DNA of 64,000 nt from contig JAIYAT010000035.1 in NCBI GenBank assembly GCA_027488905.1, positions 434,001-498,000 on the forward strand, given 5' to 3'. This DNA is from Bacteroidota bacterium (GTDB lineage Bacteria; Bacteroidota; Bacteroidia; UKL13-3). This document shows, one piece after another, positions 1 through 64,000 of the stretch. The notes under the pieces were generated by a model. That model saw only the letters and a list, made by a program, of their open reading frames with translations. It was not told where the DNA came from and did no database searches. A program made the translations under genes and the position numbers. Within the stretch, counting starts at the first letter, position 1, and the number at the start of each line of letters is the position of its first letter.

Positions 1-727
1 TATCCACTTGTAAAACAATGGTTGAAAGACCTGCCGAAGCCCATGAAGGATAAAATTGTGGATCAACAATTGAGATATTTGGACTTCCATTAATGGTTGG
101 TGCAGTATGCATGGTATAAATCCAAATGGGGCTCCAAGCAAAAGTATCTCCTAAACTATTAAATACCCTAGCACGCCAAAAAACCTTTCTGCCATAGGTA
201 AAAACGTTGGTATCAATAAATTGATTAGTTCCTAATGTTCTTAATACCTTAAATCCTGAGTTTAATGAAGCCGTGGTATCAACCTCGAAAAGGTACCCAA
301 CATTAGGCGTGGAACCTAAGTTATTTGCTCTTAAATCTACAATAGGGCCGCTGCTATTGTTGGCAGGACTAAAAATTTGGGTGGTTCCTAAAGTTGTATT
401 AAAGCTAAACACAGAACTCCAAATAGAAGTATCTATTCCTGCATAACACCTTACACGCCAGAAATATGTTTTGCCTGTTTTTAAAGCAGGACTGCCAATT
501 GCCCTAAAAGTGGCTGTATCAGACCATTTGCCAGCGCTATTAAAAGTGTTTAGGGTATCGAGTTGAAATTGATAGCCTGTAGCACCCGTAACTTGGTTGG
601 CAATTAAAGTAATTGTAAAAACGCTTATACTGCTAGCATTTGCAGGCGAGCTTAAGGTTGGCGCATTAATGGCTTTTGCGTTCAAACCGATAAAAAAAAT
701 GAATAGAATAAAAAGTAGGTTTTTCAT
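1..727 (-). CDS. Secreted Fn3-like repeat protein, N-terminal part (cut by window edge)
   Basis: The frame is open from an ATG at 727 to the left edge, about 242 residues, so the C-terminus is missing. It begins with a signal peptide (MKNLLFILFIFFIGLNAKA). Two or more beta-sandwich repeats follow, of the form 'ATGYQFQLDT...YFWRVR...W' and 'VGYLFEVDT...FWRARVF...W'. These resemble the fibronectin-III-like repeats of Bacteroidota surface proteins. A T9SS sorting domain would be expected at the missing end, but that is inference. It is divergent from the YbjQ gene, with 88 bp between starts. I do not recognise a specific function. Confidence 0.75.
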   Translation of the reverse strand, partial: MKNLLFILFIFFIGLNAKAINAPTLSSPANASSISVFTITLIANQVTGATGYQFQLDTLNTFNSAGKWSDTATFRAIGSPALKTGKTYFWRVRCYAGIDTSIWSSVFSFNTTLGTTQIFSPANNSSGPIVDLRANNLGSTPNVGYLFEVDTTASLNSGFKVLRTLGTNQFIDTNVFTYGRKVFWRARVFNSLGDTFAWSPIWIYTMHTAPTINGSPNISIVDPQFYPSWASAGLSTIVLQVD

Positions 728-766
728 AATGGTTTTCGAAGTTACATAATTGTTTTCAAAATTCAC

Positions 767-796
767 TTGCGCAATACCATTAAATACCTTTATTTG
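767..796 (+). promoter_or_regulatory. Candidate Bacteroidota promoter for ybjQ-like gene
   Basis: TTG at 767-769, then a 19-nt spacer, then TTTATTTG at 789-796. This is one mismatch from the TAnnTTTG -7 element of Bacteroidota housekeeping promoters. Transcription would start near 800, about 16 nt before the ATG at 816. Confidence 0.45.
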
Positions 797-815
797 AAAG
801 TTTAAAAACACAACC

Positions 816-1139
816 ATGTTAATCACAACAACACACCACATTGAAGGCAAAACAATATCTGAATACAAAGGCATTGTTACCGGAGAAGTTATTATCGGAG
901 CAAACTTTGTAAAAGACATTTTTGCTTCGTTTAGAGATTTTTTTGGCGGTAGAGCCGAATCTTATGAAAGAGTTTTAAGAGAGGCTAAAGACAAAGCCCT
1001 TGAGGAGCTAATCATGGAAGCCCGTGTTTTAGGTGCAGATGCAATAATTGGTGTAGATTTAGATTATGAAACCTTAGGCCAAAGAGGAAGCATGTTAATG
1101 GTTTCGGCATCGGGAACGGCAGTTAAGTTTTCTAATTAA
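816..1139 (+). CDS. YbjQ/UPF0145 family protein
   Basis: The 107-residue product matches the YbjQ (UPF0145) family over its full length. Visible family features are the start '[11 protein letters not shown]', then '[25 protein letters not shown]', the segment '[20 protein letters not shown]' and '[17 protein letters not shown]'. The family is annotated as putative heavy-metal binding and forms pentamers; the biological role is unsettled. There is no signal peptide, so it should be cytoplasmic. It appears monocistronic, with its own promoter-like sequence upstream and a GC-rich repeat between it and pepT. Confidence 0.93.
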
Positions 1140-1166
1140 GCTTTTAGCTATTGGCTGGTGGCAAAG

Positions 1167-1204
1167 CACCGGTCACCGAGCTTGTCGAGGTGTCGAGGTG
1201 CCAA
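1167..1204. repeat. GC-rich intergenic repeat with tandem TCGAGGTG
   Basis: A short GC-rich island in AT-rich DNA between ybjQ and pepT. It holds GGTCACCGAGCTTGTCGAGG (1171-1190) and a perfect tandem TCGAGGTG at 1185-1192 and 1193-1200. TTGGC at 1151-1155 and GCCAA at 1200-1204 could close a stem around it. It resembles the dispersed 'CTTCGACAAGCTCGGTGACC'-type intergenic repeats seen in many bacterial genomes. No second copy was seen in this window. Confidence 0.5.
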
Positions 1205-1237
1205 TTTTAATAATAATTATATTCTCATTACTTTAAA

Positions 1238-2473
1238 ATGAATTACAACTTTACAGTTGCTGAACGCCTCATGCGTTATGTGCAAATTGACACTACTGCC
1301 GACCCAAATTCGGATACCCAACCTTCTTCAATGAAGCAAAAAGACTTAAGTCGTTTGTTAGTTGAGGAATTAATTGCTATGGGAATTGCGGATGCCGAAT
1401 TGGATGAACATGGTTATGTTTACGCAACCATTGCTTCTACTACCTCAAATGACTTGCCTACCATTTGCTTTTGTGCGCATGTTGATACAGCCCCAGATTG
1501 CAGTGGAACCAATGTAAAACCTATACTTCATAAGAATTGGAATGGCCAAGATATTGTGCTTCCTGATGACACCTCCATTGTGATTAGCAAAGACAATCAT
1601 AGCTACTTGATGGAAAGAATTGGCGACGATATCATTACTGCATCTGGCTTAACTTTACTTGGCGCAGATGACAAAGCAGGCGTTGCAATCATTATGGATT
1701 TTGCCAATTACTTAATGCAGCACCCAGAAATTCAACATGGTAAAATTAGAATCTTATTTACCCCAGACGAAGAAATAGGAAGAGGTGTGAACAAAGTTGA
1801 TATGCAAAAGCTAGCAGCCAATTTTGGATATACACTTGATGGTGGCGAACGCGGCCACCTAGAAGGTGAATCATTTTCGGCAGATGGCTGCACCATTACT
1901 TTTAAAGGAATTAGTGCCCATCCAGGTTATGCTAAAGGGAAAATGGTTAATGCCCAAAAAGTAGCTGCTTATTTTTTAAGCTTATTGCCAAGTGATAATT
2001 GGTGTCCAGAGGCTACTGAAGGTTATGAAGGATTTGTGCATCCTGTGCACATGGAAGGAAATCTAGAAGAAGTAAAAGTGCAGTTTATTGTGCGTGATTT
2101 TGAAACCGCTAAATTGGCCGCCTATGAAAAACAACTAGAGGCTTTAGCAGAAGTAGCCATATCTAAATTTCCAGGAGCAAGTTTTCAAATTTCTGTGCAA
2201 GAGCAGTATAGAAATATGAAAGAAATTTTAGACCAACATCCCATGGTAATGGAACTAGCCAAAAATGCTTATCTAAAATCTGGCATAAAACCAGAAATCA
2301 GAAATATTCGCGGAGGAACAGATGGTTCGAGGTTATCATTTATGGGATTGCCTTGCCCTAATATTTTTACTGGCGAAATGGGCATCCATTCAAAACAAGA
2401 ATACGTGAGTGTTCAAGACATGCAAAAAGCTGTAGAGGTTTGCGTAAATATTGTTACGCAATTGCCTCAATAA
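1238..2473 (+). CDS. pepT: Peptidase T (tripeptide aminopeptidase)
   Basis: The 411-residue product is a full-length M20B di-zinc peptidase that removes N-terminal residues from tripeptides in the cytosol. Metal-site motifs are visible: 'CAHVDTAPD' around H81 and D83, 'GADDKAGVA' around residues 142-150, 'TPDEEIGRG' with the catalytic and bridging glutamates near 178-179, and the C-terminal 'GIHSKQEYVSVQDM'. The ATG at 1238 gives the usual N-terminus (NYNFTVAERLMRYVQIDT). Its last 20 bp overlap the 3' end of the convergent PLP enzyme gene, so no room is left for a separate terminator. Confidence 0.96.
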   Translation: MNYNFTVAERLMRYVQIDTTADPNSDTQPSSMKQKDLSRLLVEELIAMGIADAELDEHGYVYATIASTTSNDLPTICFCAHVDTAPDCSGTNVKPILHKNWNGQDIVLPDDTSIVISKDNHSYLMERIGDDIITASGLTLLGADDKAGVAIIMDFANYLMQHPEIQHGKIRILFTPDEEIGRGVNKVDMQKLAANFGYTLDGGERGHLEGESFSADGCTITFKGISAHPGYAKGKMVNAQKVAAYFLSLLPSDNWCPEATEGYEGFVHPVHMEGNLEEVKVQFIVRDFETAKLAAYEKQLEALAEVAISKFPGASFQISVQEQYRNMKEILDQHPMVMELAKNAYLKSGIKPEIRNIRGGTDGSRLSFMGLPCPNIFTGEMGIHSKQEYVSVQDMQKAVEVCVNIVTQLPQ

Positions 2474-3815
2474 TATCCTGACGGGTGATGATATGAACAT
2501 CACCCATTAGGTCTTTCACCATCACTGCTGCGTTATCTTTCGTAATCAATTTACTTACTTCTTCAAGACTAGCATTTGGAGATACAAATGGAAAAGGTGG
2601 ATTCATCACTTCATTAACCAATTTTCCTTTAATCTCGCTGTTCTCTAGTAATAGATTAAATAAAGTATTGTCGTTTAGTGAGCCTGTAAACTCCCCTGCT
2701 TCGTTGGTTACCGGAAGTTGAGAGATATAAAACTTACGCATAATTTTTAACGCAGCCTCTACACTTTGATCTTCCTTAGCAGTTACCAGCTTTAAATGTT
2801 TATGGCTCTCGATAAGATTAATAGCTTTGGTTTGTTCATTTAATAAGAAACCTCTATCACGCATCCAATCCTCGTTGAACATTTTCCCCAAATATCTGGT
2901 GCCATGGTCATGGAAAATTACCACAACTACATCACCTTCTTTAAACATATGGCGCATTTGAAGCAATCCTGCCATGGCAGAACCTGCTGAATTTCCAGAA
3001 AAAATCCCTTCTTCCCTAGGAATTCTGCGGGTCATCATAGCTGCATCTTTGTCGGTTACCTTCTCAAAATGGTCAATAATCGAAAAGTCGACATTTGCTG
3101 GTAAAAAATCTTCTCCAATGCCTTCGGTGATGTATGGATAAATCTCGTTTTTATCAAAAATTCCAGTTTCCTTATACTTTTTAAATACCGAACCATAGGT
3201 GTCAATGCCTAAAATTTTAATATTGGGATTTTTCTCTTTTAAATATTTTCCTGTGCCACAAATGGTGCCTCCAGTGCCAACTCCTACTACCAAATGTGTA
3301 ATTTTCCCTTCTGTTTGCTCCCAAATTTCTGGTCCAGTTCCTTCGTAATGGGCAGCCGAATTAGATAAATTATCATATTGATTGGGCTTCCAAGAATTAG
3401 GAACCTCGTTTATGAGTCGGCTCGAAACCGAATAATAAGAGCGAGGATCTTCTGGTTCAACATCAGTTGGGCAAACAATTACCTCAGCGCCGAAGGCTTT
3501 AAGCGCATCCACTTTTTCCTTGCTCTGTTTATCAGTTGTAGTAAAAATACATTTATAGCCCTTTATTACAGATGCAATAGCCAAACCCATTCCTGTATTT
3601 CCGCTTGTACCCTCAATAATCGTATAGCCTGGTTTTAATAATCCAGCTCGCTCTGCATCCTCAATCATTTTAACAGCCATACGGTCTTTGATAGAATTGC
3701 CCGGGTTGGTTGTTTCAATTTTTGCCAAAACAGTGCAAGGCAAATCCTTGGTAAGTTTATTAATTTTTACCAATGGGGTATTTCCAATGGTTTCTAAGAT
3801 GTTTTGATGCCACAT
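2454..3815 (-). CDS. Cystathionine beta-synthase-like PLP enzyme with CBS pair
   Basis: 453 residues. The N-terminal ~320 residues are a fold-type II PLP lyase of the cysteine synthase/CBS family: 'GNTPLVKI', the PLP lysine in 'NSIKDRMA' (K43), the phosphate/substrate loop 'EGTSGNTGMGLA' and the glycine loop 'VGVGTGGTICGTGKYL'. A two-CBS-domain regulatory module follows (about residues 335-450), as in eukaryote-type cystathionine beta-synthase. The likely reaction condenses serine or O-acetylserine with homocysteine or sulfide. The CBS pair favours cystathionine beta-synthase over simple cysteine synthase, but substrates cannot be read from sequence. It is divergent from the flippase gene. 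Confidence 0.88.
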   Translation of the reverse strand: MWHQNILETIGNTPLVKINKLTKDLPCTVLAKIETTNPGNSIKDRMAVKMIEDAERAGLLKPGYTIIEGTSGNTGMGLAIASVIKGYKCIFTTTDKQSKEKVDALKAFGAEVIVCPTDVEPEDPRSYYSVSSRLINEVPNSWKPNQYDNLSNSAAHYEGTGPEIWEQTEGKITHLVVGVGTGGTICGTGKYLKEKNPNIKILGIDTYGSVFKKYKETGIFDKNEIYPYITEGIGEDFLPANVDFSIIDHFEKVTDKDAAMMTRRIPREEGIFSGNSAGSAMAGLLQMRHMFKEGDVVVVIFHDHGTRYLGKMFNEDWMRDRGFLLNEQTKAINLIESHKHLKLVTAKEDQSVEAALKIMRKFYISQLPVTNEAGEFTGSLNDNTLFNLLLENSEIKGKLVNEVMNPPFPFVSPNASLEEVSKLITKDNAAVMVKDLMGDVHIITRQDIIEAIA

Positions 3816-3879
3816 GGAGGCAAAGCTATGAATTAATGTTTAGAAATGTCATATTTGCCCTTAAGAAAGCAATTACGTT

Positions 3880-5271
3880 TTGAACCTAAGCCTCAGAAAT
3901 ATTAAGCTGAACAAATATAATAGTCTTCAAATTTTTCAGTTTCTGAGGTTTGGAAGCATTTTTACTATATCCATATTATTGGCCAAAATAATCTATGGTC
4001 GATTTACCTTTGGCTATGGTAATTACTTGTTAAGCAGGCATGAAATGCTCATGTTATTAAGTTCTTTTCTAACTTTTTTCTGGGTTTCTAGCATTTGCAA
4101 TACTTTAGTTCCTTTTTACCATAGCAGCGACGAAGACAAACAAAAAAGAATTTTATTTAATGCCTTCGCGGTTCTTACCATATTTAGTTTGTTTGCTGGG
4201 ATTATCACTGCAGTTTATGGAAACATTAAATACCCCAAGGATGCAGATTTGTTTCAAATGTTTGGGCTGGTTGTCTTTTTAAATACACCTACTTTCATAA
4301 CAGATTATATTTTCTATCTAAAAGGTAAATATAAATCACTCATTATTTGGGGAATTATTAGTTTTTCTTTGCATATCATTTTATTGTGTGTTCCGCTTTA
4401 CATGAAGCAAACCCTTAACCTAGCTGTAAATTTATTGGTTATTCTAGCTTTATTAAAATTTAACTATACCATTATTATTCTTATGAAGTATGCTAGCATT
4501 AGCTTCCATACAAGGTTAATACAAGAATTCATGGGAAAAGTTATGCCATTTATGTTTTCTATTTTGCTAGCAGGCAGCATGGATTATATCAATAGCTTTA
4601 TTGTAGAATACTATTATTCTGATACCGACTTCACCATTTTTAGATATGGTGCAAAAGAACTTCCAGTATTTTTAATCCTCGCAAATTCCTTAAGCAATAT
4701 TTATAGTGGTGAAATTGCTAATGCATTTAAGTCGAACCAACTCCAAGATGGTCTTAAAAGGTTAAAAGAAAGTTCTCGCAAACTCATGCGGTGGTTGTTT
4801 CCAGGGACCATACTCATGCTTTTTATAAGTGAGTACTTTTTTGAATTTGCCTATAACAAAGACTTGGTTGCAGGATATCGCATTTTTAATATTTACTTAC
4901 TTTTGATAGTAAGTAGAATGTTGTTTCCACAAACGGTAATAATGGGTTTGATGAAAAACCGCATCTTTTATTTAGTAAGCACCAATTACCTAATTTTAAA
5001 TGTTATTCTATCCTTTTGGTTCATCAGTGAAATAGGAATTGAAGGCATTGCTTATGCTACTGTAATAGCCTATACCGTAGAAAAGATAATGCTAGTGATT
5101 TATTGTAAAATGGAAGGAATAGACATTAGAAAATATACAGCAATTGGAGAATATTTAGTGTATGCTAGTTTAACCATTGGAGCCTTTTTTTTAAGCTTAC
5201 ATTACTCTTTTGCAGATTTGCTAAATAACCTTCAAACCTCGCTTACTTTAGCTTTCTCCATCCCAACCTAA
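3880..5271 (+). CDS. Polysaccharide flippase-like membrane protein (MATE/MOP superfamily)
   Basis: 463 residues with roughly 12-14 hydrophobic segments spread over the length, as in Wzx-type lipid-linked oligosaccharide flippases and related polysaccharide biosynthesis transporters. No short signature motif proves the substrate. The frame starts with TTG at 3880; the next in-frame ATG (about 4040) would remove the first membrane segments, so TTG is preferred. The start codon lies inside a GTTTTGAACC sequence (3877-3886), a one-mismatch copy of the dispersed decamer of this window. The last 29 bp overlap the convergent copper ATPase gene. Confidence 0.72.
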   Translation: MNLSLRNIKLNKYNSLQIFQFLRFGSIFTISILLAKIIYGRFTFGYGNYLLSRHEMLMLLSSFLTFFWVSSICNTLVPFYHSSDEDKQKRILFNAFAVLTIFSLFAGIITAVYGNIKYPKDADLFQMFGLVVFLNTPTFITDYIFYLKGKYKSLIIWGIISFSLHIILLCVPLYMKQTLNLAVNLLVILALLKFNYTIIILMKYASISFHTRLIQEFMGKVMPFMFSILLAGSMDYINSFIVEYYYSDTDFTIFRYGAKELPVFLILANSLSNIYSGEIANAFKSNQLQDGLKRLKESSRKLMRWLFPGTILMLFISEYFFEFAYNKDLVAGYRIFNIYLLLIVSRMLFPQTVIMGLMKNRIFYLVSTNYLILNVILSFWFISEIGIEGIAYATVIAYTVEKIMLVIYCKMEGIDIRKYTAIGEYLVYASLTIGAFFLSLHYSFADLLNNLQTSLTLAFSIPT

Positions 5272-7081
5272 GGGAATTTCCAATTACAATTACATCAGAA
5301 AAAGCCATTGATAGTGCGCCAATCATAGGATGCAGAAAACCTGCTGCTGCCAAAGGGATACACAAAATATTATAGAAAAATGCCCAAAACAAATTTTGCT
5401 TGATTGTGGTATAAGTCATTTTGCTTATTTGATGGGCCTCTTTTATGGCAAGTAAATCTGGTCGTGTAATCACTAAACTAGCAGCCTGAATGGCTATATC
5501 ACTTCCTTTAACAAAAGAAATACCTACATTTACTTTGCTCAAAGCTGGCGCATCATTTATGCCATCTCCCACCATGGCGGTGTTTTTTTCTTCAAAATAC
5601 TTTTCAATCCATTCAAGCTTTTGTGCTGGCAGCTGAGCAGCTTTCCATTGTAAAATCCCAAACTTTTTGGCCAAGCTGGCAACTTTGCTTTCTTTATCTC
5701 CACTAATAATTAACATGGGCAATTGAACAGATTCAAAGTATTCAGCCATTTCTTTTGCACCCTCCTTAATTTCATCTTCAATGTCCAAACCTGCAATAGG
5801 TGCGCCATCCATACTTAAAACCAAATCATAATTATACGTTTCAACTATATTTGGTTCAACCCGAAACATGGCCCAATTTGGTTTGCCAAAACGTATTTCC
5901 TTTCCTTCAAAAACACCTTTCATTCCCTGTCCCTTTTCTTCAGCAATTGAACTTAATTCAAGGTTTGGGTCAAACCAATTGCTCTGCTGCTGAACAAAAG
6001 AAGTGGCAATGGGATGAGCAGATTTTTGCTCTAAGGCAAACATCAAAGCTTTTATAAGTGACTCAGATAATTTTGGAGCTTTCAATTCAGAAAATACAAA
6101 TTTACCTGTAGTGAGTGTTCCTGTTTTATCAAATACTAACAGTTCTGATTTTGCAAAGTTCTCCAGCACATTTCCACCTTTAATTAAGATACCTCGTTTG
6201 GCAGCTTTTCCAATGCCAACCATAATGGCTGTTGGCGTGGCAAGTCCCATTGCACAAGGGCAAGAAATTACTAATACAGCAACCGCACGCAGCATACTTT
6301 GGGCTGAACCAATGTCTAACCAAAAATAGGAAACCAAAAAAGTTAACAAAGATATTCCTACAACCACCGGGACAAAAACAGCGCTAATTTTATCACCCAA
6401 TTGTTGAATATTTGGCTTATTAGATTGCGCCCTTTTTACCATTTCAATGATTTGGCTCAATACACTATTTTTAACTAAAGCTTTTACTTTAATTGAAATA
6501 TTTCCAGATTCTATAAGGGTTCCAGCACTTACTTTATCACCTATTTGTTTAAAAATTGGCAATGATTCTCCACTCAACATTTGTTCATTGAGTTCTGCGT
6601 TTCCTTCTACTATTTCGCCATCTAAAGGTATTAATTGTCCGGTTTGAACCAACACTGTATCGCCAATTTTAATATGGTCAACCAAGGTTTCCAACAGACT
6701 TCCATTGGCTTGTAATAAAAGGGCTGTTTTGGGTTGCAAATCATTGAGTGTTTGCAAGGCTTTGGTAGTTCTTTTTACTGCACGCTTTTCGAGCACATTA
6801 CCTGCTAAAACAAAAGTAAAGATGGAAGCACCAGTTTCGAAAAACAGATACTTATGAACTTCATGGGTGCCAGCAAAGGCTAGCGTTCCATAAATACTAT
6901 AAATCAATGCTGAGAATGCCCCTATAAATATTAGCACATCCATATTAGGGACGCCGCTTTTTAAACTTTGGTAAGCAGATTTACCAAAATACCATAAACC
7001 AATTGAATATACCGGTATACTTAAGGCAAGTTGAAAAAATGGATTATGCAATAAGGCCCAGCTCGAAACCATGTGGGCCAT
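5243..7081 (-). CDS. copA: Copper-translocating P1B-type ATPase, main body (needs -1 frameshift to join its HMA domain)
   Basis: From the ATG at 7081 the frame gives 612 residues holding the P1B ATPase core: actuator motif 'MLSGES', the membrane CPC metal site in 'ISCPCAMGLATPTA' (about residue 274), the phosphorylated aspartate in 'DKTGTLT' (about 317), the HP motif in 'SAHPIA' (about 355) and 'GDGINDAPAL' (about 503). It exports Cu(I) across the inner membrane. The frame is open 19 codons further upstream to an A10 run, reading FLGSLEAKLIFSLIFTIPL. That is the expected beginning of the first CopA helix, so the ATG at 7081 lies inside that helix and is unlikely to be the true start. A -1 shift on A10 joins it to the HMA frame, giving about 712 residues, the normal CopA length. 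Confidence 0.9.
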   Translation of the reverse strand: MAHMVSSWALLHNPFFQLALSIPVYSIGLWYFGKSAYQSLKSGVPNMDVLIFIGAFSALIYSIYGTLAFAGTHEVHKYLFFETGASIFTFVLAGNVLEKRAVKRTTKALQTLNDLQPKTALLLQANGSLLETLVDHIKIGDTVLVQTGQLIPLDGEIVEGNAELNEQMLSGESLPIFKQIGDKVSAGTLIESGNISIKVKALVKNSVLSQIIEMVKRAQSNKPNIQQLGDKISAVFVPVVVGISLLTFLVSYFWLDIGSAQSMLRAVAVLVISCPCAMGLATPTAIMVGIGKAAKRGILIKGGNVLENFAKSELLVFDKTGTLTTGKFVFSELKAPKLSESLIKALMFALEQKSAHPIATSFVQQQSNWFDPNLELSSIAEEKGQGMKGVFEGKEIRFGKPNWAMFRVEPNIVETYNYDLVLSMDGAPIAGLDIEDEIKEGAKEMAEYFESVQLPMLIISGDKESKVASLAKKFGILQWKAAQLPAQKLEWIEKYFEEKNTAMVGDGINDAPALSKVNVGISFVKGSDIAIQAASLVITRPDLLAIKEAHQISKMTYTTIKQNLFWAFFYNILCIPLAAAGFLHPMIGALSMAFSDVIVIGNSLRLGWRKLK

Positions 7082-7131
7082 AAGTGGGATTGTGAAAATG
7101 AGGCTAAAAATTAATTTGGCCTCGAGGCTGC

Positions 7132-7380
7132 CTAAGAATTTTTTTTTTCTTCTTTTACCTCGTTTTTCATTGAAACAGAATATCCTAAATCTTCAATGCT
7201 TTCTGCAATTTCTGTTAAAGGTTTATTAGGAATATTTTCGAATCTTACCTCGCCTGTAGCAAAGTTAACGTCTATTTGTCCAAGCCCTTGCTTCTCTAGA
7301 CGTTTGCGAACACCCATGGCGCAATTGCTGCAACTCATGCCTTCAACTAAAAGCTCTGATAACTCCGTTTGTGAATTCAT
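7132..7380 (-). CDS. Heavy-metal-associated (HMA) domain, CopZ-like chaperone / CopA N-terminus
   Basis: 82 residues forming one ferredoxin-like HMA domain with the Cu(I) site 'GMSCSNC' (residues 14-20) and a charged tail 'KNEVKEEKKNS'. It ends at a TAG three codons after the zero-frame reading of the A10 run at 7139-7148. Read alone it is a soluble copper chaperone of CopZ size. Read with a -1 slip it is the N-terminal metal-binding domain of the downstream ATPase. In E. coli, copA is known to make both products by programmed -1 frameshifting. A sequencing error in A10 or a genuine separate-gene arrangement are the alternatives. Confidence 0.85.
   Translation of the reverse strand: MNSQTELSELLVEGMSCSNCAMGVRKRLEKQGLGQIDVNFATGEVRFENIPNKPLTEIAESIEDLGYSVSMKNEVKEEKKNS
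7139..7148 (-). promoter_or_regulatory. A10 slippery run at the HMA/ATPase frame junction
   Basis: On the coding strand the sequence is G-A10-TTC. The HMA frame reads GAA AAA AAA AAT TCT TAG. The ATPase frame reads AAA AAA AAA TTC TTA. Backing up one base after an AAA codon moves the ribosome from the first to the second. Ten As also allow RNA polymerase slippage (one A gained or two lost). Confidence 0.7.
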
Positions 7381-7415
7381 GGTACGAATGTAAATAAAAC
7401 TTAAAAATATTCTTC

Positions 7416-7445
7416 TTGTTAATGACTGAGAATTGTCATATTTGA
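7416..7445 (+). promoter_or_regulatory. Candidate promoter placing the start site at the yhhQ ATG
   Basis: TTG at 7416-7418, spacer of 19 nt, CATATTTG at 7438-7445 (one mismatch to TAnnTTTG). The ATG follows four bases later, at 7449. By the usual geometry of this promoter class the transcript would start at or within a few bases of the ATG, that is, almost leaderless. Confidence 0.45.
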
Positions 7446-7448
7446 ATC

Positions 7449-8207
7449 ATGAAGGAAAGCAAACGAACCGTATTATTTTTATTACTAGGCTCATTTTTTA
7501 TTGCCAATGCCTTGGTGGCTGAGTTTATAGGGGTTAAGATTTTCTCAGTTGAAAAAACATTAGGATTAACGCCTATTTCTTTGGATGTTTTTGGCAACAA
7601 ACTATCCTTTAACATGACAGTTGGCGTGCTTTTATGGCCCATTGTATTCATCATGACAGATATTATAAATGAGTATTTTGGTCGCTCAGGTGTTCAACTT
7701 TTTTCATATATCGCAGCGGTTATGATTAGTTACTCTTTTCTTGCAGTTTTTGCAGGTATAAAAGTTACACCTGCTGATTTTTGGATGCTAAGAGAAACTT
7801 CAAATGGCTCGATTGATATGCAAGAAGCCTATGCGCAAATATTTGGGCAAGGCTTGTGGATTATTGTAGGTTCCCTAGTTGCATTTTTAATTGGGCAGTT
7901 AATAGATGTAAGCGTTTTTCATTACATCAAAACCAAAACTGGAAATAAATACTTATGGCTGCGTGCAACGGGTTCTACCGTAATTTCGCAGTTGATAGAC
8001 AGCTTTGTAGTTTTATTCATTGCCTTTTATTTAGGAGCTGGTTGGGACATGAATCTAGTACTTGGCATAAGTCTAATTAACTTCATTTATAAATTAAGTG
8101 TAGCATTATTATTAACCCCTTTATTGTATGGCGTGCATGCAATCATAGATAGTTATTTGGGTAAAGAATTGGCAGCATCTATGATGCGAGAAGCACAAGA
8201 AAAGTAA
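7449..8207 (+). CDS. yhhQ: Queuosine-precursor transporter, YhhQ/VUT family
   Basis: 252 residues with about six to seven membrane helices and the family start 'VLFLLLGSFFIANALVAEFIGVKIF', followed by 'FIMTDIINEYFGRSGVQ' and 'LWLRATGSTVISQLIDSFVVLFIAF'. This is the COG1738 (VUT) family. Its E. coli member YhhQ imports the queuosine precursors preQ0/preQ1 for tRNA modification. The substrate here is inferred from the family. The gene is flanked by a promoter-like sequence ending four bases before the ATG and by a tetraloop terminator downstream, so it is probably monocistronic. Confidence 0.88.
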   Translation: MKESKRTVLFLLLGSFFIANALVAEFIGVKIFSVEKTLGLTPISLDVFGNKLSFNMTVGVLLWPIVFIMTDIINEYFGRSGVQLFSYIAAVMISYSFLAVFAGIKVTPADFWMLRETSNGSIDMQEAYAQIFGQGLWIIVGSLVAFLIGQLIDVSVFHYIKTKTGNKYLWLRATGSTVISQLIDSFVVLFIAFYLGAGWDMNLVLGISLINFIYKLSVALLLTPLLYGVHAIIDSYLGKELAASMMREAQEK

Positions 8208-8233
8208 GGTGAAAATCCTACAAACCTGATTTA

Positions 8234-8263
8234 TGTAGCCGCTTCGGCGGTTAATTCTTTTTT
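8234..8263 (+). terminator. Rho-independent terminator after yhhQ
   Basis: AGCCGC-TTCG-GCGGTT forms a six-pair stem closed by a stable UUCG tetraloop, followed by AATTCTTTTTT. It lies 27 bp after the yhhQ stop. Confidence 0.85.
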
Positions 8264-8324
8264 ATTATTAAGGTTTATTTTTCCTTTGTAGTGTTCAAAT
8301 CATAAAATAACATCTATCAAGTTC

Positions 8325-8334
8325 GGTTTGAACC
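8325..8334 (+). repeat. GGTTTGAACC dispersed decamer
   Basis: Intergenic copy, in the spacer upstream of the T9SS protein at 8406. It sits inside TTCGGTTTGAACCAAGA (8322-8338), a 17-mer repeated exactly at 58762-58778. Confidence 0.8.
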
Positions 8335-8338
8335 AAGA

Positions 8339-8400
8339 TGGCGAATGCGTGTGAACAAGCTAATGCTTAGCTCACACAAATATTTGAAATTTAATCGCCA
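8339..8400 (+). promoter_or_regulatory. Two-level inverted repeat in the leader of the 8406 gene
   Basis: An outer stem TGGCGA (8339-8344) / TCGCCA (8395-8400) encloses a hairpin of GTGTGA (8349-8354) / TCACAC (8372-8377) with an inner AAGC/GCTT stem and a TAAT loop. The element ends five bases before the ATG at 8406. There is no T run, so it is not an ordinary terminator. It could be an RNA leader structure or a protein-binding site. Confidence 0.45.
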
Positions 8401-8405
8401 AACCT

Positions 8406-11015
8406 ATGTCTATAAAACCTTATCTTTTGTTACTAGCCTTGCTTTTTTGCAAGCCAGCATTTTCACAATTATTCTTCGTTGATTTCAACGAAACAGAAAC
8501 CCTTAATGATTACATTTCTGCAACAACACCAGCAAACCGGTTTTTTAATGCAATTGGCAGTTCGGGTGCAGGGGTGCAAGCAAACATTTCCCAGCAAATG
8601 CTTAACTTCACAAGAAGTGGAAGCAATACAGGTTCATTTTCAAGAACAACCAACTTTAGTGGTAGTCCCCAAGCATTAGCCCTTAAATTACAACTTAAAA
8701 TTGCCGACAACACCAGTGCACAAACAACTGCCGCCGTGCTACAAATTGGTTCTGGTTTTGGAACCTCAAACGCTGCAGAAAGCAATTCAAATGTGCATAG
8801 TAGAATTGGCATTAATTTTACGGCTAACACTGGTGAATTTACCCTCAGAGATTTAGGCACAAGTACAAACTCAAGCGCCGTTTCTGGCACACAAAACATT
8901 TTATGGGTAATTAACAACACTGGAAGTACTATATTTTATCGCACACCAACAGGAGGCATAGATACTTTAGTAAATGACGCCTGGGATTTGTGGGCTGGGA
9001 ATACAAAATTATTTAATGATAGAAATGCCTTAACAACTTCCCAAACTTTAGATGATTTTAAATTTGCTTTTACCAATGGCAGTGGAAAGATTTCATTTGA
9101 CCAAATACAAGTAGATGTACCAAGTTCCTTAAACCACTTTAGAAGCGCTGTTGCCAATGGAAATTGGTTCAACACCACCCATTGGGAAATGTCTTTGGAT
9201 AGCCAAAACTGGGTTTCAGCAACGAGCTACCCCGCAGCAAATGCAGCCTCAATTTTCATAAGAGCATTCCACCAAATACAGTTTAGTCAGAACAGCAGTG
9301 CCCTTTTTTGCGCAGTGAGTAACCTACTCATTTCTGCCAATTCAAGCCTGCATATTGGTAGTTTGGGAGATTCATCTAATTTAAATTCAAACCATACCTT
9401 TTCAATAGCCAAGCAAAGTGCAACCTCAGATTTTCTCAATAATGGACATCTGCAAGTCAATGAAAATGCCCATTTGCAATGCAAAGGAATATTGGTAAAT
9501 AATGGCAGTTTTACAATTAAATCATCTGCTGCCGGCACTGGTAATATTGGCAACTCCAATGGAGGCAGTGTTTTAGGTATAGCCTCTGTAGAAAGATACA
9601 TACCAGCTAATGGTAGAAGAAATAGGAGTCTAAGCACACCCATTTCAAATAATACTTTACTTGATTGGAGGGGAGAAATATTTATTACAGGAAACGGTTC
9701 AGGAAACACTTTAGGATCAACAAACAGCAATGGCTTTGATGCAACCTTAACCAATAACCCAAGTGTGTTTTGGTACAATGAAGCAGATACAGGAAATGTA
9801 AATTTAGGGTGGAGAGCAGCCACAAATATCAATAATCCATTGATACCTGGAAGAGGGTACAAAGTTATGGTGCGTGGTGATCGTTCAGATTTAGGCAGAT
9901 TAAACGGAACGAATAATACCCAGAATGCGGTAACCTTAGTGAGCACAGGAACAATCAATCAAGGTGATTTTACCTTTCCTACTTCAAATGTCACATGGAG
10001 TGGTAATGGCTCAAATGACGGTTGGTGTTTTGTAGGAAACCCCTACCCTGCAAGCATTAATTGGAATGCTGCTGCAGGCTGGCAAAGGACGAATGTGGAT
10101 GCTGGAGCAATTGCAATTTGGAATCCGCAAACTAATTCTTATGCTTACTCTGTGAATACGGTTGGAGGTGCAAATCCAAGTGGTTTTTCCATCAACGGCG
10201 GGTCAAATATTATTTCCTCTCATCAAGCATTTTTTGTAAGGACAACAGGTAGTAATCCAAGTTTGGGTTGCAATGAGAATGTAAAATCGAGCAATGCCCC
10301 AAGCGCATTGTTTAAAAACAACAAAAGTAATTTAATAAAGATTAGTTTAGAAAAGGATATTTATAACAAAGATGAAGCAATTGTTCGGTTTGACCCTAAC
10401 TATTCGAAAGATGAAAAAGAGTTTGAAGACCTTGCTAAACTAAATAACCCAGTAGTAAATATTGGTACCGGGCAAAATTCCAAGCGCTGGTTGGCTTTTA
10501 ATGCCTTGCCCCTATATTTAGAGCAAAAATTTTCAATTCCAATTTACACAGAAATTGCAGGTGGAGACTCAGGCCTTTTGGTAATTGAATTAAAAGAGGT
10601 AGGTAATTTTCAAGAAGTTGTTTTAACAGACATATTATATAAAAAGCATTATGCAATTGAAAATAGGTTTGAACAAAAGTTTCTGTTCAAAGAAACTGGG
10701 TCAAATCTCGCTAGATTTTTATTGACTGGCAGACATAATATCCCGCTTGGTGATGTAAGAAATATCCCAGAAAAATTTATCATTTATCCCAATCCATTTC
10801 AGGATGAAGTTTGGATAAATGGGGGGCAAAAGGGAAGCAAATCTGTTGAAGTAAATCTATTGGATTTGACTGGTAAAGCCATTCTAACACAAGTATTTCT
10901 CTCAAAAGAAGAAGGCAATTTAAAAATAAATTTAAATGGCCTTGCAAATGGTGTTTACCTCCTTCAGGTCATAAGTGCTGAACAAACAATACAACAAAAA
11001 ATCATTAAACAATAA
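8406..11015 (+). CDS. Large secreted protein with T9SS type A sorting domain
   Basis: 869 residues. A signal peptide ends at 'CKPAFSQ' (about residue 21). A long Ser/Thr/Asn-rich beta-structured body follows, including a lectin-like N-terminal stretch. The C-terminal ~80 residues have the T9SS type A form: 'IYPNPFQDEVWI', 'VNLLDLTGKAIL', 'NLNGLANGVYLLQVI', 'QQKIIKQ'. It is therefore expected to cross the outer membrane by type IX secretion and become surface-attached or released. I see no catalytic motif. A structured leader precedes it, and two small genes follow at 14 bp and with an ATGA overlap, suggesting one transcript. Confidence 0.85.
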   Translation: MSIKPYLLLLALLFCKPAFSQLFFVDFNETETLNDYISATTPANRFFNAIGSSGAGVQANISQQMLNFTRSGSNTGSFSRTTNFSGSPQALALKLQLKIADNTSAQTTAAVLQIGSGFGTSNAAESNSNVHSRIGINFTANTGEFTLRDLGTSTNSSAVSGTQNILWVINNTGSTIFYRTPTGGIDTLVNDAWDLWAGNTKLFNDRNALTTSQTLDDFKFAFTNGSGKISFDQIQVDVPSSLNHFRSAVANGNWFNTTHWEMSLDSQNWVSATSYPAANAASIFIRAFHQIQFSQNSSALFCAVSNLLISANSSLHIGSLGDSSNLNSNHTFSIAKQSATSDFLNNGHLQVNENAHLQCKGILVNNGSFTIKSSAAGTGNIGNSNGGSVLGIASVERYIPANGRRNRSLSTPISNNTLLDWRGEIFITGNGSGNTLGSTNSNGFDATLTNNPSVFWYNEADTGNVNLGWRAATNINNPLIPGRGYKVMVRGDRSDLGRLNGTNNTQNAVTLVSTGTINQGDFTFPTSNVTWSGNGSNDGWCFVGNPYPASINWNAAAGWQRTNVDAGAIAIWNPQTNSYAYSVNTVGGANPSGFSINGGSNIISSHQAFFVRTTGSNPSLGCNENVKSSNAPSALFKNNKSNLIKISLEKDIYNKDEAIVRFDPNYSKDEKEFEDLAKLNNPVVNIGTGQNSKRWLAFNALPLYLEQKFSIPIYTEIAGGDSGLLVIELKEVGNFQEVVLTDILYKKHYAIENRFEQKFLFKETGSNLARFLLTGRHNIPLGDVRNIPEKFIIYPNPFQDEVWINGGQKGSKSVEVNLLDLTGKAILTQVFLSKEEGNLKINLNGLANGVYLLQVISAEQTIQQKIIKQ

Positions 11016-11028
11016 ATACCTATAAACC

Positions 11029-11235
11029 ATGAAAAAATCAATCAAGCTATTTGCCTTACTTTTTATGCTAGTAATAAATATTAATTTACTAATTGCGCAA
11101 CCAGAACAAGATGAAGATATTGATGATGTTCCAGTAGACGCAGGAATAAGTTTATTAGCTGGCGCTGGTGCTGTTTTTGGCATTAAAAAGATGAATAAAA
11201 AGTATTCACTTAAAGAAAAATCGCCCAAATCATGA
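11029..11235 (+). CDS. Small secreted protein with C-terminal sorting-signal-like tail
   Basis: 68 residues: an N-terminal signal peptide (to about 'NLLIAQ'), a short acidic linker (PEQDEDIDD), then the tripartite end 'VPVDAG' + hydrophobic 'ISLLAGAGAVFGI' + basic 'KKMNKKYSLKEK'. A motif, one membrane span and a positive tail form the layout of PEP-CTERM-class sorting signals. The motif resembles the 'PID-CTERM' tails annotated in Bacteroidota, a family name I recall but cannot check. No recognisable exosortase gene is in the window. It overlaps the next gene by ATGA, so translation is probably coupled. Confidence 0.7.
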   Translation: MKKSIKLFALLFMLVININLLIAQPEQDEDIDDVPVDAGISLLAGAGAVFGIKKMNKKYSLKEKSPKS

Positions 11236-11774
11236 AATCATTTTTCAAAAAGTTAGGGTTTGACTTACTTTTCATTTCGATTGGTTTGGTTCAAACGCTA
11301 ACCTTATCTTACTTGATTAATAACTTTTATTACTATACTAACAATGAAGTTAACTTATTTCATGAAGTACAATCAGAAATTGATTTTCAAATAGCAGGAG
11401 CAACTTTCGTGAACAAATACGGTCAAATTAAAATAAAACCTTATGACTTAAGTATAATGACCCAAAATAAAATCACCGAATTAAGGCAACTATTTATTCA
11501 GCTACTTTTCTTAATTCCTATCATTCCAGCAGTAATTTTATTATTTTATTTGACAATGGCTCAACTATCCATGTTGGCAAAAAGAAGGAAATTGTGTTTA
11601 GGCATAATTGGACTAATATTTTTAGGGATAATTATTAGCGTAAATTGGATAAAACTTCAAAACCAAAGTTTCTCCGTTTCAGAAGTGTTTCTCTCTCTTA
11701 TTGAATTGATTGCGATTGGAATCATGCTGTTTTTTATGGCTAAACAATCTACTTTTAAAACAAAATATGATTAA
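11232..11774 (+). CDS. Four-helix membrane protein coupled to the small sorting-tail protein
   Basis: 180 residues with four hydrophobic segments (about 10-30, 88-108, 122-140 and 150-170) and a ~55-residue non-membrane stretch after the first. The order of loop, helix, 'KRRKLCLG' basic turn, helix containing 'VNWIKL', and final helix recalls the C-terminal half of exosortases. However, the catalytic Cys, Arg and His of that family are not visible. I therefore call it an uncharacterised membrane protein. Its start overlaps the preceding stop (ATGA), which argues for a shared function. Confidence 0.65.
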   Translation: MKSFFKKLGFDLLFISIGLVQTLTLSYLINNFYYYTNNEVNLFHEVQSEIDFQIAGATFVNKYGQIKIKPYDLSIMTQNKITELRQLFIQLLFLIPIIPAVILLFYLTMAQLSMLAKRRKLCLGIIGLIFLGIIISVNWIKLQNQSFSVSEVFLSLIELIAIGIMLFFMAKQSTFKTKYD

Positions 11775-11831
11775 ACCAAGGCTTATAATTCTTGATTAAA
11801 ATTAATTATAAGAAATTAGATTAAATTAGTG

Positions 11832-11861
11832 TTGCATATCAACATATTAACCCTATATTTG
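11832..11861 (+). promoter_or_regulatory. rpsA promoter (Bacteroidota type)
   Basis: TTG at 11832-11834, 19-nt spacer, perfect TAnnTTTG element TATATTTG at 11854-11861. Transcription would begin near 11865, leaving a leader of about 29 nt before the TTG start of rpsA. Confidence 0.75.
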
Positions 11862-11876
11862 CCCGCTTTTATAGCG

Positions 11877-11883
11877 AAAGGAG
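11877..11883 (+). promoter_or_regulatory. Shine-Dalgarno AAAGGAG upstream of rpsA
   Basis: AAAGGAG ends ten bases before the TTG at 11894 and supports that non-ATG start. SD sequences are rare in Bacteroidota messages, and I did not see an equally good one before the other genes here. Confidence 0.65.
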
Positions 11884-11893
11884 ATTTAATTAA

Positions 11894-13699
11894 TTGTCAC
11901 AAAACACAAATCAAACTACATCCACTCCCGAAATGGATTTCGACTGGAGCATGGACAATGCCGGCTTCGGCGGCTACAGCCAGGAAGAGCACAGCAAGCT
12001 TGCGTCTCTTTACGAAAACACTCTCAATGCCTTCAATGAAAAGGAAATTGTTAAAGGTACAGTTGTTGGTTTCACCGACAAAGAAGTTGTATTAAACATT
12101 GGATTCAAATCTGATGGTTTAATCGCACGTACCGAGTTCCGCGACATGCCGGATCTCAAAATTGGTGATACTGTTGAAGTATTACTAGAAACAAAAGAAG
12201 ACCTTAACGGTCAGCTTATTCTAAGCCGCAAAAAAGCGATGAGCGAGCGTGCTTGGGAAAACATTCTTGCTGCTCATGACAATGACATAGTAGTGAATGG
12301 TTATGTAAAAACCCGCACCAAAGGCGGTTTAGTTGTTGATGTTTACGGCATCGATACGTTTTTACCTGGTTCACAAATCGACACTAAGCCTATCAAGGAT
12401 TATGATGTTTATGTGGGTCAAACAATGCCATTTAAAGTGGTAAAAGTGAATCACGCTTTTAAAAATGTGGTAATTTCTCATAAAGTATTAATTGAGGAAG
12501 ACATCGAAAAACAAAAAGTTGACATCTTATCTAGATTAGAAAAAGGTCAGGTTTTGGAAGGAACTGTGAAAAACATGACTTCATTTGGTGTATTCATCGA
12601 TTTAGGTGGTGTGGATGGTTTACTTCACATTACTGATATTTCGTGGGGTCGCATCAATCACCCAGAAGAAGTACTTACAATGGATCAAAAAATCAATGTA
12701 GTAGTACTTGATTTTGATGATGAAAAGAAACGTATTTCTCTTGGCTTAAAACAATTAGGTGCTCACCCTTGGGATTCATTAGCAGAAAACCTTTCAGTTG
12801 GTGCTAAGGTAACAGGTAAAATTGTTAACATCGCTGATTACGGTGCTTTCTTAGAAATTGCTCCTGGTGTTGAAGGTTTAATTCACGTAAGTGAAATGAG
12901 CTGGAGTCAACATTTACGTAGCCCACAAGATTTCTTGAAAATGGGTGACGATATGGAAGCAGTTATTTTAACGCTTGAAAAAGAAGAGCGTAAAATGTCT
13001 CTTGGTATCAAACAATTGAAAGCAGATCCTTGGGTTAATATTCAAGAAAGATATCCTGTTGGTTCACGCCATAAAGGTATTGTGCGCAATATGACCAACT
13101 ATGGTTTATTTGTTGAATTAGAAGAAGGTGTAGATGGTTTAGTTCACGTAAGTGACCTTAGCTGGACTAAGAAAATCAAGCATCCGAACGAATTCGTAAA
13201 AGTTAACCAAGAATTGGATGTACTAGTTTTAGAGATGGATTTAGAAAACCGTCGCTTAAGCTTAGGACACAAACAATTGGATGAGAATCCTTGGGAAGCA
13301 TTCGATACTTTGTTCTCTGTAGGTTCTGAGCACGAAGGTACTATTCTTAAAATCGAAGATAAGAGTGCAATCGTTGCGCTTCCTTACGGTGTTGAAGGTT
13401 ATGCTCCATTGAAGCAGTTATTAAAAGAAGATAAGAAAACAGCTAAAGAAGATGAAACTCTTAACTTTAAAGTAACTGAGTTTAATAAAGAAAACCGCAG
13501 AATCGTTCTATCTCACACTGCCCTTTGGAAAGAAGAAGTTGAAGTGAAGAAAGAGGGTGAGATTAAGAAAAAAGAAGACGAAAAGGATAAAGCTAGCAAA
13601 GCTGCTAAGAAATTAAATGAATCAAATGAAAAATCAACATTTGGTGATATTGGTGGATTAGCTGAATTGAAGGCTAAAATGGAAGGTAGCAAAGACTAG
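11894..13699 (+). CDS. rpsA: 30S ribosomal protein S1
   Basis: 601 residues with six S1/OB-fold RNA-binding repeats (roughly 50-117, 132-197, 217-288, 303-375, 390-462, 477-545). The central repeats carry the conserved 'SFGVFIDLGGVDGLLHITDISWGR' pattern and its variants 'DYGAFLEI...HVSEMSW' and 'NYGLFVEL...HVSDLSW'. A Lys/Glu-rich tail follows (about 550-601). It binds mRNA on the small subunit. The chosen start is TTG at 11894, supported by an SD and by the N-terminal region; an internal ATG at residue 14 is the alternative. It is monocistronic, between a strong promoter and a strong terminator. Codon use and GC are slightly higher than in neighbours, as for highly expressed genes. Confidence 0.96.
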   Translation: MSQNTNQTTSTPEMDFDWSMDNAGFGGYSQEEHSKLASLYENTLNAFNEKEIVKGTVVGFTDKEVVLNIGFKSDGLIARTEFRDMPDLKIGDTVEVLLETKEDLNGQLILSRKKAMSERAWENILAAHDNDIVVNGYVKTRTKGGLVVDVYGIDTFLPGSQIDTKPIKDYDVYVGQTMPFKVVKVNHAFKNVVISHKVLIEEDIEKQKVDILSRLEKGQVLEGTVKNMTSFGVFIDLGGVDGLLHITDISWGRINHPEEVLTMDQKINVVVLDFDDEKKRISLGLKQLGAHPWDSLAENLSVGAKVTGKIVNIADYGAFLEIAPGVEGLIHVSEMSWSQHLRSPQDFLKMGDDMEAVILTLEKEERKMSLGIKQLKADPWVNIQERYPVGSRHKGIVRNMTNYGLFVELEEGVDGLVHVSDLSWTKKIKHPNEFVKVNQELDVLVLEMDLENRRLSLGHKQLDENPWEAFDTLFSVGSEHEGTILKIEDKSAIVALPYGVEGYAPLKQLLKEDKKTAKEDETLNFKVTEFNKENRRIVLSHTALWKEEVEVKKEGEIKKKEDEKDKASKAAKKLNESNEKSTFGDIGGLAELKAKMEGSKD

Positions 13700-13718
13700 T
13701 TCTTTCACTTTCTAAGAT

Positions 13719-13757
13719 AAAAATAGGCCGTCCCAAAAGGATGGCCTATTTTTTTTA
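13719..13757 (+). terminator. Strong terminator after rpsA
   Basis: AAATAGGCCGTCC (13721-13733) pairs with GGATGGCCTATTT (13739-13751) around a CAAAA loop, followed by a T run. Confidence 0.93.
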
Positions 13758-13806
13758 GTATTTTTCTAGTTGCATTGCCTATTTTTACCCTTCAAAATTT
13801 ACTACT

Positions 13807-14337
13807 ATGTCTATTAGAAAACCCTTCAACTTAAAACAATGGATTGATGATAATAAGCATTTATTAAAACCACCTGTTGCCAATAAAAATTTATATCCGG
13901 AAGGTTCAGATTATATTGTGATGATTGTAGGTGGACCAAATGCTAGAAAAGACTACCATTACAACGAAACAGAAGAATTATTCTATCAATTAGAAGGAAA
14001 TATCACAGTTAATATACAGGAAGAGGGCAAAGCCGTACCTATCCATTTAGGCCCTGGCGATATGTTTCTTTGTCCTGCAGGAATTCCACATTCCCCGGGT
14101 AGAACAGAAGGCTCAATTGGCTTAGTAATTGAAAGAGTTAGACAAGGAAAAGGCTTTAAAGATGGTTTACTTTGGTTTTGCGAAAAATGCAATCATAAAC
14201 TGCATGAGACTTACTTCGAACTCAAAAATATAGAAACTGATTTTCAACCGCATTTTAAACACTATTATAGTTCTGAAGACCTTAGAACTTGCAAAAACTG
14301 CGGACATGTAATGGAATCAGATCCTAGGTTTTTATAA
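13807..14337 (+). CDS. nbaC: 3-hydroxyanthranilate 3,4-dioxygenase
   Basis: 176 residues of the cupin dioxygenase that opens 3-hydroxyanthranilate to 2-amino-3-carboxymuconate semialdehyde in tryptophan catabolism and de novo NAD synthesis. Family marks are 'MIVGGPNARKDYHYNETEELFYQLEG' (iron ligands H and E), 'LGPGDMFLCPAGIPHSP' (third ligand) and the two rubredoxin-like CxxC pairs 'CEKC' and 'CKNC' near the C-terminus, typical of bacterial forms. No other kynurenine-pathway gene is in the window. The amylase gene follows after 8 bp, so they may be co-transcribed by chance. Confidence 0.95.
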   Translation: MSIRKPFNLKQWIDDNKHLLKPPVANKNLYPEGSDYIVMIVGGPNARKDYHYNETEELFYQLEGNITVNIQEEGKAVPIHLGPGDMFLCPAGIPHSPGRTEGSIGLVIERVRQGKGFKDGLLWFCEKCNHKLHETYFELKNIETDFQPHFKHYYSSEDLRTCKNCGHVMESDPRFL

Positions 14338-14345
14338 TAAATACC

Positions 14346-16181
14346 ATGCTAAAAATACAATGGGCTAAAACCATCCTTACTTTAACCCTTTCTCTTTCTC
14401 TTTCTCCTTTCTCTTTCGCTCAAAGCCCTATCCAAGGCAAAACTGCCTATGAAATATTTGTAAGAAGCTTTCAAGACTTTAATGGTGATGGCAAAGGCGA
14501 CTTTGATGGATTGCAAAGTCGCCTAGATTACCTTAACGATGGGAACCCAAATACCTATTCTGATTTAGGAATTGGATTAATTTGGTTAATGCCCATTAAC
14601 CCCTCTCCTAGTTACCATGGATACGACGTTACCAATTATAAAGCGGTAAATCCTGAATATGGCAATATGGAGCAGTTTAAAGAAATGCTAGCTTCTGCTC
14701 ACCAAAGAGGAATCAAGGTTATCATGGATTTGGTTTTAAACCACACCTCTACCAATCACCCTTGGTTTGTGAAATCTGCTGCAAATGACAGTTTCTATAG
14801 AGATTTCTATCGTTGGGAGAATACAGCAATCAATAGTTCTGGCCCTTGGGGACAGCAAGTTTGGCATAATAGAAACGGCAAATATTATTACGGCGTTTTT
14901 TGGAGTGGTATGCCCGACCTTAACTACAATTATAAACCTGTAAGAGATAGCATTTTTGATATGGCCAAATTCTGGCTCAAAGAAGTTGGAGTAGATGGCT
15001 TTAGATTGGATGCTGTGACCTATTTATATGAAGAAGGCAATACCTTAAAACATCATCCAAAAACACTGGCATTCTGGAAAGAATTTAAGGACAGTTGTAA
15101 AACTTGGAATCCAAATGCTTATTTGGTTGCAGAAGTTTGGGACCCGCAAGATGTTATAAAACAATATGCGCCAAACTTCGACCATTGTTTTGAATTTGGT
15201 GTAGCTGGCGGAAACCTTACTGCCATTAATGAAGGTAATCCAAATAACCTTAGGAACGCACTTACCTACGCATTGGCCAATTATGATTTTTCGAATTTCT
15301 TAACCAATCATGACCAAGACCGCATCGCTAGTATCTTTGGGAATAACCAAGCTAAGCTCAAAGCAGCCGCAAGTTTATTGTTGACCCAACCAGGAACTCC
15401 GTATTTATATTATGGCGAAGAAGTAGCCATGTTAGGTTCAAAACCAGATGAAAACATAAGACGTCCAATGCAATGGAGTACAGGTTCTTATGCAGGGTTT
15501 ACAACAGGATTTCCATGGCGTCCACTTAATACTAACTATGCGCAATACAATGTTGCAACTTTAAAGGCAGATTCAAACTCTATTTGGAACCATTACCGAA
15601 AACTCATTCACTTTAGAAACCAATATGAAGCGGTTCATAGCGGTGCATATAAAAACATCATCAGTACGCAAAATGAGGTGTTAATTGCCCACAGGTATGT
15701 AAAAGGGCAAAATGTTTATGTATTGGTTAATACCAGCAGCAATGCATTCGAATCGGTGCAGTTTACCATTTCAAGAGAAGATAATCAAAATGGCAACTTT
15801 CAACTAAAGGATGTGATGTCAAGCCAAAGTTTCAATATTTCATCCTCAAGTTCATTTTTCGGTTTGAACCTAAACATGCAGCCTTACCAAACCCGAATAC
15901 TCATATTTGACAATCCAACCGGACAGGATAATCAGGTTGGTTCAACCCAAAATCTTAGCATTTACCCAAATCCAGCAAGCGAAAAAGTAAGGATAGATTG
16001 GAAAGGATTTTCTCAACAAGTAAGTATTGAACTAATAAGCATGGATGGAAAAGCTATAATCAAAGAAAGTGCTGAAAATAATTTCTTAGAGCTAAACTTA
16101 CCAAAAACAGCTGGTGTATATTTTATAAAGGTCTCCGATTTTTTAGGAAATTCAGTTTATAAAAAATTAATTATTCAATAA
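14346..16181 (+). CDS. Secreted alpha-amylase (GH13) with T9SS type A domain
   Basis: 611 residues. A signal peptide with a repetitive 'TLSLSLSLSPFSFAQ' core is followed by a GH13 (beta/alpha)8 barrel: 'GLIWLMPINPSPSYHGYDVTNY', 'VIMDLVLNHTS', nucleophile region 'GFRLDAV', acid/base region 'LVAEVWD' and 'FLTNHDQDR'. All three catalytic acids are present. A C-terminal beta domain and a T9SS type A tail ('LSIYPNPASEKVRIDW', 'AGVYFIKVSDFLGNSVYKKLIIQ') complete it. It should hydrolyse alpha-glucans outside the cell or on the surface; exact specificity is unclear. The gene lies 8 bp after nbaC. Confidence 0.93.
   Translation: MLKIQWAKTILTLTLSLSLSPFSFAQSPIQGKTAYEIFVRSFQDFNGDGKGDFDGLQSRLDYLNDGNPNTYSDLGIGLIWLMPINPSPSYHGYDVTNYKAVNPEYGNMEQFKEMLASAHQRGIKVIMDLVLNHTSTNHPWFVKSAANDSFYRDFYRWENTAINSSGPWGQQVWHNRNGKYYYGVFWSGMPDLNYNYKPVRDSIFDMAKFWLKEVGVDGFRLDAVTYLYEEGNTLKHHPKTLAFWKEFKDSCKTWNPNAYLVAEVWDPQDVIKQYAPNFDHCFEFGVAGGNLTAINEGNPNNLRNALTYALANYDFSNFLTNHDQDRIASIFGNNQAKLKAAASLLLTQPGTPYLYYGEEVAMLGSKPDENIRRPMQWSTGSYAGFTTGFPWRPLNTNYAQYNVATLKADSNSIWNHYRKLIHFRNQYEAVHSGAYKNIISTQNEVLIAHRYVKGQNVYVLVNTSSNAFESVQFTISREDNQNGNFQLKDVMSSQSFNISSSSSFFGLNLNMQPYQTRILIFDNPTGQDNQVGSTQNLSIYPNPASEKVRIDWKGFSQQVSIELISMDGKAIIKESAENNFLELNLPKTAGVYFIKVSDFLGNSVYKKLIIQ
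14388..14420 (+). repeat. CTTTCT-type hexanucleotide repeat in the amylase signal peptide
   Basis: About five imperfect copies of a CTTTCT unit lie in frame within the hydrophobic core of the signal peptide. Gain or loss of a six-base unit would change its length by two residues (Ser-Leu) without breaking the frame. Confidence 0.6.
15861..15870 (+). repeat. GGTTTGAACC dispersed decamer
   Basis: Inside the amylase gene, read as GGT TTG AAC C (Gly-Leu-Asn). Confidence 0.8.
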
Positions 16182-16249
16182 TATTTTATAGATCGTTTAA
16201 ACCTTTATCTTTTTAATTAGTCCTATTGATATAAAATAAATTATATCGT

Positions 16250-17047
16250 ATGAAAACAAATGGTAAATTCTTGGCTTTGCTCCTTTTATTAATTGGAACC
16301 AGCCTTTTTTCTTGCAAAAAAGAAAACAATGAAGAAAATGAACTGGCCACTTCTGAAGATATGGCCTTGTCTGAAAGCACCTTTGACCAAATTTTCAAAG
16401 AAGTGGATGGCAATGCGAGTGAAAATGGATTGAGAAAATCCTATCCGATTGTAACCATAGACTCTGCGAGCTCTCCTAGAACCATGACAATTGACTATGG
16501 AACTAGCAACTTTTTATGCAACGATGGCAATTACAGAAGAGGAAAAATTATGGTGAGTTGGACAGGAAGGTACAGAGATTTAAATACCGTAATATCCACA
16601 ACTTTTGATAATTTCTATCAAAATGACAATAAAATTGAAGGCAGCAAAACCATCACCAATACTGGTAGAAACGCAAGCGGCCAACTTACTTTTAGCATTG
16701 CAGTAGACGGCAAAATTACTAATACCGCCAATGAAGTTATTACTTGGAAAAGTAATAGAACACGCACTTGGGTGAGTGGAGAAAATACCAAAATTTGGTT
16801 AGATGACAAATACAGCATCAGTGGAGAAGCTAGCGGAATCAATAGGAATGGTTTTACTTTTACCACAAAGATTACCTCTCCCTTGAGTATTGATTTAAGC
16901 TGCCAATGGCGCATTGTTGCTGGAATAATTGAATTAACCCCAGAAAACAAACCAACAAGGACAATAGATTATGGAAATGGCACTTGTGATAGAACAGCAA
17001 CCGTAAGTGTAAGAGGCAGAACTTACACCATTCAACTAAGAAAATAA
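16250..17047 (+). CDS. Putative lipoprotein
   Basis: 265 residues with a lipoprotein signal peptide ending at 'GTSLFSC', so the mature protein should start at the lipidated cysteine (about residue 22). The acidic stretch 'KKENNEENELATSED' follows. The body is beta-rich, with repeated 'TIDYG' segments ('MTIDYGTSNFLC', 'RTIDYGNGTCDRTATV') around cysteines that could form disulfides. This resembles Bacteroidota lipoproteins of unknown function; I do not recognise the family. It is probably monocistronic, with a bidirectional terminator 40 bp after the stop. Confidence 0.8.
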   Translation: MKTNGKFLALLLLLIGTSLFSCKKENNEENELATSEDMALSESTFDQIFKEVDGNASENGLRKSYPIVTIDSASSPRTMTIDYGTSNFLCNDGNYRRGKIMVSWTGRYRDLNTVISTTFDNFYQNDNKIEGSKTITNTGRNASGQLTFSIAVDGKITNTANEVITWKSNRTRTWVSGENTKIWLDDKYSISGEASGINRNGFTFTTKITSPLSIDLSCQWRIVAGIIELTPENKPTRTIDYGNGTCDRTATVSVRGRTYTIQLRK

Positions 17048-17051
17048 TTTA

Positions 17052-17061
17052 GGTTTGAACC
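17052..17061 (+). repeat. GGTTTGAACC dispersed decamer
   Basis: Intergenic copy, four bases after the lipoprotein stop codon and before the shared terminator. Confidence 0.8.
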
Positions 17062-17087
17062 AAAGCTAAGTCAACAAAGTTTGCAAT

Positions 17088-17116
17088 AAAAAAGCCCGAG
17101 CAATCGGGCTTTTTTA
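17088..17116. terminator. Bidirectional terminator between convergent genes
   Basis: AAAAAAGCCCGA, a four-base loop GCAA, then TCGGGCTTTTTT. The A and T arms let it serve both the lipoprotein gene (plus) and the T9SS type B gene (minus). Confidence 0.92.
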
Positions 17117-17166
17117 TTGGTTAAGTTAAATTGAAATCCTTGTAAAATCTTTATTCGCAAATCCTA

Positions 17167-19836
17167 TTATCGAATTAGCGTTATTGTTCCATTTAAATCG
17201 TACAACTTTCCAGTAGTAGATTTAGCTTTTAAAACATAAAAATACACCCCTTCTGGGCACGGCAAGTCCATATATGTGCCATTCCACCAAACACCACCAG
17301 GCATTTGGGTTTTATGCAGTAGTTCACCCCACCGTGAATAAACCATCAATTCTAAAAAATCAAACTGACTTTTGGTATACACCACTTCAAATACTTCGTT
17401 TAAGCCATTGCCTTGAGGGGTAAAAACATTGGGTACAAATAAGAACTCATCTTCATTTACTGTAAGTATTTGACTAGTAGAATCCACACAGCCATAGGCA
17501 TCACTTGCAAACAACTTAACCAGATATTTTCCTGCGTTGTAATAAATATAAGTTGGATTTTTTGAGGTATCCATGTTTGCTTCACCAAAATCCCACATAA
17601 ACTGATTTGCATTTGAGCTACTTTTGTTTTCAAAATTTACGGTTAATGGTTTGAACCCAACACTGGGATTTGCACTAAAGGAAGCTATAACTTCTGGATA
17701 AATTCGGATATATACTGAATCTTTGGTTTGGCATATATCATTTTGCGCGGTCAATACATAATAGGTGCTAACATTTGGCTTTACAAATGGATCAAGCACT
17801 TTTGCGTCGTTAAGGCTTGGGTCAAACCGCCAAGAAAAACTAGTAGCATTAGAAACTGCACCTTGTAATTGCAAACTTTGACCTTTACATAAAACTGAAT
17901 CCTTACCAGCTGCCACTATGGGAATACTAAGTATAGTGACCTCAATACTATCTAAAGCCACACAATCACCTGTTTTACCTATAACATAATACCTTGTACT
18001 AACATTTGGCCAAATCTTAGGTTCGGCCGAACTTGTATCACTCATATTCACGCGAGGATACCAATAGTACTCACTTGCACCTGATGCAAAAATTGTTATG
18101 GAATCGCCTTGGCATAAATTTAAATCATCAGCAGCACTTATATTAAAGGCAATGGTGCCAAGGATTACCAGATTTGAAGTATCGTATCCTACACAGTTTT
18201 TGAAGCCAACCACTTTATAAGCACCAGCTAGTTTAGCATATATAAAGGAGCTATCGGTTTGATTTATAAAGGTATCATTTCTGAACCAAAGAAACTGATT
18301 GACACCAAGGCTATTTGCAGTTAATAAAACACTGTCTTGGCAACTCAAACCAAGCTTATCAGCGGATAATCTTATGGAATCATTTGCTTGAAACATCGCC
18401 ACAAAACCATCCAAAGGGCCCGAAACTGGTATACTGCCAGGATTTAATTGAATGTTGGATGTGAAATACCCTGATGCAAATAAGGTATTGCTGGCAGAAA
18501 CATCTAATCCAATTATTACAACATTGCCAGCCGAACCAACTAGACGTTCTGCACTTATAGGATTACCATTTAAAGCATTAAGCGTTGCCAAAAAGCCACT
18601 CTCGGTACCACTCAAATTTAAAGTAATACTCCCAAAGTTCATTGTATTTCCATATGAACCCCCTATTAGTAAATTTGAATTTTTGTCTAAGGCAACGGCA
18701 TAACCATAGTCATTGCTAGTACTACCAAATGCTTTGGCCCAAATAATGGAGCCATTATAGTTTAATTTGACGGCAACAATGTCAAAACCACCATTAATTA
18801 CTAAGTCATAATCTAATCCGGGTGCTTGGGAGCTTAGGGTTGCATTTGCATTAATATGACCAATTGCATAAACTGCTTGTGAAGTTTTATCGATAAACAC
18901 TTTTGAAAAAGCATCTTGACCGTTGCCACCAATATGGTTTACCCAAACCCAAGTTCCTGTGCTACTTAGCTTGGCAATATAAGCGCCCCAACCGCTTATG
19001 TTGTTAATTGTAATTGAGCCAAATTGCGAAGAGCCACCTGAACAACAAGCAAAATTGCCTACCACATAAAGGTTTCCTAACTCATCTAAGCTAAGGTTAT
19101 TTGCAACATCTTGGGCAGTTCCTCCAGCAGTGGCAACATTTTGGATTGTTCCATTACTATTGTATTTGGCAACAAATAAATCTGAAGAACCTAAACTACT
19201 TTTATTTTGACTTGGGGCTCCCGACATAGATTTAAAACTAGCAGTACCAGTAAAAAATCCTGCAGCATATACATTTTCGCTAGCATCAATTTCTAAGGTA
19301 CTATTTTCATCGTTTAAAGGCCCACCAATAGCGCATACCCACCCTATTATCCCGTTATTACTCACACGTGCCAAGAAAACATCAGTGCCTCCAGCTGAGG
19401 TTAGACTATGCGTTAAATTTTGATTTGCATCAAAAAATGAGGCATTCCCACTAAAAGAACCCGATATGTAAATATTCCCAGAAGCTGCGACTTTTATACC
19501 CATAAAAGGAAACTCCCCGCCATCATCAGAAGTTCCCCCTATTTTTAATCGCCATTGTAATACTTTGTTGCAGTTGTATTTTGCTAAAAAAACATCACGA
19601 CCACCCACACTGCCTAAGTTTCTAGGTAACCCGATACTGTCTAAAGGAAGTGTGCCCGAAAATTCTCCTAACACATAATAATTATCGTTTTGGTCGGTGG
19701 CTACGTTCCAAACAATATCAGTACCATTGCCGCCAAACTTTTGAACCCAATTGAATTTTTGAGCAAAGAGACTATAATTATAACTAAAGAAAAAAATAGA
19801 AAAGAGTATATAACTTATTGTTATGTTCTGTTTCAT
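17167..19836 (-). CDS. Secreted SBBP-repeat/PKD protein with T9SS type B (gliding-associated) domain
   Basis: 889 residues. A signal peptide is followed by about eight propeller-like repeats of the SBBP kind (residues ~30-440: 'WVQKFGGNGTD...GNYYVLGEFSG', 'VFLAKYN...IGG'), then Ig-like segments and a PKD domain (about 725-800: 'VNFENKSSSNANQFMWDFGE...NPTYIYYNAGKYLVKLF'). It ends with the type B sorting domain 'FVPNVFTPQGNGLNEVF...VYSRWGELL...WNGTYMDLPCPEGVYFYVL'. It should be exported by T9SS. It starts directly after the stop of the serine hydrolase gene (TGA-ATG, zero spacing), so the two are likely co-transcribed. Confidence 0.9.
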   Translation of the reverse strand: MKQNITISYILFSIFFFSYNYSLFAQKFNWVQKFGGNGTDIVWNVATDQNDNYYVLGEFSGTLPLDSIGLPRNLGSVGGRDVFLAKYNCNKVLQWRLKIGGTSDDGGEFPFMGIKVAASGNIYISGSFSGNASFFDANQNLTHSLTSAGGTDVFLARVSNNGIIGWVCAIGGPLNDENSTLEIDASENVYAAGFFTGTASFKSMSGAPSQNKSSLGSSDLFVAKYNSNGTIQNVATAGGTAQDVANNLSLDELGNLYVVGNFACCSGGSSQFGSITINNISGWGAYIAKLSSTGTWVWVNHIGGNGQDAFSKVFIDKTSQAVYAIGHINANATLSSQAPGLDYDLVINGGFDIVAVKLNYNGSIIWAKAFGSTSNDYGYAVALDKNSNLLIGGSYGNTMNFGSITLNLSGTESGFLATLNALNGNPISAERLVGSAGNVVIIGLDVSASNTLFASGYFTSNIQLNPGSIPVSGPLDGFVAMFQANDSIRLSADKLGLSCQDSVLLTANSLGVNQFLWFRNDTFINQTDSSFIYAKLAGAYKVVGFKNCVGYDTSNLVILGTIAFNISAADDLNLCQGDSITIFASGASEYYWYPRVNMSDTSSAEPKIWPNVSTRYYVIGKTGDCVALDSIEVTILSIPIVAAGKDSVLCKGQSLQLQGAVSNATSFSWRFDPSLNDAKVLDPFVKPNVSTYYVLTAQNDICQTKDSVYIRIYPEVIASFSANPSVGFKPLTVNFENKSSSNANQFMWDFGEANMDTSKNPTYIYYNAGKYLVKLFASDAYGCVDSTSQILTVNEDEFLFVPNVFTPQGNGLNEVFEVVYTKSQFDFLELMVYSRWGELLHKTQMPGGVWWNGTYMDLPCPEGVYFYVLKAKSTTGKLYDLNGTITLIR
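17648..17657 (+). repeat. GGTTTGAACC dispersed decamer
   Basis: Inside the T9SS type B gene. On its coding strand it is read as G-GG TTC AAA CC (Gly-Phe-Lys-Pro). Confidence 0.8.
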
Positions 19837-21087
19837 TCAATTATTATTATTTGTATCATTAGCCATAATAGACAAAATATTAAAAAGTAATTCTGGCTTA
19901 TCAATTTGTTGATTAGGCTTAATAAATAAATCTTTTTGAGTAATTGCAATAACTATGTTTTTGTCTGGGATTATATGAATCATTTGTCCTCCATGCCCTC
20001 GTGCAGTAAAAGTTTTATATCCATTTGTTTCTGTAATCCAACAACCTAATCCATAACCTTTAACTTTAAAATTACTAGAGTTTTCGTTTTTCCTTTTGTA
20101 ATTTGTGGTGTAGTTAAATTGCATCCTCTTTATCCAATTTTCTGAAACAATTAAATTTGAGTCAATTTTCCCATCTTTTAGTAATAGTAATCCAATTCTC
20201 GCCATATCAGTGGTAGTCAAGTATAGGCCAAATGCTCCACTATTATTTCCATTAGATAATTTATGCCACTTTTCAGTTTGAATATTCAATGGCTTAAACA
20301 ACTTTTTTGAAGCATACTCCATGGCACTTTTTTTTGATTGTTTAAGAATTATCTCTGAAAGCAAATTATAAGATCCATTGCTGTATAAAAAAGTTTGGCC
20401 TGGTTCACTGACTAAAGGCATTTTTGTGAAAAAAAACTCGGTACAATCAAAACAATCATAAGCAAATCCAGCCTTCATACTTAGTAAATCTTGTACACTA
20501 ATTTTTAGCTTTCGAGGATCATTAAGTTTTTCTCGAAATTCAGGAAAAAAGTTAATAATTGGTTGGGTTAAACTATCAATAATTTTTTCCTCAATTGCGA
20601 TTCCTATCAATAGTGAAGTAACTGTCTTAGTTACTGAATTTAGATTAAATGCATTATTCTCGCTTGCTCCATGATAATATCTTTTAGCAATTAGTTTTCC
20701 ATTTTTAATTACTACAACACTATACAACCTATCGATATCTTCAAGTTCATTTAAAGCAGTATTAAGTTCATTCACTGGTTTTCCTTGCTCCCAGTTAAAA
20801 GATTTATAATTAGTTGAAATGAAAGTATCTCTAAACACAATGTAATTAAAACGACCAAATAAATAATTGGTTAGTAAAAACAATACCAAAAAAGGAACAC
20901 TAATGGTTAGCGTTTGCTTTCGATTCTTATCAAAAATTAAGTATGCCGAAATAATTATTGAAAAAACTAAAATACCAAGTATTGATAGTTTTTTTAAGAC
21001 AGCATAATCAAAATAACGCATCATAACAAAAACTGCAATAGTCAAGAATAAATAGAGAACTACAAAAACAGTTATTTTCTTTCCCAT
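19837..21087 (-). CDS. Membrane-anchored serine hydrolase (beta-lactamase/class C family)
   Basis: 416 residues. The first ~85 contain three to four membrane helices. The rest is a class C beta-lactamase/penicillin-binding-type serine hydrolase, with the catalytic SxxK as 'NSVTKTVT', the YxN-like 'YSNGSYNLL', and a C-terminal 'ARGHGGQMI' in the place of the KTG/HxG motif. Likely substrates are peptides, esters or cell-wall pieces outside the membrane. The start at 21087 gives a basic N-terminus ahead of the first helix. It is the first gene of a two-gene minus-strand unit with the T9SS type B protein. The DNA is more AT-rich than its neighbours. Confidence 0.85.
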   Translation of the reverse strand: MGKKITVFVVLYLFLTIAVFVMMRYFDYAVLKKLSILGILVFSIIISAYLIFDKNRKQTLTISVPFLVLFLLTNYLFGRFNYIVFRDTFISTNYKSFNWEQGKPVNELNTALNELEDIDRLYSVVVIKNGKLIAKRYYHGASENNAFNLNSVTKTVTSLLIGIAIEEKIIDSLTQPIINFFPEFREKLNDPRKLKISVQDLLSMKAGFAYDCFDCTEFFFTKMPLVSEPGQTFLYSNGSYNLLSEIILKQSKKSAMEYASKKLFKPLNIQTEKWHKLSNGNNSGAFGLYLTTTDMARIGLLLLKDGKIDSNLIVSENWIKRMQFNYTTNYKRKNENSSNFKVKGYGLGCWITETNGYKTFTARGHGGQMIHIIPDKNIVIAITQKDLFIKPNQQIDKPELLFNILSIMANDTNNNN

Positions 21088-21252
21088 TTGTTTTATTTAT
21101 GTTACAATATAAATTATGTAATTCATTATTTACCTAAAAAGATTAATAATAAAATTGTCTGATAAATATAAATAATTTCCAAGTCATTAAAAAAATATTT
21201 CAAGATTTTTATATTATAAAACAAATTGGAACTCGCATCAGTTTATAAGTAT

Positions 21253-21885
21253 ATGAAAGCAGAAATCATCTCGGAATATATCCGCCAAACCTTAGAAAAT
21301 AATGAAGCTCCATCCAGTGTTTATTTGTTTTGTAAAACCCTTGGCATGGAAGAAAAAGCATTTTACGACCATTTTTCTTCTTTAGAAGCATTGCAAGAAG
21401 ATATTTTCAACCAATGGTTCTTGGCAGTGCGAGATAAAGTCACTTCAACTGAAGTTTACAGCAGCTACAGTGCTAGAGAGAAGTTATTAGCTTTCTTCTT
21501 TGCTTGGTTCGAAACGTTAAAAGAGTATAGAAGCTATGTAAATTACCAATACCAAAAACACAAAGGAAAAGGTCCTTCACCCATGCAGTTAAATTTCTTG
21601 AATGGTATGAAGCGAAACTTTATTGAGTGGGCGCAGCAATTGATGAATGAAGGCATGGGTACCAAAGAAATAGAAGAACGTAAATTCATCAGCAACAAAT
21701 ATGGCGACGCGGCATGGTTAAATCTGTTATTTGTAACCGATTTTTGGTTGAAAGATAAAAGTTCCGGCTTCGAAAAAACAGACGAGGCAATAGAGCGTTC
21801 TGTCAATTTAGCCTTTGATTTAATTGGCAAATCTCCATTAGATTCTATGATTGAGTTTGGTAAATTTCTGTTTCAAAACCGTTAA
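21253..21885 (+). CDS. TetR-like transcriptional regulator
   Basis: About 210 residues from the ATG at 21253 (MKAEIISEYIRQTL); an upstream in-frame TTG at 21226 is less likely. The N-terminal ~50 residues form a TetR-type helix-turn-helix ('SSVYLFCKTLGMEEKAFYDHFSSLEALQEDIF'). The remainder is an all-helical ligand/dimer domain. The stop is three bases before the UbiB-family kinase gene, so the two are one operon and the regulator probably controls, or senses something related to, that kinase. Ligand unknown. Confidence 0.8.
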   Translation: MKAEIISEYIRQTLENNEAPSSVYLFCKTLGMEEKAFYDHFSSLEALQEDIFNQWFLAVRDKVTSTEVYSSYSAREKLLAFFFAWFETLKEYRSYVNYQYQKHKGKGPSPMQLNFLNGMKRNFIEWAQQLMNEGMGTKEIEERKFISNKYGDAAWLNLLFVTDFWLKDKSSGFEKTDEAIERSVNLAFDLIGKSPLDSMIEFGKFLFQNR

Positions 21886-21888
21886 TTA

Positions 21889-23220
21889 ATGGAACAAAAT
21901 AGTATTCCTGCCTCTAAGGTAGAACGCGCCATGCGCTTTGTAAAAACAGGTGCACAAATTGGTGGAAATTATATTAAGCATTATTCTAAAAAGTTGGTTG
22001 ACCCAAGCCTTACAAAGGACGGCTTACATGAAGACAATGCCACAGATGTATACAATGCTTTAAGCGAACTTAAAGGGAGCGCCTTAAAAGTTGCACAAAT
22101 GCTAAGCATGGAAAAAAACGTTTTACCACGTCAATACACCAATAAATTCCAAATGGCTCAATACAGCGCGCCACCTTTATCTGGGCCACTTATTGTACAA
22201 ACTTTTGTAAAGAACTTTGGTAAAACCCCACAAGAAATTTTCGACACTTTTGAAATGAAAGCTAGCAATGCCGCAAGCATTGGACAAGTGCATAAAGCCA
22301 CACTTAATGGAAAGAAATTAGCTGTAAAAATTCAATATCCTGGCGTGGGAGAAAGTATTAAAAGTGATTTAAGAATGGTAAAACCCATTGCTTTTAGGCT
22401 TTTAGACATGAATGAAAAAGAATTAGAAAAATACATCAAAGAGGTTGAATCTAAACTACTTGAAGAAACTGATTATGACCTGGAATTTAAGCGATCTGTA
22501 GAAATTTCTAATCTTTGCAAACACATTCCAAACCTAATTTTCACTAATTACTACAAGGAGTATTCCTCAAATAAAGTGCTAACCATGGATTGGCTTTCTG
22601 GAAATCACCTAGATGATTTCTTGCGCTTAAATCCTTCGCAAGAAGTGAGAAACAGCATTGGTCAAGCCATGTGGGACTTTTATGATTTGCAGGTGCATGA
22701 GTTAAAGTCGGTGCATGCCGACCCACATCCTGGAAATTTCCTTATGAACATGGACGGCAGCTTAGGTGTAATTGATTTTGGTTGTGTAAAAGAAATTCCA
22801 CAAGATTTTTATTTGAATTATTTTGCCCTTTTGGTGCCAGAACTCTTGCAAGATGAAACCATCATAAAGCGAATTATGCTGCAGCAAGAAATCATCAACA
22901 AAGATGATTCTTTAGCAACACAAGAAAAGATAACAGATGCTTTCGTTAAAATGACTAGGTTACTTTCAACTCCTTTCAAAGAAGGTAGCTTTGATTTTGG
23001 CAACAACGCCTACATCGATGAAATATACGCGCTTGGCGAAGAAGTAAGTAAAATGGATGAAATTAAAAAGTCGAAAGAAGGCAGAGGCTCTCAACATGCC
23101 TTATACATAAACAGAACTTATTTTGGGTTATATTCCATTCTAAATGTATTAGGCGCCAAGGTTAATACAGGCATTAGAAATTGGCGCGACCCATTGGTTC
23201 AGTTTCACCAAGCGAATTAA
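21889..23220 (+). CDS. UbiB/AarF (ABC1) family atypical kinase
   Basis: 443 residues of the ABC1/UbiB family. Visible features are the N-terminal family motif as 'LKVAQMLSM' (usually KxGQ), the alanine-rich nucleotide loop 'ASNAASIGQVHKATL', the lysine in 'LAVKIQYPG', the catalytic loop 'HADPHPGNFLM' and the metal motif 'VIDFGCV'. In other bacteria UbiB supports ubiquinone synthesis. Bacteroidota make menaquinone, so a general role in isoprenoid-lipid metabolism or membrane lipid handling is only inferred. It is co-directional with the TetR gene and convergent with the MATE gene, 6 bp apart. Confidence 0.9.
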   Translation: MEQNSIPASKVERAMRFVKTGAQIGGNYIKHYSKKLVDPSLTKDGLHEDNATDVYNALSELKGSALKVAQMLSMEKNVLPRQYTNKFQMAQYSAPPLSGPLIVQTFVKNFGKTPQEIFDTFEMKASNAASIGQVHKATLNGKKLAVKIQYPGVGESIKSDLRMVKPIAFRLLDMNEKELEKYIKEVESKLLEETDYDLEFKRSVEISNLCKHIPNLIFTNYYKEYSSNKVLTMDWLSGNHLDDFLRLNPSQEVRNSIGQAMWDFYDLQVHELKSVHADPHPGNFLMNMDGSLGVIDFGCVKEIPQDFYLNYFALLVPELLQDETIIKRIMLQQEIINKDDSLATQEKITDAFVKMTRLLSTPFKEGSFDFGNNAYIDEIYALGEEVSKMDEIKKSKEGRGSQHALYINRTYFGLYSILNVLGAKVNTGIRNWRDPLVQFHQAN

Positions 23221-23226
23221 GAATGG

Positions 23227-24642
23227 TTACACTTTAAACTGCTTCCATTTACCTCTTGAGAACAGCCAAAGTGTGAATAAACCCACAGAAGTTTCTGAAA
23301 AGAAAACACCCCAAAAAACACCGCTATGTTGCCAGCCTAACTGAATGGCCAAATAGTAAGATAAGGGGATTTGGATCAACCAGAAAAAAACTAAGTTAAT
23401 ATAAGTTGGTGTGCGAGTATCTCCAGCGCCATTAAATGCTTGAACCGATACCATCCACCAGCCGTATACTAAAAAAGAATACGAAAGGATTTTTATCCAT
23501 TCTGAACCAATATCGATAACAGGTATGCTATCCGTGAACAATCCTATGAGTTGGCGATTGAAGAAAAAATAGACCACAGAAACAAGTGACAGAAAAAGCA
23601 TGTTATAGAAACCTATTTTCCAAACGGTAGATTCTGCGCGCTGAGGACTTCCTGCCCCAAGATTTTGACCAACCAATGTTGCAGCGGCGTTAGATAAGCC
23701 CCAAGCAGGCATCATGGTAAACATCATCACTCTAATAGCGATTGTTGCTCCAGCCACTGCATTGCTTCCTATTCCAGCCAAAATACGCATCAAAAAAATC
23801 CATGAAGTCATTGCAATCATCATTTGAGCTACGCCACCTAAAGATGTTTTCACCAACTCCCACATAACGGCCAACTGAATCTTCATTTGACTTATAGTCA
23901 CTTGAATATGTTTACCACCTTTGAACAAGATAAATAATTGCATCAAAACCCCAACGCTTCTGCCGGTTGTAGTAGCAATTCCTGCACCTTCAATACCAAA
24001 GGCAGGAATAAATCCCCAACCAAAAATTAAAATTGGGTCGAGAATCATATTGATAATGTTAGCCACCCAAAGCACTCGCATAGCAATGGCTGCATCACCT
24101 GCCCCTCTAAATACAGCATTAATTACAAACAATAAAATGATGCTTAAATTACCACCAAGCATCCATTGTGTGAACTTATAGCCATGTTCAATGCTCCATG
24201 CATCAGCTCCCATTAAGGCCAATAACTCTTTTGCATAAAAAATTCCTGCCAACATAAAGGGAACAGAAATAAGTAATCCTAAAGCAATGGATTGAAACGC
24301 AGAAATTGCTGCATCATCAGCGTTCTTCTCTCCAACACGCCTTGCTACTATGGCTGTGACAGCAGTAGAAAGGCCCATGGCAAGTGCATATAATAAATAG
24401 AGATACGTTTCAGTTAACCCAACTGTGGCAACTGCAGAAGAGCCCAATTTGCCCACAAAATAAATATCCACCACAGCAAAAGCAGACTCCATTACCAACT
24501 CCAAAATCATGGGAACTGCTAATAGAAAAATAGCCTTTCGGAGCCCTATTTTAGTGTAATCTTCTTCTGAGCCACGAATGGCAGATAGCAGTTCTTGCCA
24601 TAAAGTTTTTTTGGTTTCCATTAAGCTAGGTTTAGCTTTCAA
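23227..24642 (-). CDS. MATE-family multidrug/sodium antiporter
   Basis: 471 residues with twelve hydrophobic segments and the two-fold MATE layout: 'IFLLAVPMILELVMESAFAVVDIYFVGKLGS' near the N-terminus and, in the second half, 'RVMMFTMMPAWGLSNAAATLVGQNLGAGSP'. It exports cationic compounds in exchange for sodium or protons; the substrate is unknown. The start is ATG at 24642, or ATG at 24621 seven codons later. It is convergent with the UbiB-family gene with only 6 bp between stops, and no terminator stem is seen there. Confidence 0.92.
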   Translation of the reverse strand: MKAKPSLMETKKTLWQELLSAIRGSEEDYTKIGLRKAIFLLAVPMILELVMESAFAVVDIYFVGKLGSSAVATVGLTETYLYLLYALAMGLSTAVTAIVARRVGEKNADDAAISAFQSIALGLLISVPFMLAGIFYAKELLALMGADAWSIEHGYKFTQWMLGGNLSIILLFVINAVFRGAGDAAIAMRVLWVANIINMILDPILIFGWGFIPAFGIEGAGIATTTGRSVGVLMQLFILFKGGKHIQVTISQMKIQLAVMWELVKTSLGGVAQMMIAMTSWIFLMRILAGIGSNAVAGATIAIRVMMFTMMPAWGLSNAAATLVGQNLGAGSPQRAESTVWKIGFYNMLFLSLVSVVYFFFNRQLIGLFTDSIPVIDIGSEWIKILSYSFLVYGWWMVSVQAFNGAGDTRTPTYINLVFFWLIQIPLSYYLAIQLGWQHSGVFWGVFFSETSVGLFTLWLFSRGKWKQFKV

Positions 24643-24748
24643 GTTTATAAAAAGTTTCGTTTTGAACCAAAATTAGTTGGTGGTGTGCGTTGAAAGAGAA
24701 TTCTTTATAAATGAATTCATCTTAGTTAATATTAAAGTATTGATAACA

Positions 24749-24774
24749 TTAACTTAAATTAACTTTAACTTAAG
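24749..24774 (+). promoter_or_regulatory. TTAACTTAA-type direct repeats upstream of the sulfation operon
   Basis: TTAACTTAAA (24749-24758) is followed at once by TTAACTTTAACTTAAG, giving three near-copies of TTAACTT(T/A)A. The position, about 50 bp upstream of the first operon gene, suits an operator or an AT-rich promoter region. The function is unproven. Confidence 0.3.
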
Positions 24775-24823
24775 ATGTTGCTTTATTATTTCAAGGCACA
24801 AATTGACCTTGAAACTACTAAAG

Positions 24824-25510
24824 ATGAAGCGTATTTTGCATTATGGTTTGCAAAGAAGTGGCACAAATGTTTTAGAAACTTACCTAAAGCAAAATTTCAA
24901 AATTGAACTTTTAAACAATAACCTAGAAAGGGCAAACACCCTTCACAAGCACTTTAGGTTATATGAAGACAAACAATATATCCCTGAAATACAATTTGCC
25001 AATGATCTAATTTTTAACTCATTTGCAGCATATGAGGAAAGTTTTAAATTAGAAAGCAAGGTTGATGCCATCCTAATTATTTCAAAAGACCCCTATTCTT
25101 GGCACCTAAGTTACCTTAATTGGGCAAAAAAATGTAACTGGCCAATGGTAAACTACCATTATATTGAGGAGTATAATAGATTTCACGAAAAATGGATAGC
25201 TTTTGGTAAAGAAGATAGTCGAATTAGCTTTATAAAATACATAGACTTAATCGAAAACCCTAAGCAAGTTTTGACCCAACTCAAATCAAAACATCAATTA
25301 TCTCTTAAACTTTTCAAACAGATTTTTGGAATCAACTACAGCATTCGTAAGGTATCGGAGTCTGATACCTTCACTCAAAGCAACTTGAAATTCTACACCC
25401 AAAAAGAGTATTTAAACAAATTAGGCAATACCCAAATCAAGGCTATTAATAACCTAATAAAACCTTCTATCCTATCTGAACTGGGTTATCCATTGGAATC
25501 AATAGTTTAA
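24824..25510 (+). CDS. Sulfotransferase-like protein (PAPS-dependent)
   Basis: About 228 residues from the ATG at 24824. The N-terminal 'LHYGLQRSGTNVLETYL' is a P-loop-like 5'-phosphosulfate binding motif. 'IISKDPYSWHLSYLNWAKK' matches the 3'-phosphate binding region of sulfotransferases. It would move sulfate from PAPS to an unknown acceptor such as a glycan or lipid. The assignment is strengthened by the five following genes, which make PAPS (CysC, CysD, CysN), import a likely sulfate anion and degrade the by-product PAP (CysQ). It heads the cluster and is 56 bp ahead of cysQ. Confidence 0.75.
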   Translation: MKRILHYGLQRSGTNVLETYLKQNFKIELLNNNLERANTLHKHFRLYEDKQYIPEIQFANDLIFNSFAAYEESFKLESKVDAILIISKDPYSWHLSYLNWAKKCNWPMVNYHYIEEYNRFHEKWIAFGKEDSRISFIKYIDLIENPKQVLTQLKSKHQLSLKLFKQIFGINYSIRKVSESDTFTQSNLKFYTQKEYLNKLGNTQIKAINNLIKPSILSELGYPLESIV

Positions 25511-25550
25511 ACAAAAGTGGTTAATTTGAATAAAACTAAAGTAATTATTT

Positions 25551-25560
25551 GGTTCAAACC
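25551..25560 (+). repeat. GGTTCAAACC dispersed decamer
   Basis: Intergenic copy between the sulfotransferase stop and the cysQ ATG, ending six bases before the ATG at 25567. Confidence 0.8.
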
Positions 25561-25566
25561 TACCTT

Positions 25567-26352
25567 ATGGAATATTTAAAACTAGCTATAGCTGCTTCTT
25601 TAGCAGCCGGAAAGGAGATAATGAGGGTATATGAAGGAGAAATAGCTTTTGAATTAAAGGAAGATCAATCTCCATTAACCATCGCAGATAAGCGAAGCAA
25701 TGAAGTGATTAAGGATTTTCTACTGAAAACCGAATTACCCATTATGTCTGAGGAAGACTCAGAAATACCCTATGAAATTAGAAAAAAATGGGACCGTTAT
25801 TGGTTGGTTGACCCATTGGATGGAACAAAAGAGTTTATTAAAAAGAATGGACAATTTACGGTTAACATTGCGCTCATAGAATTTGGCACTCCCGTTATTG
25901 GAGTGGTATATGCGCCAGCAATCGGAGAAATTTATTGGACTGGAAAAGATAAGATTTCCTATTATTCATCGGTTCAAAATATGGATATTGAACCCACAAA
26001 ATTGTTTGAAAGTGCTAATAAAATTAATGGTTTGAAACAAAGCAACCCCTATAAAATTGTGAAAAGTTTATCCCATAGCAATGCAGCAGATGAAATGAAA
26101 CTGGCAGAACTCTTAAAGGGGAAAACAGATGTGGAAACAATTGAAATGGGCAGTTCTTTGAAAATATGTTTGGTTGCAAAAGGGGTTGCACAAATGTATC
26201 CGAGGTTTGGACCAACCATGGAATGGGATACTGCTGCAGGCCATGCTATCGCTATAAATGCTGGCTGCAAATTTGTAAACATGGAAACACAAACGGACCT
26301 AACTTATAACAAAATTAATCTTGTTAATCCGCCATTTTTGGTTGAAGCCTAG
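25567..26352 (+). CDS. cysQ: 3'(2'),5'-bisphosphate nucleotidase CysQ
   Basis: About 261 residues of the inositol-monophosphatase superfamily. Metal-site motifs are visible: 'PIMSEEDSEIP' (Glu), 'WLVDPLDGTKEFIKKNGQFTVNIAL' (DPLDGT signature) and 'GPTMEWDTAAGHAI' (C-terminal Asp). It removes the 3'-phosphate from PAP, the by-product of PAPS-dependent sulfation, and so prevents product inhibition. The ATG at 25567 is chosen over an upstream TTG because it gives the normal N-terminus 'MEYLKLAIAASLAAG'. One base separates its stop from the SLC13 start. Confidence 0.94.
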   Translation: MEYLKLAIAASLAAGKEIMRVYEGEIAFELKEDQSPLTIADKRSNEVIKDFLLKTELPIMSEEDSEIPYEIRKKWDRYWLVDPLDGTKEFIKKNGQFTVNIALIEFGTPVIGVVYAPAIGEIYWTGKDKISYYSSVQNMDIEPTKLFESANKINGLKQSNPYKIVKSLSHSNAADEMKLAELLKGKTDVETIEMGSSLKICLVAKGVAQMYPRFGPTMEWDTAAGHAIAINAGCKFVNMETQTDLTYNKINLVNPPFLVEA

Positions 26353-26353
26353 C

Positions 26354-28120
26354 ATGATAGATTTCGAAAAATATTTGCTCCTCTCTACCTTTTTGCTATT
26401 GATTATTTTCTTAATAATCGATAAATGGAAACCAAGTCTTTTATTTGGTGGCGCAGCTATTTTATTACTTTCTTTTGGTATCTTAACGCCAACTGAATTT
26501 CTTTCTGGATTTGCAAATGAATCCATCATCACCATTTTTTTATTATTGGCATTAACTTCAATATTGAATGAATATTTTAACATTTCTTATCTATTCAACA
26601 ACTACCTAAAAAATGTTAAAACAACAAAAGGCTATTTATTAAAAATGGGAGCTGGAGTTAGCGTATTATCTTCATTTATAAATAATACTCCCATCGTTGC
26701 AATGCTGCTTCCAATGGTTTATGAAGGAGGAAAAAAAAGAAACATTTCACCATCCTTACTACTAATTCCGCTATCGTATATTACTGTTTTAGGAGGTATG
26801 ATTACCGTAATTGGCACCTCAACCAATTTGGTATTAAATGGGTTAATTGTTTCAAAAGGATTGGAACCACTCACAACAATTGATTATTTGATACCAGGAA
26901 CCTTAGTAACCGTAATTGGGGTTTTGTTTATCTCCTTGTTGGGTTACAAATTGTTGCCAAAAAATAAAGATGTAATTTCAGAAGCAAAAGCTAACCTCAA
27001 GGAATACATTGTAGAAATTGAAATTGAAGCAAACTCAAAATTGATTGGGAAGTCGGTTATTGAGGCTGGTTTAAGGAATTTAGAGGGCATTTTCTTAATA
27101 GAAATAATTAGGAACAATTCAGTTATAAGTCCGGTTGAACCTAATGAAATGCTATTAGGAAATGACAGGTTATTTTTTGTAGGAGAAACTGATAAAATCA
27201 TAAATTTAATCAATCAAGAACGAGGATTGTTGTTCCCTCAAAAAAGTTATGATAAGCATAACCAAGGACTTGAAATTGTTGAAACGGTTATTCCGGCCAA
27301 CTCTGAATTAGTAGGAAGAAGCTTAAAAGAGTTTCAATTTAGAGATAAATATGATGCTGCAGTGATTGCAATTCATAGAAATGGGGAAAGAGTTAGGGGA
27401 AAAATTGGTGAGGTAATTTTGGATAAAGGCGATTTATTGATGCTTTCAGTTGGAAAGAACTTTAATGCTAAACAAAAGTTTGATACAAACTTCTACTTGA
27501 TTTCAATTCTAAAAAGAACAAAACAAATCTCTAAACATAAAAAGTATATTATTCAATTTTGTACCGCTTTTTTCTTGCTGCTAACGCTACTGGGAATAAT
27601 TAAGTTCTTCGTTTTCCTAGTTTTAATTTTAACTGTTTTTACTGCCCTCGGCTACATTGATTTTGAGCAATTAAAAAAACAGTTAAATTTAGAGTTATTC
27701 TCTGTACTTGGTTGTTCAATTGCAATTAGCACAGCGATTGTAAATTCTAGTTTAACCAAAGATTTAGAACTTTTAATTTCTAATATCATTGACCTAAACA
27801 ACCCCTCCTATTCTATCGTTCTAATCTATTTTATAACCGTTTTTATTACCTCATTTATTACTAACACTGCCACAGTAGCAATTATTTTCCCAATTGGATT
27901 TGCTTTAATTGGTGCATCTGGAATAAACCCAAATGCAATTTTTCTAGCCATTTCTTTTGGTGCTTCTTGTTGTTTTCTCACACCAATTGGATATCAAACA
28001 AACTTAATGGTGCAAGGCCCGGGAAATTATAAGTTCGTAGATTATTTTAAACTTGGTATTCCTTTGACAATTATATATTCAACCCTTGTTTTAACTTGGA
28101 TCATTTATTATTACTTATGA
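26354..28120 (+). CDS. SLC13-type anion (probable sulfate) transporter with TrkA-C domains
   Basis: About 588 residues. Two membrane halves of the DASS/SLC13 fold flank two cytoplasmic RCK-C/TrkA-C domains (about 200-380; 'IEIEANSKLIGKSVIEAGLRN' and 'VIPANSELVGRSLKEF'). The ion/substrate motifs are 'SSFINNTPIVAMLLP' with 'VIGTSTNLVLNG' in the first half and 'FITNTATVAIIFP' in the second. The position between cysQ and cysC makes sulfate the likely substrate. The ATG at 26354 follows the cysQ stop by one base, and its stop overlaps the cysC start (ATGA), so expression is coupled. Confidence 0.88.
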   Translation: MIDFEKYLLLSTFLLLIIFLIIDKWKPSLLFGGAAILLLSFGILTPTEFLSGFANESIITIFLLLALTSILNEYFNISYLFNNYLKNVKTTKGYLLKMGAGVSVLSSFINNTPIVAMLLPMVYEGGKKRNISPSLLLIPLSYITVLGGMITVIGTSTNLVLNGLIVSKGLEPLTTIDYLIPGTLVTVIGVLFISLLGYKLLPKNKDVISEAKANLKEYIVEIEIEANSKLIGKSVIEAGLRNLEGIFLIEIIRNNSVISPVEPNEMLLGNDRLFFVGETDKIINLINQERGLLFPQKSYDKHNQGLEIVETVIPANSELVGRSLKEFQFRDKYDAAVIAIHRNGERVRGKIGEVILDKGDLLMLSVGKNFNAKQKFDTNFYLISILKRTKQISKHKKYIIQFCTAFFLLLTLLGIIKFFVFLVLILTVFTALGYIDFEQLKKQLNLELFSVLGCSIAISTAIVNSSLTKDLELLISNIIDLNNPSYSIVLIYFITVFITSFITNTATVAIIFPIGFALIGASGINPNAIFLAISFGASCCFLTPIGYQTNLMVQGPGNYKFVDYFKLGIPLTIIYSTLVLTWIIYYYL

Positions 28121-28722
28121 CAGAAAAATTGCAAATCATTCAACAGAACTTTGCTATTGATAAACAAACAAGAAACAAATTACGTGGCCATAACTCTTTT
28201 GTTATTTGGTTAACTGGACTATCTGGTTCTGGGAAATCTACGCTAGCAAATGAAATAGAAGTTGAGTTATTCAATCGAAATATAAATGTCTTTATACTCG
28301 ATGGAGATAATCTTCGTGGTGGTTTAAACAAGGATTTAACTTTCTCCGAAACCGATAGAGAAGAAAACATTAGAAGGGTTGCTGAAGTGTCAAAAATTTT
28401 AATGGATGCGGGAACAATTGTAATTTCAGCCTTTATTTCTCCCTTTGAAAAAGATAGAAGGATGGCAAAAGAAATTGTAGGTAGCGATAATTTTATTGAA
28501 ATTTATGTTGATTGTCCAATTGATATTTGTGAAAATAGAGATGTGAAAGGCCTTTATAAAAAGGCAAGAAATGGCGAAATTTCAAATTTTACAGGGATAA
28601 GCAGTCCCTTCGAAACTCCTGTAAATCCTGACATAATTGTCAATACAAACAATGAATCAATCAAACAAAGTAGCGATAAAATTTTAGCATCTATTTTACC
28701 AAAACTTGTAATACATGAATAA
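28117..28722 (+). CDS. cysC: Adenylylsulfate kinase (APS kinase)
   Basis: About 201 residues. The P-loop 'GLSGSGKST' (residues 34-42), 'ILDGDNLRGGLNKDLTFSETDREENIRRVAEV' and 'ISAFISPFEKDR' are textbook APS kinase motifs. It phosphorylates APS at the 3'-hydroxyl to make PAPS. The start ATG at 28117 overlaps the transporter stop, and its own end overlaps cysD by 8 bp. It is a separate enzyme here, not fused to CysN as in NodQ-type proteins. Confidence 0.96.
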   Translation: MTEKLQIIQQNFAIDKQTRNKLRGHNSFVIWLTGLSGSGKSTLANEIEVELFNRNINVFILDGDNLRGGLNKDLTFSETDREENIRRVAEVSKILMDAGTIVISAFISPFEKDRRMAKEIVGSDNFIEIYVDCPIDICENRDVKGLYKKARNGEISNFTGISSPFETPVNPDIIVNTNNESIKQSSDKILASILPKLVIHE

Positions 28723-29620
28723 CTATCTTTTAAAACATTTACAGGAATTAGAGTCTGAATCTATCTATATCATGAGAGAGGTTTTTTCTCAGTTCGAAAA
28801 CCCTGTTATACTTTTTTCAGGTGGAAAGGATAGCATTGTATTAACACATTTAGCTAGAAAAGCTTTTTGGCCAGCAAAAATTCCCTTTCCACTTTTGCAT
28901 ATAGATACTAGTCATAACTTTCCAGAAACTTTAAGCTATCGGGATTGGATGGTTAATGAAATTGGAGCTAGGTTAATAATCGGTTCGGTTCAAAACTCAA
29001 TAGATTTAGGTCGAACCAAAGAAGAATCTGGACTTAATGCAAGCAGAAATGCCTTACAAACGATAACACTTTTAGATGCAATTACTGAACACAAGTTCGA
29101 CGCCTGCTTAGGTGGCGCAAGGCGTGATGAAGAAAAGGCAAGAGCAAAGGAACGAATCTTTTCACATAGAGATGAGTTTGGCCAATGGAATCCTAAAAAC
29201 CAAAGACCTGAATTATGGAATCTATTCAATGGTAATAAGCTAGTAGACGAGCACTTTCGCGTGTTTCCTATAAGCAATTGGACAGAAATGGATGTTTGGC
29301 AATACATTTTAGCTGAAAACATTAGCCTACCCAGTTTATATTTTGCGCATGAAAGAGAAGTTTTTGAAAGAAACAAAACCTTACTTTCTGTTTCTCCTTA
29401 CCTCACCTTGCGCGAAGGAGAAAAAGCCATTAAAAAAGTAGTTAGGTATCGCACCTGTGGCGACATGACCATTACTGGGGCTATTGAATCTGAAGCGAAA
29501 ACCTTGGAAGAAATTATTATTGAAGTGGCAGCCTCAAGGCTTACCGAGAGAGGCAATAGAGAGGATGATAAACGTTCTGAGACAAGCATGGAAGACCGTA
29601 AAAAGCAGGGGTACTTTTAA
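28715..29620 (+). CDS. cysD: Sulfate adenylyltransferase subunit 2
   Basis: 301 residues of the PAPS-reductase-like ATP pyrophosphatase fold. The PP-loop 'LFSGGKDSIVLTHLARKAFWP' starts near residue 33, followed by 'LLHIDTSHNFPETLSYRDW', 'ARRDEEKARAKERIFS' and a C-terminal 'RTCGDMTITGAIESEA'. With the CysN GTPase it makes APS from sulfate and ATP. The ATG at 28715 lies inside the end of cysC (8-bp overlap). An 11-bp gap leads to cysN. Confidence 0.97.
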   Translation: MNNYLLKHLQELESESIYIMREVFSQFENPVILFSGGKDSIVLTHLARKAFWPAKIPFPLLHIDTSHNFPETLSYRDWMVNEIGARLIIGSVQNSIDLGRTKEESGLNASRNALQTITLLDAITEHKFDACLGGARRDEEKARAKERIFSHRDEFGQWNPKNQRPELWNLFNGNKLVDEHFRVFPISNWTEMDVWQYILAENISLPSLYFAHEREVFERNKTLLSVSPYLTLREGEKAIKKVVRYRTCGDMTITGAIESEAKTLEEIIIEVAASRLTERGNREDDKRSETSMEDRKKQGYF

Positions 29621-29631
29621 TATTAAAGCAG

Positions 29632-30897
29632 ATGAATAACGAATCCTATTTAAATATGGAATTGCTGCGGTTTACCACAGCTGGCAGTGTGGATGACGGG
29701 AAAAGCACACTAATTGGTAGACTTTTATATGATTCTAAATCAATATTTCAAGACCAACTCGATAGTATTACAAAAATATCAAACCGAAAAGGCTTGGACC
29801 ATATCGATTTATCTTTACTCACAGACGGACTTAAAGATGAAAGAGAGCAAGGCATAACCATTGAAGTGGCTTATAGATATTTTGCAACTCCTAAAAGGAA
29901 ATTCATTATTGCAGATACCCCGGGGCATATACAATATACTCGAAACATGGTTACTGGTGCATCCACTGCGAATGTTGCCTTAATTATAATTGATGCAAGA
30001 AAAGGGGTAATCGAGCAAACCTATAGACATAGTTTTATTGCTTCCTTGCTTCAGATTCCACATTTAATTGTATGTGTCAATAAAATGGACTTGGTAAATT
30101 ATGAGGAAGAAGTTTTTAATACGATTGTAACTAATTACAAAAACTTTGCCTCTAAACTCGATGTAAAGGATATTAGTTTTATTCCGATTAGTGCTTTAAA
30201 TGGAGACAATGTTGTCAATAGATCTGCTAACATGAATTGGTATGAGGGTTCAACCTTAATGTATACCTTAGAAAATATGCATATTGGTTCAGACCAAAAC
30301 CATTTAGACCCACGATTTCCAGTTCAAACAATTATTAGGCCTCATTCCACTGAATTCCACGACCACAGGGCTTATGCAGGAAGAGTTGAAGGAGGCGTAT
30401 TTAGAAAAGGAGAAGAGGTTTTGCTGCTTCCAAGTGGATTGAAAAGTAAAATCAAATCCATTTTTTATGGAGATAAAGAAATAACAGAAGCCTTCCCTCC
30501 TATGTCTGTTTCTATGACTTTGTGCGATGAAATTGACATTAGTAGAGGTGATATTTTTGTGAAGCAAAATAACCAACCAAACGCCTCGCAAGACTTAGAA
30601 GTGATGTTTTGTTGGCTCAACCAAAGCCCTTTGAACTTATCTGGTAAATATTTATTGAAGCATACTACCAATAGTGTAAGAGCTATTTTTAAAGAAATAA
30701 TTTACAAACTTGATATACAAACCATCAGCAGAAACGAAATGGATAAGGAAATTGGATCCAATGATATTTTTAGAGCAAAAATTAGAACAACCAAACCCTT
30801 GTTTTTTGACCCATATCGTAAAAATAGAAATACCGGAAGTTTAATTTTAATTGATGAAACTACCAATGAAACCTTGGCTGCAGGGATGATTGTGTAA
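29632..30897 (+). CDS. cysN: Sulfate adenylyltransferase subunit 1 (GTPase)
   Basis: 421 residues. An EF-Tu-like GTPase with P-loop 'GSVDDGKST' (residues 18-26), switch region 'DEREQGITIEVAYRYF', 'DTPGHIQYTRNMVTGAS' and 'CVNKMDL', then two beta-barrel domains to the C-terminus. It couples GTP hydrolysis to APS formation by CysD. There is no C-terminal kinase domain, consistent with separate cysC. It is the last gene of the sulfation cluster; the DUF389 gene follows after about 50 bp. Confidence 0.96.
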   Translation: MNNESYLNMELLRFTTAGSVDDGKSTLIGRLLYDSKSIFQDQLDSITKISNRKGLDHIDLSLLTDGLKDEREQGITIEVAYRYFATPKRKFIIADTPGHIQYTRNMVTGASTANVALIIIDARKGVIEQTYRHSFIASLLQIPHLIVCVNKMDLVNYEEEVFNTIVTNYKNFASKLDVKDISFIPISALNGDNVVNRSANMNWYEGSTLMYTLENMHIGSDQNHLDPRFPVQTIIRPHSTEFHDHRAYAGRVEGGVFRKGEEVLLLPSGLKSKIKSIFYGDKEITEAFPPMSVSMTLCDEIDISRGDIFVKQNNQPNASQDLEVMFCWLNQSPLNLSGKYLLKHTTNSVRAIFKEIIYKLDIQTISRNEMDKEIGSNDIFRAKIRTTKPLFFDPYRKNRNTGSLILIDETTNETLAAGMIV

Positions 30898-30948
30898 GCT
30901 TTTTGGCTAATTTAAAAAAAAATATATCTTGGCTGAAAATGTATAGAA

Positions 30949-32061
30949 ATGAATTTTTTAAAAGTCCTCTCCTATTTTAGTTTAAAAAACGAACTCGAAA
31001 GCTACGAAGAGCTCAATGACAAAATAGAATCAGGTGTAGTTTTTAAAGGAACCAATTTATGGGTTCTGGTGTTTGCCATTTTTCTTGCCTCACTAGGATT
31101 AAATGTTAACTCTCCAGCAGTAATCATTGGTGCCATGCTGGTTTCGCCACTGATGGGACCTATAATGGGAATTGGATTTTCGATGGGTACCTATAATTTT
31201 TTGTTGTTAAAAAAATCAGCAAGGAACTTTGGATTTGCAATCATTACTGCTTTAGTTACTTCAACAATTTTCTTTATTTTTTCTCCTATTCATGAAGCAC
31301 ATTCAGAACTTTTGGCTCGAACCAAACCCAATTTTTACGATGTTTTAATCGCTTTATTTGGTGGATTGGCAGGCATATTTGGAACGGCTAGCAGACAAAA
31401 AGGAAATGTACTGCCAGGCGTTGCAATTGCAACTGCCTTGATGCCGCCTTTATGCACAGCAGGATATGGTTTATCTGACCTTAACCCAGAAATATTTTTT
31501 GGAGCCTTATTCTTATTTACAATCAACACTGTTTTTATTGCCTGGGCAACTTATTTGGGGACTCGCTTTTTTAAAACACCATTGTTTCAATACCCAGAAA
31601 TAGAAAGGGAAAAGAAGGCGAAAAGATATATGTATGGTCTATTGCTGCTTACACTAATCCCTAGCATTTATTTTGCATATGATTCGGTTCAAAAGAATAA
31701 TTTTAAACAAAAAGCAACAAGGTTTGTAAATGATTTGAGTGTTTCAAATGGAACTTTTCTCATCAAACATACCATTGATGAAAATGAAAAAAGCATAGCA
31801 TTAACTTTTGCTGGTTCTGGAATTGACAGTGTTTACAAAGAATCCTTAAAAGAAAAATTAAACCAATATAAATTAAAAGAAGCTAAACTAACCGTGCATC
31901 AAAGCATGAATTTTTTAGATGCTAGTAAGGGAAATAAAAGTATTCAAGATTTAAATTCAACAATAGCATCTCTTAAAGCTGAAATGACTTTATTACAAGA
32001 ATCTATTCGTAAACTGCAAGCCGAAAGAATGAAAGATTCTATTGGAAAAAATGCTCAATAA
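30949..32061 (+). CDS. DUF389 membrane protein
   Basis: 370 residues. The central membrane domain has the DUF389/TIGR00341 hallmarks: 'GLNVNSPAVIIGAMLVSPLMGPIMGIG', 'LIALFGGLAGIFGTA' and 'LPGVAIATALMPPLCTAGYGL'. A soluble C-terminal part (about 235-370) ends in a predicted coiled coil ('NSTIASLKAEMTLLQESIRKLQAE'). The family's function is unknown. The 50-bp gap after cysN leaves open whether it belongs to that operon. Its stop is 7 bp before the next start. Confidence 0.9.
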   Translation: MNFLKVLSYFSLKNELESYEELNDKIESGVVFKGTNLWVLVFAIFLASLGLNVNSPAVIIGAMLVSPLMGPIMGIGFSMGTYNFLLLKKSARNFGFAIITALVTSTIFFIFSPIHEAHSELLARTKPNFYDVLIALFGGLAGIFGTASRQKGNVLPGVAIATALMPPLCTAGYGLSDLNPEIFFGALFLFTINTVFIAWATYLGTRFFKTPLFQYPEIEREKKAKRYMYGLLLLTLIPSIYFAYDSVQKNNFKQKATRFVNDLSVSNGTFLIKHTIDENEKSIALTFAGSGIDSVYKESLKEKLNQYKLKEAKLTVHQSMNFLDASKGNKSIQDLNSTIASLKAEMTLLQESIRKLQAERMKDSIGKNAQ

Positions 32062-32068
32062 ATATTGT

Positions 32069-33625
32069 ATGAAAAAAATATTACTTAACTGCCTTTTTAT
32101 AGTTGTTAGTTTTAACACCTTTTCTCAAAACAATTTTGTAAAAGATTCTTTAGATGTTTACATCGAAAGAGAAATGAAGAGATGGCAAGTGCCAGGCCTA
32201 GCCATTGCCATCGTAAAAGACGGAAAGATTGTGCTTACCAAGGGATATGGTGTTACCTCCATTAAAGATTCAAAAAAGGTTAATGAGTATACTCTTTTTC
32301 AAATTGCCTCTAATTCTAAAGCCTTTACAGGAACAGCCATTGCACAATTGCACGAAGAAAAAAAGATTCATTTAGACTCAGCTGCCACAAAGTATTTACC
32401 CTATTTTAAACTGTTTGAACCAAGCTCAACACAATTGTGTACGGTGCGCGATTTATTGACACATCGCATTGGCCATGGAACCTTCCAAGGAGATTTTTTA
32501 AATTGGGGCAGCAACCTAACACGCAAAGAAATTGTTGAAAAAATGAGCCTTACCCAACCTAAGTATCCCTTTAGATATACTTATGGTTATTGCAATGCTG
32601 GTTATATTGCAGCAGGTGAAATTATTCTGGCAACAAGCGGATTAACTTGGGATGAATACCTAAATACAAAGTATTTTCAACCTTTGGAAATGAAGCATAC
32701 CAATACTTCTTACGCAACCATGAATACAGATGCAAACGCATGTGCACCTCACACTAAATACCTAGATAAACTAACGCAAATCCCATTGGCTAATATAGAT
32801 AATATGGGCGCATCGGCAGCTATCAATTCTTGCGCAGCAGATATGGCCAATTGGTTGATTATGCAGTTAAACAATGGTAAATTTAACGGTAATACCATTG
32901 TTTCTTCATCAGTACTAAGAGAAACTAGGAAATCTCAAATGGTTGTAAGAGATGTTAACTCTAAGATTTTTTCTGGCAAGCATTTCAACAACTATGGCCT
33001 AGGCTGGGCAAGCTCTGACTATTACGGCAAACGCGTTTATGAGCACAGTGGAGGTGCCAATGGCTTTGTAACCAAAACAGAATTTATACCTGAAGAAAAC
33101 TTAGGCGTTTTGGTTTATACTAACTCTGATGCAAACTCATTGTATGATGCCCTACCCAAACAAATTATTGAAGCCTATTTAAACTTACCATATAGAAATA
33201 TCAGTCAGATGTATTACGATGCAGGTGCCGATAGCAGAGAAGATGAGTTAAGGGCTACAGATAGTTTAATGGCACTTTCAGCTAGTTCAAGGCCAGAAGA
33301 TTTTGAAACAAAACGATTAATTGGTTATTATCAAAATGCCTTTTATGGGAAAATTGCCTTGTTTGAACGTAAAGGTAAATTAATGTTGTGGATGGAACAT
33401 CACCCTAAAAATATAGCGACCTTAAGTTATTTAGATGAAAATAAATTTGTTACCGTTTACTCAGACTTAACCTGTGGAATTGAGTTGAGTACAGTAAAGT
33501 TAGAGAACAATCAACCTAAATCTATCATCATAAAGGTAAACGACTTTATCGACTATGAGTCGTATGAGTTTGAATATATTGGAATGCCTAAGGATGTGAA
33601 GTTTCCACCGGAAATACCGCGTTAG
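32069..33625 (+). CDS. Secreted serine hydrolase (beta-lactamase/class C family)
   Basis: About 518 residues from the ATG at 32069, which gives a signal peptide 'MKKILLNCLFIVVSFNTFSQ'. The catalytic SxxK is in 'IASNSKAFTGTAIAQL', the YxN in 'YGYCNAGYIAAGEI', and a C-terminal HxG-type motif in 'YEHSGGANGF'. A small beta-rich C-terminal domain (about 420-518) follows, as in many class C-related peptidases/esterases. It should act in the periplasm or outside. Its last 38 bp overlap the convergent lyase gene. Confidence 0.88.
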   Translation: MKKILLNCLFIVVSFNTFSQNNFVKDSLDVYIEREMKRWQVPGLAIAIVKDGKIVLTKGYGVTSIKDSKKVNEYTLFQIASNSKAFTGTAIAQLHEEKKIHLDSAATKYLPYFKLFEPSSTQLCTVRDLLTHRIGHGTFQGDFLNWGSNLTRKEIVEKMSLTQPKYPFRYTYGYCNAGYIAAGEIILATSGLTWDEYLNTKYFQPLEMKHTNTSYATMNTDANACAPHTKYLDKLTQIPLANIDNMGASAAINSCAADMANWLIMQLNNGKFNGNTIVSSSVLRETRKSQMVVRDVNSKIFSGKHFNNYGLGWASSDYYGKRVYEHSGGANGFVTKTEFIPEENLGVLVYTNSDANSLYDALPKQIIEAYLNLPYRNISQMYYDAGADSREDELRATDSLMALSASSRPEDFETKRLIGYYQNAFYGKIALFERKGKLMLWMEHHPKNIATLSYLDENKFVTVYSDLTCGIELSTVKLENNQPKSIIIKVNDFIDYESYEFEYIGMPKDVKFPPEIPR

Positions 33626-34457
33626 CCATTACCATTGCATCTGCAAAAACATCCCTATTAATTCCATGGTTAATATTTTTAGCATCCAAAAAGGCTAAAA
33701 TGTTTTCCATTGGCATGTTTCCAGTAAGCGAATCTGCGGCCATGGGGCAGCCCCCAAAACCTTTGATTGCACCATCAAACCTGCGACAACCGCCTTCCCA
33801 TGCAGCAACAACCTTCTCTTCCCAAGTATCGGGGGTGGTATGTAAATGTGCACCAAAGGTAATTTTAGGTAAGGCCGGAATCAATTCCGAAAAAATAGAT
33901 TGAATGGATTCTGGTGTTCCCACGCCAATGGTATCACTTAAAGATAATATTTCAATCCCCATTTGCGCCATTTTCTCACTCCAATGTATTAACAAATCTG
34001 CATTCCAAGGGTCTCCATAAGGATTTCCAAAGCCCATGCTTAAATAAACCACCAAGGTTTTCTCATGTTTTATACAAAGATTTTGAATGGCAGCAACCGT
34101 TATTAAAGAATCTTCGATACTCGCATTGGTATTTCGCTGCTGAAAGGTCTCTGAAATTGAAAAAGGAAATCCTATATATTGGATTTGAGAATAATTACAG
34201 GCAGTTTCGGCCCCTCTTTGGTTGGCAACAATGGCTAAAAGTTTGGTTTGAACGCCATCTATGTTAAGTTTATTTAAAACTTCTGGGGTGTCGGCCAACT
34301 GTGGAATCGCTTTTGGAGAGACAAAACTTCCAAAGTCTAAACTATGAAAACCCGCTCTCAGCAAGCGGTTGAGGTAGTTTACCTTGGTTTGGGTTGGGAT
34401 AAATTGGTGTATGCCTTGCATAGCATCCCTCGGACATTCAATTAGTTCTAGTGCCAT
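33588..34457 (-). CDS. Hydroxymethylglutaryl-CoA lyase
   Basis: About 289 residues from the ATG at 34457 (MALELIECPRDAMQG); an ATG ten codons upstream is less likely. It is a DRE-TIM barrel enzyme with the start 'ECPRDAMQGI', 'SFVSPKAIPQLADT', metal histidines in 'FGAHLHTTPD' and the cysteine loop 'KGFGGCPMA'. It cleaves HMG-CoA to acetoacetate and acetyl-CoA in leucine degradation. The 3' end overlaps the serine hydrolase gene by 38 bp. It is divergent from the DUF349 gene. Confidence 0.92.
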   Translation of the reverse strand: MALELIECPRDAMQGIHQFIPTQTKVNYLNRLLRAGFHSLDFGSFVSPKAIPQLADTPEVLNKLNIDGVQTKLLAIVANQRGAETACNYSQIQYIGFPFSISETFQQRNTNASIEDSLITVAAIQNLCIKHEKTLVVYLSMGFGNPYGDPWNADLLIHWSEKMAQMGIEILSLSDTIGVGTPESIQSIFSELIPALPKITFGAHLHTTPDTWEEKVVAAWEGGCRRFDGAIKGFGGCPMAADSLTGNMPMENILAFLDAKNINHGINRDVFADAMVMANAVFPVETSHP

Positions 34458-34507
34458 TAAAAGATAATTTTCAAAAAATACAAGCACAAAATTATGGCTT
34501 TAATCCC

Positions 34508-34515
34508 TATTTTTG
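34508..34515 (+). promoter_or_regulatory. TAnnTTTG -7 element upstream of DUF349 gene
   Basis: TATTTTTG is a perfect TAnnTTTG match, predicting a start near 34519 and a leader of about 33 nt to the ATG at 34552. A clear -33 TTG at the expected spacing is missing. Confidence 0.35.
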
Positions 34516-34551
34516 ACGTCCTATAATTTAGAATCGTAAGTATAACGACAC

Positions 34552-36441
34552 ATGAACCAAGAGTTGGAAAATGTAAGCAATGAACCAATGGAAGAAATAA
34601 CTCCTATGGTAAATGAGCCGCAAATGGAAGTAACAGAGACCTTCCATGTAGCAGAATTAATTGATGAAGAGAACGAATTAGATGTAGTTGAAGAACTACC
34701 TGATTACAGTCTTTTTAGCAAAGAGGATTTGCTAAAAGCCGCCTTAGAAGCAGCTGCTAGCAAACAAATCGACGAAGCGCTCTTGGTTTTTAAAACTATT
34801 AGACCCTTTTTAGAACAACAAATTTCAGAAGAAAAAGCTGAAGCTTTAGCGAAGTTTATTGAAGAAGGTGGCGAAAAAGACAACTTCGAATTCAAGGCAG
34901 ATGCGAATAAAGAAGCTTTTAACAAGGCTTTCCAAGAGTTAAAGCTTAAAAAAGAAGATGCTAAAAGACGTCAAGAAGAAGAGAAAAAAGAAAATCTTCG
35001 GAAGAAAGAGGCAATTTTAGAAGAAATTAAAAAGCTAAATGATTCTGAAGAAACAGCTAACAGCATCAAACGTCTCAAAGAATTGCAAGCCGAATGGAAG
35101 CTTATCAAAAATGTTCCTAAAGAAAATATAGATTCTCTTTGGGAAAGTTATAGGGTATTAATTGAAATATTCTACGATAGACTTTCAATTAACAATGAAC
35201 TTAAAGAACTGGATCGTAGCAAAAATCTTGGACTCAAAATAGAATTGATATCAAAGGTGAATGAGTTATTGTCGGAACCAAATATAAAAAAGGCACTCAT
35301 TGGCGCTAAAAAACTTCAAGAAGAATGGAGGTATATTGGTCCTGTAGACCGTGAAGCATCTGAAGATATTTGGAATCGTTTTAAAACTGAAGTAGATAAA
35401 GTTTATGCTCAGATAAAAGAAAAAACTGAAGCATTAGAATCAGTTAGGCAAGAAAACCTTGCCAAAAAGCAAGAGTTATTGTTGAAAGCCAAAGAAATGG
35501 CAGATTTCAAAACCACCCGCATAAAGGATTGGATGGAACAAAGCCTAGCAGCCAATGAATTAATGGAAGCTTGGAGAAAAATTGGACATGTTCCTATGTC
35601 GGTTCGCGACCAAGTTTGGAATGAATTTAGAGAGGCGAGAAACAGCTTTTTTAACAACAAAAACGTATTCTTTAAAAGTATGCATGCCGAACGCAATGCA
35701 AACTTAAAAGCCAAAGAAGAACTTTGTGTAAGGGCTGAAACCATTGCAGCAAATCCAATAGATTGGGCCAAATTGACTGAAGAAATTAAAAAGCTTCAAG
35801 AAGATTGGAAAAAAATTGGCATGGCCCCTGAAAAGGTAAATGACGCAGTTTGGAAAAGATTTAGATCAGCATGCGACAGTTTCTTCGAAAAGAAATCTGA
35901 ACGTTATGCTTCGCAACAACAAGAGCAAATTCAAAACTTAGAAGCCAAAAGTGCTTTGATAGAAAAGCTTGAAACCTTGAGTAATAGTGAACAAGAAAAC
36001 AACTTATTCAATGAGCTCAGACAAATTCAAAGTGAATGGAACGGAATTGGTTATGTCCCTGCAAAAAACAAAGACGCTATTACCAAGAAATACAATGAAT
36101 TATTAGACAAGTTGTATGGTAAAAACAAACAACTAAATAAAGATTCAAGAGAAGACCGAGAAAAACAAAATTTTGAATTTTTGGCAAACTCTCCTAATGG
36201 CTCACAAAAGCTTCAAAGAGAAGAAAAAGTATTAATGGAGCGCATACGTGGCTTGAAAAAAGACATTGAAACTTGGGACAATAACTTAGGATTCTTCAAA
36301 GGCGGAAACCAAAAGAATCCTTTGGCAGAGCAAATTCTAGCTAAAATTGAAATCGCTCACAAGCACATTGCAGGGTTGGAAGAAAAGGTAAAAATGTTGA
36401 GAGACATCAAAAACAAACCCGCTGATACGATCGAATCCTAA
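34552..36441 (+). CDS. DUF349 repeat protein
   Basis: 629 residues, strongly charged and almost entirely helical. After an acidic N-terminus there are about five DUF349 repeats of ~70 residues, each with a pattern like 'LQAEWKLIKNVPKENIDSLWESYR', 'LQEEWRYIGPVDREASEDIWNRFK', 'LMEAWRKIGHVPMSVRDQVWNEFR' and 'LQEDWKKIGMAPEKVNDAVWKRFR'. There is no signal peptide or membrane span. The family is widespread in Bacteroidota; its function is unknown. The methyltransferase gene starts three bases after its stop, so they are probably one operon. Confidence 0.92.
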   Translation: MNQELENVSNEPMEEITPMVNEPQMEVTETFHVAELIDEENELDVVEELPDYSLFSKEDLLKAALEAAASKQIDEALLVFKTIRPFLEQQISEEKAEALAKFIEEGGEKDNFEFKADANKEAFNKAFQELKLKKEDAKRRQEEEKKENLRKKEAILEEIKKLNDSEETANSIKRLKELQAEWKLIKNVPKENIDSLWESYRVLIEIFYDRLSINNELKELDRSKNLGLKIELISKVNELLSEPNIKKALIGAKKLQEEWRYIGPVDREASEDIWNRFKTEVDKVYAQIKEKTEALESVRQENLAKKQELLLKAKEMADFKTTRIKDWMEQSLAANELMEAWRKIGHVPMSVRDQVWNEFREARNSFFNNKNVFFKSMHAERNANLKAKEELCVRAETIAANPIDWAKLTEEIKKLQEDWKKIGMAPEKVNDAVWKRFRSACDSFFEKKSERYASQQQEQIQNLEAKSALIEKLETLSNSEQENNLFNELRQIQSEWNGIGYVPAKNKDAITKKYNELLDKLYGKNKQLNKDSREDREKQNFEFLANSPNGSQKLQREEKVLMERIRGLKKDIETWDNNLGFFKGGNQKNPLAEQILAKIEIAHKHIAGLEEKVKMLRDIKNKPADTIES

Positions 36442-36444
36442 CCC

Positions 36445-37224
36445 TTGAGCGGGCTAAATACACATTATTTAAAACACTTAATGCAGCACTATCTTACGGC
36501 AACCCGTATAGATGTGCTGCATTCTCCTTTTGTATTTGAGCTCTATCAAAATTGTATCGCTAAAGAATCAAATCTAGGTCAATACCAAAACATCGAAAAA
36601 ATTAGGGAGCACCTTCGCTCGGTTCAAACCGAAATAAATTTTGAAGACTTTGGTGCCTCCCAAAAAAGCCGGACTGTAACAGTTAAAGAACTTGCCAAGC
36701 AACATTTGAAACCGGCAAGAATTGGACAAATTTTAAATAGAATCATTCAGTTTAAAAACTATTATTCTGTATTAGAACTTGGAACATCTTTAGGAATCAC
36801 AGCCTGTTATTTAGCAAATTCACCCAATGCCCATTTAACCACGCTTGAAGGCAGCAAAGCGGTTTGGGAGCAAGCCCAGCTTACCTTTGAAAAAGCTGAA
36901 TTAGGTCCAAAAATAGTAAGCCAGTTAGGTACTTTCGACAGCCTATTACCCGCATTAATTCAAAAGCAACCTCAGTATGATTTAATTTTTATTGACGGCA
37001 ACCATAGCTACGAAGCAACCTTGAGGTATGTAGAAATGTTAAGTCCTTTACTTTCTAAAAATGGTCTTCTCATTTTAGATGACATTTACTGGAGTCCAGG
37101 TATGACAATGGCTTGGAGAGAAACAAGAGAGAAATTTACAGTGAGCATTGACTTGTTTTTTATTGGCATTTTAAGTAACCGTATCGGCCAAGTTAAAGAA
37201 GATTTTAAATTGAGGGTTTGGTAG
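36445..37224 (+). CDS. Class I SAM-dependent methyltransferase (O-methyltransferase-like)
   Basis: 259 residues. The N-terminus 'HYLTATRIDVLHSPFVFELYQNC' matches the start of a Bacteroidota methyltransferase family. The SAM-binding site follows: 'YSVLELGTSLGITACYLA' (motif I), 'LTTLEGSK' (acidic ribose ligand), 'YDLIFIDGNHSYEATLRYVEML' and 'LLILDDIYW'. The substrate is unknown. The start is probably TTG at 36445, because the ATG at 36481 comes after conserved-looking residues. It follows the DUF349 gene by three bases. Confidence 0.85.
   Translation: MSGLNTHYLKHLMQHYLTATRIDVLHSPFVFELYQNCIAKESNLGQYQNIEKIREHLRSVQTEINFEDFGASQKSRTVTVKELAKQHLKPARIGQILNRIIQFKNYYSVLELGTSLGITACYLANSPNAHLTTLEGSKAVWEQAQLTFEKAELGPKIVSQLGTFDSLLPALIQKQPQYDLIFIDGNHSYEATLRYVEMLSPLLSKNGLLILDDIYWSPGMTMAWRETREKFTVSIDLFFIGILSNRIGQVKEDFKLRVW
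36621..36630 (+). repeat. GGTTCAAACC dispersed decamer
   Basis: Inside the methyltransferase gene, read as G GTT CAA ACC (Val-Gln-Thr). Flanks make a longer near-palindrome TCGGTTCAAACCGA. Confidence 0.8.
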
Positions 37225-37235
37225 AAACTGAAATT

Positions 37236-37622
37236 TTACCAAATTACTTTTACTTCTTTATACAATAGAAAATTATTGTCTTTAGATATTATAGTTAGAT
37301 TTTCGAATATACATTGTGAAATTATAATTCTATCAAAAGGATCTCTATGGTGATTTTCAAGTTGATTTAACCTAATTATATGTTCAAAGTCAATCGCAAG
37401 GAGCTCTATATCGTTTTTATATATTTCATGTTTTAAATCCTCTAAACTCACATCTAATTTCAACTTACCTAAATTAAGCTTTATTGTTATTTCCCAAATA
37501 GAGGCAATACTCAAATAAAGCTTGTTTGCCTCATTTTCAATTTTTTCTCTCGCAATAACTGAAAGATTTTCGTTGCCTTGTAGGAACCAAAGAAATGAAT
37601 GAGTATCTAATAAAAACTCCAC
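37236..37622 (-). CDS. PIN-domain toxin (VapC-like, COG3744 type)
   Basis: 128 residues. Acidic active-site residues are visible in 'FLLDTHSFLWFL' (first Asp), 'SIASIWEITIKLNLGKL' (Glu), 'DPFDRIIISQC' (Asp pair) and 'TIISKDNNF' (last Asp). PIN toxins of this type cleave RNA. The start is GTG at 37622, whose first G is the last base of the antitoxin TAG, a one-base overlap. This tight coupling with the DUF2281-like gene is typical of type II toxin-antitoxin pairs. The DNA is more AT-rich than the neighbouring housekeeping genes, consistent with a mobile origin. Confidence 0.88.
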   Translation of the reverse strand: MEFLLDTHSFLWFLQGNENLSVIAREKIENEANKLYLSIASIWEITIKLNLGKLKLDVSLEDLKHEIYKNDIELLAIDFEHIIRLNQLENHHRDPFDRIIISQCIFENLTIISKDNNFLLYKEVKVIW

Positions 37623-37843
37623 TACATGAAGGATTTAAAATCCTCTATAGGTGCGTCAAAATCTTCTGATAGAAAAATCTTTCCTTTTAAACTTCCAAAC
37701 TCTCTTTTACCCTTATTTTTTGTTTCATTTGAAAAAGTCTCACTTTTAGATTTCTCTAATAGCTTATCAATAAAGTTTTTCACCTCCACCTTTAATTTTT
37801 TAGGAAGTGTTTCTATTATATTATATAAAGATAGGGAGGACAT
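37622..37843 (-). CDS. Antitoxin, DUF2281-like
   Basis: 73 residues, first gene of the toxin-antitoxin pair. The N-terminal half 'LYNIIETLPKKLKVEVKNFIDKLLEKSK' fits the DUF2281 pattern. The C-terminal 'REFGSLKGKIFLSEDFDAPIEDFKSFM' is the usual toxin-binding tail ('FG..KG.I.ms.DFD.PL.dF..Y'). It should neutralise the PIN toxin and repress their shared promoter in the spacer at 37844-38007. Confidence 0.85.
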   Translation of the reverse strand: MSSLSLYNIIETLPKKLKVEVKNFIDKLLEKSKSETFSNETKNKGKREFGSLKGKIFLSEDFDAPIEDFKSFM

Positions 37844-38007
37844 TTTATTATTGCTTATTCAAAAATAGTAAATTTACAGAATGTAAAAACAGAATTAAGT
37901 AGAATTAAATATCAATAACACGATTTAAACAATCGATATGAAGTTCTGTCCAATTCAAATTACTCATTCTGCTTGAAACTTCATCAGATTTCCCTTAAGT
38001 TCGAGCC

Positions 38008-40677
38008 ATGACAGCACGTATTAAAATTGGGATATTTTTTGGCGGAAATAGCCGCGAGAGAGAAGTTTCTTTTGCCGGTGGCAGAACCGTTTACGACAAC
38101 CTAGATAAAACGCTATTTGAACCCGTTCCAATTTTTGTTGATTCCTTTAACAACTTCATTTTGCTCGATTGGCACTTTATCTACAAAGGCTCTATTAGAG
38201 ACTTCTACCCTCCTGTTCAGTTTTTACCTGAAACAAAAATTGACGTGCAAGTATATGCCGAAAACATAGCCACAGCCTACGTTGACAATGGCAAAGCTAT
38301 GGCTACCAAAATTGGTAAAATCATAAAAGCAGAAGGATTAAAAGACATCTTAGATTTTGCTTTTTTGGCCCTGCATGGCAATTTTGGCGAAGATGGAACT
38401 TTGCAAGGCTTGCTAGAATGGCAAGGTATTCCATATAGCGGTTCTGGCATTTTACCTTCTGCTTTAGGCATGAACAAACGCCTTCAGAAAGAATGGATGC
38501 AGGCTGCTGGCTTGCCAATTCCAAAGTATATCAGTCTGCAAAGAAATGCACTAACAGAAGCACGAAAAGCATTTAATCAAGCCAAGAAAACAGTAGGCCT
38601 TCCTTTTGTGATCAAACCCGCCAATCAAGGCAGTTCTGTAGGCGTGAGCGTCATTCAAGACGACAATCTTGAAGCCTTTGAACTCGCCCTACTAAAGGCG
38701 TTTTTTGTGCAAACCATTAAAGCCAAAGAATGGAGCTCCAAATCAAAGACAGAAAAAGTTCAGTGGCTTCAAAAAATCACAGATGTAAAAGAAGGTGTTG
38801 GATTGCCTGCCTTTGTGAACCAAAAACTAATTCATCACCCAGAAGAATTATTTAAGGTTTTAGAATCACAGTCTAAAAAAGGGAATGAGGTAAGTATTGA
38901 AAGCATTTACAGCGAAACCGAATGTTTAATTGAATCATTTATAGAAGGCAGAGAATTCTCTTGTATCGTGCTTAGAAATGAAGATGGTTCTGCCGTGGCA
39001 TTACCTCCTACCGAAATTGTGAAAGGCAGCGAAGTATATGATTACAAAAGTAAGTATCTACCAGGAAGAAGCAGAAAAATTACCCCAATCGATTTAGACG
39101 AAAAAGGAATTCAGAACATTAGAAAAGCATGTGCGCATTTGTTTAATTTCTTCAACTTTCATGTCTATGCGCGCATTGATGGTTTCTTGAGCAAAGATGG
39201 CCAATTGTTTTTAAATGACCCAAATACAACCTCGGGTATGATGCCTTCTTCCTTTTTCTTTCATCAAGCGGCAGAAATTGGTTTGAACCCAAGCCAATTT
39301 TTAACGTATATCATTAGAACTTCCTTGAAAGAAAGGGTGAACAGCCAATCCATCCATTATAAACATGCTGAATTATTAGCAGGTTTAAATAAATTATTGA
39401 GCCTAAACAAAAGTAAAAAAGCCAATAAAAAGCGCGTGGCTGTGCTCATGGGAGGCTATAGCACAGAAAGACATATCTCAGTAGAAAGTGGCAGAAACAT
39501 TTATGAGAAACTAGCTTCCTCCGACACTTATGCCCCTTTTCCAGTATTTGTAACGGGCAATGATGAGGCACATGAATTGTACTTGTTGCCGATTAACATC
39601 ATGCTTAAAGACAATGCAGATGATATCAAAGAAAAAGTAATGCATTATCACCGTCCAGCCATAATGCAAAAAATAGCAGAAGAATGCAAAGACCTGCTAG
39701 CGTTGTACAGTCAGGGTGGGCTGTTTGAACCAAAAATGATTACGTATGCAGAACTCAAAAAAATGTCGGATGCAGTGTTTATTGCGCTTCATGGCAGACC
39801 GGGAGAAGACGGAACGGTTCAAAAAGAATTAAATAAATTAAAGATTCCATTTAATGGTTCTGATGTGGCCAGTTCACAAATTACCATCAATAAATTTGAC
39901 ACCAATGCCTTGCTTAAAAAGAAAGGATTTTTGGTGGCAGAACATTATTTGGTGCAAGAAAATGAGTGGAAAGAACAAGCCGAAAAAATTATTGCAAAGA
40001 TTGAGAAAATAGGCTATCCACTTATTGCCAAGCCTGCTGATGATGGATGTAGCAGTGCCGTAAAAAAGATTAAAAATCGCGCCGAACTAGAAAACTATGC
40101 AAGTGGTGTATTTAGACCAGCATTGGAGATAAGTGCCGAACTTAGGAGCTTGCTCATGCTTTCTGAAAAAGAAGAGTTTCCAAAAAAACGCTTCTTTTTA
40201 GTAGAGAAATTTGTAGAAAAAGGCAAAGCCCAACATTTCTTAGAAGTAACAGGTGGCATGCTTACCTCTTACAAAGGCAACAAGTTACAGTACGAAACTT
40301 TTGAACCCAGCGAAACCTTGGCAGAAAGCGAAATACTAAGTTTAGAAGAAAAGTTTTTAGCCGGCCAAGGACAAAATATCACTCCTGCTAGGTATGCAAA
40401 AACGCCTAGGCTCAACCAAAACATTAGCAAAAAAGTACAAGAAGTTTTAAAGGCTGGAGCGAAAGCATTAGGTGTAGAAGGCTATTGCAGAATAGATGCA
40501 TTTGTGAGAATATATGCAAACAATCATATTGAAGTAATCTTCATCGAAGTTAATTCATTACCAGGCATGACACCCGCCACCGCAATCTTTCATCAATGTG
40601 CCTTAAACGGCTATAAGCCTTATGAGTTTATTGATAAGATATTGCAGTTTGGGGAAGAACGATTGTATAGGAAATAA
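38008..40677 (+). CDS. Tandem double D-alanine-D-alanine ligase-like ATP-grasp protein
   Basis: 889 residues made of two complete Ddl-like units, about 1-465 and 473-889; single Ddl is ~310-370. Each begins with the Ddl signature ('GGNSREREVSFAGGRTVY'; 'GGYSTERHISVESGRNIY') and has 'LHGNFGEDGTLQ' or 'LHGRPGEDGTVQ'. Unit 1 keeps the loop 'QGSSVGVSV' and the 'KSKYLPG' tyrosine but has 'NDPNTTSGMM' where 'ExNxxPGMT' is usual (Glu to Asp). Unit 2 keeps 'IEVNSLPGMTPAT' but has 'DGCSSAV' for GSSVG and 'EKFLAG' (Tyr to Phe). It may make D-Ala-D-Ala or a related dipeptide; the split of defects suggests specialised halves. A 22-bp gap leads to the MBOAT gene. Confidence 0.85.
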   Translation: MTARIKIGIFFGGNSREREVSFAGGRTVYDNLDKTLFEPVPIFVDSFNNFILLDWHFIYKGSIRDFYPPVQFLPETKIDVQVYAENIATAYVDNGKAMATKIGKIIKAEGLKDILDFAFLALHGNFGEDGTLQGLLEWQGIPYSGSGILPSALGMNKRLQKEWMQAAGLPIPKYISLQRNALTEARKAFNQAKKTVGLPFVIKPANQGSSVGVSVIQDDNLEAFELALLKAFFVQTIKAKEWSSKSKTEKVQWLQKITDVKEGVGLPAFVNQKLIHHPEELFKVLESQSKKGNEVSIESIYSETECLIESFIEGREFSCIVLRNEDGSAVALPPTEIVKGSEVYDYKSKYLPGRSRKITPIDLDEKGIQNIRKACAHLFNFFNFHVYARIDGFLSKDGQLFLNDPNTTSGMMPSSFFFHQAAEIGLNPSQFLTYIIRTSLKERVNSQSIHYKHAELLAGLNKLLSLNKSKKANKKRVAVLMGGYSTERHISVESGRNIYEKLASSDTYAPFPVFVTGNDEAHELYLLPINIMLKDNADDIKEKVMHYHRPAIMQKIAEECKDLLALYSQGGLFEPKMITYAELKKMSDAVFIALHGRPGEDGTVQKELNKLKIPFNGSDVASSQITINKFDTNALLKKKGFLVAEHYLVQENEWKEQAEKIIAKIEKIGYPLIAKPADDGCSSAVKKIKNRAELENYASGVFRPALEISAELRSLLMLSEKEEFPKKRFFLVEKFVEKGKAQHFLEVTGGMLTSYKGNKLQYETFEPSETLAESEILSLEEKFLAGQGQNITPARYAKTPRLNQNISKKVQEVLKAGAKALGVEGYCRIDAFVRIYANNHIEVIFIEVNSLPGMTPATAIFHQCALNGYKPYEFIDKILQFGEERLYRK
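39280..39289 (+). repeat. GGTTTGAACC dispersed decamer
   Basis: Inside unit 1 of the Ddl-like gene, read as GGT TTG AAC C (Gly-Leu-Asn). Confidence 0.8.
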
Positions 40678-40699
40678 TTGGGGCATTAATTAAAATAAT

Positions 40700-42148
40700 A
40701 TGCTATTTAATACCCTTGAATATTTACTTTTTCTCCCAATAGTATTCTTATTATATTGGGGCTTTAATAGAAAAGACTGTAAACTACAAAATCTAATTTT
40801 AATTATAGCAAGTTACTTTTTTTATGCTTGTTGGGATTGGCGTTTTATGTTTCTATTAATATTCTCCACGTTACTAGACTATTTTAGTGGTATAAAGATT
40901 CATCAGGCTGAAAATACAAGTGAGAAAAAAAGATGGCTATGGCTAAGTATATTAATTAATTTAGGATTTCTAGGCGTTTTTAAATATTATAATTTTTTTA
41001 TAACATCATTAACAGATGGTTTGAGCATAATTGGTATTCAAGAAAACTTTGTTTTACTTAATATAATATTACCTGTTGGCATATCATTTTATACCTTCCA
41101 TGGCTTATCCTATATAATTGATATTTATTATGGAAGAATTAAACCTGAAATGAACTTCGTAAATTACTCAGTATTTGTGAGTTTCTTCCCATTACTAGTT
41201 GCTGGTCCAATTGAAAGAGCGACACATTTATTGCCTCAAATATCGAGAAAAAGAACTTTCAATTATACAATGGCAAGTGATGGACTAAAGCAAATTCTTT
41301 GGGGTTTGTTTAAGAAAATTGTGATTGCTGACAACTGTGCAGAATTTGCAAATACTATATTTAATAATCACTCAAACTACGCTGGCAGTGTGTTGGTTCT
41401 TGGCGCCATTTTTTTTACTTTTCAAATTTATTGTGATTTTTCAGGCTACTCAGATATCGCAATCGGTTCTGCAAAATTATTAGGAATAAACCTAATTAGA
41501 AATTTTGCATATCCTTACTTTTCAAGAGATATAGCAGAATTCTGGAGAAGATGGCACATTTCACTTTCCTCTTGGTTCAAGGATTATGTCTATATACCTT
41601 TAGGTGGAAGTAAAGGTGGTATTTGGAATAATATTAGAAACATATTGATAATTTTTTTGATAAGTGGTTTTTGGCATGGCGCAAATTGGACATTTATATT
41701 TTGGGGTCTAGTGAATGCTATTTATATTCTACCATCAATATTTTTCAATACAAATCGGAACAATTTAGAAATTGTTGCAGCAGGCAGAAAAATTCCTACT
41801 TTGAAAGAGTTGATGAGTATCATTCAAACTTTCAGCCTTACTGCATTTGCCTGGATTTTCTTTCGCGCAGAAAACTTAAAACATGCTTTTGATTACATTT
41901 CTAAAATGTTTTCTTTTTCACTATTTTCCTTACCATATTATCCTGGAATTGGTAAAACTCCATCCACAATTTTTATGATAGTAGTTCTAATAATTATTGA
42001 ATGGATTGGGAGGGAACAACAGTTTGCGATAGAAGATCTAGGTAGGTCATGGAAACGAATTTATCGTTACCTTTTTTATTATATTTTAATCTTAGTTATA
42101 CTATATTTTGGAGGAAAGGAACAAGAATTTATTTACTTCCAATTTTAG
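40700..42148 (+). CDS. MBOAT-family O-acyltransferase (AlgI/DltB-like)
   Basis: 482 residues with about ten to twelve membrane helices. Conserved segments are 'SYFFYACWDWRFMFLLIFSTLLDYFSG', 'LPVGISFYTFHGLSYIIDIY', 'FPLLVAGPIERATHLLPQI', 'YCDFSGYSDIAIG', 'EFWRRWHISLSSWFKDYVYIPLGGSK' and the catalytic histidine in 'ISGFWHGANWTF'. This is the AlgI branch, which moves acyl (usually acetyl) groups across the inner membrane onto surface polysaccharides. The SGNH-type partner gene follows after 3 bp. Confidence 0.94.
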   Translation: MLFNTLEYLLFLPIVFLLYWGFNRKDCKLQNLILIIASYFFYACWDWRFMFLLIFSTLLDYFSGIKIHQAENTSEKKRWLWLSILINLGFLGVFKYYNFFITSLTDGLSIIGIQENFVLLNIILPVGISFYTFHGLSYIIDIYYGRIKPEMNFVNYSVFVSFFPLLVAGPIERATHLLPQISRKRTFNYTMASDGLKQILWGLFKKIVIADNCAEFANTIFNNHSNYAGSVLVLGAIFFTFQIYCDFSGYSDIAIGSAKLLGINLIRNFAYPYFSRDIAEFWRRWHISLSSWFKDYVYIPLGGSKGGIWNNIRNILIIFLISGFWHGANWTFIFWGLVNAIYILPSIFFNTNRNNLEIVAAGRKIPTLKELMSIIQTFSLTAFAWIFFRAENLKHAFDYISKMFSFSLFSLPYYPGIGKTPSTIFMIVVLIIIEWIGREQQFAIEDLGRSWKRIYRYLFYYILILVILYFGGKEQEFIYFQF

Positions 42149-42151
42149 CTT

Positions 42152-43153
42152 ATGAAAAAATTTTTATTCCATTTTTTTACCTTTATTAGCCTGCCTAGCA
42201 TTATAATTACAATGTTAATAGTACCATATGTATTGGCAGACCCATACATGGATTTCAATAACAAAACAAATTTTTCTTGGAAGTATAGTTTCCTAGAATT
42301 AGGTGACCTGTCAACAAAAAAATTAATTAATTCAGAAAAAAAATACAACTCATTTATTTTCGGAAGTAGCAGAACTGTTGGATTATATTCATGCTATTTA
42401 AACAAAGTCATAAAAGATGCAAAGTTTTTTCATTATGGTAATTGGGATGAAACAATTGGTGGGATAAAAGAAAAACTTGAATTAATTGATTCATTAGGAT
42501 TAAAAATTGATAATGTATTTATATACATTGACACAGATAACACTTTCTTTGATCACGGGGAATGTCGCAAATCAGACCATTACTTGCTTACAAAGCAAAA
42601 TAAATTTGATTATTTAAAATCTCATTTTTTAAAATACTATAGCAACTTAACAGAGGATAAAATCAAAATCCTATTGAATAAAGAAATCAAAGGTGCAGAT
42701 TTTCCAAATTGGACCTCTGATTCAGTAACTAATGACTCCTACCATAATTGTCAAGATTCAAGTATTTTGTTAGAATATTCCAATTCAAGAAACGACAATG
42801 GATTTAAACTATATATTGATTCGTTGAAATCTGTTGGATTCTTCTCTAATAGACCAATTCAATTGCAATTCAAAAATCAACAAATTTCAAAGATGGAGGA
42901 AATGATGTTAAAAGATATTAAAAGCTTATTTGACAAACATCAAACCAATTACTATTTAGTTATTACACCCTTATACGATCAGCTCAAGCTTAATAAAATT
43001 GATCACGATATTCTATTAAATATTTTTGGTTCAAGACTTTTTGATTTTTCTGGCAAAAACTACTTCACCAATAACATTTATAATTATCCAGATAAAAAGC
43101 ATTTCCAACATTATATATCTAAATGTATTGCTGATTCAGTTTTAACTAAGTAA
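42152..43153 (+). CDS. SGNH-like partner of the MBOAT acyltransferase
   Basis: 333 residues with one N-terminal membrane helix and an extracytoplasmic domain. 'SFIFGSSRTVGLYS' carries the block I serine of SGNH hydrolases, and 'YNYPDKKHFQHYI' near the C-terminus supplies the DxxH pair. In known systems (AlgI with AlgJ/AlgX, DltB with DltD) such a protein takes the acyl group from the MBOAT protein and puts it on the polymer. Three bases separate it from the MBOAT gene. The acceptor is unknown. Confidence 0.78.
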   Translation: MKKFLFHFFTFISLPSIIITMLIVPYVLADPYMDFNNKTNFSWKYSFLELGDLSTKKLINSEKKYNSFIFGSSRTVGLYSCYLNKVIKDAKFFHYGNWDETIGGIKEKLELIDSLGLKIDNVFIYIDTDNTFFDHGECRKSDHYLLTKQNKFDYLKSHFLKYYSNLTEDKIKILLNKEIKGADFPNWTSDSVTNDSYHNCQDSSILLEYSNSRNDNGFKLYIDSLKSVGFFSNRPIQLQFKNQQISKMEEMMLKDIKSLFDKHQTNYYLVITPLYDQLKLNKIDHDILLNIFGSRLFDFSGKNYFTNNIYNYPDKKHFQHYISKCIADSVLTK

Positions 43154-43348
43154 TTTTTTTTAAGATTTATTAATCTATTCAATGATTTTGGTTGAAAGGA
43201 GTCCTAAAACCTAATATGTTGGTAGTGTTGGATTAACACATAATTTTCCAAGGTTTATCTATAAACGGAACTAGCGGTTAAGCGACCTACTTAGGTTTGC
43301 CTTGTAGAATAATCAAAAACTTTTATCGCCATTTTGAAATAAAATCAA

Positions 43349-46300
43349 ATGAATTTATATTGCGATTTTAAGTCTATGAAACCCAAATTAATTAATCCTG
43401 ACTTTCCATCATTTGGAGGTTTAGTAAACACCCAACGTAGCATATTTTTATTCCTTTTAATATTAAATGTGTTTGCATTCAAAGCAAATGCCCAGGTTCA
43501 TACTATTACCTCATTTACGCCGCTTTCTGGTAAACAACATGACCTAGATACTATTATTGGTGCGAACTTTCATCCTAATCCAGATAGTAATCTTGTGTTT
43601 TTTGGTTCCATTAAAGCAAATGTTTTAGCTGCAACCTCAACACAACTGATTGCCAAGGTTCCTTTAGGGGCTACATCAGATTTTATTTATGTTATAAAAG
43701 GCAACCGAACAGCCGTATCAAAACGCATTTTTCAAATTGCATTTAAAGGAGGAGAATATTTAGATACCTCTGTACTAAAATATGTTAACCAGTTGGGTGC
43801 CGTGCCGGTTTCAACAATTAAACATAACCAAATAGCAAGCGGAGACTTTAATAATGATATGGCAATTGATTTAGCTGTAGTGATGAATAATGCACGTTCG
43901 AGGGTTTATATAAATAACAAGTCTTACAATATTTCTAATACATCATTTCCTGGGTTTATTAGTTTAAACGACAGTACGGGCTCGAAAATGGTAAAACGCT
44001 TCGATATTAATTCTGATGGGAAACAAGACATCATCATTGTAAACAGAACTCTTAGAAAACTATATATTTTTCGCAACCTGTCTAATGATTCAGTAATTGC
44101 ATTCAGCAATCCAGATACGCTTTCTATAAACAATTTACCTACCGACTTTGATATTAATGATTTTAACCAAGATGGTAAAATTGATCTCGTAATATTATGT
44201 GATACAATTGCTTTGGGCGGACCAACCTGTTTCATTCTACCTAATATAAGCACATCCGTGAATACGCTTGTATTTGCCGCACCAGTATCAGTTCCCGCTT
44301 ATGGCATAAGAATAAAGAGTGGCGATTTTAACCTGGATGGTAAAATAGATCTTATTGCACTGCGCAATGATTGGACGGTACAAAACCTTCTATTGAATAA
44401 TTCTACAGGTACTGTAACTTCCTTTAGCAATTACTACTATCCTTTTGATGGTTATTTTGAGGATTTGAACATTGCAGATGTAAACGCTGATGGTAAGCCT
44501 GATTTGATGATGATTGGTAGTTATTCTGCAAAGGTATATATCAATCTAACCACATCATCCTCCTTTACTTATTTTTCACAAATAAATGAAGTTTTTCTAG
44601 GTGGCAACCCAACTAATTATGCTACCAATATCATAGATTTAAACGGAGATGGTTTCCAAGATATAATTTCATGCAACCCGCAAAACAATTCTACTAGGTT
44701 AGTGCTAAATAATAAAACTTCTAATCCTTTTAATCCTTTACTTTCAAGCACAATTCCTGGTAACCTATTGTTCAAAAGTTATATCAATGTCGACCTTGAC
44801 ACAAATAGTGCTCCCGATTTCATTGTCATTAACAATGGTATCAATATAATAAAAAACGACTATATTAAATCTGAACCTAGCATCCCGTCTTCGGCTATGA
44901 AAATTATTAACCGAAATGGACATACAATTAAATTTAAAGTCACAACAGGTAATGGAAACCAGCGGATAGTTATTGTTAGAAAAGGACTTCCATTAATTAT
45001 GAAGCCAACTGATTACACAGTTTATGCAGCAAATGATACCTTTGGAAGAGGTTCGCAGCTTGAGCCTAATTCATTTGTAGTTTACAGGGGAAACAAAGAC
45101 ACATTTGAGGTGAAAGGTCTTGAAAGAAATACAAAATATTACTTTGGTATTTTTGAAGTAAATGGTAACAACTTAGGAAGCAACTACAGCAATTCAGCCT
45201 ATTCTTTTGATACAAGTACTACATTTGAAGTTTCAAGGCAATTGTCAAATATAGTTTTCTCTAATTTTACAGACTCAAGCGCTCGAATTAGCTGGACAAA
45301 AGGCGATGGGAACAAACGTTTACTTTTGATACAACGCGGCAACAGTAATACAAATTGTTCTCCAATTCAATATAAATATTATAAAGCTGGGCAATATGGA
45401 AAAGGAGATACCGTAAGAACAAATTTTAATGTTAATTGGAATGATACTTCCTCTACACGTTGGTTTGTAATGCATGCCGACACAGGGTCATACTGTGATA
45501 TGCATGGTTTATCCTCAGGTGTGTTTTATAAAGTCAAAGTCTTAGAATATTTGGATACCCTAAATTCTCCAATTTACTTTTATGAAAATGTATCACTTAG
45601 GTTTTTTGCGACCCTAAATTACGCACCTATAATAGATTCAATCGTGCCTTTGTCGGCAAAGCCAGGTGACAAGATAACGGTTTATGGAAATTATTTTGAC
45701 CAAGATCCCTATAAAAACAGAACAAACTATATAACTAGTGGCAATACTGACTTAACCATGGCTGTAACTTTTGGTTCAGTTAAAGCTGAACAGTTAAAAG
45801 TAATTAGTAAAAAAATTATTGAAACATCCGTACCATATGGAGCAACCAATGATTTTATTCGAGTAACTGGTTTTCAGCGTGGAGATGCCTACGCAGTCAA
45901 AAAATTTCAACCTTATTTTTTAAGCCGAGACACATTTGGAAACGGTACTGTTTCCCATATGGGTAACTTTAACCACGGCTCTACAGGTGATATTTTTAAT
46001 GGCTTTGCAGGTGTAGATGGAAGCAATGATGGAATTCCCGATTATTATTTGGGAAATTATAGATACCTCTATAATTCCTTTTTCCAGTCTGACTATGTAG
46101 ACGCAACAAATCCCCCAAATTGCAGTTATCAATCTTATGAAAGTAATATCGACTATGATTTAGACCTTAAGATGGATGTCTTATATAGTTGCAATACGAC
46201 CGCTCGTGTTATTTACACATTAAATACCTCGGCCAATATGAATAGTACGGTTTTTACAGGAGGGCCAACCTTATGTAATAATGATTTTAACAAGGACAGT

Positions 46301-49300
46301 CGATTTGATCGGCTTGTTTATGCTAACAGTACAACCTTTGAACAGGGCATAGTTATGTTTAATAATCAACAATTTAACTTGCCATTTGGCGCTCCGTGCC
46401 GCGCCGGAAATTTAGCTGATTTAAACAATGATAATAAAGTTGACATTATTGCAGCTAACTATAACACAGGCAAGATAATGATACTTAAAAATATCTATGA
46501 CACAGGCATATTTAATGTTAGTTCATTTGCACCACGAATTGAACTAAGTAATATACCAGGCATTGAATGGATTGAATGTGCTGATTTAGATAAAGATGGA
46601 AGAGAAGACTTTGCGATAAGCAATAGCATTAATCATACATTAAGTATATACAAAAATGTATCCACCTCTCCTATCATCGACTCAAATTCATTTATTTTGA
46701 AAGCGGTGTTCACACTACCTGTAAAGCCAGGTAGGTTCAAATTCCAAGACATCAGTGGAGATGGTAAAATTGATATTGTCATAGCAGGCAATGCCCTTAC
46801 CAACGGCAGAATGACATTGTTTATAAATCAAATGAATAATGACGTTATAGATACTACGAAATTCAAGAGGTTTGTAACCTCACTTCAACCATTTCAGGGC
46901 GACTTTAAATTAATAGACCGAAATCTTGATGGGAAACCAGAGATCTTTGCAGGTCAGCCCGGTATCGCAGGTTTTGGAGTATATTTAAATAACATTAAGC
47001 TGTTTAATATAAACAAACTTAGTAAAACCGTCTACAATCCTGGTGATAGTTTGAAATTATCTTATAATACCTTTGACCGCACGTTTAACAGTGGAAATGT
47101 TTCAAGGGTACAATTACTAGATTCTTCAGGAAAAATATTGCTTAATAATAATCTTGGACAAAAAACAACTACAGCAGCGCAAGACACTATTGGCATTATA
47201 ATTCCAGGAAGTACCCCATCTGGAATTTACCGTTTTAGAGTAGTTACAACAAACGTTACAGATACATCTGTAAATTCCGACTTCACAATAACCATCTGTG
47301 GAAGCTTTAACAAACCGGTAATTACTAGTAGCAAAGGATTTAAAATTTGTGGATACGATAGCACGCAGTTTGATTTAACCAATAAGATTTCTGGTATTTA
47401 TAATTGGTATAGAAATGATACCTTGATAACTTCAAATACGTCTGCATCTGCTTATTTTAGTAGGTCAGGAAAATATCAAGCTATTTTAAATACATCATCA
47501 GGCTGCCAAAGAATTTCAAATGATACTATGCTTAATATTTTAAATAGTACTTTAAGTGGAGTTTCATTGAGCCGATCGGCAATCTTTTGCAAAGGTGACA
47601 GTACCCAAATCACTGTTAACACCACCCATAGCCTAATTAAGACTCAATGGTATAAAAATAATTTTCCAATAGCATCTGACACATTAGCCGTTCTAAAGGT
47701 TAAATCTAGTGGGTTATATAAAGCTGTTATCATTGATTCTAATCAATGTTCTTGGGGTTCAAATACATTGATTATTAATGCGAACGAATTCAGCGTAAAG
47801 TTAAACCTCACTGGGTCCTCAAAGATATGTCAGGGTGATAGTTCAATACTGCTAGCCGATTCGAATGGTCACAGTGGACTAAAATACCAATGGCTCAAAA
47901 ACAATACCTTGCTTAATGACACTTCAAAAATTTTAACAATAAAAACACCAGGTACATATGGTTTAAAAGCAACGAATTATAATAATTGTTCCGAATATTC
48001 TCAAGACATAACACTAGTAGTAATGAACCCTCCTGTTGTAAATCTTACTTCAAATAAGAGCCTAAAAAATGTCTGTTATTATGATAGTTTAACTTTAAAC
48101 GCAAAGGATGGATATTCAAAGTATATTTGGTATAGAAATTCCATACCCCTCCTTAACGACTCAAATCACAGTATAACAATAAAAACGCCTGGTGCATACC
48201 GTTTAAAAGTTATTGATTCAAGTGGTTGTTCGAACTTCATTAACGATACCATGATAACTTTTGTAAATAACAGAAATATGGTATTGCAATTGAATAAATC
48301 TCCGAACTTATGTAATGGCGATAGTATCAGTACATTTGTCGCCGCAAACAATGCATATAAAAGTTTCCAGTGGTTAAAAAACAATAACCCACTTCCAAAC
48401 GACACCTCTATTTTATTAGTCGTAAAACATGCAGGTTTGTATGGCTTACAATTATTAGATACGTTTTCATGTATTCATAAAAGTAACGATACACTAGTTA
48501 ACATCTTTGCAGCTCCGCAAGTGTCACTTCTTTTAAATGGTCAGAACCGATTTTGCTCAGGTGATAGTGTTAAAATCAACACGTTTTCTACAGATACAAT
48601 TATTTCGTATCAATGGAAGCGCAACCAAGATATTTTGCCTGAATCTTCACCCAACTATAATGCAAAGCAGGGAGGCAGATATTCCTTAGTTATAACCAAC
48701 ATTAAAGGTTGCAAGTCATTATCGGCTGATACCCTTATAATAGAAAATGCATTGCCTACCATAAACCTAAACAATATCACCAATTCAAAATTGTGTATTG
48801 GTGACAGTCTATATTTGGTAGCGGGAACCAACGCATCGTTTCCTATCTTTAAGTGGAAAATAAATGGAATAATACTACCTAGCGCGAAAGATTCTATATT
48901 ATTAATAAAGCAAGACGGTATTTATTCTGTAAGTGTGAGTGACCAAGATAATTGCAATTCAATACCTGTACAAAAAACAATTCAATTTAATCCACTTCCT
49001 CAAGTTTTAATTCAAAACATAAGGCCACTTCAATTTTGTTACAATGATAGCTGTATAATTTCTTTCAATAAGATAAACAGCAATACTTACCTATGGTTTA
49101 GAAATGATACAATGCTTGTTCATAACAATAATAGCCTCACAGTTAAAAACACAAGCAGACACTATGTAATCGTTACAGATACTAATACTTGCTCAAACAG
49201 GTCGAATAGCCTAGATGTCATAAGCTATCCTCAACCAGCGACTGCCTTTATATACAAGCAAAATGATACATTATTTTCGTCGATGAATAGTGGTAATGAG

Positions 49301-49729
49301 TGGATGAGAAATGATACCCTCCTTCCCTCAGGCAACCTTCCCTACTTTGTTCCACTTACAAGTGGAGCCTACAAGGTTCGTTACACTGACATAAATGGCT
49401 GTTTGTCTGACACATCTGCACCTTATTTATACAGCCTAACAGGATTATCTGACAGACTTATTGGAAACTACGATATCCTGAAAATTTCGCCAAACCCTTT
49501 TGAAAATGCTTTTACTATCAATTGCAGTAGTCTAATTAAGACAAATGATTTTTTGACAATTGAAATTTTTAACAACCTTGGACAGTTGATTTTTAATCTT
49601 GATGGTAAGTCATTAGGTTCAACATTTGAAATAGATATGTCAGCGCAGAAACCAGGAGTTTACCATGTAATTGTTTCATCAACCTTCGGCAGCAAATCGT
49701 GTAAGCTAATAAAAACCGGAAACAGGTAA
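43349..49729 (+). CDS. Giant secreted protein: IPT/TIG, FG-GAP, Fn3-like and Ig-like repeats, T9SS domain
   Basis: 2126 residues. The start is ATG 43349 or ATG 43376; the latter leaves a ~33-residue N-terminus before the signal core 'SIFLFLLILNVFAFKANAQ'. In order: IPT/TIG (~54-120); FG-GAP/VCBS repeats with calcium-loop patterns such as 'DFNQDGKID' and 'DVNADGKPD' (~150-500); Fn3-like segments (~515-770); a second IPT (~780-860) and FG-GAP block (~890-1220); about eight Ig-like repeats of ~80 residues built on 'C.GDS...' and 'W..N...L......G.Y' (~1290-2040); and a type A T9SS tail ('ISPNPFENAFTI', 'KPGVYHVIVSS'). It is probably an adhesin or surface fibre. No catalytic site is seen. Confidence 0.9.
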   Translation: MNLYCDFKSMKPKLINPDFPSFGGLVNTQRSIFLFLLILNVFAFKANAQVHTITSFTPLSGKQHDLDTIIGANFHPNPDSNLVFFGSIKANVLAATSTQLIAKVPLGATSDFIYVIKGNRTAVSKRIFQIAFKGGEYLDTSVLKYVNQLGAVPVSTIKHNQIASGDFNNDMAIDLAVVMNNARSRVYINNKSYNISNTSFPGFISLNDSTGSKMVKRFDINSDGKQDIIIVNRTLRKLYIFRNLSNDSVIAFSNPDTLSINNLPTDFDINDFNQDGKIDLVILCDTIALGGPTCFILPNISTSVNTLVFAAPVSVPAYGIRIKSGDFNLDGKIDLIALRNDWTVQNLLLNNSTGTVTSFSNYYYPFDGYFEDLNIADVNADGKPDLMMIGSYSAKVYINLTTSSSFTYFSQINEVFLGGNPTNYATNIIDLNGDGFQDIISCNPQNNSTRLVLNNKTSNPFNPLLSSTIPGNLLFKSYINVDLDTNSAPDFIVINNGINIIKNDYIKSEPSIPSSAMKIINRNGHTIKFKVTTGNGNQRIVIVRKGLPLIMKPTDYTVYAANDTFGRGSQLEPNSFVVYRGNKDTFEVKGLERNTKYYFGIFEVNGNNLGSNYSNSAYSFDTSTTFEVSRQLSNIVFSNFTDSSARISWTKGDGNKRLLLIQRGNSNTNCSPIQYKYYKAGQYGKGDTVRTNFNVNWNDTSSTRWFVMHADTGSYCDMHGLSSGVFYKVKVLEYLDTLNSPIYFYENVSLRFFATLNYAPIIDSIVPLSAKPGDKITVYGNYFDQDPYKNRTNYITSGNTDLTMAVTFGSVKAEQLKVISKKIIETSVPYGATNDFIRVTGFQRGDAYAVKKFQPYFLSRDTFGNGTVSHMGNFNHGSTGDIFNGFAGVDGSNDGIPDYYLGNYRYLYNSFFQSDYVDATNPPNCSYQSYESNIDYDLDLKMDVLYSCNTTARVIYTLNTSANMNSTVFTGGPTLCNNDFNKDSRFDRLVYANSTTFEQGIVMFNNQQFNLPFGAPCRAGNLADLNNDNKVDIIAANYNTGKIMILKNIYDTGIFNVSSFAPRIELSNIPGIEWIECADLDKDGREDFAISNSINHTLSIYKNVSTSPIIDSNSFILKAVFTLPVKPGRFKFQDISGDGKIDIVIAGNALTNGRMTLFINQMNNDVIDTTKFKRFVTSLQPFQGDFKLIDRNLDGKPEIFAGQPGIAGFGVYLNNIKLFNINKLSKTVYNPGDSLKLSYNTFDRTFNSGNVSRVQLLDSSGKILLNNNLGQKTTTAAQDTIGIIIPGSTPSGIYRFRVVTTNVTDTSVNSDFTITICGSFNKPVITSSKGFKICGYDSTQFDLTNKISGIYNWYRNDTLITSNTSASAYFSRSGKYQAILNTSSGCQRISNDTMLNILNSTLSGVSLSRSAIFCKGDSTQITVNTTHSLIKTQWYKNNFPIASDTLAVLKVKSSGLYKAVIIDSNQCSWGSNTLIINANEFSVKLNLTGSSKICQGDSSILLADSNGHSGLKYQWLKNNTLLNDTSKILTIKTPGTYGLKATNYNNCSEYSQDITLVVMNPPVVNLTSNKSLKNVCYYDSLTLNAKDGYSKYIWYRNSIPLLNDSNHSITIKTPGAYRLKVIDSSGCSNFINDTMITFVNNRNMVLQLNKSPNLCNGDSISTFVAANNAYKSFQWLKNNNPLPNDTSILLVVKHAGLYGLQLLDTFSCIHKSNDTLVNIFAAPQVSLLLNGQNRFCSGDSVKINTFSTDTIISYQWKRNQDILPESSPNYNAKQGGRYSLVITNIKGCKSLSADTLIIENALPTINLNNITNSKLCIGDSLYLVAGTNASFPIFKWKINGIILPSAKDSILLIKQDGIYSVSVSDQDNCNSIPVQKTIQFNPLPQVLIQNIRPLQFCYNDSCIISFNKINSNTYLWFRNDTMLVHNNNSLTVKNTSRHYVIVTDTNTCSNRSNSLDVISYPQPATAFIYKQNDTLFSSMNSGNEWMRNDTLLPSGNLPYFVPLTSGAYKVRYTDINGCLSDTSAPYLYSLTGLSDRLIGNYDILKISPNPFENAFTINCSSLIKTNDFLTIEIFNNLGQLIFNLDGKSLGSTFEIDMSAQKPGVYHVIVSSTFGSKSCKLIKTGNR

Positions 49730-49745
49730 AATATGGCTTATTGGT

Positions 49746-50084
49746 TTATTTTATGTTAGCGAATAACAAATGATTCCTCATAAATACCACATTTACATTT
49801 TTTATATAATGAGCAAAAACCCACATACCAAAATCCTTATCTTCAATTAAAATGTTGTGATTTTCAATATTTTGAGCCAATTGAATAATTCCGAAATCCT
49901 CAAAACCCAGAGAGGCATATTCTAAATAAAACTAATTTGTACTTCATTAATTTTTGGATACATGCTAACAATTTGAGTAATGCTAGCAAATTTTATAAAG
50001 TTTCTTTTAAACTAATTCTATTTTTATTCTTGTACCTTTAAGGATAGGTTTGCCAAGCATCACTTTATTTTCGGATATAATGTG
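49746..50084 (-). pseudogene. Decayed DUF433/DUF5615 toxin-antitoxin remnant
   Basis: This is the only spacer longer than 300 bp in the window. Read on the minus strand it gives three fragments in different frames. 'HIISENKVMLGKPILKGTRI' (from 50084) is the hallmark of DUF433. 'ASITQIVSMYPKINEVQISFI' is its continuation after a frameshift. Then 'EYASLGFEDFGIIQLAQN' and 'ILIEDKDFGMWVFAHYIK' match the C-terminal part of the DUF5615 PIN-like toxin, ending at 49746. The toxin N-terminus is missing. Stops and shifts separate the parts, so neither protein can be made. The remaining 143 bp to the next gene hold no feature I recognise. Confidence 0.75.
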
Positions 50085-50227
50085 TTATGTGTAACTAATA
50101 ACAAAATTTTTTTTTCAATTAGCATTTCAGTTTTAATATCATGTTAAGGTAATCGCTAGAATGCCTCCCTATTACTTATTTTTCCCCTCCATTTCCTTTT
50201 ATCAACTATTTTTTCAATGTTTGCCTT

Positions 50228-50686
50228 ATGGCTAAAAAAACTTGGACCCAAAAACTTCAAACAAATAATGGCTTGCCCAAAATAGAGGATGCACCAGAGG
50301 TTTGGGGCGGAGGCTCAATGATTATTCCTTCTCCTATGATGGTGTATGAGGCAATGCAATTAGTTCCGAATGGCTTTGTGGTTTCTAAAAATTACCTAAG
50401 AAAATACCTAGCAAAAACAAATGGATGCAGCATTGCCTGCCCCATGACAACAGGTATCTTCTCTAATATTGCTGCCCAAGCTGCCGAAGAAAATAAATCT
50501 CAAGGGATTGCAGACAATACCCCTTGGTGGCGCGTTACAAAAGAAAAAGGGGAACTCAATGATAAATTTCCTGGAGGCTTAGAAAAACAAAAAGAACTCC
50601 TCGAAATTGAAGGCTTTGAAATCATTCCCAAAGGAAAAAAACTATTCGTAAAAGACTTTGATAAACATACTACTGAAATAATTTAA
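50228..50686 (+). CDS. MGMT-like DNA-binding domain protein without the acceptor cysteine
   Basis: 152 residues. The segment 'TPWWRVTKEKGELNDKFPGGLEKQKELLEIEGFEI' follows the alkylguanine-transferase core pattern ('P.HRV...dG.l......G...Q...L..EG'), but the usual PCHR active site is replaced by 'PWWR', so no methyl transfer by that cysteine is expected. Alkyltransferase-like proteins of this kind bind damaged DNA or have lost that role. There is no signal peptide. It is followed after 3 bp by the S9 peptidase gene. The family call rests on this single region. Confidence 0.6.
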   Translation: MAKKTWTQKLQTNNGLPKIEDAPEVWGGGSMIIPSPMMVYEAMQLVPNGFVVSKNYLRKYLAKTNGCSIACPMTTGIFSNIAAQAAEENKSQGIADNTPWWRVTKEKGELNDKFPGGLEKQKELLEIEGFEIIPKGKKLFVKDFDKHTTEII

Positions 50687-50689
50687 TGC

Positions 50690-52735
50690 ATGAAAAAAAT
50701 ATTACTCCTTATGGCTTTAGTGCCGCATCTGCTTATGGCTCAACAAAGCCTTAGTATAGAAACCCTCTGGAAGTTTAGCCGCGTAAGTGAGCCTTGCGTT
50801 TCACCTGATGGTAAACTGGCCATTTACGGCGTTAAAACCTATGATGTTAAAGCCAATAAAGGAACTAACATTATCTACAGCAAATCTATAGCTGGAGGCG
50901 ATGCAAAAGCTTTAACAGAGCAAACTCAAAATGCCTTCTCGGCACGTTTTACGCCGGATGGTAAAAAGATTAGTTACCTCAGCGTGGTAGAGGGTGAAGT
51001 GCAGCTCTTTGAAATGAACTTAGACGGCCAAAGCAAAACCCAAGTGAGCAAGGTAAAAGGCGGCATCAATGGCTACAAATATTCGCCTACGATGACGCAT
51101 GTGGCGTATGTGGCAGATGTTAAACTCGACCTTAACGTGAAAGAAATTTACCCCGACCTCGATAAATGCAATGGAAGAATCATAAACGAACTTTATTACC
51201 GCCATTGGGATGCTTGGCATGATTATGCTTATTCGCATCTATTTATTAGTGACTATAAAAATGGTGAATTAGTTGGCATTCCTAAAGACATCATGCAAGG
51301 CGAAAGATTTGATTGCCCAGTGCCACCACATGGCGATGATGATGCCTATAATTGGAGTCCAAATGGGAATTTGTTGGCCTACGACTGCAAAAAACTAAAT
51401 GGCACTGAAGATGCCCTTTCTACCAATACAGACATTTACCTGTATAACTTAAACCTTGGTTCAACCCAAAATATTTCTGAAGCCAATAAAGGCTATGATA
51501 AGAGTCCGCAGTTTTCGCCTGATGGCAGTAAAATAGCTTGGTTAAGCATGCCTACACCAGGTTATGAAAGCGATAGAAATACCTTGGTAATGCATGACCT
51601 AAAAGCAAACAAAGGCATTCAAAAATTAACCCATAACTTCGACTTTAGCTTGGAGCATTTTGCCTGGGCAGATAATCAAAAGTTAGTTTTTACAGCCATC
51701 ATTGCTGGAACCAAACAAGTGTGCTTATACAACCCATTGCTCAGAAGCATGAGCCAAGTAGTAATTTTAAGCAGTGGTAACCACGATTATGGAAGCTTTT
51801 GCTACTTTATGCATAACAAAAAGCCCATGATATTGGCAGCAAAAATGAGCATCAACATGCCTACAGAGTTATTTATGTTTGAACCAAACAAACATGAAGC
51901 AGCTTCCCAGTTTAGCTTTGCCAACAAAGACCTGCTAGCCCAAACTCAAATGGGTAAGGTTGAAAAACGCATGGTTAAAACCACCGACAACAAAGACATG
52001 TTAGTTTGGGTTATTTATCCGCCAAACTTTGATGCAACAAAAAAGTACCCTACCCTATTGTATTGCCAAGGTGGACCGCAAAGCGCGGTGAGTCAGTTTT
52101 TCTCTTACAGGTGGAATTTTCAATTAATGGCAGCACAAGGTTATATAGTGGTAGCACCTAACAGACGAGGCTTGCCAGGCTTTGGCTCTGAATGGAACGA
52201 TGCCATTCAAGGCGATTATGGCGGCCAATGTATGAAAGATTATTTGAGTGCAATAGATGATGTTTCTAAAGAGGCCTACGTAGATAAGAATAAATTGGCT
52301 GCTGTGGGTGCAAGTTTTGGCGGGTACAGTGTTTACTGGCTTGCAGGTAACCATAACAAGCGTTTTAAATCGTTTATTGCTCATTGTGGCATGTTTAATA
52401 TGGAAAGTTGGTATGGCACAACAGAAGAAATGTTTTTTGCCAACAGCGATAACAAAGGTCCGTATTGGGATCAAAAAAGTAGTCCAAATAACTTTGATGC
52501 CTCACCCCATAAATTTGTTAAAAATTGGGATACCCCTATTTTAGTTATTCATAATGAGAAAGACTACAGAGTGCCACTAAACCAAGGCATGGAAGCATTT
52601 ACAGCTGCACAAGTAAAAGGAGTAAAAAGCAGGTTTTTATATTTCCCAGACGAAAACCATTGGGTGGTTAAACCACAAAATAGCATATTGTGGCAAAGGG
52701 TATTCTTCGACTGGTTGGATCAAACCTTAAAATAA
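50690..52735 (+). CDS. Secreted S9-family prolyl oligopeptidase-like peptidase
   Basis: 681 residues with a signal peptide (MKKILLLMALVPHLLMAQ). Residues ~20-420 form a WD40-like propeller with 'SPDGK', 'TPDGKKISYLS' and 'SPDGSKIAWLS' blades. The C-terminal ~250 residues are the alpha/beta-hydrolase domain, with the nucleophile in 'GASFGGYS' (about 539), Asp in 'NEKDYRVP' (about 624) and His in 'DENHWV' (about 656). It is like the DPP/acylaminoacyl-peptidase group of Bacteroidota, which trims peptides in the periplasm. Neighbours at 3 bp (upstream) and 13 bp (downstream) suggest a three-gene operon. Confidence 0.95.
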   Translation: MKKILLLMALVPHLLMAQQSLSIETLWKFSRVSEPCVSPDGKLAIYGVKTYDVKANKGTNIIYSKSIAGGDAKALTEQTQNAFSARFTPDGKKISYLSVVEGEVQLFEMNLDGQSKTQVSKVKGGINGYKYSPTMTHVAYVADVKLDLNVKEIYPDLDKCNGRIINELYYRHWDAWHDYAYSHLFISDYKNGELVGIPKDIMQGERFDCPVPPHGDDDAYNWSPNGNLLAYDCKKLNGTEDALSTNTDIYLYNLNLGSTQNISEANKGYDKSPQFSPDGSKIAWLSMPTPGYESDRNTLVMHDLKANKGIQKLTHNFDFSLEHFAWADNQKLVFTAIIAGTKQVCLYNPLLRSMSQVVILSSGNHDYGSFCYFMHNKKPMILAAKMSINMPTELFMFEPNKHEAASQFSFANKDLLAQTQMGKVEKRMVKTTDNKDMLVWVIYPPNFDATKKYPTLLYCQGGPQSAVSQFFSYRWNFQLMAAQGYIVVAPNRRGLPGFGSEWNDAIQGDYGGQCMKDYLSAIDDVSKEAYVDKNKLAAVGASFGGYSVYWLAGNHNKRFKSFIAHCGMFNMESWYGTTEEMFFANSDNKGPYWDQKSSPNNFDASPHKFVKNWDTPILVIHNEKDYRVPLNQGMEAFTAAQVKGVKSRFLYFPDENHWVVKPQNSILWQRVFFDWLDQTLK

Positions 52736-52748
52736 AAAAATACAAAAG

Positions 52749-53165
52749 ATGAAAGAATTTACAAAACTCAACATTGAAGCTATGATTAATGCACCCATTG
52801 CCAAAGCTTGGGAATGTTACACCCTACCCAAACACATTATTCATTGGAATTTTGCCGATGAATCCTGGTGTTGCCCTAGTGCAGAAAATGATTTACATGT
52901 GGGAGGCAAATACAAAGCCAGAATGGAAGCCAAAGATGGTAGCTTTGGTTTTGACTTTGAAGGAATTTATGAAGCAGTTGAAATAGAAAACTACTTATGT
53001 TATGTGCTTGAAGATGAAAGAAAAGTAAAGGTTTGGTTTGAACCAAATGAAGCTTCTACAAAAGTTATTGTAACATTTGATGCAGAAAATGAAAACCCCT
53101 TGGAAATGCAACAAGGTGGCTGGCAATCGATCTTAGATAATTATAAAAAATACACTGAACTTTAA
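52749..53165 (+). CDS. AHSA1/SRPBCC-family protein
   Basis: 138 residues of the START-like SRPBCC fold, AHSA1 branch: 'INAPIAKAWECYTLPKHIIHWNFADESWCCPSA', 'LHVGGKYKARMEAKDG', 'FDFEGIYEAVE' and a C-terminal 'QGGWQSILDNYKKYTE'. Such proteins bind small hydrophobic ligands; no catalytic function is implied. It is probably the last gene of the unit with the S9 peptidase. An inverted repeat follows the stop. Confidence 0.92.
   Translation: MKEFTKLNIEAMINAPIAKAWECYTLPKHIIHWNFADESWCCPSAENDLHVGGKYKARMEAKDGSFGFDFEGIYEAVEIENYLCYVLEDERKVKVWFEPNEASTKVIVTFDAENENPLEMQQGGWQSILDNYKKYTEL
53035..53044 (+). repeat. GGTTTGAACC dispersed decamer
   Basis: Inside the AHSA1-like gene, read as (T)GG TTT GAA CC(A) (Trp-Phe-Glu-Pro). 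Confidence 0.8.
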
Positions 53166-53174
53166 AATAATCAT

Positions 53175-53218
53175 ACTCGGTAACAGAGTTCTACGCAAAA
53201 GGAATTCCGTTACCGAGT
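53175..53218. repeat. Perfect 10-bp inverted repeat between convergent genes
   Basis: ACTCGGTAAC (53175-53184) and GTTACCGAGT (53209-53218) pair perfectly. Pairing continues with two mismatches through GAGTTC/GAATTC. The right arm runs into the stop of the M23 peptidase gene. There is no T run, so it is a poor intrinsic terminator; it may be a dispersed intergenic palindrome. Confidence 0.7.
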
Positions 53219-54172
53219 TCGAATATTTCTACCTGTTTTTAACTTAGTTGTGGTTTTTATGCCATTGAGCTTACTCAACTTTTTTGCACTAAGGCCATAG
53301 CGTTTGGCTATTTTAACGATGGTATCGCCTTTTCTAGCCTTAACATACTTAGGAACTTTCTTAGCCTTTTGCGCCTTTAGCTTAGCTGATTGTACTTCGT
53401 ATAAATGTTTAAAACATCCTTTATCTACCTGAAAAGTATCTGCTAAAAGAGAGCCGCTTGGAAAATGAATGATGGTAGCTGGGTCTATTTTTTCGCCTTG
53501 AAACCTAACTTCAAAATGTAAGTGTGGGCCAGTTGACCTGCCTGTAGAACCTGCTAAACCAATGATGTTTCCTCCCTTAACAGGCTGACCAGGATAACAT
53601 AGCAATTGAGAAAAATGCGCATATAAAGTTTCTAACCCATTGTTATGCCTAATGAGCACCACATAGCCATAATCTGCGCTGCGCTTGGCTATGCGCACCA
53701 CTCCTTCAAAAGCTGCATACACAGGGTCGCCAACCTCCATACGAATGTCGGTACCAAAATGAAATTTTTGCCTCCTACCCCAGCGCCTAAAACCAAAATT
53801 AGAAGTTACATCACCAATTGCGGGTGGATGGAAAGAGCAATCTTCATAACCAGAAAGCACTAAGTTAATAGTGTCTTCCATAGTTTTTAAATCAACCTTA
53901 TAAGGGTTTATAGTAATGGTATCCCAACCCAAATAAAAACCTCTGGCAGGGGCATACGTGGTGTCAAACCTAAAGTTTCGAGGCCTTATAAAATCCCAAT
54001 AATGGTCGTTTTCAGAATAAACAATGCTGTCATACTCGTTAGACTCTTCTTCTCCTTCCTCTTCTTCAACGCCATCTTCAAAAAATTCAGTTGAATCTGG
54101 ACCAATTATTACTTGCCCATTTGCCTGATGAAAACCTACCCATAAAAAAAAACCTATAATTAATTTCTTCAA
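53210..54172 (-). CDS. Secreted M23 endopeptidase with LysM domain
   Basis: 320 residues. A signal peptide (to 'HQANGQ') precedes a very acidic stretch, then a LytM/M23 domain (about 130-235) with the zinc ligands in 'FHFGTDIR', 'LETLYAHFSQL' and 'GPHLHFEV', and a C-terminal LysM (about 275-318: 'YVKARKGDTIVKIAKRYGLSAKKLSKLNG'). It should cut peptidoglycan cross-links or stems while bound to the wall. It follows ribF by 17 bp on the same strand, so it is probably co-transcribed with it. Confidence 0.94.
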   Translation of the reverse strand: MKKLIIGFFLWVGFHQANGQVIIGPDSTEFFEDGVEEEEGEEESNEYDSIVYSENDHYWDFIRPRNFRFDTTYAPARGFYLGWDTITINPYKVDLKTMEDTINLVLSGYEDCSFHPPAIGDVTSNFGFRRWGRRQKFHFGTDIRMEVGDPVYAAFEGVVRIAKRSADYGYVVLIRHNNGLETLYAHFSQLLCYPGQPVKGGNIIGLAGSTGRSTGPHLHFEVRFQGEKIDPATIIHFPSGSLLADTFQVDKGCFKHLYEVQSAKLKAQKAKKVPKYVKARKGDTIVKIAKRYGLSAKKLSKLNGIKTTTKLKTGRNIRTR

Positions 54173-54189
54173 AATACTTTTTCGTTTGT

Positions 54190-55125
54190 TTAAGTGCTTT
54201 TTGAAAGTGCACTTAGTGCTTGCAATTTATCACAATGTAATTGAGTTTTTAGTTCCTCTATGCTAGAAAAGTTCTGTTCTTCCCTTAGCTTTTCCACAAA
54301 TGCCACCCGTATGTTTTGATAGTAAATGTCTTCATTGAAATCAAACATGTTGATTTCTATACTTCTTCCTTTTCCTGGGATGGTTGGATTAAGTCCAATA
54401 TTTAACATTCCGCCGTAGATTTTACCATCAACTTCTGCTTTTGCAGCATATACTCCATCTGCTGGTAATAACTTTAAAGAATTTACGGGTTCGAGATTAG
54501 CAGTAGGATATCCTATTGTTCTACCCAACTTTCTGCCATCAACAACCCTGCCTTCGAAACTGTATGTCTTACTTAAATAACGCGATGCCAATTGAACATC
54601 TCCAATTTTAATTGCCTCTCTTATTTTTGTAGAACTCACTGCTACATGATCAACATCCTGTTCTGGAATTTCGAATACCTCAAAACCATAAGCAGGACCG
54701 TATAGCTTTAAGTGTTCAAAACTACCTTCTCGATTCTTTCCAAATCTATGATTATAACCAATCACTAGGCATTTGGTTCCAATTTTATCAACGATGATAT
54801 CTCTGATAAATTCTAAAGAGCTTAACCTAGAAAAGTCTTTTGTAAATGGCAAAATCAACAAATGATCGATTCCTTGGTCTTTAAGTAGTTCTATTTTTTC
54901 ATCTAAAGTTGAAAGTAATTGTAAACCATGATCCTCTGGAAATAAAACCATTCGAGGATGCGGCTCATAAGTTATCACAACAGTTTCACCTTGCTTTTCT
55001 TTGGCAAGATTCTTTAGATAATTTAATATTACTTGATGAGCAATATGCACTCCATCAAAAGTGCCCTGCGTTACAATCGCACAGGATAGTTTTTTAAAAT
55101 CAGCTAAGCTACGGTAAACCTTCAT
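54190..55125 (-). CDS. ribF: Bifunctional riboflavin kinase / FAD synthetase
   Basis: 311 residues. The N-terminal FMN adenylyltransferase domain shows 'AIVTQGTFDGVHIAHQVIL' and 'VIGYNHRFGKNREGSFEHL', with the ISSTKIR-like 'VSSTKIREAI'. The C-terminal flavokinase domain (about 185-305) shows 'GRTIGYPTANLEP', 'DGVYAA' and 'GMLNIGLNPTI'. It makes FMN and FAD from riboflavin. It leads the M23 peptidase gene on the same strand. Confidence 0.96.
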   Translation of the reverse strand: MKVYRSLADFKKLSCAIVTQGTFDGVHIAHQVILNYLKNLAKEKQGETVVITYEPHPRMVLFPEDHGLQLLSTLDEKIELLKDQGIDHLLILPFTKDFSRLSSLEFIRDIIVDKIGTKCLVIGYNHRFGKNREGSFEHLKLYGPAYGFEVFEIPEQDVDHVAVSSTKIREAIKIGDVQLASRYLSKTYSFEGRVVDGRKLGRTIGYPTANLEPVNSLKLLPADGVYAAKAEVDGKIYGGMLNIGLNPTIPGKGRSIEINMFDFNEDIYYQNIRVAFVEKLREEQNFSSIEELKTQLHCDKLQALSALSKST

Positions 55126-55172
55126 CTATGGTTCGAAATTAACAAAAGCTTGAACCTAAAAAAATAAGGGAT

Positions 55173-55212
55173 AAAAAAAGGGCCTTCTGGTTTCCCAAGA
55201 AGACCCTTTTAA
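55173..55212 (-). terminator. Terminator downstream of hsp20
   Basis: On the minus strand AAAAGGGTCTTCT pairs with AGAAGGCCCTTTT (one U-G pair), followed by a T run. It ends the hsp20 transcript before ribF. Confidence 0.85.
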
Positions 55213-55241
55213 CCTATGAAAACTCAAGCTACCCTGCTTGT

Positions 55242-55691
55242 TTAATTAATAACGACATTGGTTTTGTTTTGTTTTACTTCCGCCTTAGGAATTTCTACCA
55301 ACAATATGCCATCTGCATAAGAAGCAGCTATCTTAGAGGCATCTACATTTTCTGGTAAAGTAAAACTCCTAGAAAATTTACCATAAAAATTTTCAACCAT
55401 ATGAAATTTGTCTTCCTTGTTTTCATTTTTCATTTTGCGCTCACCACTTATAGAAAGCACAGACTTTTCAATCTCAATTGCAATTTCTTCTTTCTTAATT
55501 CCTGGCAAGGCAAGGTAAACCTCAAATGATTTTTCGGTTTCTTTTACATCCGTTCTTGGTGTAAAAAATACATTGCGTTCAAACTTTCCTAAATTTTCAT
55601 TGAATAAAGAATCAAAAATTGAGTTTGCTTCTTTTGGCCAAAATCCTTCCTTGAAGAATTCGCGGGCCGGGTTAAATTTTACGAGTGTCAT
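55242..55691 (-). CDS. Small heat-shock protein Hsp20
   Basis: About 149 residues from the ATG at 55691 (MTLVKFNPAREF); longer readings of the frame lack a sensible N-terminus. The alpha-crystallin domain covers about 40-145: 'PRTDVKETEKSFEVYLALPGIKKEEIAIEIEKSVLSISGER', then 'NFYGKFSRSFTLPENVD' and 'ASYADGILLVEIPKAE'. The C-terminal 'VVIN' replaces the IxI tail. It is an ATP-independent holdase. It is a single gene with its own terminator. The 132-bp upstream spacer holds a GGTTCAAACC copy but no CIRCE element that I can see. Confidence 0.95.
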   Translation of the reverse strand: MTLVKFNPAREFFKEGFWPKEANSIFDSLFNENLGKFERNVFFTPRTDVKETEKSFEVYLALPGIKKEEIAIEIEKSVLSISGERKMKNENKEDKFHMVENFYGKFSRSFTLPENVDASKIAASYADGILLVEIPKAEVKQNKTNVVIN

Positions 55692-55777
55692 TGTTTTAAA
55701 TTTGATTTCTCTCTTTCGAACAATGCTTGTACCACTAGAAGAAAAAAGACAATATGGCTTAAAAATAGCTAAATATA

Positions 55778-55787
55778 GGTTCAAACC
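55778..55787 (+). repeat. GGTTCAAACC dispersed decamer
   Basis: Intergenic copy about 87 bp upstream of the hsp20 ATG and about 36 bp past the CsgG-like gene's stop; followed by GA, giving GGTTCAAACCGA. Confidence 0.8.
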
Positions 55788-55823
55788 GAACAAATAAAAG
55801 ACATTTTGTCTTTAAACTACTGA

Positions 55824-57191
55824 TTATTTGTCTATATATAAGATGATATCTGCATTAAGCTTTTCTGCAATGGACCGACAAATCTCATGAGTCATTTCTT
55901 CTTTGCTTGTGATAAATCGCTTAACCTGATTAAACTGCTCTCTAAACTCGGTTGGTTTTGGAGGCAATTGGTTGTTCCTAGGAAGCTCAGGATAAAGTGC
56001 ATTTACATTGCCATTGTACTTTGAATTATGAAATTCATCAATTCTTTCCTCACTAATAACTTCACTTGCTACCACTTGGCCTGTTTGTGTAGAAACCAAT
56101 TGATAAAAGACCCTGTAGTATAATTTTCGTTTCTGGAAAGTATCGGCATATTTTACCTTTTTGAACCTAGTAACAGACTGCGGAAAACTTGACGTTGGCA
56201 AAGTTATCGTTTCGGTAAAGGCTTCAAATGCCACAATTGAATCTGTGATAGGACCTATATCTTCATAAACCAAATCTGAAATGGCTGTCATAAGAACATA
56301 CTTTAAACCAATCAATTGCCCAGCCTTTGCAGCACTTTCTGGGTCAACTAAGCCGCTCATACCTAATTGTTGTTCGCGCAACATAGCCTCTAATGCACTG
56401 CGGTCAATAACCTTTAAAAATGGATTCTTATTTTTAACTAAGGTTGCAATCAACTGCTGATAAAGTTTTTGGTCGAACCCAATACTTTGCGTTTGATTTT
56501 GAACTGGCAAAACGCCCAAGCCAACAGCGCCCTTGCGCAAGGTTTCTTCCTTTAAAAATTTTGTATTCTTATAGTTTATATCTACCGCTAAAACTTTGTC
56601 AAAATCACCTAAAGCTTCTTTATAATTTTCGGCGGTCAAATACTTAGCTCCTCTTTGGTATAAAGGCTCTGCAATGCTTTTTATACGCAATACAGTTACG
56701 TCCTTATAAGTTGAATCTACATTTGCTATTTTATTAAAAATTAGTTCTGCCTTTTCGTATTTGTTTTCCTTCATTAAGAGAAGGCCTTCTTCATATTTTT
56801 TAGTGATGTATGCATTTTTAATTTCTTCATAGACATCATCGTATAAATTAGTCCACTCAAGTGTTACACCAACTTTTTGACATCGATTAAAGTACTTCTT
56901 ACAAGCTAAATATTGGTTAACAGATTCTTCCTCAGCATTGGCAACAACGTATTTTCCAAATTCACCAAACTTACGTTGCAAAACAACATCGCCATGTTCT
57001 TTTAAACCTTTCAAGGCGATTGGATCTGAAGGCTTCACTAATAAAGCATTATAGTATAAATTTGCAGCAGCATCGTGGTCTCCCGATAAAGCAGCAGTGT
57101 TTGCATCCTTAATAAATTTTTTGGAAGGGTTGCAGGAAGCAATAATTATGAATACACAAGCTAAACCAATTATTAAAATACTTCTCTTCAT
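55824..57191 (-). CDS. TPR lipoprotein with CsgG-like domain
   Basis: 455 residues. The lipoprotein signal 'IIGLACVFIIIASC' places the lipidated cysteine at about residue 20. TPR-like helical repeats occupy ~25-215 ('AALSGDHDAAANLYYNALLVKPSDPIALKGL', 'LTAENYKEALGDFDKVLAVD'). A CsgG/TolB-N-like domain (about 220-310) has 'GVLPVQNQTQSIGFDQKLYQQLI', 'VIDRSALEAMLREQQ' and 'AGQLIGLKYVLMTAIS'. It is probably an outer-membrane-associated periplasmic lipoprotein, possibly in envelope export. It begins one base after argS ends, so it is expressed with argS. Confidence 0.85.
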   Translation of the reverse strand: MKRSILIIGLACVFIIIASCNPSKKFIKDANTAALSGDHDAAANLYYNALLVKPSDPIALKGLKEHGDVVLQRKFGEFGKYVVANAEEESVNQYLACKKYFNRCQKVGVTLEWTNLYDDVYEEIKNAYITKKYEEGLLLMKENKYEKAELIFNKIANVDSTYKDVTVLRIKSIAEPLYQRGAKYLTAENYKEALGDFDKVLAVDINYKNTKFLKEETLRKGAVGLGVLPVQNQTQSIGFDQKLYQQLIATLVKNKNPFLKVIDRSALEAMLREQQLGMSGLVDPESAAKAGQLIGLKYVLMTAISDLVYEDIGPITDSIVAFEAFTETITLPTSSFPQSVTRFKKVKYADTFQKRKLYYRVFYQLVSTQTGQVVASEVISEERIDEFHNSKYNGNVNALYPELPRNNQLPPKPTEFREQFNQVKRFITSKEEMTHEICRSIAEKLNADIILYIDK

Positions 57192-57192
57192 G

Positions 57193-58974
57193 TTACATTT
57201 TTTCTGGAACCGAAATTCCTAATAAGCCAAATCCAGATTGTATTACTTGAGCCGTAAGTTTGCAAGTTAAAATTCTTAAGGCACGTTGGTCTAAGTTACT
57301 TTCGTTGAGCACTTGATGGTCGTGATAAAAACTACTATATGCTTTGGCTAGGTCAAAAACATAATTGCAAATTATTCCAGGACTTAAATCCTTTCCAGCT
57401 TCTTTAATTACCAATGGATATTGATACAATTTAACAAGCAAGTTTTTTTCAATTTTACTCAATTGAACCTTAGAACTATCAAAAGACAAAGCATTAATCT
57501 CACCAGCATTTCTTAGGATAGATTTAATTCGGGCATGAGTATATTGAATAAAAGGCCCAGTATTTCCTTGAAAATCTATAGACTCGGCAGGGTTAAACAT
57601 CATTTTTTTCTTTGGATCAACCTTTAACAGAAAATATTTTAAAGCTCCCATGCCAATAGTATGATAAAGGTTCTGCAATTCTGAATCTGATTCACCTTCC
57701 ATTTTACCTAAGGCTTTGGTAGTTTCTGCTGCAGTTTCCTCCATGGTTGCAATTAGGTCATCTGCATCTACCACTGTACCTTCCCTGCTTTTCATTTTGC
57801 CTTCGGGCAATTCAACCATTCCATAGCTTAAATGAAAAATTCCATCGGCATATGGCTTATCAAGTTTTTGTGCAATTTTCTGTAACACTTTAAAATGATA
57901 ATCTTGCTCGTTACCTACCACATAAATTGAACGATTACAATTGAAATCATTATACTTTAATTCGGCAGTACCTAAATCTTGGGTAATATAAACAGAGGTG
58001 CCATCGCCGCGTAAGACTAACTTTTGGTCTAATCCATCTTCACTCAAATCAATCCAAACCGACTGATTTTCTTTCTTATAAAAAACATTTGTTTCTAATC
58101 CTTCCTGAACAATTTCCTTGCCTAACAAATAAGTATTTGACTCATAATAATATTTATCAAATTGAACCCCAAGTTTTTGATAGGTTTTTTCAAAACCGGC
58201 GTAAACCCAATTGTTCATCATTTCCCAAACCGCAATGGTTTCCGGGTCGTTTTGTTCCCATTTAAGTAACAATTCTTGCGCGGCCAAAATGATAGGCGCA
58301 TTTTTCTTGGCCTCCTCTTCGGTATGTCCAGAAGCAATTAAATCTTCGATTTCTTTTTTATAATGTTTATCAAAGATTACATAGTATTTCCCAACCAAAT
58401 GATCGCCTTTTAGTTGCGCAGAATCAGGTGTTTCACCATTTCCAAAACGCATCCAAGCAAGCATGCTTTTGCAAATATGTATCCCTCTATCATTTACCAA
58501 ATTACAGGTAAACACTTTATGACCATTTGCTTTTAGTATTTGGGCTACAGAAAACCCCAAAAGGTTGTTTCTAATATGTCCTAAATGTAAAGGTTTATTG
58601 GTGTTTGGCGAAGAATATTCAACCAAAACAGCTTCATTAATATTTGGTTCAATAAAACCAAAACTTGAATTATGAACTTCTTTCGATATGAAATCTAACC
58701 AAATTTGTTCTTTAACAATTAGGTTCAAGAATCCTTTTATCACATTAAAGGATGCAAATAATTCGGTTTGAACCAAGAGTTCACTCCCAATATCATTAGC
58801 TGTTTGTTCTGGATTTTTTCTAGAAATCTTGAGGAATGGAAACACCACAAAGGTAAAGTCTCCTTCAAAGTCATCAGAAGTTTGTTCTATAGAAATATCC
58901 TCGGCACTTAGAGTTGCGCCATATAACTTTTGTAAGGATAAGGAAAGTTGTTCTTTGATTAAATCTTGTACCAT
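57193..58974 (-). CDS. argS: Arginyl-tRNA synthetase
   Basis: 593 residues, class I synthetase. An N-terminal Add-1 domain (~1-105) precedes the catalytic core with the HIGH motif as 'HLGH' inside 'SSPNTNKPLHLGHIRNN', 'GDGTSVYITQDLGTAE', the KMSKS-equivalent 'GKMKSREGTVVDADDL', and 'NPAESIDFQGNTGPFIQYTHARI'. The C-terminal anticodon-binding domain ends in 'LGISVPEKM'. It charges tRNA-Arg. It is followed after one base by the CsgG-like lipoprotein gene. A terminator stem lies just upstream, closing the sigma-factor operon. Confidence 0.97.
   Translation of the reverse strand: MVQDLIKEQLSLSLQKLYGATLSAEDISIEQTSDDFEGDFTFVVFPFLKISRKNPEQTANDIGSELLVQTELFASFNVIKGFLNLIVKEQIWLDFISKEVHNSSFGFIEPNINEAVLVEYSSPNTNKPLHLGHIRNNLLGFSVAQILKANGHKVFTCNLVNDRGIHICKSMLAWMRFGNGETPDSAQLKGDHLVGKYYVIFDKHYKKEIEDLIASGHTEEEAKKNAPIILAAQELLLKWEQNDPETIAVWEMMNNWVYAGFEKTYQKLGVQFDKYYYESNTYLLGKEIVQEGLETNVFYKKENQSVWIDLSEDGLDQKLVLRGDGTSVYITQDLGTAELKYNDFNCNRSIYVVGNEQDYHFKVLQKIAQKLDKPYADGIFHLSYGMVELPEGKMKSREGTVVDADDLIATMEETAAETTKALGKMEGESDSELQNLYHTIGMGALKYFLLKVDPKKKMMFNPAESIDFQGNTGPFIQYTHARIKSILRNAGEINALSFDSSKVQLSKIEKNLLVKLYQYPLVIKEAGKDLSPGIICNYVFDLAKAYSSFYHDHQVLNESNLDQRALRILTCKLTAQVIQSGFGLLGISVPEKM
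58765..58774 (+). repeat. GGTTTGAACC dispersed decamer
   Basis: Inside argS; on the coding strand it is read as G GTT CAA ACC (Val-Gln-Thr). It is part of the 17-mer TTCGGTTTGAACCAAGA that also occurs at 8322-8338. Confidence 0.8.
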
Positions 58975-59010
58975 TGTTGCAAAAAAGAACTGCGAATATA
59001 ACCAAAGAAA

Positions 59011-59050
59011 ATAAAAGAGGCCGACACTTAATGATGCCGGCCTCTTTTAT
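59011..59050 (-). terminator. Terminator of the sigma-factor operon
   Basis: ATAAAAGAGGCCG...CGGCCTCTTTTAT forms a 13-pair outer stem around a small loop, with A/T runs on both sides. It lies at the stop of the small gene at 59051 and upstream of argS. Confidence 0.92.
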
Positions 59051-59293
59051 CTAAACCTTTTCAGTTGACGTTTCCGATACAGTTTTGGAATATTCCATCA
59101 CCAAATCTATACTGGTTTTGGAAGGTTCCTCTTCTAATTGTGCAATTAAACCAATAGCAGATTTAAGGTTATTGAGTTTAGTTTGCAAGTCTTTGTTTAC
59201 TGCTAATTCCCTTTCAATGGCCTGTGAATCTTCTTGAGATAATTCACCATAAAAATACAATAGCAATTCGTTTTCTGTGTAAATTTGAAGCAT
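59051..59293 (-). CDS. Small soluble protein, possible zinc-less anti-sigma factor
   Basis: About 80 residues from the ATG at 59293 (59299 is an alternative). 'ENELLLYFYGELSQEDSQAIERELAVNKDLQTKLNNL' follows the pattern of the N-terminal helical domain of ECF anti-sigma factors ('ELLLYLYGELSEEE...IE.HL'). It contains no Cys or His, so no zinc site, and no membrane span. It is the last gene of a minus-strand set beginning with an ECF sigma factor. An anti-sigma role is inferred from pattern and position only. Confidence 0.6.
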   Translation of the reverse strand: MLQIYTENELLLYFYGELSQEDSQAIERELAVNKDLQTKLNNLKSAIGLIAQLEEEPSKTSIDLVMEYSKTVSETSTEKV

Positions 59294-59369
59294 AAGCATG
59301 TGTTTAATGAACAACTAAAAAACGCATGCTTAGCCTCAAATATTTTATACGAAAGCAAAACCCAAGACT

Positions 59370-59948
59370 TTATTCTTCAAAAGACAAGTTAGTTGGCTGA
59401 TCCTTAGGGGCATTTTCTTTTGCGTAAGGAATAGTTGGTTTAACATCTTTCCCTACTACCTCAAAAGTAAGTTCATCAAACCAAAGCTGACCACCTCCGC
59501 TTAGCAAAGCGCCGTAGGCAATATTGGAGGCCTGTTTAGGCACATCCACAATAATTTCGCATTTTACCCAATCAGTGTTTCCTTTAATTTTTCTATTTGC
59601 CATATTATCAAAAACATAAGGAGCACCTGGTACTTCACTATCAATTCTTAGCCAAAATCCACCCCAACCATTTACCTCAGAAGTTTTTATGAAGCCAGAC
59701 ATTTTCAATCTTTTACCTGCAAAATTCCCTGGCTTTAGGTTTTGAACTAATGTTCCAAACCCCTTCACTTTACCAGATTCTGAGCGAATGGTTGCGGCGT
59801 TGCTGCCTTCAATTCCTGCTCCTTTGTCAATCCCAATTTCATAACGATCAGGATTGCTGCCTGCTTTATACCAACCTTTAGGTACATCGAAGGCGTACAT
59901 TGCTACCAGAACCACCAATAGCAATGCTTTTACTGCATGTGATTTCAT
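59370..59948 (-). CDS. Secreted carbohydrate-binding-like beta-sandwich protein
   Basis: 192 residues with a signal peptide (to about 'LVAMYAFD'). The rest looks like a galactose-binding-type jelly roll: 'GWYKAGSNPDRYEIGIDKG', 'GFGTLVQNLKPGNFAGKRLKMSGFIKT', 'GWGGFWLRID', 'TDWVKCEIIVDVP' and 'GALLSGGGQLWFDELTFEVV'. I cannot give a ligand. It lies between the ECF sigma factor gene (52 bp) and the small possible anti-sigma gene, so it may be a target or sensor of the same system. Confidence 0.7.
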   Translation of the reverse strand: MKSHAVKALLLVVLVAMYAFDVPKGWYKAGSNPDRYEIGIDKGAGIEGSNAATIRSESGKVKGFGTLVQNLKPGNFAGKRLKMSGFIKTSEVNGWGGFWLRIDSEVPGAPYVFDNMANRKIKGNTDWVKCEIIVDVPKQASNIAYGALLSGGGQLWFDELTFEVVGKDVKPTIPYAKENAPKDQPTNLSFEE

Positions 59949-59989
59949 AAATTATATAGATTAAGGGTTAAAAAATAGGTAGCTATTTT

Positions 59990-59999
59990 GGTTCAAACC
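59990..59999 (+). repeat. GGTTCAAACC dispersed decamer
   Basis: Intergenic copy directly after the sigma factor stop codon (60001), in the spacer to the jelly-roll protein gene. Confidence 0.8.
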
Positions 60000-60000
60000 A

Positions 60001-60579
60001 TTACAGTTGAACCCCTTTGGCCACCATTAATTTTCTCAAATTGTTGAGGGCATAGCGCATTCGCCCTAGTGCTGTGTTGATGCTTACACCTGTTTTGTCG
60101 GCAATTTCTTTGAAGCTTAAATCACCCCAGTGACGTAAGATTAATACTTCACGCTGTTCTTCAGGCAAAAGGTGAATTAAGTCTTTTATTTGCCTTTCGG
60201 TTTGGAGTTGCATGATTTTGTCTTCCTTGCTTTCTTCAGCAATTACAAGGTAACTAAAGATATCGTTGCCTTCACTATCGGTAATGGTTACATCGCGCTT
60301 CATCTTGCGCACATAATCGATGGTCAGGTTTCTGGCTACCCTAACGGCCCAACCGCTGAATTTCCCTTCTTCATTATAATTACCAGATCGAAGGGTATGA
60401 ATAATCTTAATAAAGGCTTCCTGAAAAATGTCTTCCGCCAAAGGGCGATTACGCACAATTAAATTGATGGCAGAAAAAATTGAACGCTTGTGGCGGCGAA
60501 TTAATTCTTCGAGAGCTGCTTGAGTGCCTGATTGGTATAATTTCACCAACTCATGGTCACTAATTTTCTGAATAGACAT
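60001..60579 (-). CDS. ECF RNA polymerase sigma factor
   Basis: 192 residues. Sigma-2 region (about 25-90): 'RHKRSIFSAINLIVRNRPLAEDIFQEAFIKII' and 'GKFSGWAVRVARNLTIDYVRK'. Sigma-4 region (about 130-185): 'LLPEEQREVLILRHWGDLSFKEIADKTGVSINTALGRMRYAL'. It directs transcription of a regulon that probably includes its own operon. The next genes on the strand encode a secreted jelly-roll protein and a small soluble protein. The upstream spacer (60580-60727) shows no clear promoter to me. Confidence 0.95.
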   Translation of the reverse strand: MSIQKISDHELVKLYQSGTQAALEELIRRHKRSIFSAINLIVRNRPLAEDIFQEAFIKIIHTLRSGNYNEEGKFSGWAVRVARNLTIDYVRKMKRDVTITDSEGNDIFSYLVIAEESKEDKIMQLQTERQIKDLIHLLPEEQREVLILRHWGDLSFKEIADKTGVSINTALGRMRYALNNLRKLMVAKGVQL

Positions 60580-60727
60580 GGCTTTAAATATTAAAGGTTA
60601 AACCAAGAGAAAAACTAGTGTAGAGTTGTTATGCTATAAGCGAAAATTATTAGTTGGTGAATTTTGTTTTTGTTATCTGAAAACGAATTTAGAAAAGTAT
60701 TTGAATAAAACAAGCGTTAGTCAAAAT

Positions 60728-61477
60728 TTATTTTTTTCCAAGGTTGAACCGAAGCCCTAAATGCCATTGTATTGTTTGAAAAGGAGTGACTTCATCATTT
60801 TCTGATAAATCTATTCTATTTCCATTTCCATCTGTAAAAACTATTCTTCCATAATTAGGATTAGCATAAAGCATTTCCATCCCTGCGCAAACTGCTATAT
60901 GATTAGTTAAAGAAATGTTTATTCCTAATCCAGCATTAAATAAGAGTCCACTGCTAGTTGCCTTCTCTGTTAAAACAAATAAGGCTGAATCTAAATACCA
61001 CATTTGGGAGAACGACCTAAAAAGCCCGAATCCCACGCCAGCCTTGGCATATAAGTCGTAACCATTTTTGAACCAATTGGCCTTTAATCCTGGTAAAAAG
61101 ACAAATTGACTCCAAGGTGAAGTGATAAAAGCATCTTTAATGCGAGGGTCATTTATTAGTAGGAAACTTTTTATCACTTCCCCTTCAACCCCATTTTGAT
61201 TATAAGAGAACTGAAAAAAAGTATTCAATACTCTTACCTTCCTTTGGTCTTCTAGCATAAACCCCACATGATACCCAGTTTTAGCAAACCCAGATTCTTT
61301 GAGGGTTATATTATTACTTCCATAAAAACCAAATGGAATGCTAGGACCAGAATAAATACTAAGGCTTTGGCCATAAACGCTATTGAAATATAAGAAAAAG
61401 ATAAGGAATAATAAGAATGAAAAACTTCTTTTGAATGTAGATGGTTTATTTTGCAACACAATTCTTATAGGATTCAT
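60728..61477 (-). CDS. Outer-membrane beta-barrel protein
   Basis: About 249 residues from the ATG at 61477. A signal peptide ends near 'YFNSVYGQ'. Alternating hydrophobic strands follow, with ends such as 'YDLYAKAGVGFGLF', 'LLFNAGLGINISL' and the C-terminal 'IQWHLGLRFNLGKK', as in OmpW/PorT-type eight-stranded barrels. The function is unknown. Its ATG is only four bases from the divergent uvrA ATG; a GTG or TTG at codons 7 and 8 are possible alternative starts that keep the signal peptide. Confidence 0.82.
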   Translation of the reverse strand: MNPIRIVLQNKPSTFKRSFSFLLFLIFFLYFNSVYGQSLSIYSGPSIPFGFYGSNNITLKESGFAKTGYHVGFMLEDQRKVRVLNTFFQFSYNQNGVEGEVIKSFLLINDPRIKDAFITSPWSQFVFLPGLKANWFKNGYDLYAKAGVGFGLFRSFSQMWYLDSALFVLTEKATSSGLLFNAGLGINISLTNHIAVCAGMEMLYANPNYGRIVFTDGNGNRIDLSENDEVTPFQTIQWHLGLRFNLGKK

Positions 61478-61481
61478 ATAA

Positions 61482-64000
61482 ATGCAAGATAATAAAATAT
61501 TCATAAAAGGCGCTAGAATGCACAATCTAAAAAATGTAGATGTAACATTTGAGCGAAATAAGCTAATAGTGGTAACAGGTGTTTCTGGTTCGGGTAAAAG
61601 TAGTTTGGTATTTGACACGCTTTATGCTGAAGGTCAGCGCCGCTATGTAGAAAGCCTTTCTGCCTACGCAAGGCAGTTTTTAGGAAAAATGAATAAGCCT
61701 GATGTAGATTATATTCATGGAATTTCACCTTCTATTGCAATAGAGCAAAAGGTGAATACACGAAACCCTCGCAGCACAGTTGCTACAAGCACAGAAATTT
61801 ATGACTATTTAAAATTGCTTTTTGCCAGAACTGGGGTCACTTTTTCACCAATTAGCGGAGAAGAAGTGCGCAGGCATACCATTGATGATGTATGTAATAA
61901 AATATTAAGCTATCCAGAAGAAACACGCTTATACCTATTGGTTGGCCTTAAAAAGGAAGGTGTAGAACTTAGAAAAGAACTTGAATTGCACCTTCAAAAT
62001 GGATTTAACAGGGTTTGGGTTGAAGGACAAATGCTTGAAATTGAAGACTTCTTAGGAAACATTAAACCAAAGTCAAAAATTAAGGAAAAGGTGTTCCTTT
62101 TAGTGGATCGTTTTGCGGTATTGCAAAATGATGAAGATTTTCTAAATCGTATCAGTGATTCGGTTCAAACCGCTTTCTTTGAAGGCCACGGAGAACTTGA
62201 GTTATTGGTTCAAAACGAAACAACCACAACTATTTTTAACAATAAATTTGAAGCAGATGGAATGAGTTTTGAGGAACCCACTGTAAACTTTTTTAGTTTT
62301 AACAATCCTTATGGGGCATGCAAAACATGCGAAGGATTTGGTAGTGTAATTGGGATTGATGAGGATTTGGTGATACCAGATAAAGGCCTAAGCGTATTTG
62401 AAGATGCTATAGTTGCTTGGAAGGGCGAGAAAATGCAGGATTGGAAGAAAGCATTTTTAGCATTTAGCCGCAAAAATGATTTTCCTATTCACAAACCTTA
62501 TTATGAATTATCTCAAAAACACAAAGATTATTTATGGCATGGTGGAAGCGGTTGGGAAGGCATTGATGGCTTCTTTAAAGAATTAGAAAAACAAACCTAT
62601 AAAATTCAGTATAGGGTAATGTTGGCAAGGTACAGAGGTAAAACAACTTGTCCTGATTGCAGAGGAACCAGACTCAGAAAAGATGCAGGTTATGTAAAAC
62701 TAACGCCCGCTAATTACTTACCAGAATGGAATGATACAGACAATGATTTACGCACTTCGTTAACCCAATTATTGCTTTTAAGCATAGACGATTGTTTATT
62801 GTATTTTAATGGTTTGACCCAACGCGAACATCATGAAGAAATAGCTAAAAGAATTAAAATCGAAATTGTAAGTAGGTTAACGTTTCTGCAAAAAGTTGGT
62901 TTAGGATATTTATCCTTGAACCGATTGTCGAATACCCTTAGTGGCGGAGAAACACAAAGAATTAATTTAGCAACTTCCTTGGGTTCTAGTTTGGTGGGCT
63001 CATTATATATTTTAGATGAACCAAGTATTGGATTGCATAGCAAAGACACTGAAAAATTGATTGAGGTTTTAAAGACGCTGAGAGACATTGGTAATACCGT
63101 TGTTGTGGTTGAACATGACCAAGATATTATGGAGCAAGCTGATTACATAGTGGATATGGGACCGTTTGCTGGCATTCATGGCGGAGAAGTTGTAGCAACT
63201 GGAACCTTAAAAGAAATAACCAAAGAAGGTAAAAGTTTAACTGCCAAGTATCTGAATGGAGAAGAAAGTATTCCATTACCAGAGCGAAGAAGAAAATGGT
63301 CGAATGCCATAACTATAAAAGGGGCTAAACAAAACAACTTAAAAAACATAGATGTAAAATTCCCTTTAAATGTTTTAACGGTGGTAACGGGTGTTAGTGG
63401 TAGTGGCAAAACTACGCTTATAAAAAGCATCTTATACCCTGCCCTGCTTAAGCATTTGGGCAATTACACAGGAGAGAAAACAGGTATTTTTGACAACATT
63501 GGTGGCGATTTAAAATTAATAAAGCAAGTTGAGTTTGTAGACCAAAATCCAATTGGAAAATCATCTAGATCAAATCCAGTTACCTATATTAAAGCCTATG
63601 ATAGTATAAGAGAATTATATGCTTCGCAAGCTATATCCAAAGCAAGAGGATATAAACCACAACATTTTAGCTTTAATGTGGATGGAGGAAGGTGCGAAAC
63701 CTGCTCAGGTGAAGGAGAAATAACCATAGAAATGCAATTTATGGCAGATGTTCATTTACCTTGTGAGGACTGCGGTGGTAGCAGATTCAAAGAAGAAATT
63801 AGAGAGGTATTATTCAATCAAAAAAACATCAGTGAAGTATTAAAAATGAGCATTGATGAATCTATAGAATTTTTTGCCTCAGAAAAAAACATAGCATCAA
63901 AGCTTAGGCCCCTTCAAGAAGTAGGTTTAGGGTATATTCAACTAGGACAAAGTTCTAATACTTTAAGTGGTGGAGAAGCACAAAGGGTTAAATTAGCATC
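61482..64000 (+). CDS. uvrA: Excinuclease ABC subunit A (cut by window edge)
   Basis: About 839 residues are present and the frame runs off the right end, in frame throughout. The ATG at 61482 gives the standard start 'MQDNKIFIKGARMHNLKNVDV'. First ABC module: Walker A 'GVSGSGKSSLVFDTLYAEGQ', zinc-finger CxxC pairs 'CKTC' and 'CPDC', signature 'LSGGETQRINLATSLG', Walker B 'LYILDEPSIGLH'. Second module: 'GVSGSGKTTLI', 'CETCSGEGEI', 'CEDCGGSRF' and 'LSGGEAQRVKLA' at the edge. It recognises DNA damage in nucleotide excision repair. Its promoter must lie within the divergent barrel gene. Confidence 0.97.
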   Translation, partial: MQDNKIFIKGARMHNLKNVDVTFERNKLIVVTGVSGSGKSSLVFDTLYAEGQRRYVESLSAYARQFLGKMNKPDVDYIHGISPSIAIEQKVNTRNPRSTVATSTEIYDYLKLLFARTGVTFSPISGEEVRRHTIDDVCNKILSYPEETRLYLLVGLKKEGVELRKELELHLQNGFNRVWVEGQMLEIEDFLGNIKPKSKIKEKVFLLVDRFAVLQNDEDFLNRISDSVQTAFFEGHGELELLVQNETTTTIFNNKFEADGMSFEEPTVNFFSFNNPYGACKTCEGFGSVIGIDEDLVIPDKGLSVFEDAIVAWKGEKMQDWKKAFLAFSRKNDFPIHKPYYELSQKHKDYLWHGGSGWEGIDGFFKELEKQTYKIQYRVMLARYRGKTTCPDCRGTRLRKDAGYVKLTPANYLPEWNDTDNDLRTSLTQLLLLSIDDCLLYFNGLTQREHHEEIAKRIKIEIVSRLTFLQKVGLGYLSLNRLSNTLSGGETQRINLATSLGSSLVGSLYILDEPSIGLHSKDTEKLIEVLKTLRDIGNTVVVVEHDQDIMEQADYIVDMGPFAGIHGGEVVATGTLKEITKEGKSLTAKYLNGEESIPLPERRRKWSNAITIKGAKQNNLKNIDVKFPLNVLTVVTGVSGSGKTTLIKSILYPALLKHLGNYTGEKTGIFDNIGGDLKLIKQVEFVDQNPIGKSSRSNPVTYIKAYDSIRELYASQAISKARGYKPQHFSFNVDGGRCETCSGEGEITIEMQFMADVHLPCEDCGGSRFKEEIREVLFNQKNISEVLKMSIDESIEFFASEKNIASKLRPLQEVGLGYIQLGQSSNTLSGGEAQRVKLA
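62162..62171 (+). repeat. GGTTCAAACC dispersed decamer
   Basis: Inside uvrA, read as G GTT CAA ACC (Val-Gln-Thr), within TCGGTTCAAACCG. Confidence 0.8.

Follow-up and report, generated by a model that had tools for sequence, protein, structure and literature searches.

A conserved run of ten adenines splits copA in a genus of Bacteroidota and most likely lets the gene make the complete pump as well as a small copper carrier

Introduction

What is made from a copA gene whose metal-binding domain and membrane part lie in different reading frames? The question is raised by the minus strand of the window (the whole stretch of 64,000 nucleotides of Bacteroidota DNA analysed here), where a short HMA frame stops just after a run of ten A's and the copper ATPase frame follows out of register. 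Such genes resemble two genes or pseudogenes in annotation. We argue that a small copper-carrying protein and the complete pump are most likely both products of this one gene.

Meydan et al. reportedly found in 2017 that the short CopA product of E. coli copA arises by -1 ribosomal frameshifting. The E. coli gene uses a slip site that is not a homopolymer, together with a pseudoknot. It is described as giving a chaperone and the pump by -1 frameshifting, the complete pump being read without a shift (PMC5009743, PMC9548414). The gene of the window is alike in that an HMA chaperone and a full pump would come from one gene by a -1 frame change after the HMA domain. However, the frames are reversed: in E. 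coli the pump is read in the zero frame and the short product is shifted, whereas unshifted reading of the present gene stops past the HMA domain, so that the E. coli type of recoding, with the full pump in the zero frame, does not describe it. Moreover, the signal is a bare A10 run with no structure found beside it. Among the titles listed by searches of the open literature, with most subscription papers outside their scope, none reports a slip-split copA in these bacteria.

Results

The HMA part is an open frame of 82 residues (7132..7380, minus strand), which is the zero frame, ends in ...EEKKNS and matches PF00403 at 41.8 bits against a cut-off of 24.8. Its copper-binding motif, GMSCSNC (CxxC), was read from the ORF at 7321..7341 on the minus strand. 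The A10 run lies at 7139..7148 (minus strand; T10 on the plus strand) in the context G-A10-TTC, with A_AAA_AAA in frame at 7147-7141. The codons of the HMA frame across the run are GAA AAA AAA AAT TCT TAG, and the TAG stop (7132..7134, minus strand) ends 7 nt past it. The Cu-ATPase part (5243..7081, minus strand) has 612 residues from an internal ATG and carries the CPC, DKTGT, HP and GDGxND motifs. It is open solely in the -1 frame, which counts 649 codons when followed back across the run. Between run and ATG, 19 codons of this frame (7082..7138, minus strand) encode the start of the first membrane helix and contain no start codon. A -1 slip or one added A would give EKKK-FLGSLEAKLIFSLIFTIPL and continue into the ATPase, and the joined product would have 80 + K + 19 + 612 = 712 residues. 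Re-reading of the ORFs and the run thus confirmed the preliminary description, which had reported a split copA with an HMA frame stopping just past G-A10-TTC, an ATPase frame open to the run, the start of the first CopA helix in the 19 codons upstream of the ATPase ATG, and a protein of about 712 residues from a single -1 slip.

By model and motifs, the ATPase is assigned to the P1B copper ATPases of CopA type, and Cu(I) transport is predicted. With 490.7 bits the ATPase passes the copper ATPase model TIGR01511 (cut-off 397), and with 385.5 bits it passes the cadmium model TIGR01512 too (cut-off 313.5); for the E. coli CopA equivalog NF007952 it reaches 408 bits, where 1316 are required. CPC and DKTGT are present in the ATPase parts of all 22 genomes in which the junction was read, and HP and GDGxND in 21 of the 22 (L171 is cut); GMxCxxC is found in all 21 complete HMA parts. 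Since no curated CopZ model reaches its cut-off on the HMA part (best NF033795, 39.6 against 91 bits), we call it CopZ-like only. It resembles CopZ (e.g. B. subtilis CopZ, PDB: 1k0v, 2qif) in its HMA fold by sequence, its CxxC motif and its size of about 70-80 residues, but CopZ is encoded by a separate gene. By analogy with E. coli, the free 82-residue HMA protein would be a copper chaperone.

The genus of the window has 19 genomes, and the junction is readable in 17 of them (the contig of G017 begins inside the gene, and no orthologue was seen in G018). All 17 are split in the same register. The run is A10 in 16 of the 17 and A11 in one, L022, where it is longer because the base after the run is A; register and stop position do not change there. 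In 15 of the 17 the distance from A10 to the end of the HMA stop is 7 nt; L022 has its stop at that position too, and in L012 the distance is 28 nt. The ATPases of the genus are down to 57% identical to the query. Outside the genus, the two species of genus g8 that were read (G025 and G036) share this split. G139, from another family, is also split; to judge by frame length, its family members G172, G232 and G100 carry a fused gene, and that of G203 is fragmentary. In a third family two genera are split, G324 (A9) and G480 (A10), and no close orthologue was seen in any other of 70 genomes of that family, among the matches listed.

Taken over all 22 genomes, the register is common to every one, with a run of A9-A11, and A10 with an HMA stop ending 7 nt later is found in 19 junctions. 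L012, L022 and L232 (A9, stop ending 6 nt past the run) are the exceptions. In the alignments, the bases immediately ahead of the run show no other conservation. Junctions of this kind occur in six named records of uncultured Bacteroidota MAGs, whose titles (a pond among them, and a sample-coded series) suggest a freshwater habitat.

Such a run stands out from its surroundings. In 32,187 nt of ATPase frame from the 17 genus members, no other A-run exceeds 8, a length seen nine times, and in 64 fused homologues the 120-nt linker leading to the first helix likewise has runs of at most 8, reached once; these 64 loci are a chosen list from which L088-L115 and a few others such as L056, mostly more distant, were left out. 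A10 runs number 9 in the window's own 3.55-Mb genome and 4 to 38 per genome across the 19 genomes of the genus. Lysine codons in the linker are AAA 606 times and AAG 207 times; frequent AAA alone would not hold a fixed run.

How could the run join the two frames? The slip site would be the bare A10 between the HMA domain and the membrane part of one copA gene. The unslipped message would be read to the nearby TAG and give the 82-residue HMA protein, possibly a cytosolic CopZ-like chaperone. Insertion of one A by RNA polymerase (A11), or omission of two, would join the frames, and the joined message would give the 712-residue CopA pump. We are confident that slippage at A10, of whichever kind, is programmed. 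That it is RNA polymerase that slips, so that the unslipped transcript gives the HMA protein and the slipped one CopA, is the reading we favour as probable from the sequences compared. The slip may be transcriptional rather than ribosomal. This point goes beyond the preliminary description, as does the inverted order relative to E. coli copA, with the short protein as the unshifted product. We infer that it is mainly so and that both proteins accumulate.

In this respect the copA slip works like programmed transcriptional realignment, a name that we do not claim for it outright. A conserved homopolymer of at least nine bases at the frame joint is a criterion for programmed transcriptional slippage, and A9-A11 is found there in 22 of 22 junctions. 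The direction of the shift is constant in all 22, and the third frame closes in 3 to 11 codons, which is not unusually fast. A bias of the polymerase toward adding A's could give such a constant direction. In the account of PMC3711429, a direction free to vary among orthologues marks transcriptional slippage, which is one paper's criterion and no definition, and a constant direction is taken as a sign of ribosomal frameshifting; on this point copA falls on the ribosomal side.

The ribosome could make CopA by -1 frameshifting at A_AAA_AAA without a strong stimulator, the zero frame giving the HMA protein, and the products would be identical. The heptamer is in frame within every run, in the alignments and also in L236. 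In addition to the constant -1 direction, precedents exist in E. coli copA, with its -1 ribosomal frameshifting (PMC5009743, PMC9548414), and in the described sliding of ribosomes on consecutive AAA codons (PMC4363877). However, ten A's are kept where seven are enough, which counts against the ribosome as the main agent. Local hairpins 10-20 nt downstream stand out from dinucleotide shuffles in some species (z of -2.8 in L010, -2.3 in L018 and -2.9 in L028). In addition, a single candidate pairing position has A-U in 7, G-C in 5 and G-U in 2 of 17 sequences, compensatory in part of the set. Over the genus, however, the downstream fold shows no excess: mean z against a synonymous-codon null is -0.35 (n=17, p 0.16), no different from 16 fused controls (mean z 0.01, rank test p 0.44), RNAalifold gives no consensus structure at the junction, and the candidate stem pairs in just 7 to 15 of the 17 sequences per column. 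A stimulatory hairpin is not supported by these comparisons. Upstream of the run no hairpin was found either (mean z of the fold -0.09, n=16), and words like Shine-Dalgarno sequences occur upstream in 3 of 17. Within about 85 nt of the junction, and under models that leave pseudoknots outside, the fold, consensus and Shine-Dalgarno-like searches found no stimulator, which fits the 'bare homopolymer' of the preliminary description. Stimulators of this sort usually, though not universally, accompany -1 ribosomal frameshifting. We consider the ribosome as the main agent unlikely, though a serious competitor to RNA polymerase.

That RNA polymerase may be the agent is also suggested by dnaX of the same order. 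A run of A10-A12 was found in all 30 dnaX loci read (62 genomes searched), starting at codon position 1 in 25, position 3 in four and position 2 in one. In the window's genus unshifted reading gives tau, and one added A leads to a stop within one codon. The reverse holds in eight loci of g7, g6 and g5: unshifted reading terminates at the run, and it takes an added A to open tau. The third frame closes within two codons in 26 of the 30 (background 0.20 in the same genes), counts that come from related loci and are not 30 independent cases; such fast closure is expected if the slip goes both ways. A two-ORF dnaX with ten A's is attributed to transcriptional realignment in PMC3711429, and for the A9 run of Thermus thermophilus dnaX heterogeneity of the transcripts is reported as shown (PMC1088944). 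These genes are like the copA described here in having at least nine A's, a near stop, and a short or a long product according to the length of the message. They differ in gene and purpose, and the heterogeneity shown in Thermus is only predicted for copA.

To what extent is the split an old or a derived state? Full-length orthologues in other genera of the order (g7, g9, g13, g12, g3 and g4) are fused, with 700 to 734 residues. In a survey of 395 genomes of the class nearly all full-length matches are fused, those with an open frame below about 660 residues being five genus members, G139 and G324; in 392 genomes of the phylum the only short full-length frame is the window's own. Both statements hold among the matches listed, which were the best ones, with weaker homologues outside view. 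The remaining short frames are contig ends or partial matches (G146, G254, G040). Separately, G118 has a stop inside its ATPase.

An ATPase tree of 54 sequences, 21 of them split, built by a quick method without the later-found G480 and with L232 on a long branch, needs four changes between split and fused, and its well-supported branches force four. Holding g1 and g8 together was rejected (log-likelihood 73 lower, AU p ~6e-52), in a comparison of 19 rows and for a group picked after the tree was seen. The four changes may be four gains, or fewer gains plus losses. On this tree the split state is derived and recurs in four lineages. All splits found sit at the same linker; the survey targeted frames interrupted close to where the membrane part begins, and splits elsewhere would be less visible to it.

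This history bears on whether the split is merely a tolerated defect, in which slippage makes up for a neutral frameshift and the HMA fragment, as a by-product, has no function. Slippage-rescued homopolymer frameshifts, called 'pseudo pseudogenes', are described in other bacteria (PMC1088944). A tolerated defect is nevertheless improbable here, for the junction is kept across a genus whose ATPases diverge as far as noted above, reversion to an in-frame fusion is seen in 0 of 17 members, the same linker was reached independently, and the end of the HMA part and its stop are kept. A plain pseudogene was rejected, given the same register and intact frames in 22 genomes.

Changes of run length in the DNA itself could also switch the pump on and off, i.e. 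phase variation, as proposed for homopolymer or repeat tracts of Rhodobacter copA. According to PMC5829832, R. capsulatus copA has a ten-base homopolymer at the same point between the HMA domain and the first helix, which suffers indels, and an HMA-only derivative of it is proposed as a chaperone. That tract differs in being C10, in frame in the wild type, and altered by DNA indels in suppressor mutants (PMC5829832). In our set, with one run length read per genome, all 22 genomes are in the split register and none is joined, which makes phase variation very improbable.

The last question is whether the ATPase has a start of its own. From the upstream stop of the ATPase frame to 48 nt past the run, no ATG, GTG or TTG occurs in 20 of the 21 loci scanned (L236 was outside the scan); the exception is L232, with a TTG at 35 nt past the run. 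Codons 2 to 19 past the run have a pN/pS of 0.28 over genus pairs, synonymous differences being near saturation, and the two ATPase stretches taken as controls have 0.20 and 0.65. These values indicate purifying selection on the codons adjoining the run in the ATPase frame, and the ATPase would need the slip to be made. A separate ATPase start was rejected on these two grounds. Although the 612-residue ORF begins at the ATG at 7081, two genes or a miscounted run can be dismissed with near certainty, because this ATG falls within the first helix and is missing from 10 of the 17 members of the genus, purifying selection acts on the codons preceding it, the six MAG records have junctions of this kind, and 22 genomes with one register and intact frames cannot share one sequencing error.

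The preliminary description had interpreted the locus as a likely programmed -1 frameshift at the border of the HMA and membrane domains. It had named an in-frame fusion in relatives as a sign of sequencing error, and unrelated spacing with a proper ATPase start as a sign of two genes. An in-frame fusion at the run was found in none of the 22 junctions, and the spacing is kept in 19 of them; the run and an out-of-frame stop are present throughout. Its interpretation is thus supported.

Discussion

We tentatively put forward a wider proposal, to which we give somewhat less than even weight. RNA-polymerase slippage on a bare A10 would set the ratio of chaperone to pump, dnaX of the same order would be handled alike, and a copA that gives the chaperone first would have been reached at least four times at the same point. 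If this is true, making chaperone and pump from one gene is no one-off of E. coli, but was arrived at more than once with the simplest slip signal and with the default product reversed. It is conceivable that the frequency of slippage would itself be a control responsive to copper or growth. Two questions then open to experiment are what a free HMA protein is needed for in addition to the pump, and whether slippage in transcription can be kept up as an expression device.

Loss of a separate copZ was considered as a possible driver of the split. The window's genome has four HMA matches, including the split gene, an 825-residue ATPase, and a 135-residue frame with a start like a signal peptide.

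Poly(A) runs in dnaX

An A10-A12 run was present in 30 of the 30 dnaX loci that were read from this order (L169, L202-L231), including the A-run locus of the window genome itself (L169, contig C32:592978-594702). In the window's genus, the zero frame of dnaX encodes tau, whereas in eight loci from genera g7, g6 and g5 the zero frame encodes gamma, and tau is opened by one extra A. The default product of dnaX has therefore switched within one family. Among the 19 genomes of the window's genus, the longest dnaX run, A12, is that of G018 (L218). G018 also carries the most A10 runs (38) of these genomes, and it is the genome in which a copA orthologue was not found.

Other A runs and a further HMA frame

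Another of the nine A10 runs of the window genome (near position 1501 of locus L162, C2:161517) is in frame within an open frame of 798 codons, roughly at codon 389; on our own reading, the product of this frame looks like a putative glycosyltransferase. At L163 (near position 1479, C15:35417), an A10 run directly follows the signal-peptide-like start of a 201-codon frame, at about codon 32. Inside the window, a minus-strand open frame of 338 codons contains an A9 run at 54144-54152, which it reads as T9, around codon 26 and close to the apparent signal peptide of the frame.

The window genome has a further HMA match in a 135-codon frame (L233, C23:188797-188955). Since the start of this frame resembles a signal peptide, its product is probably exported rather than being a cytosolic CopZ.
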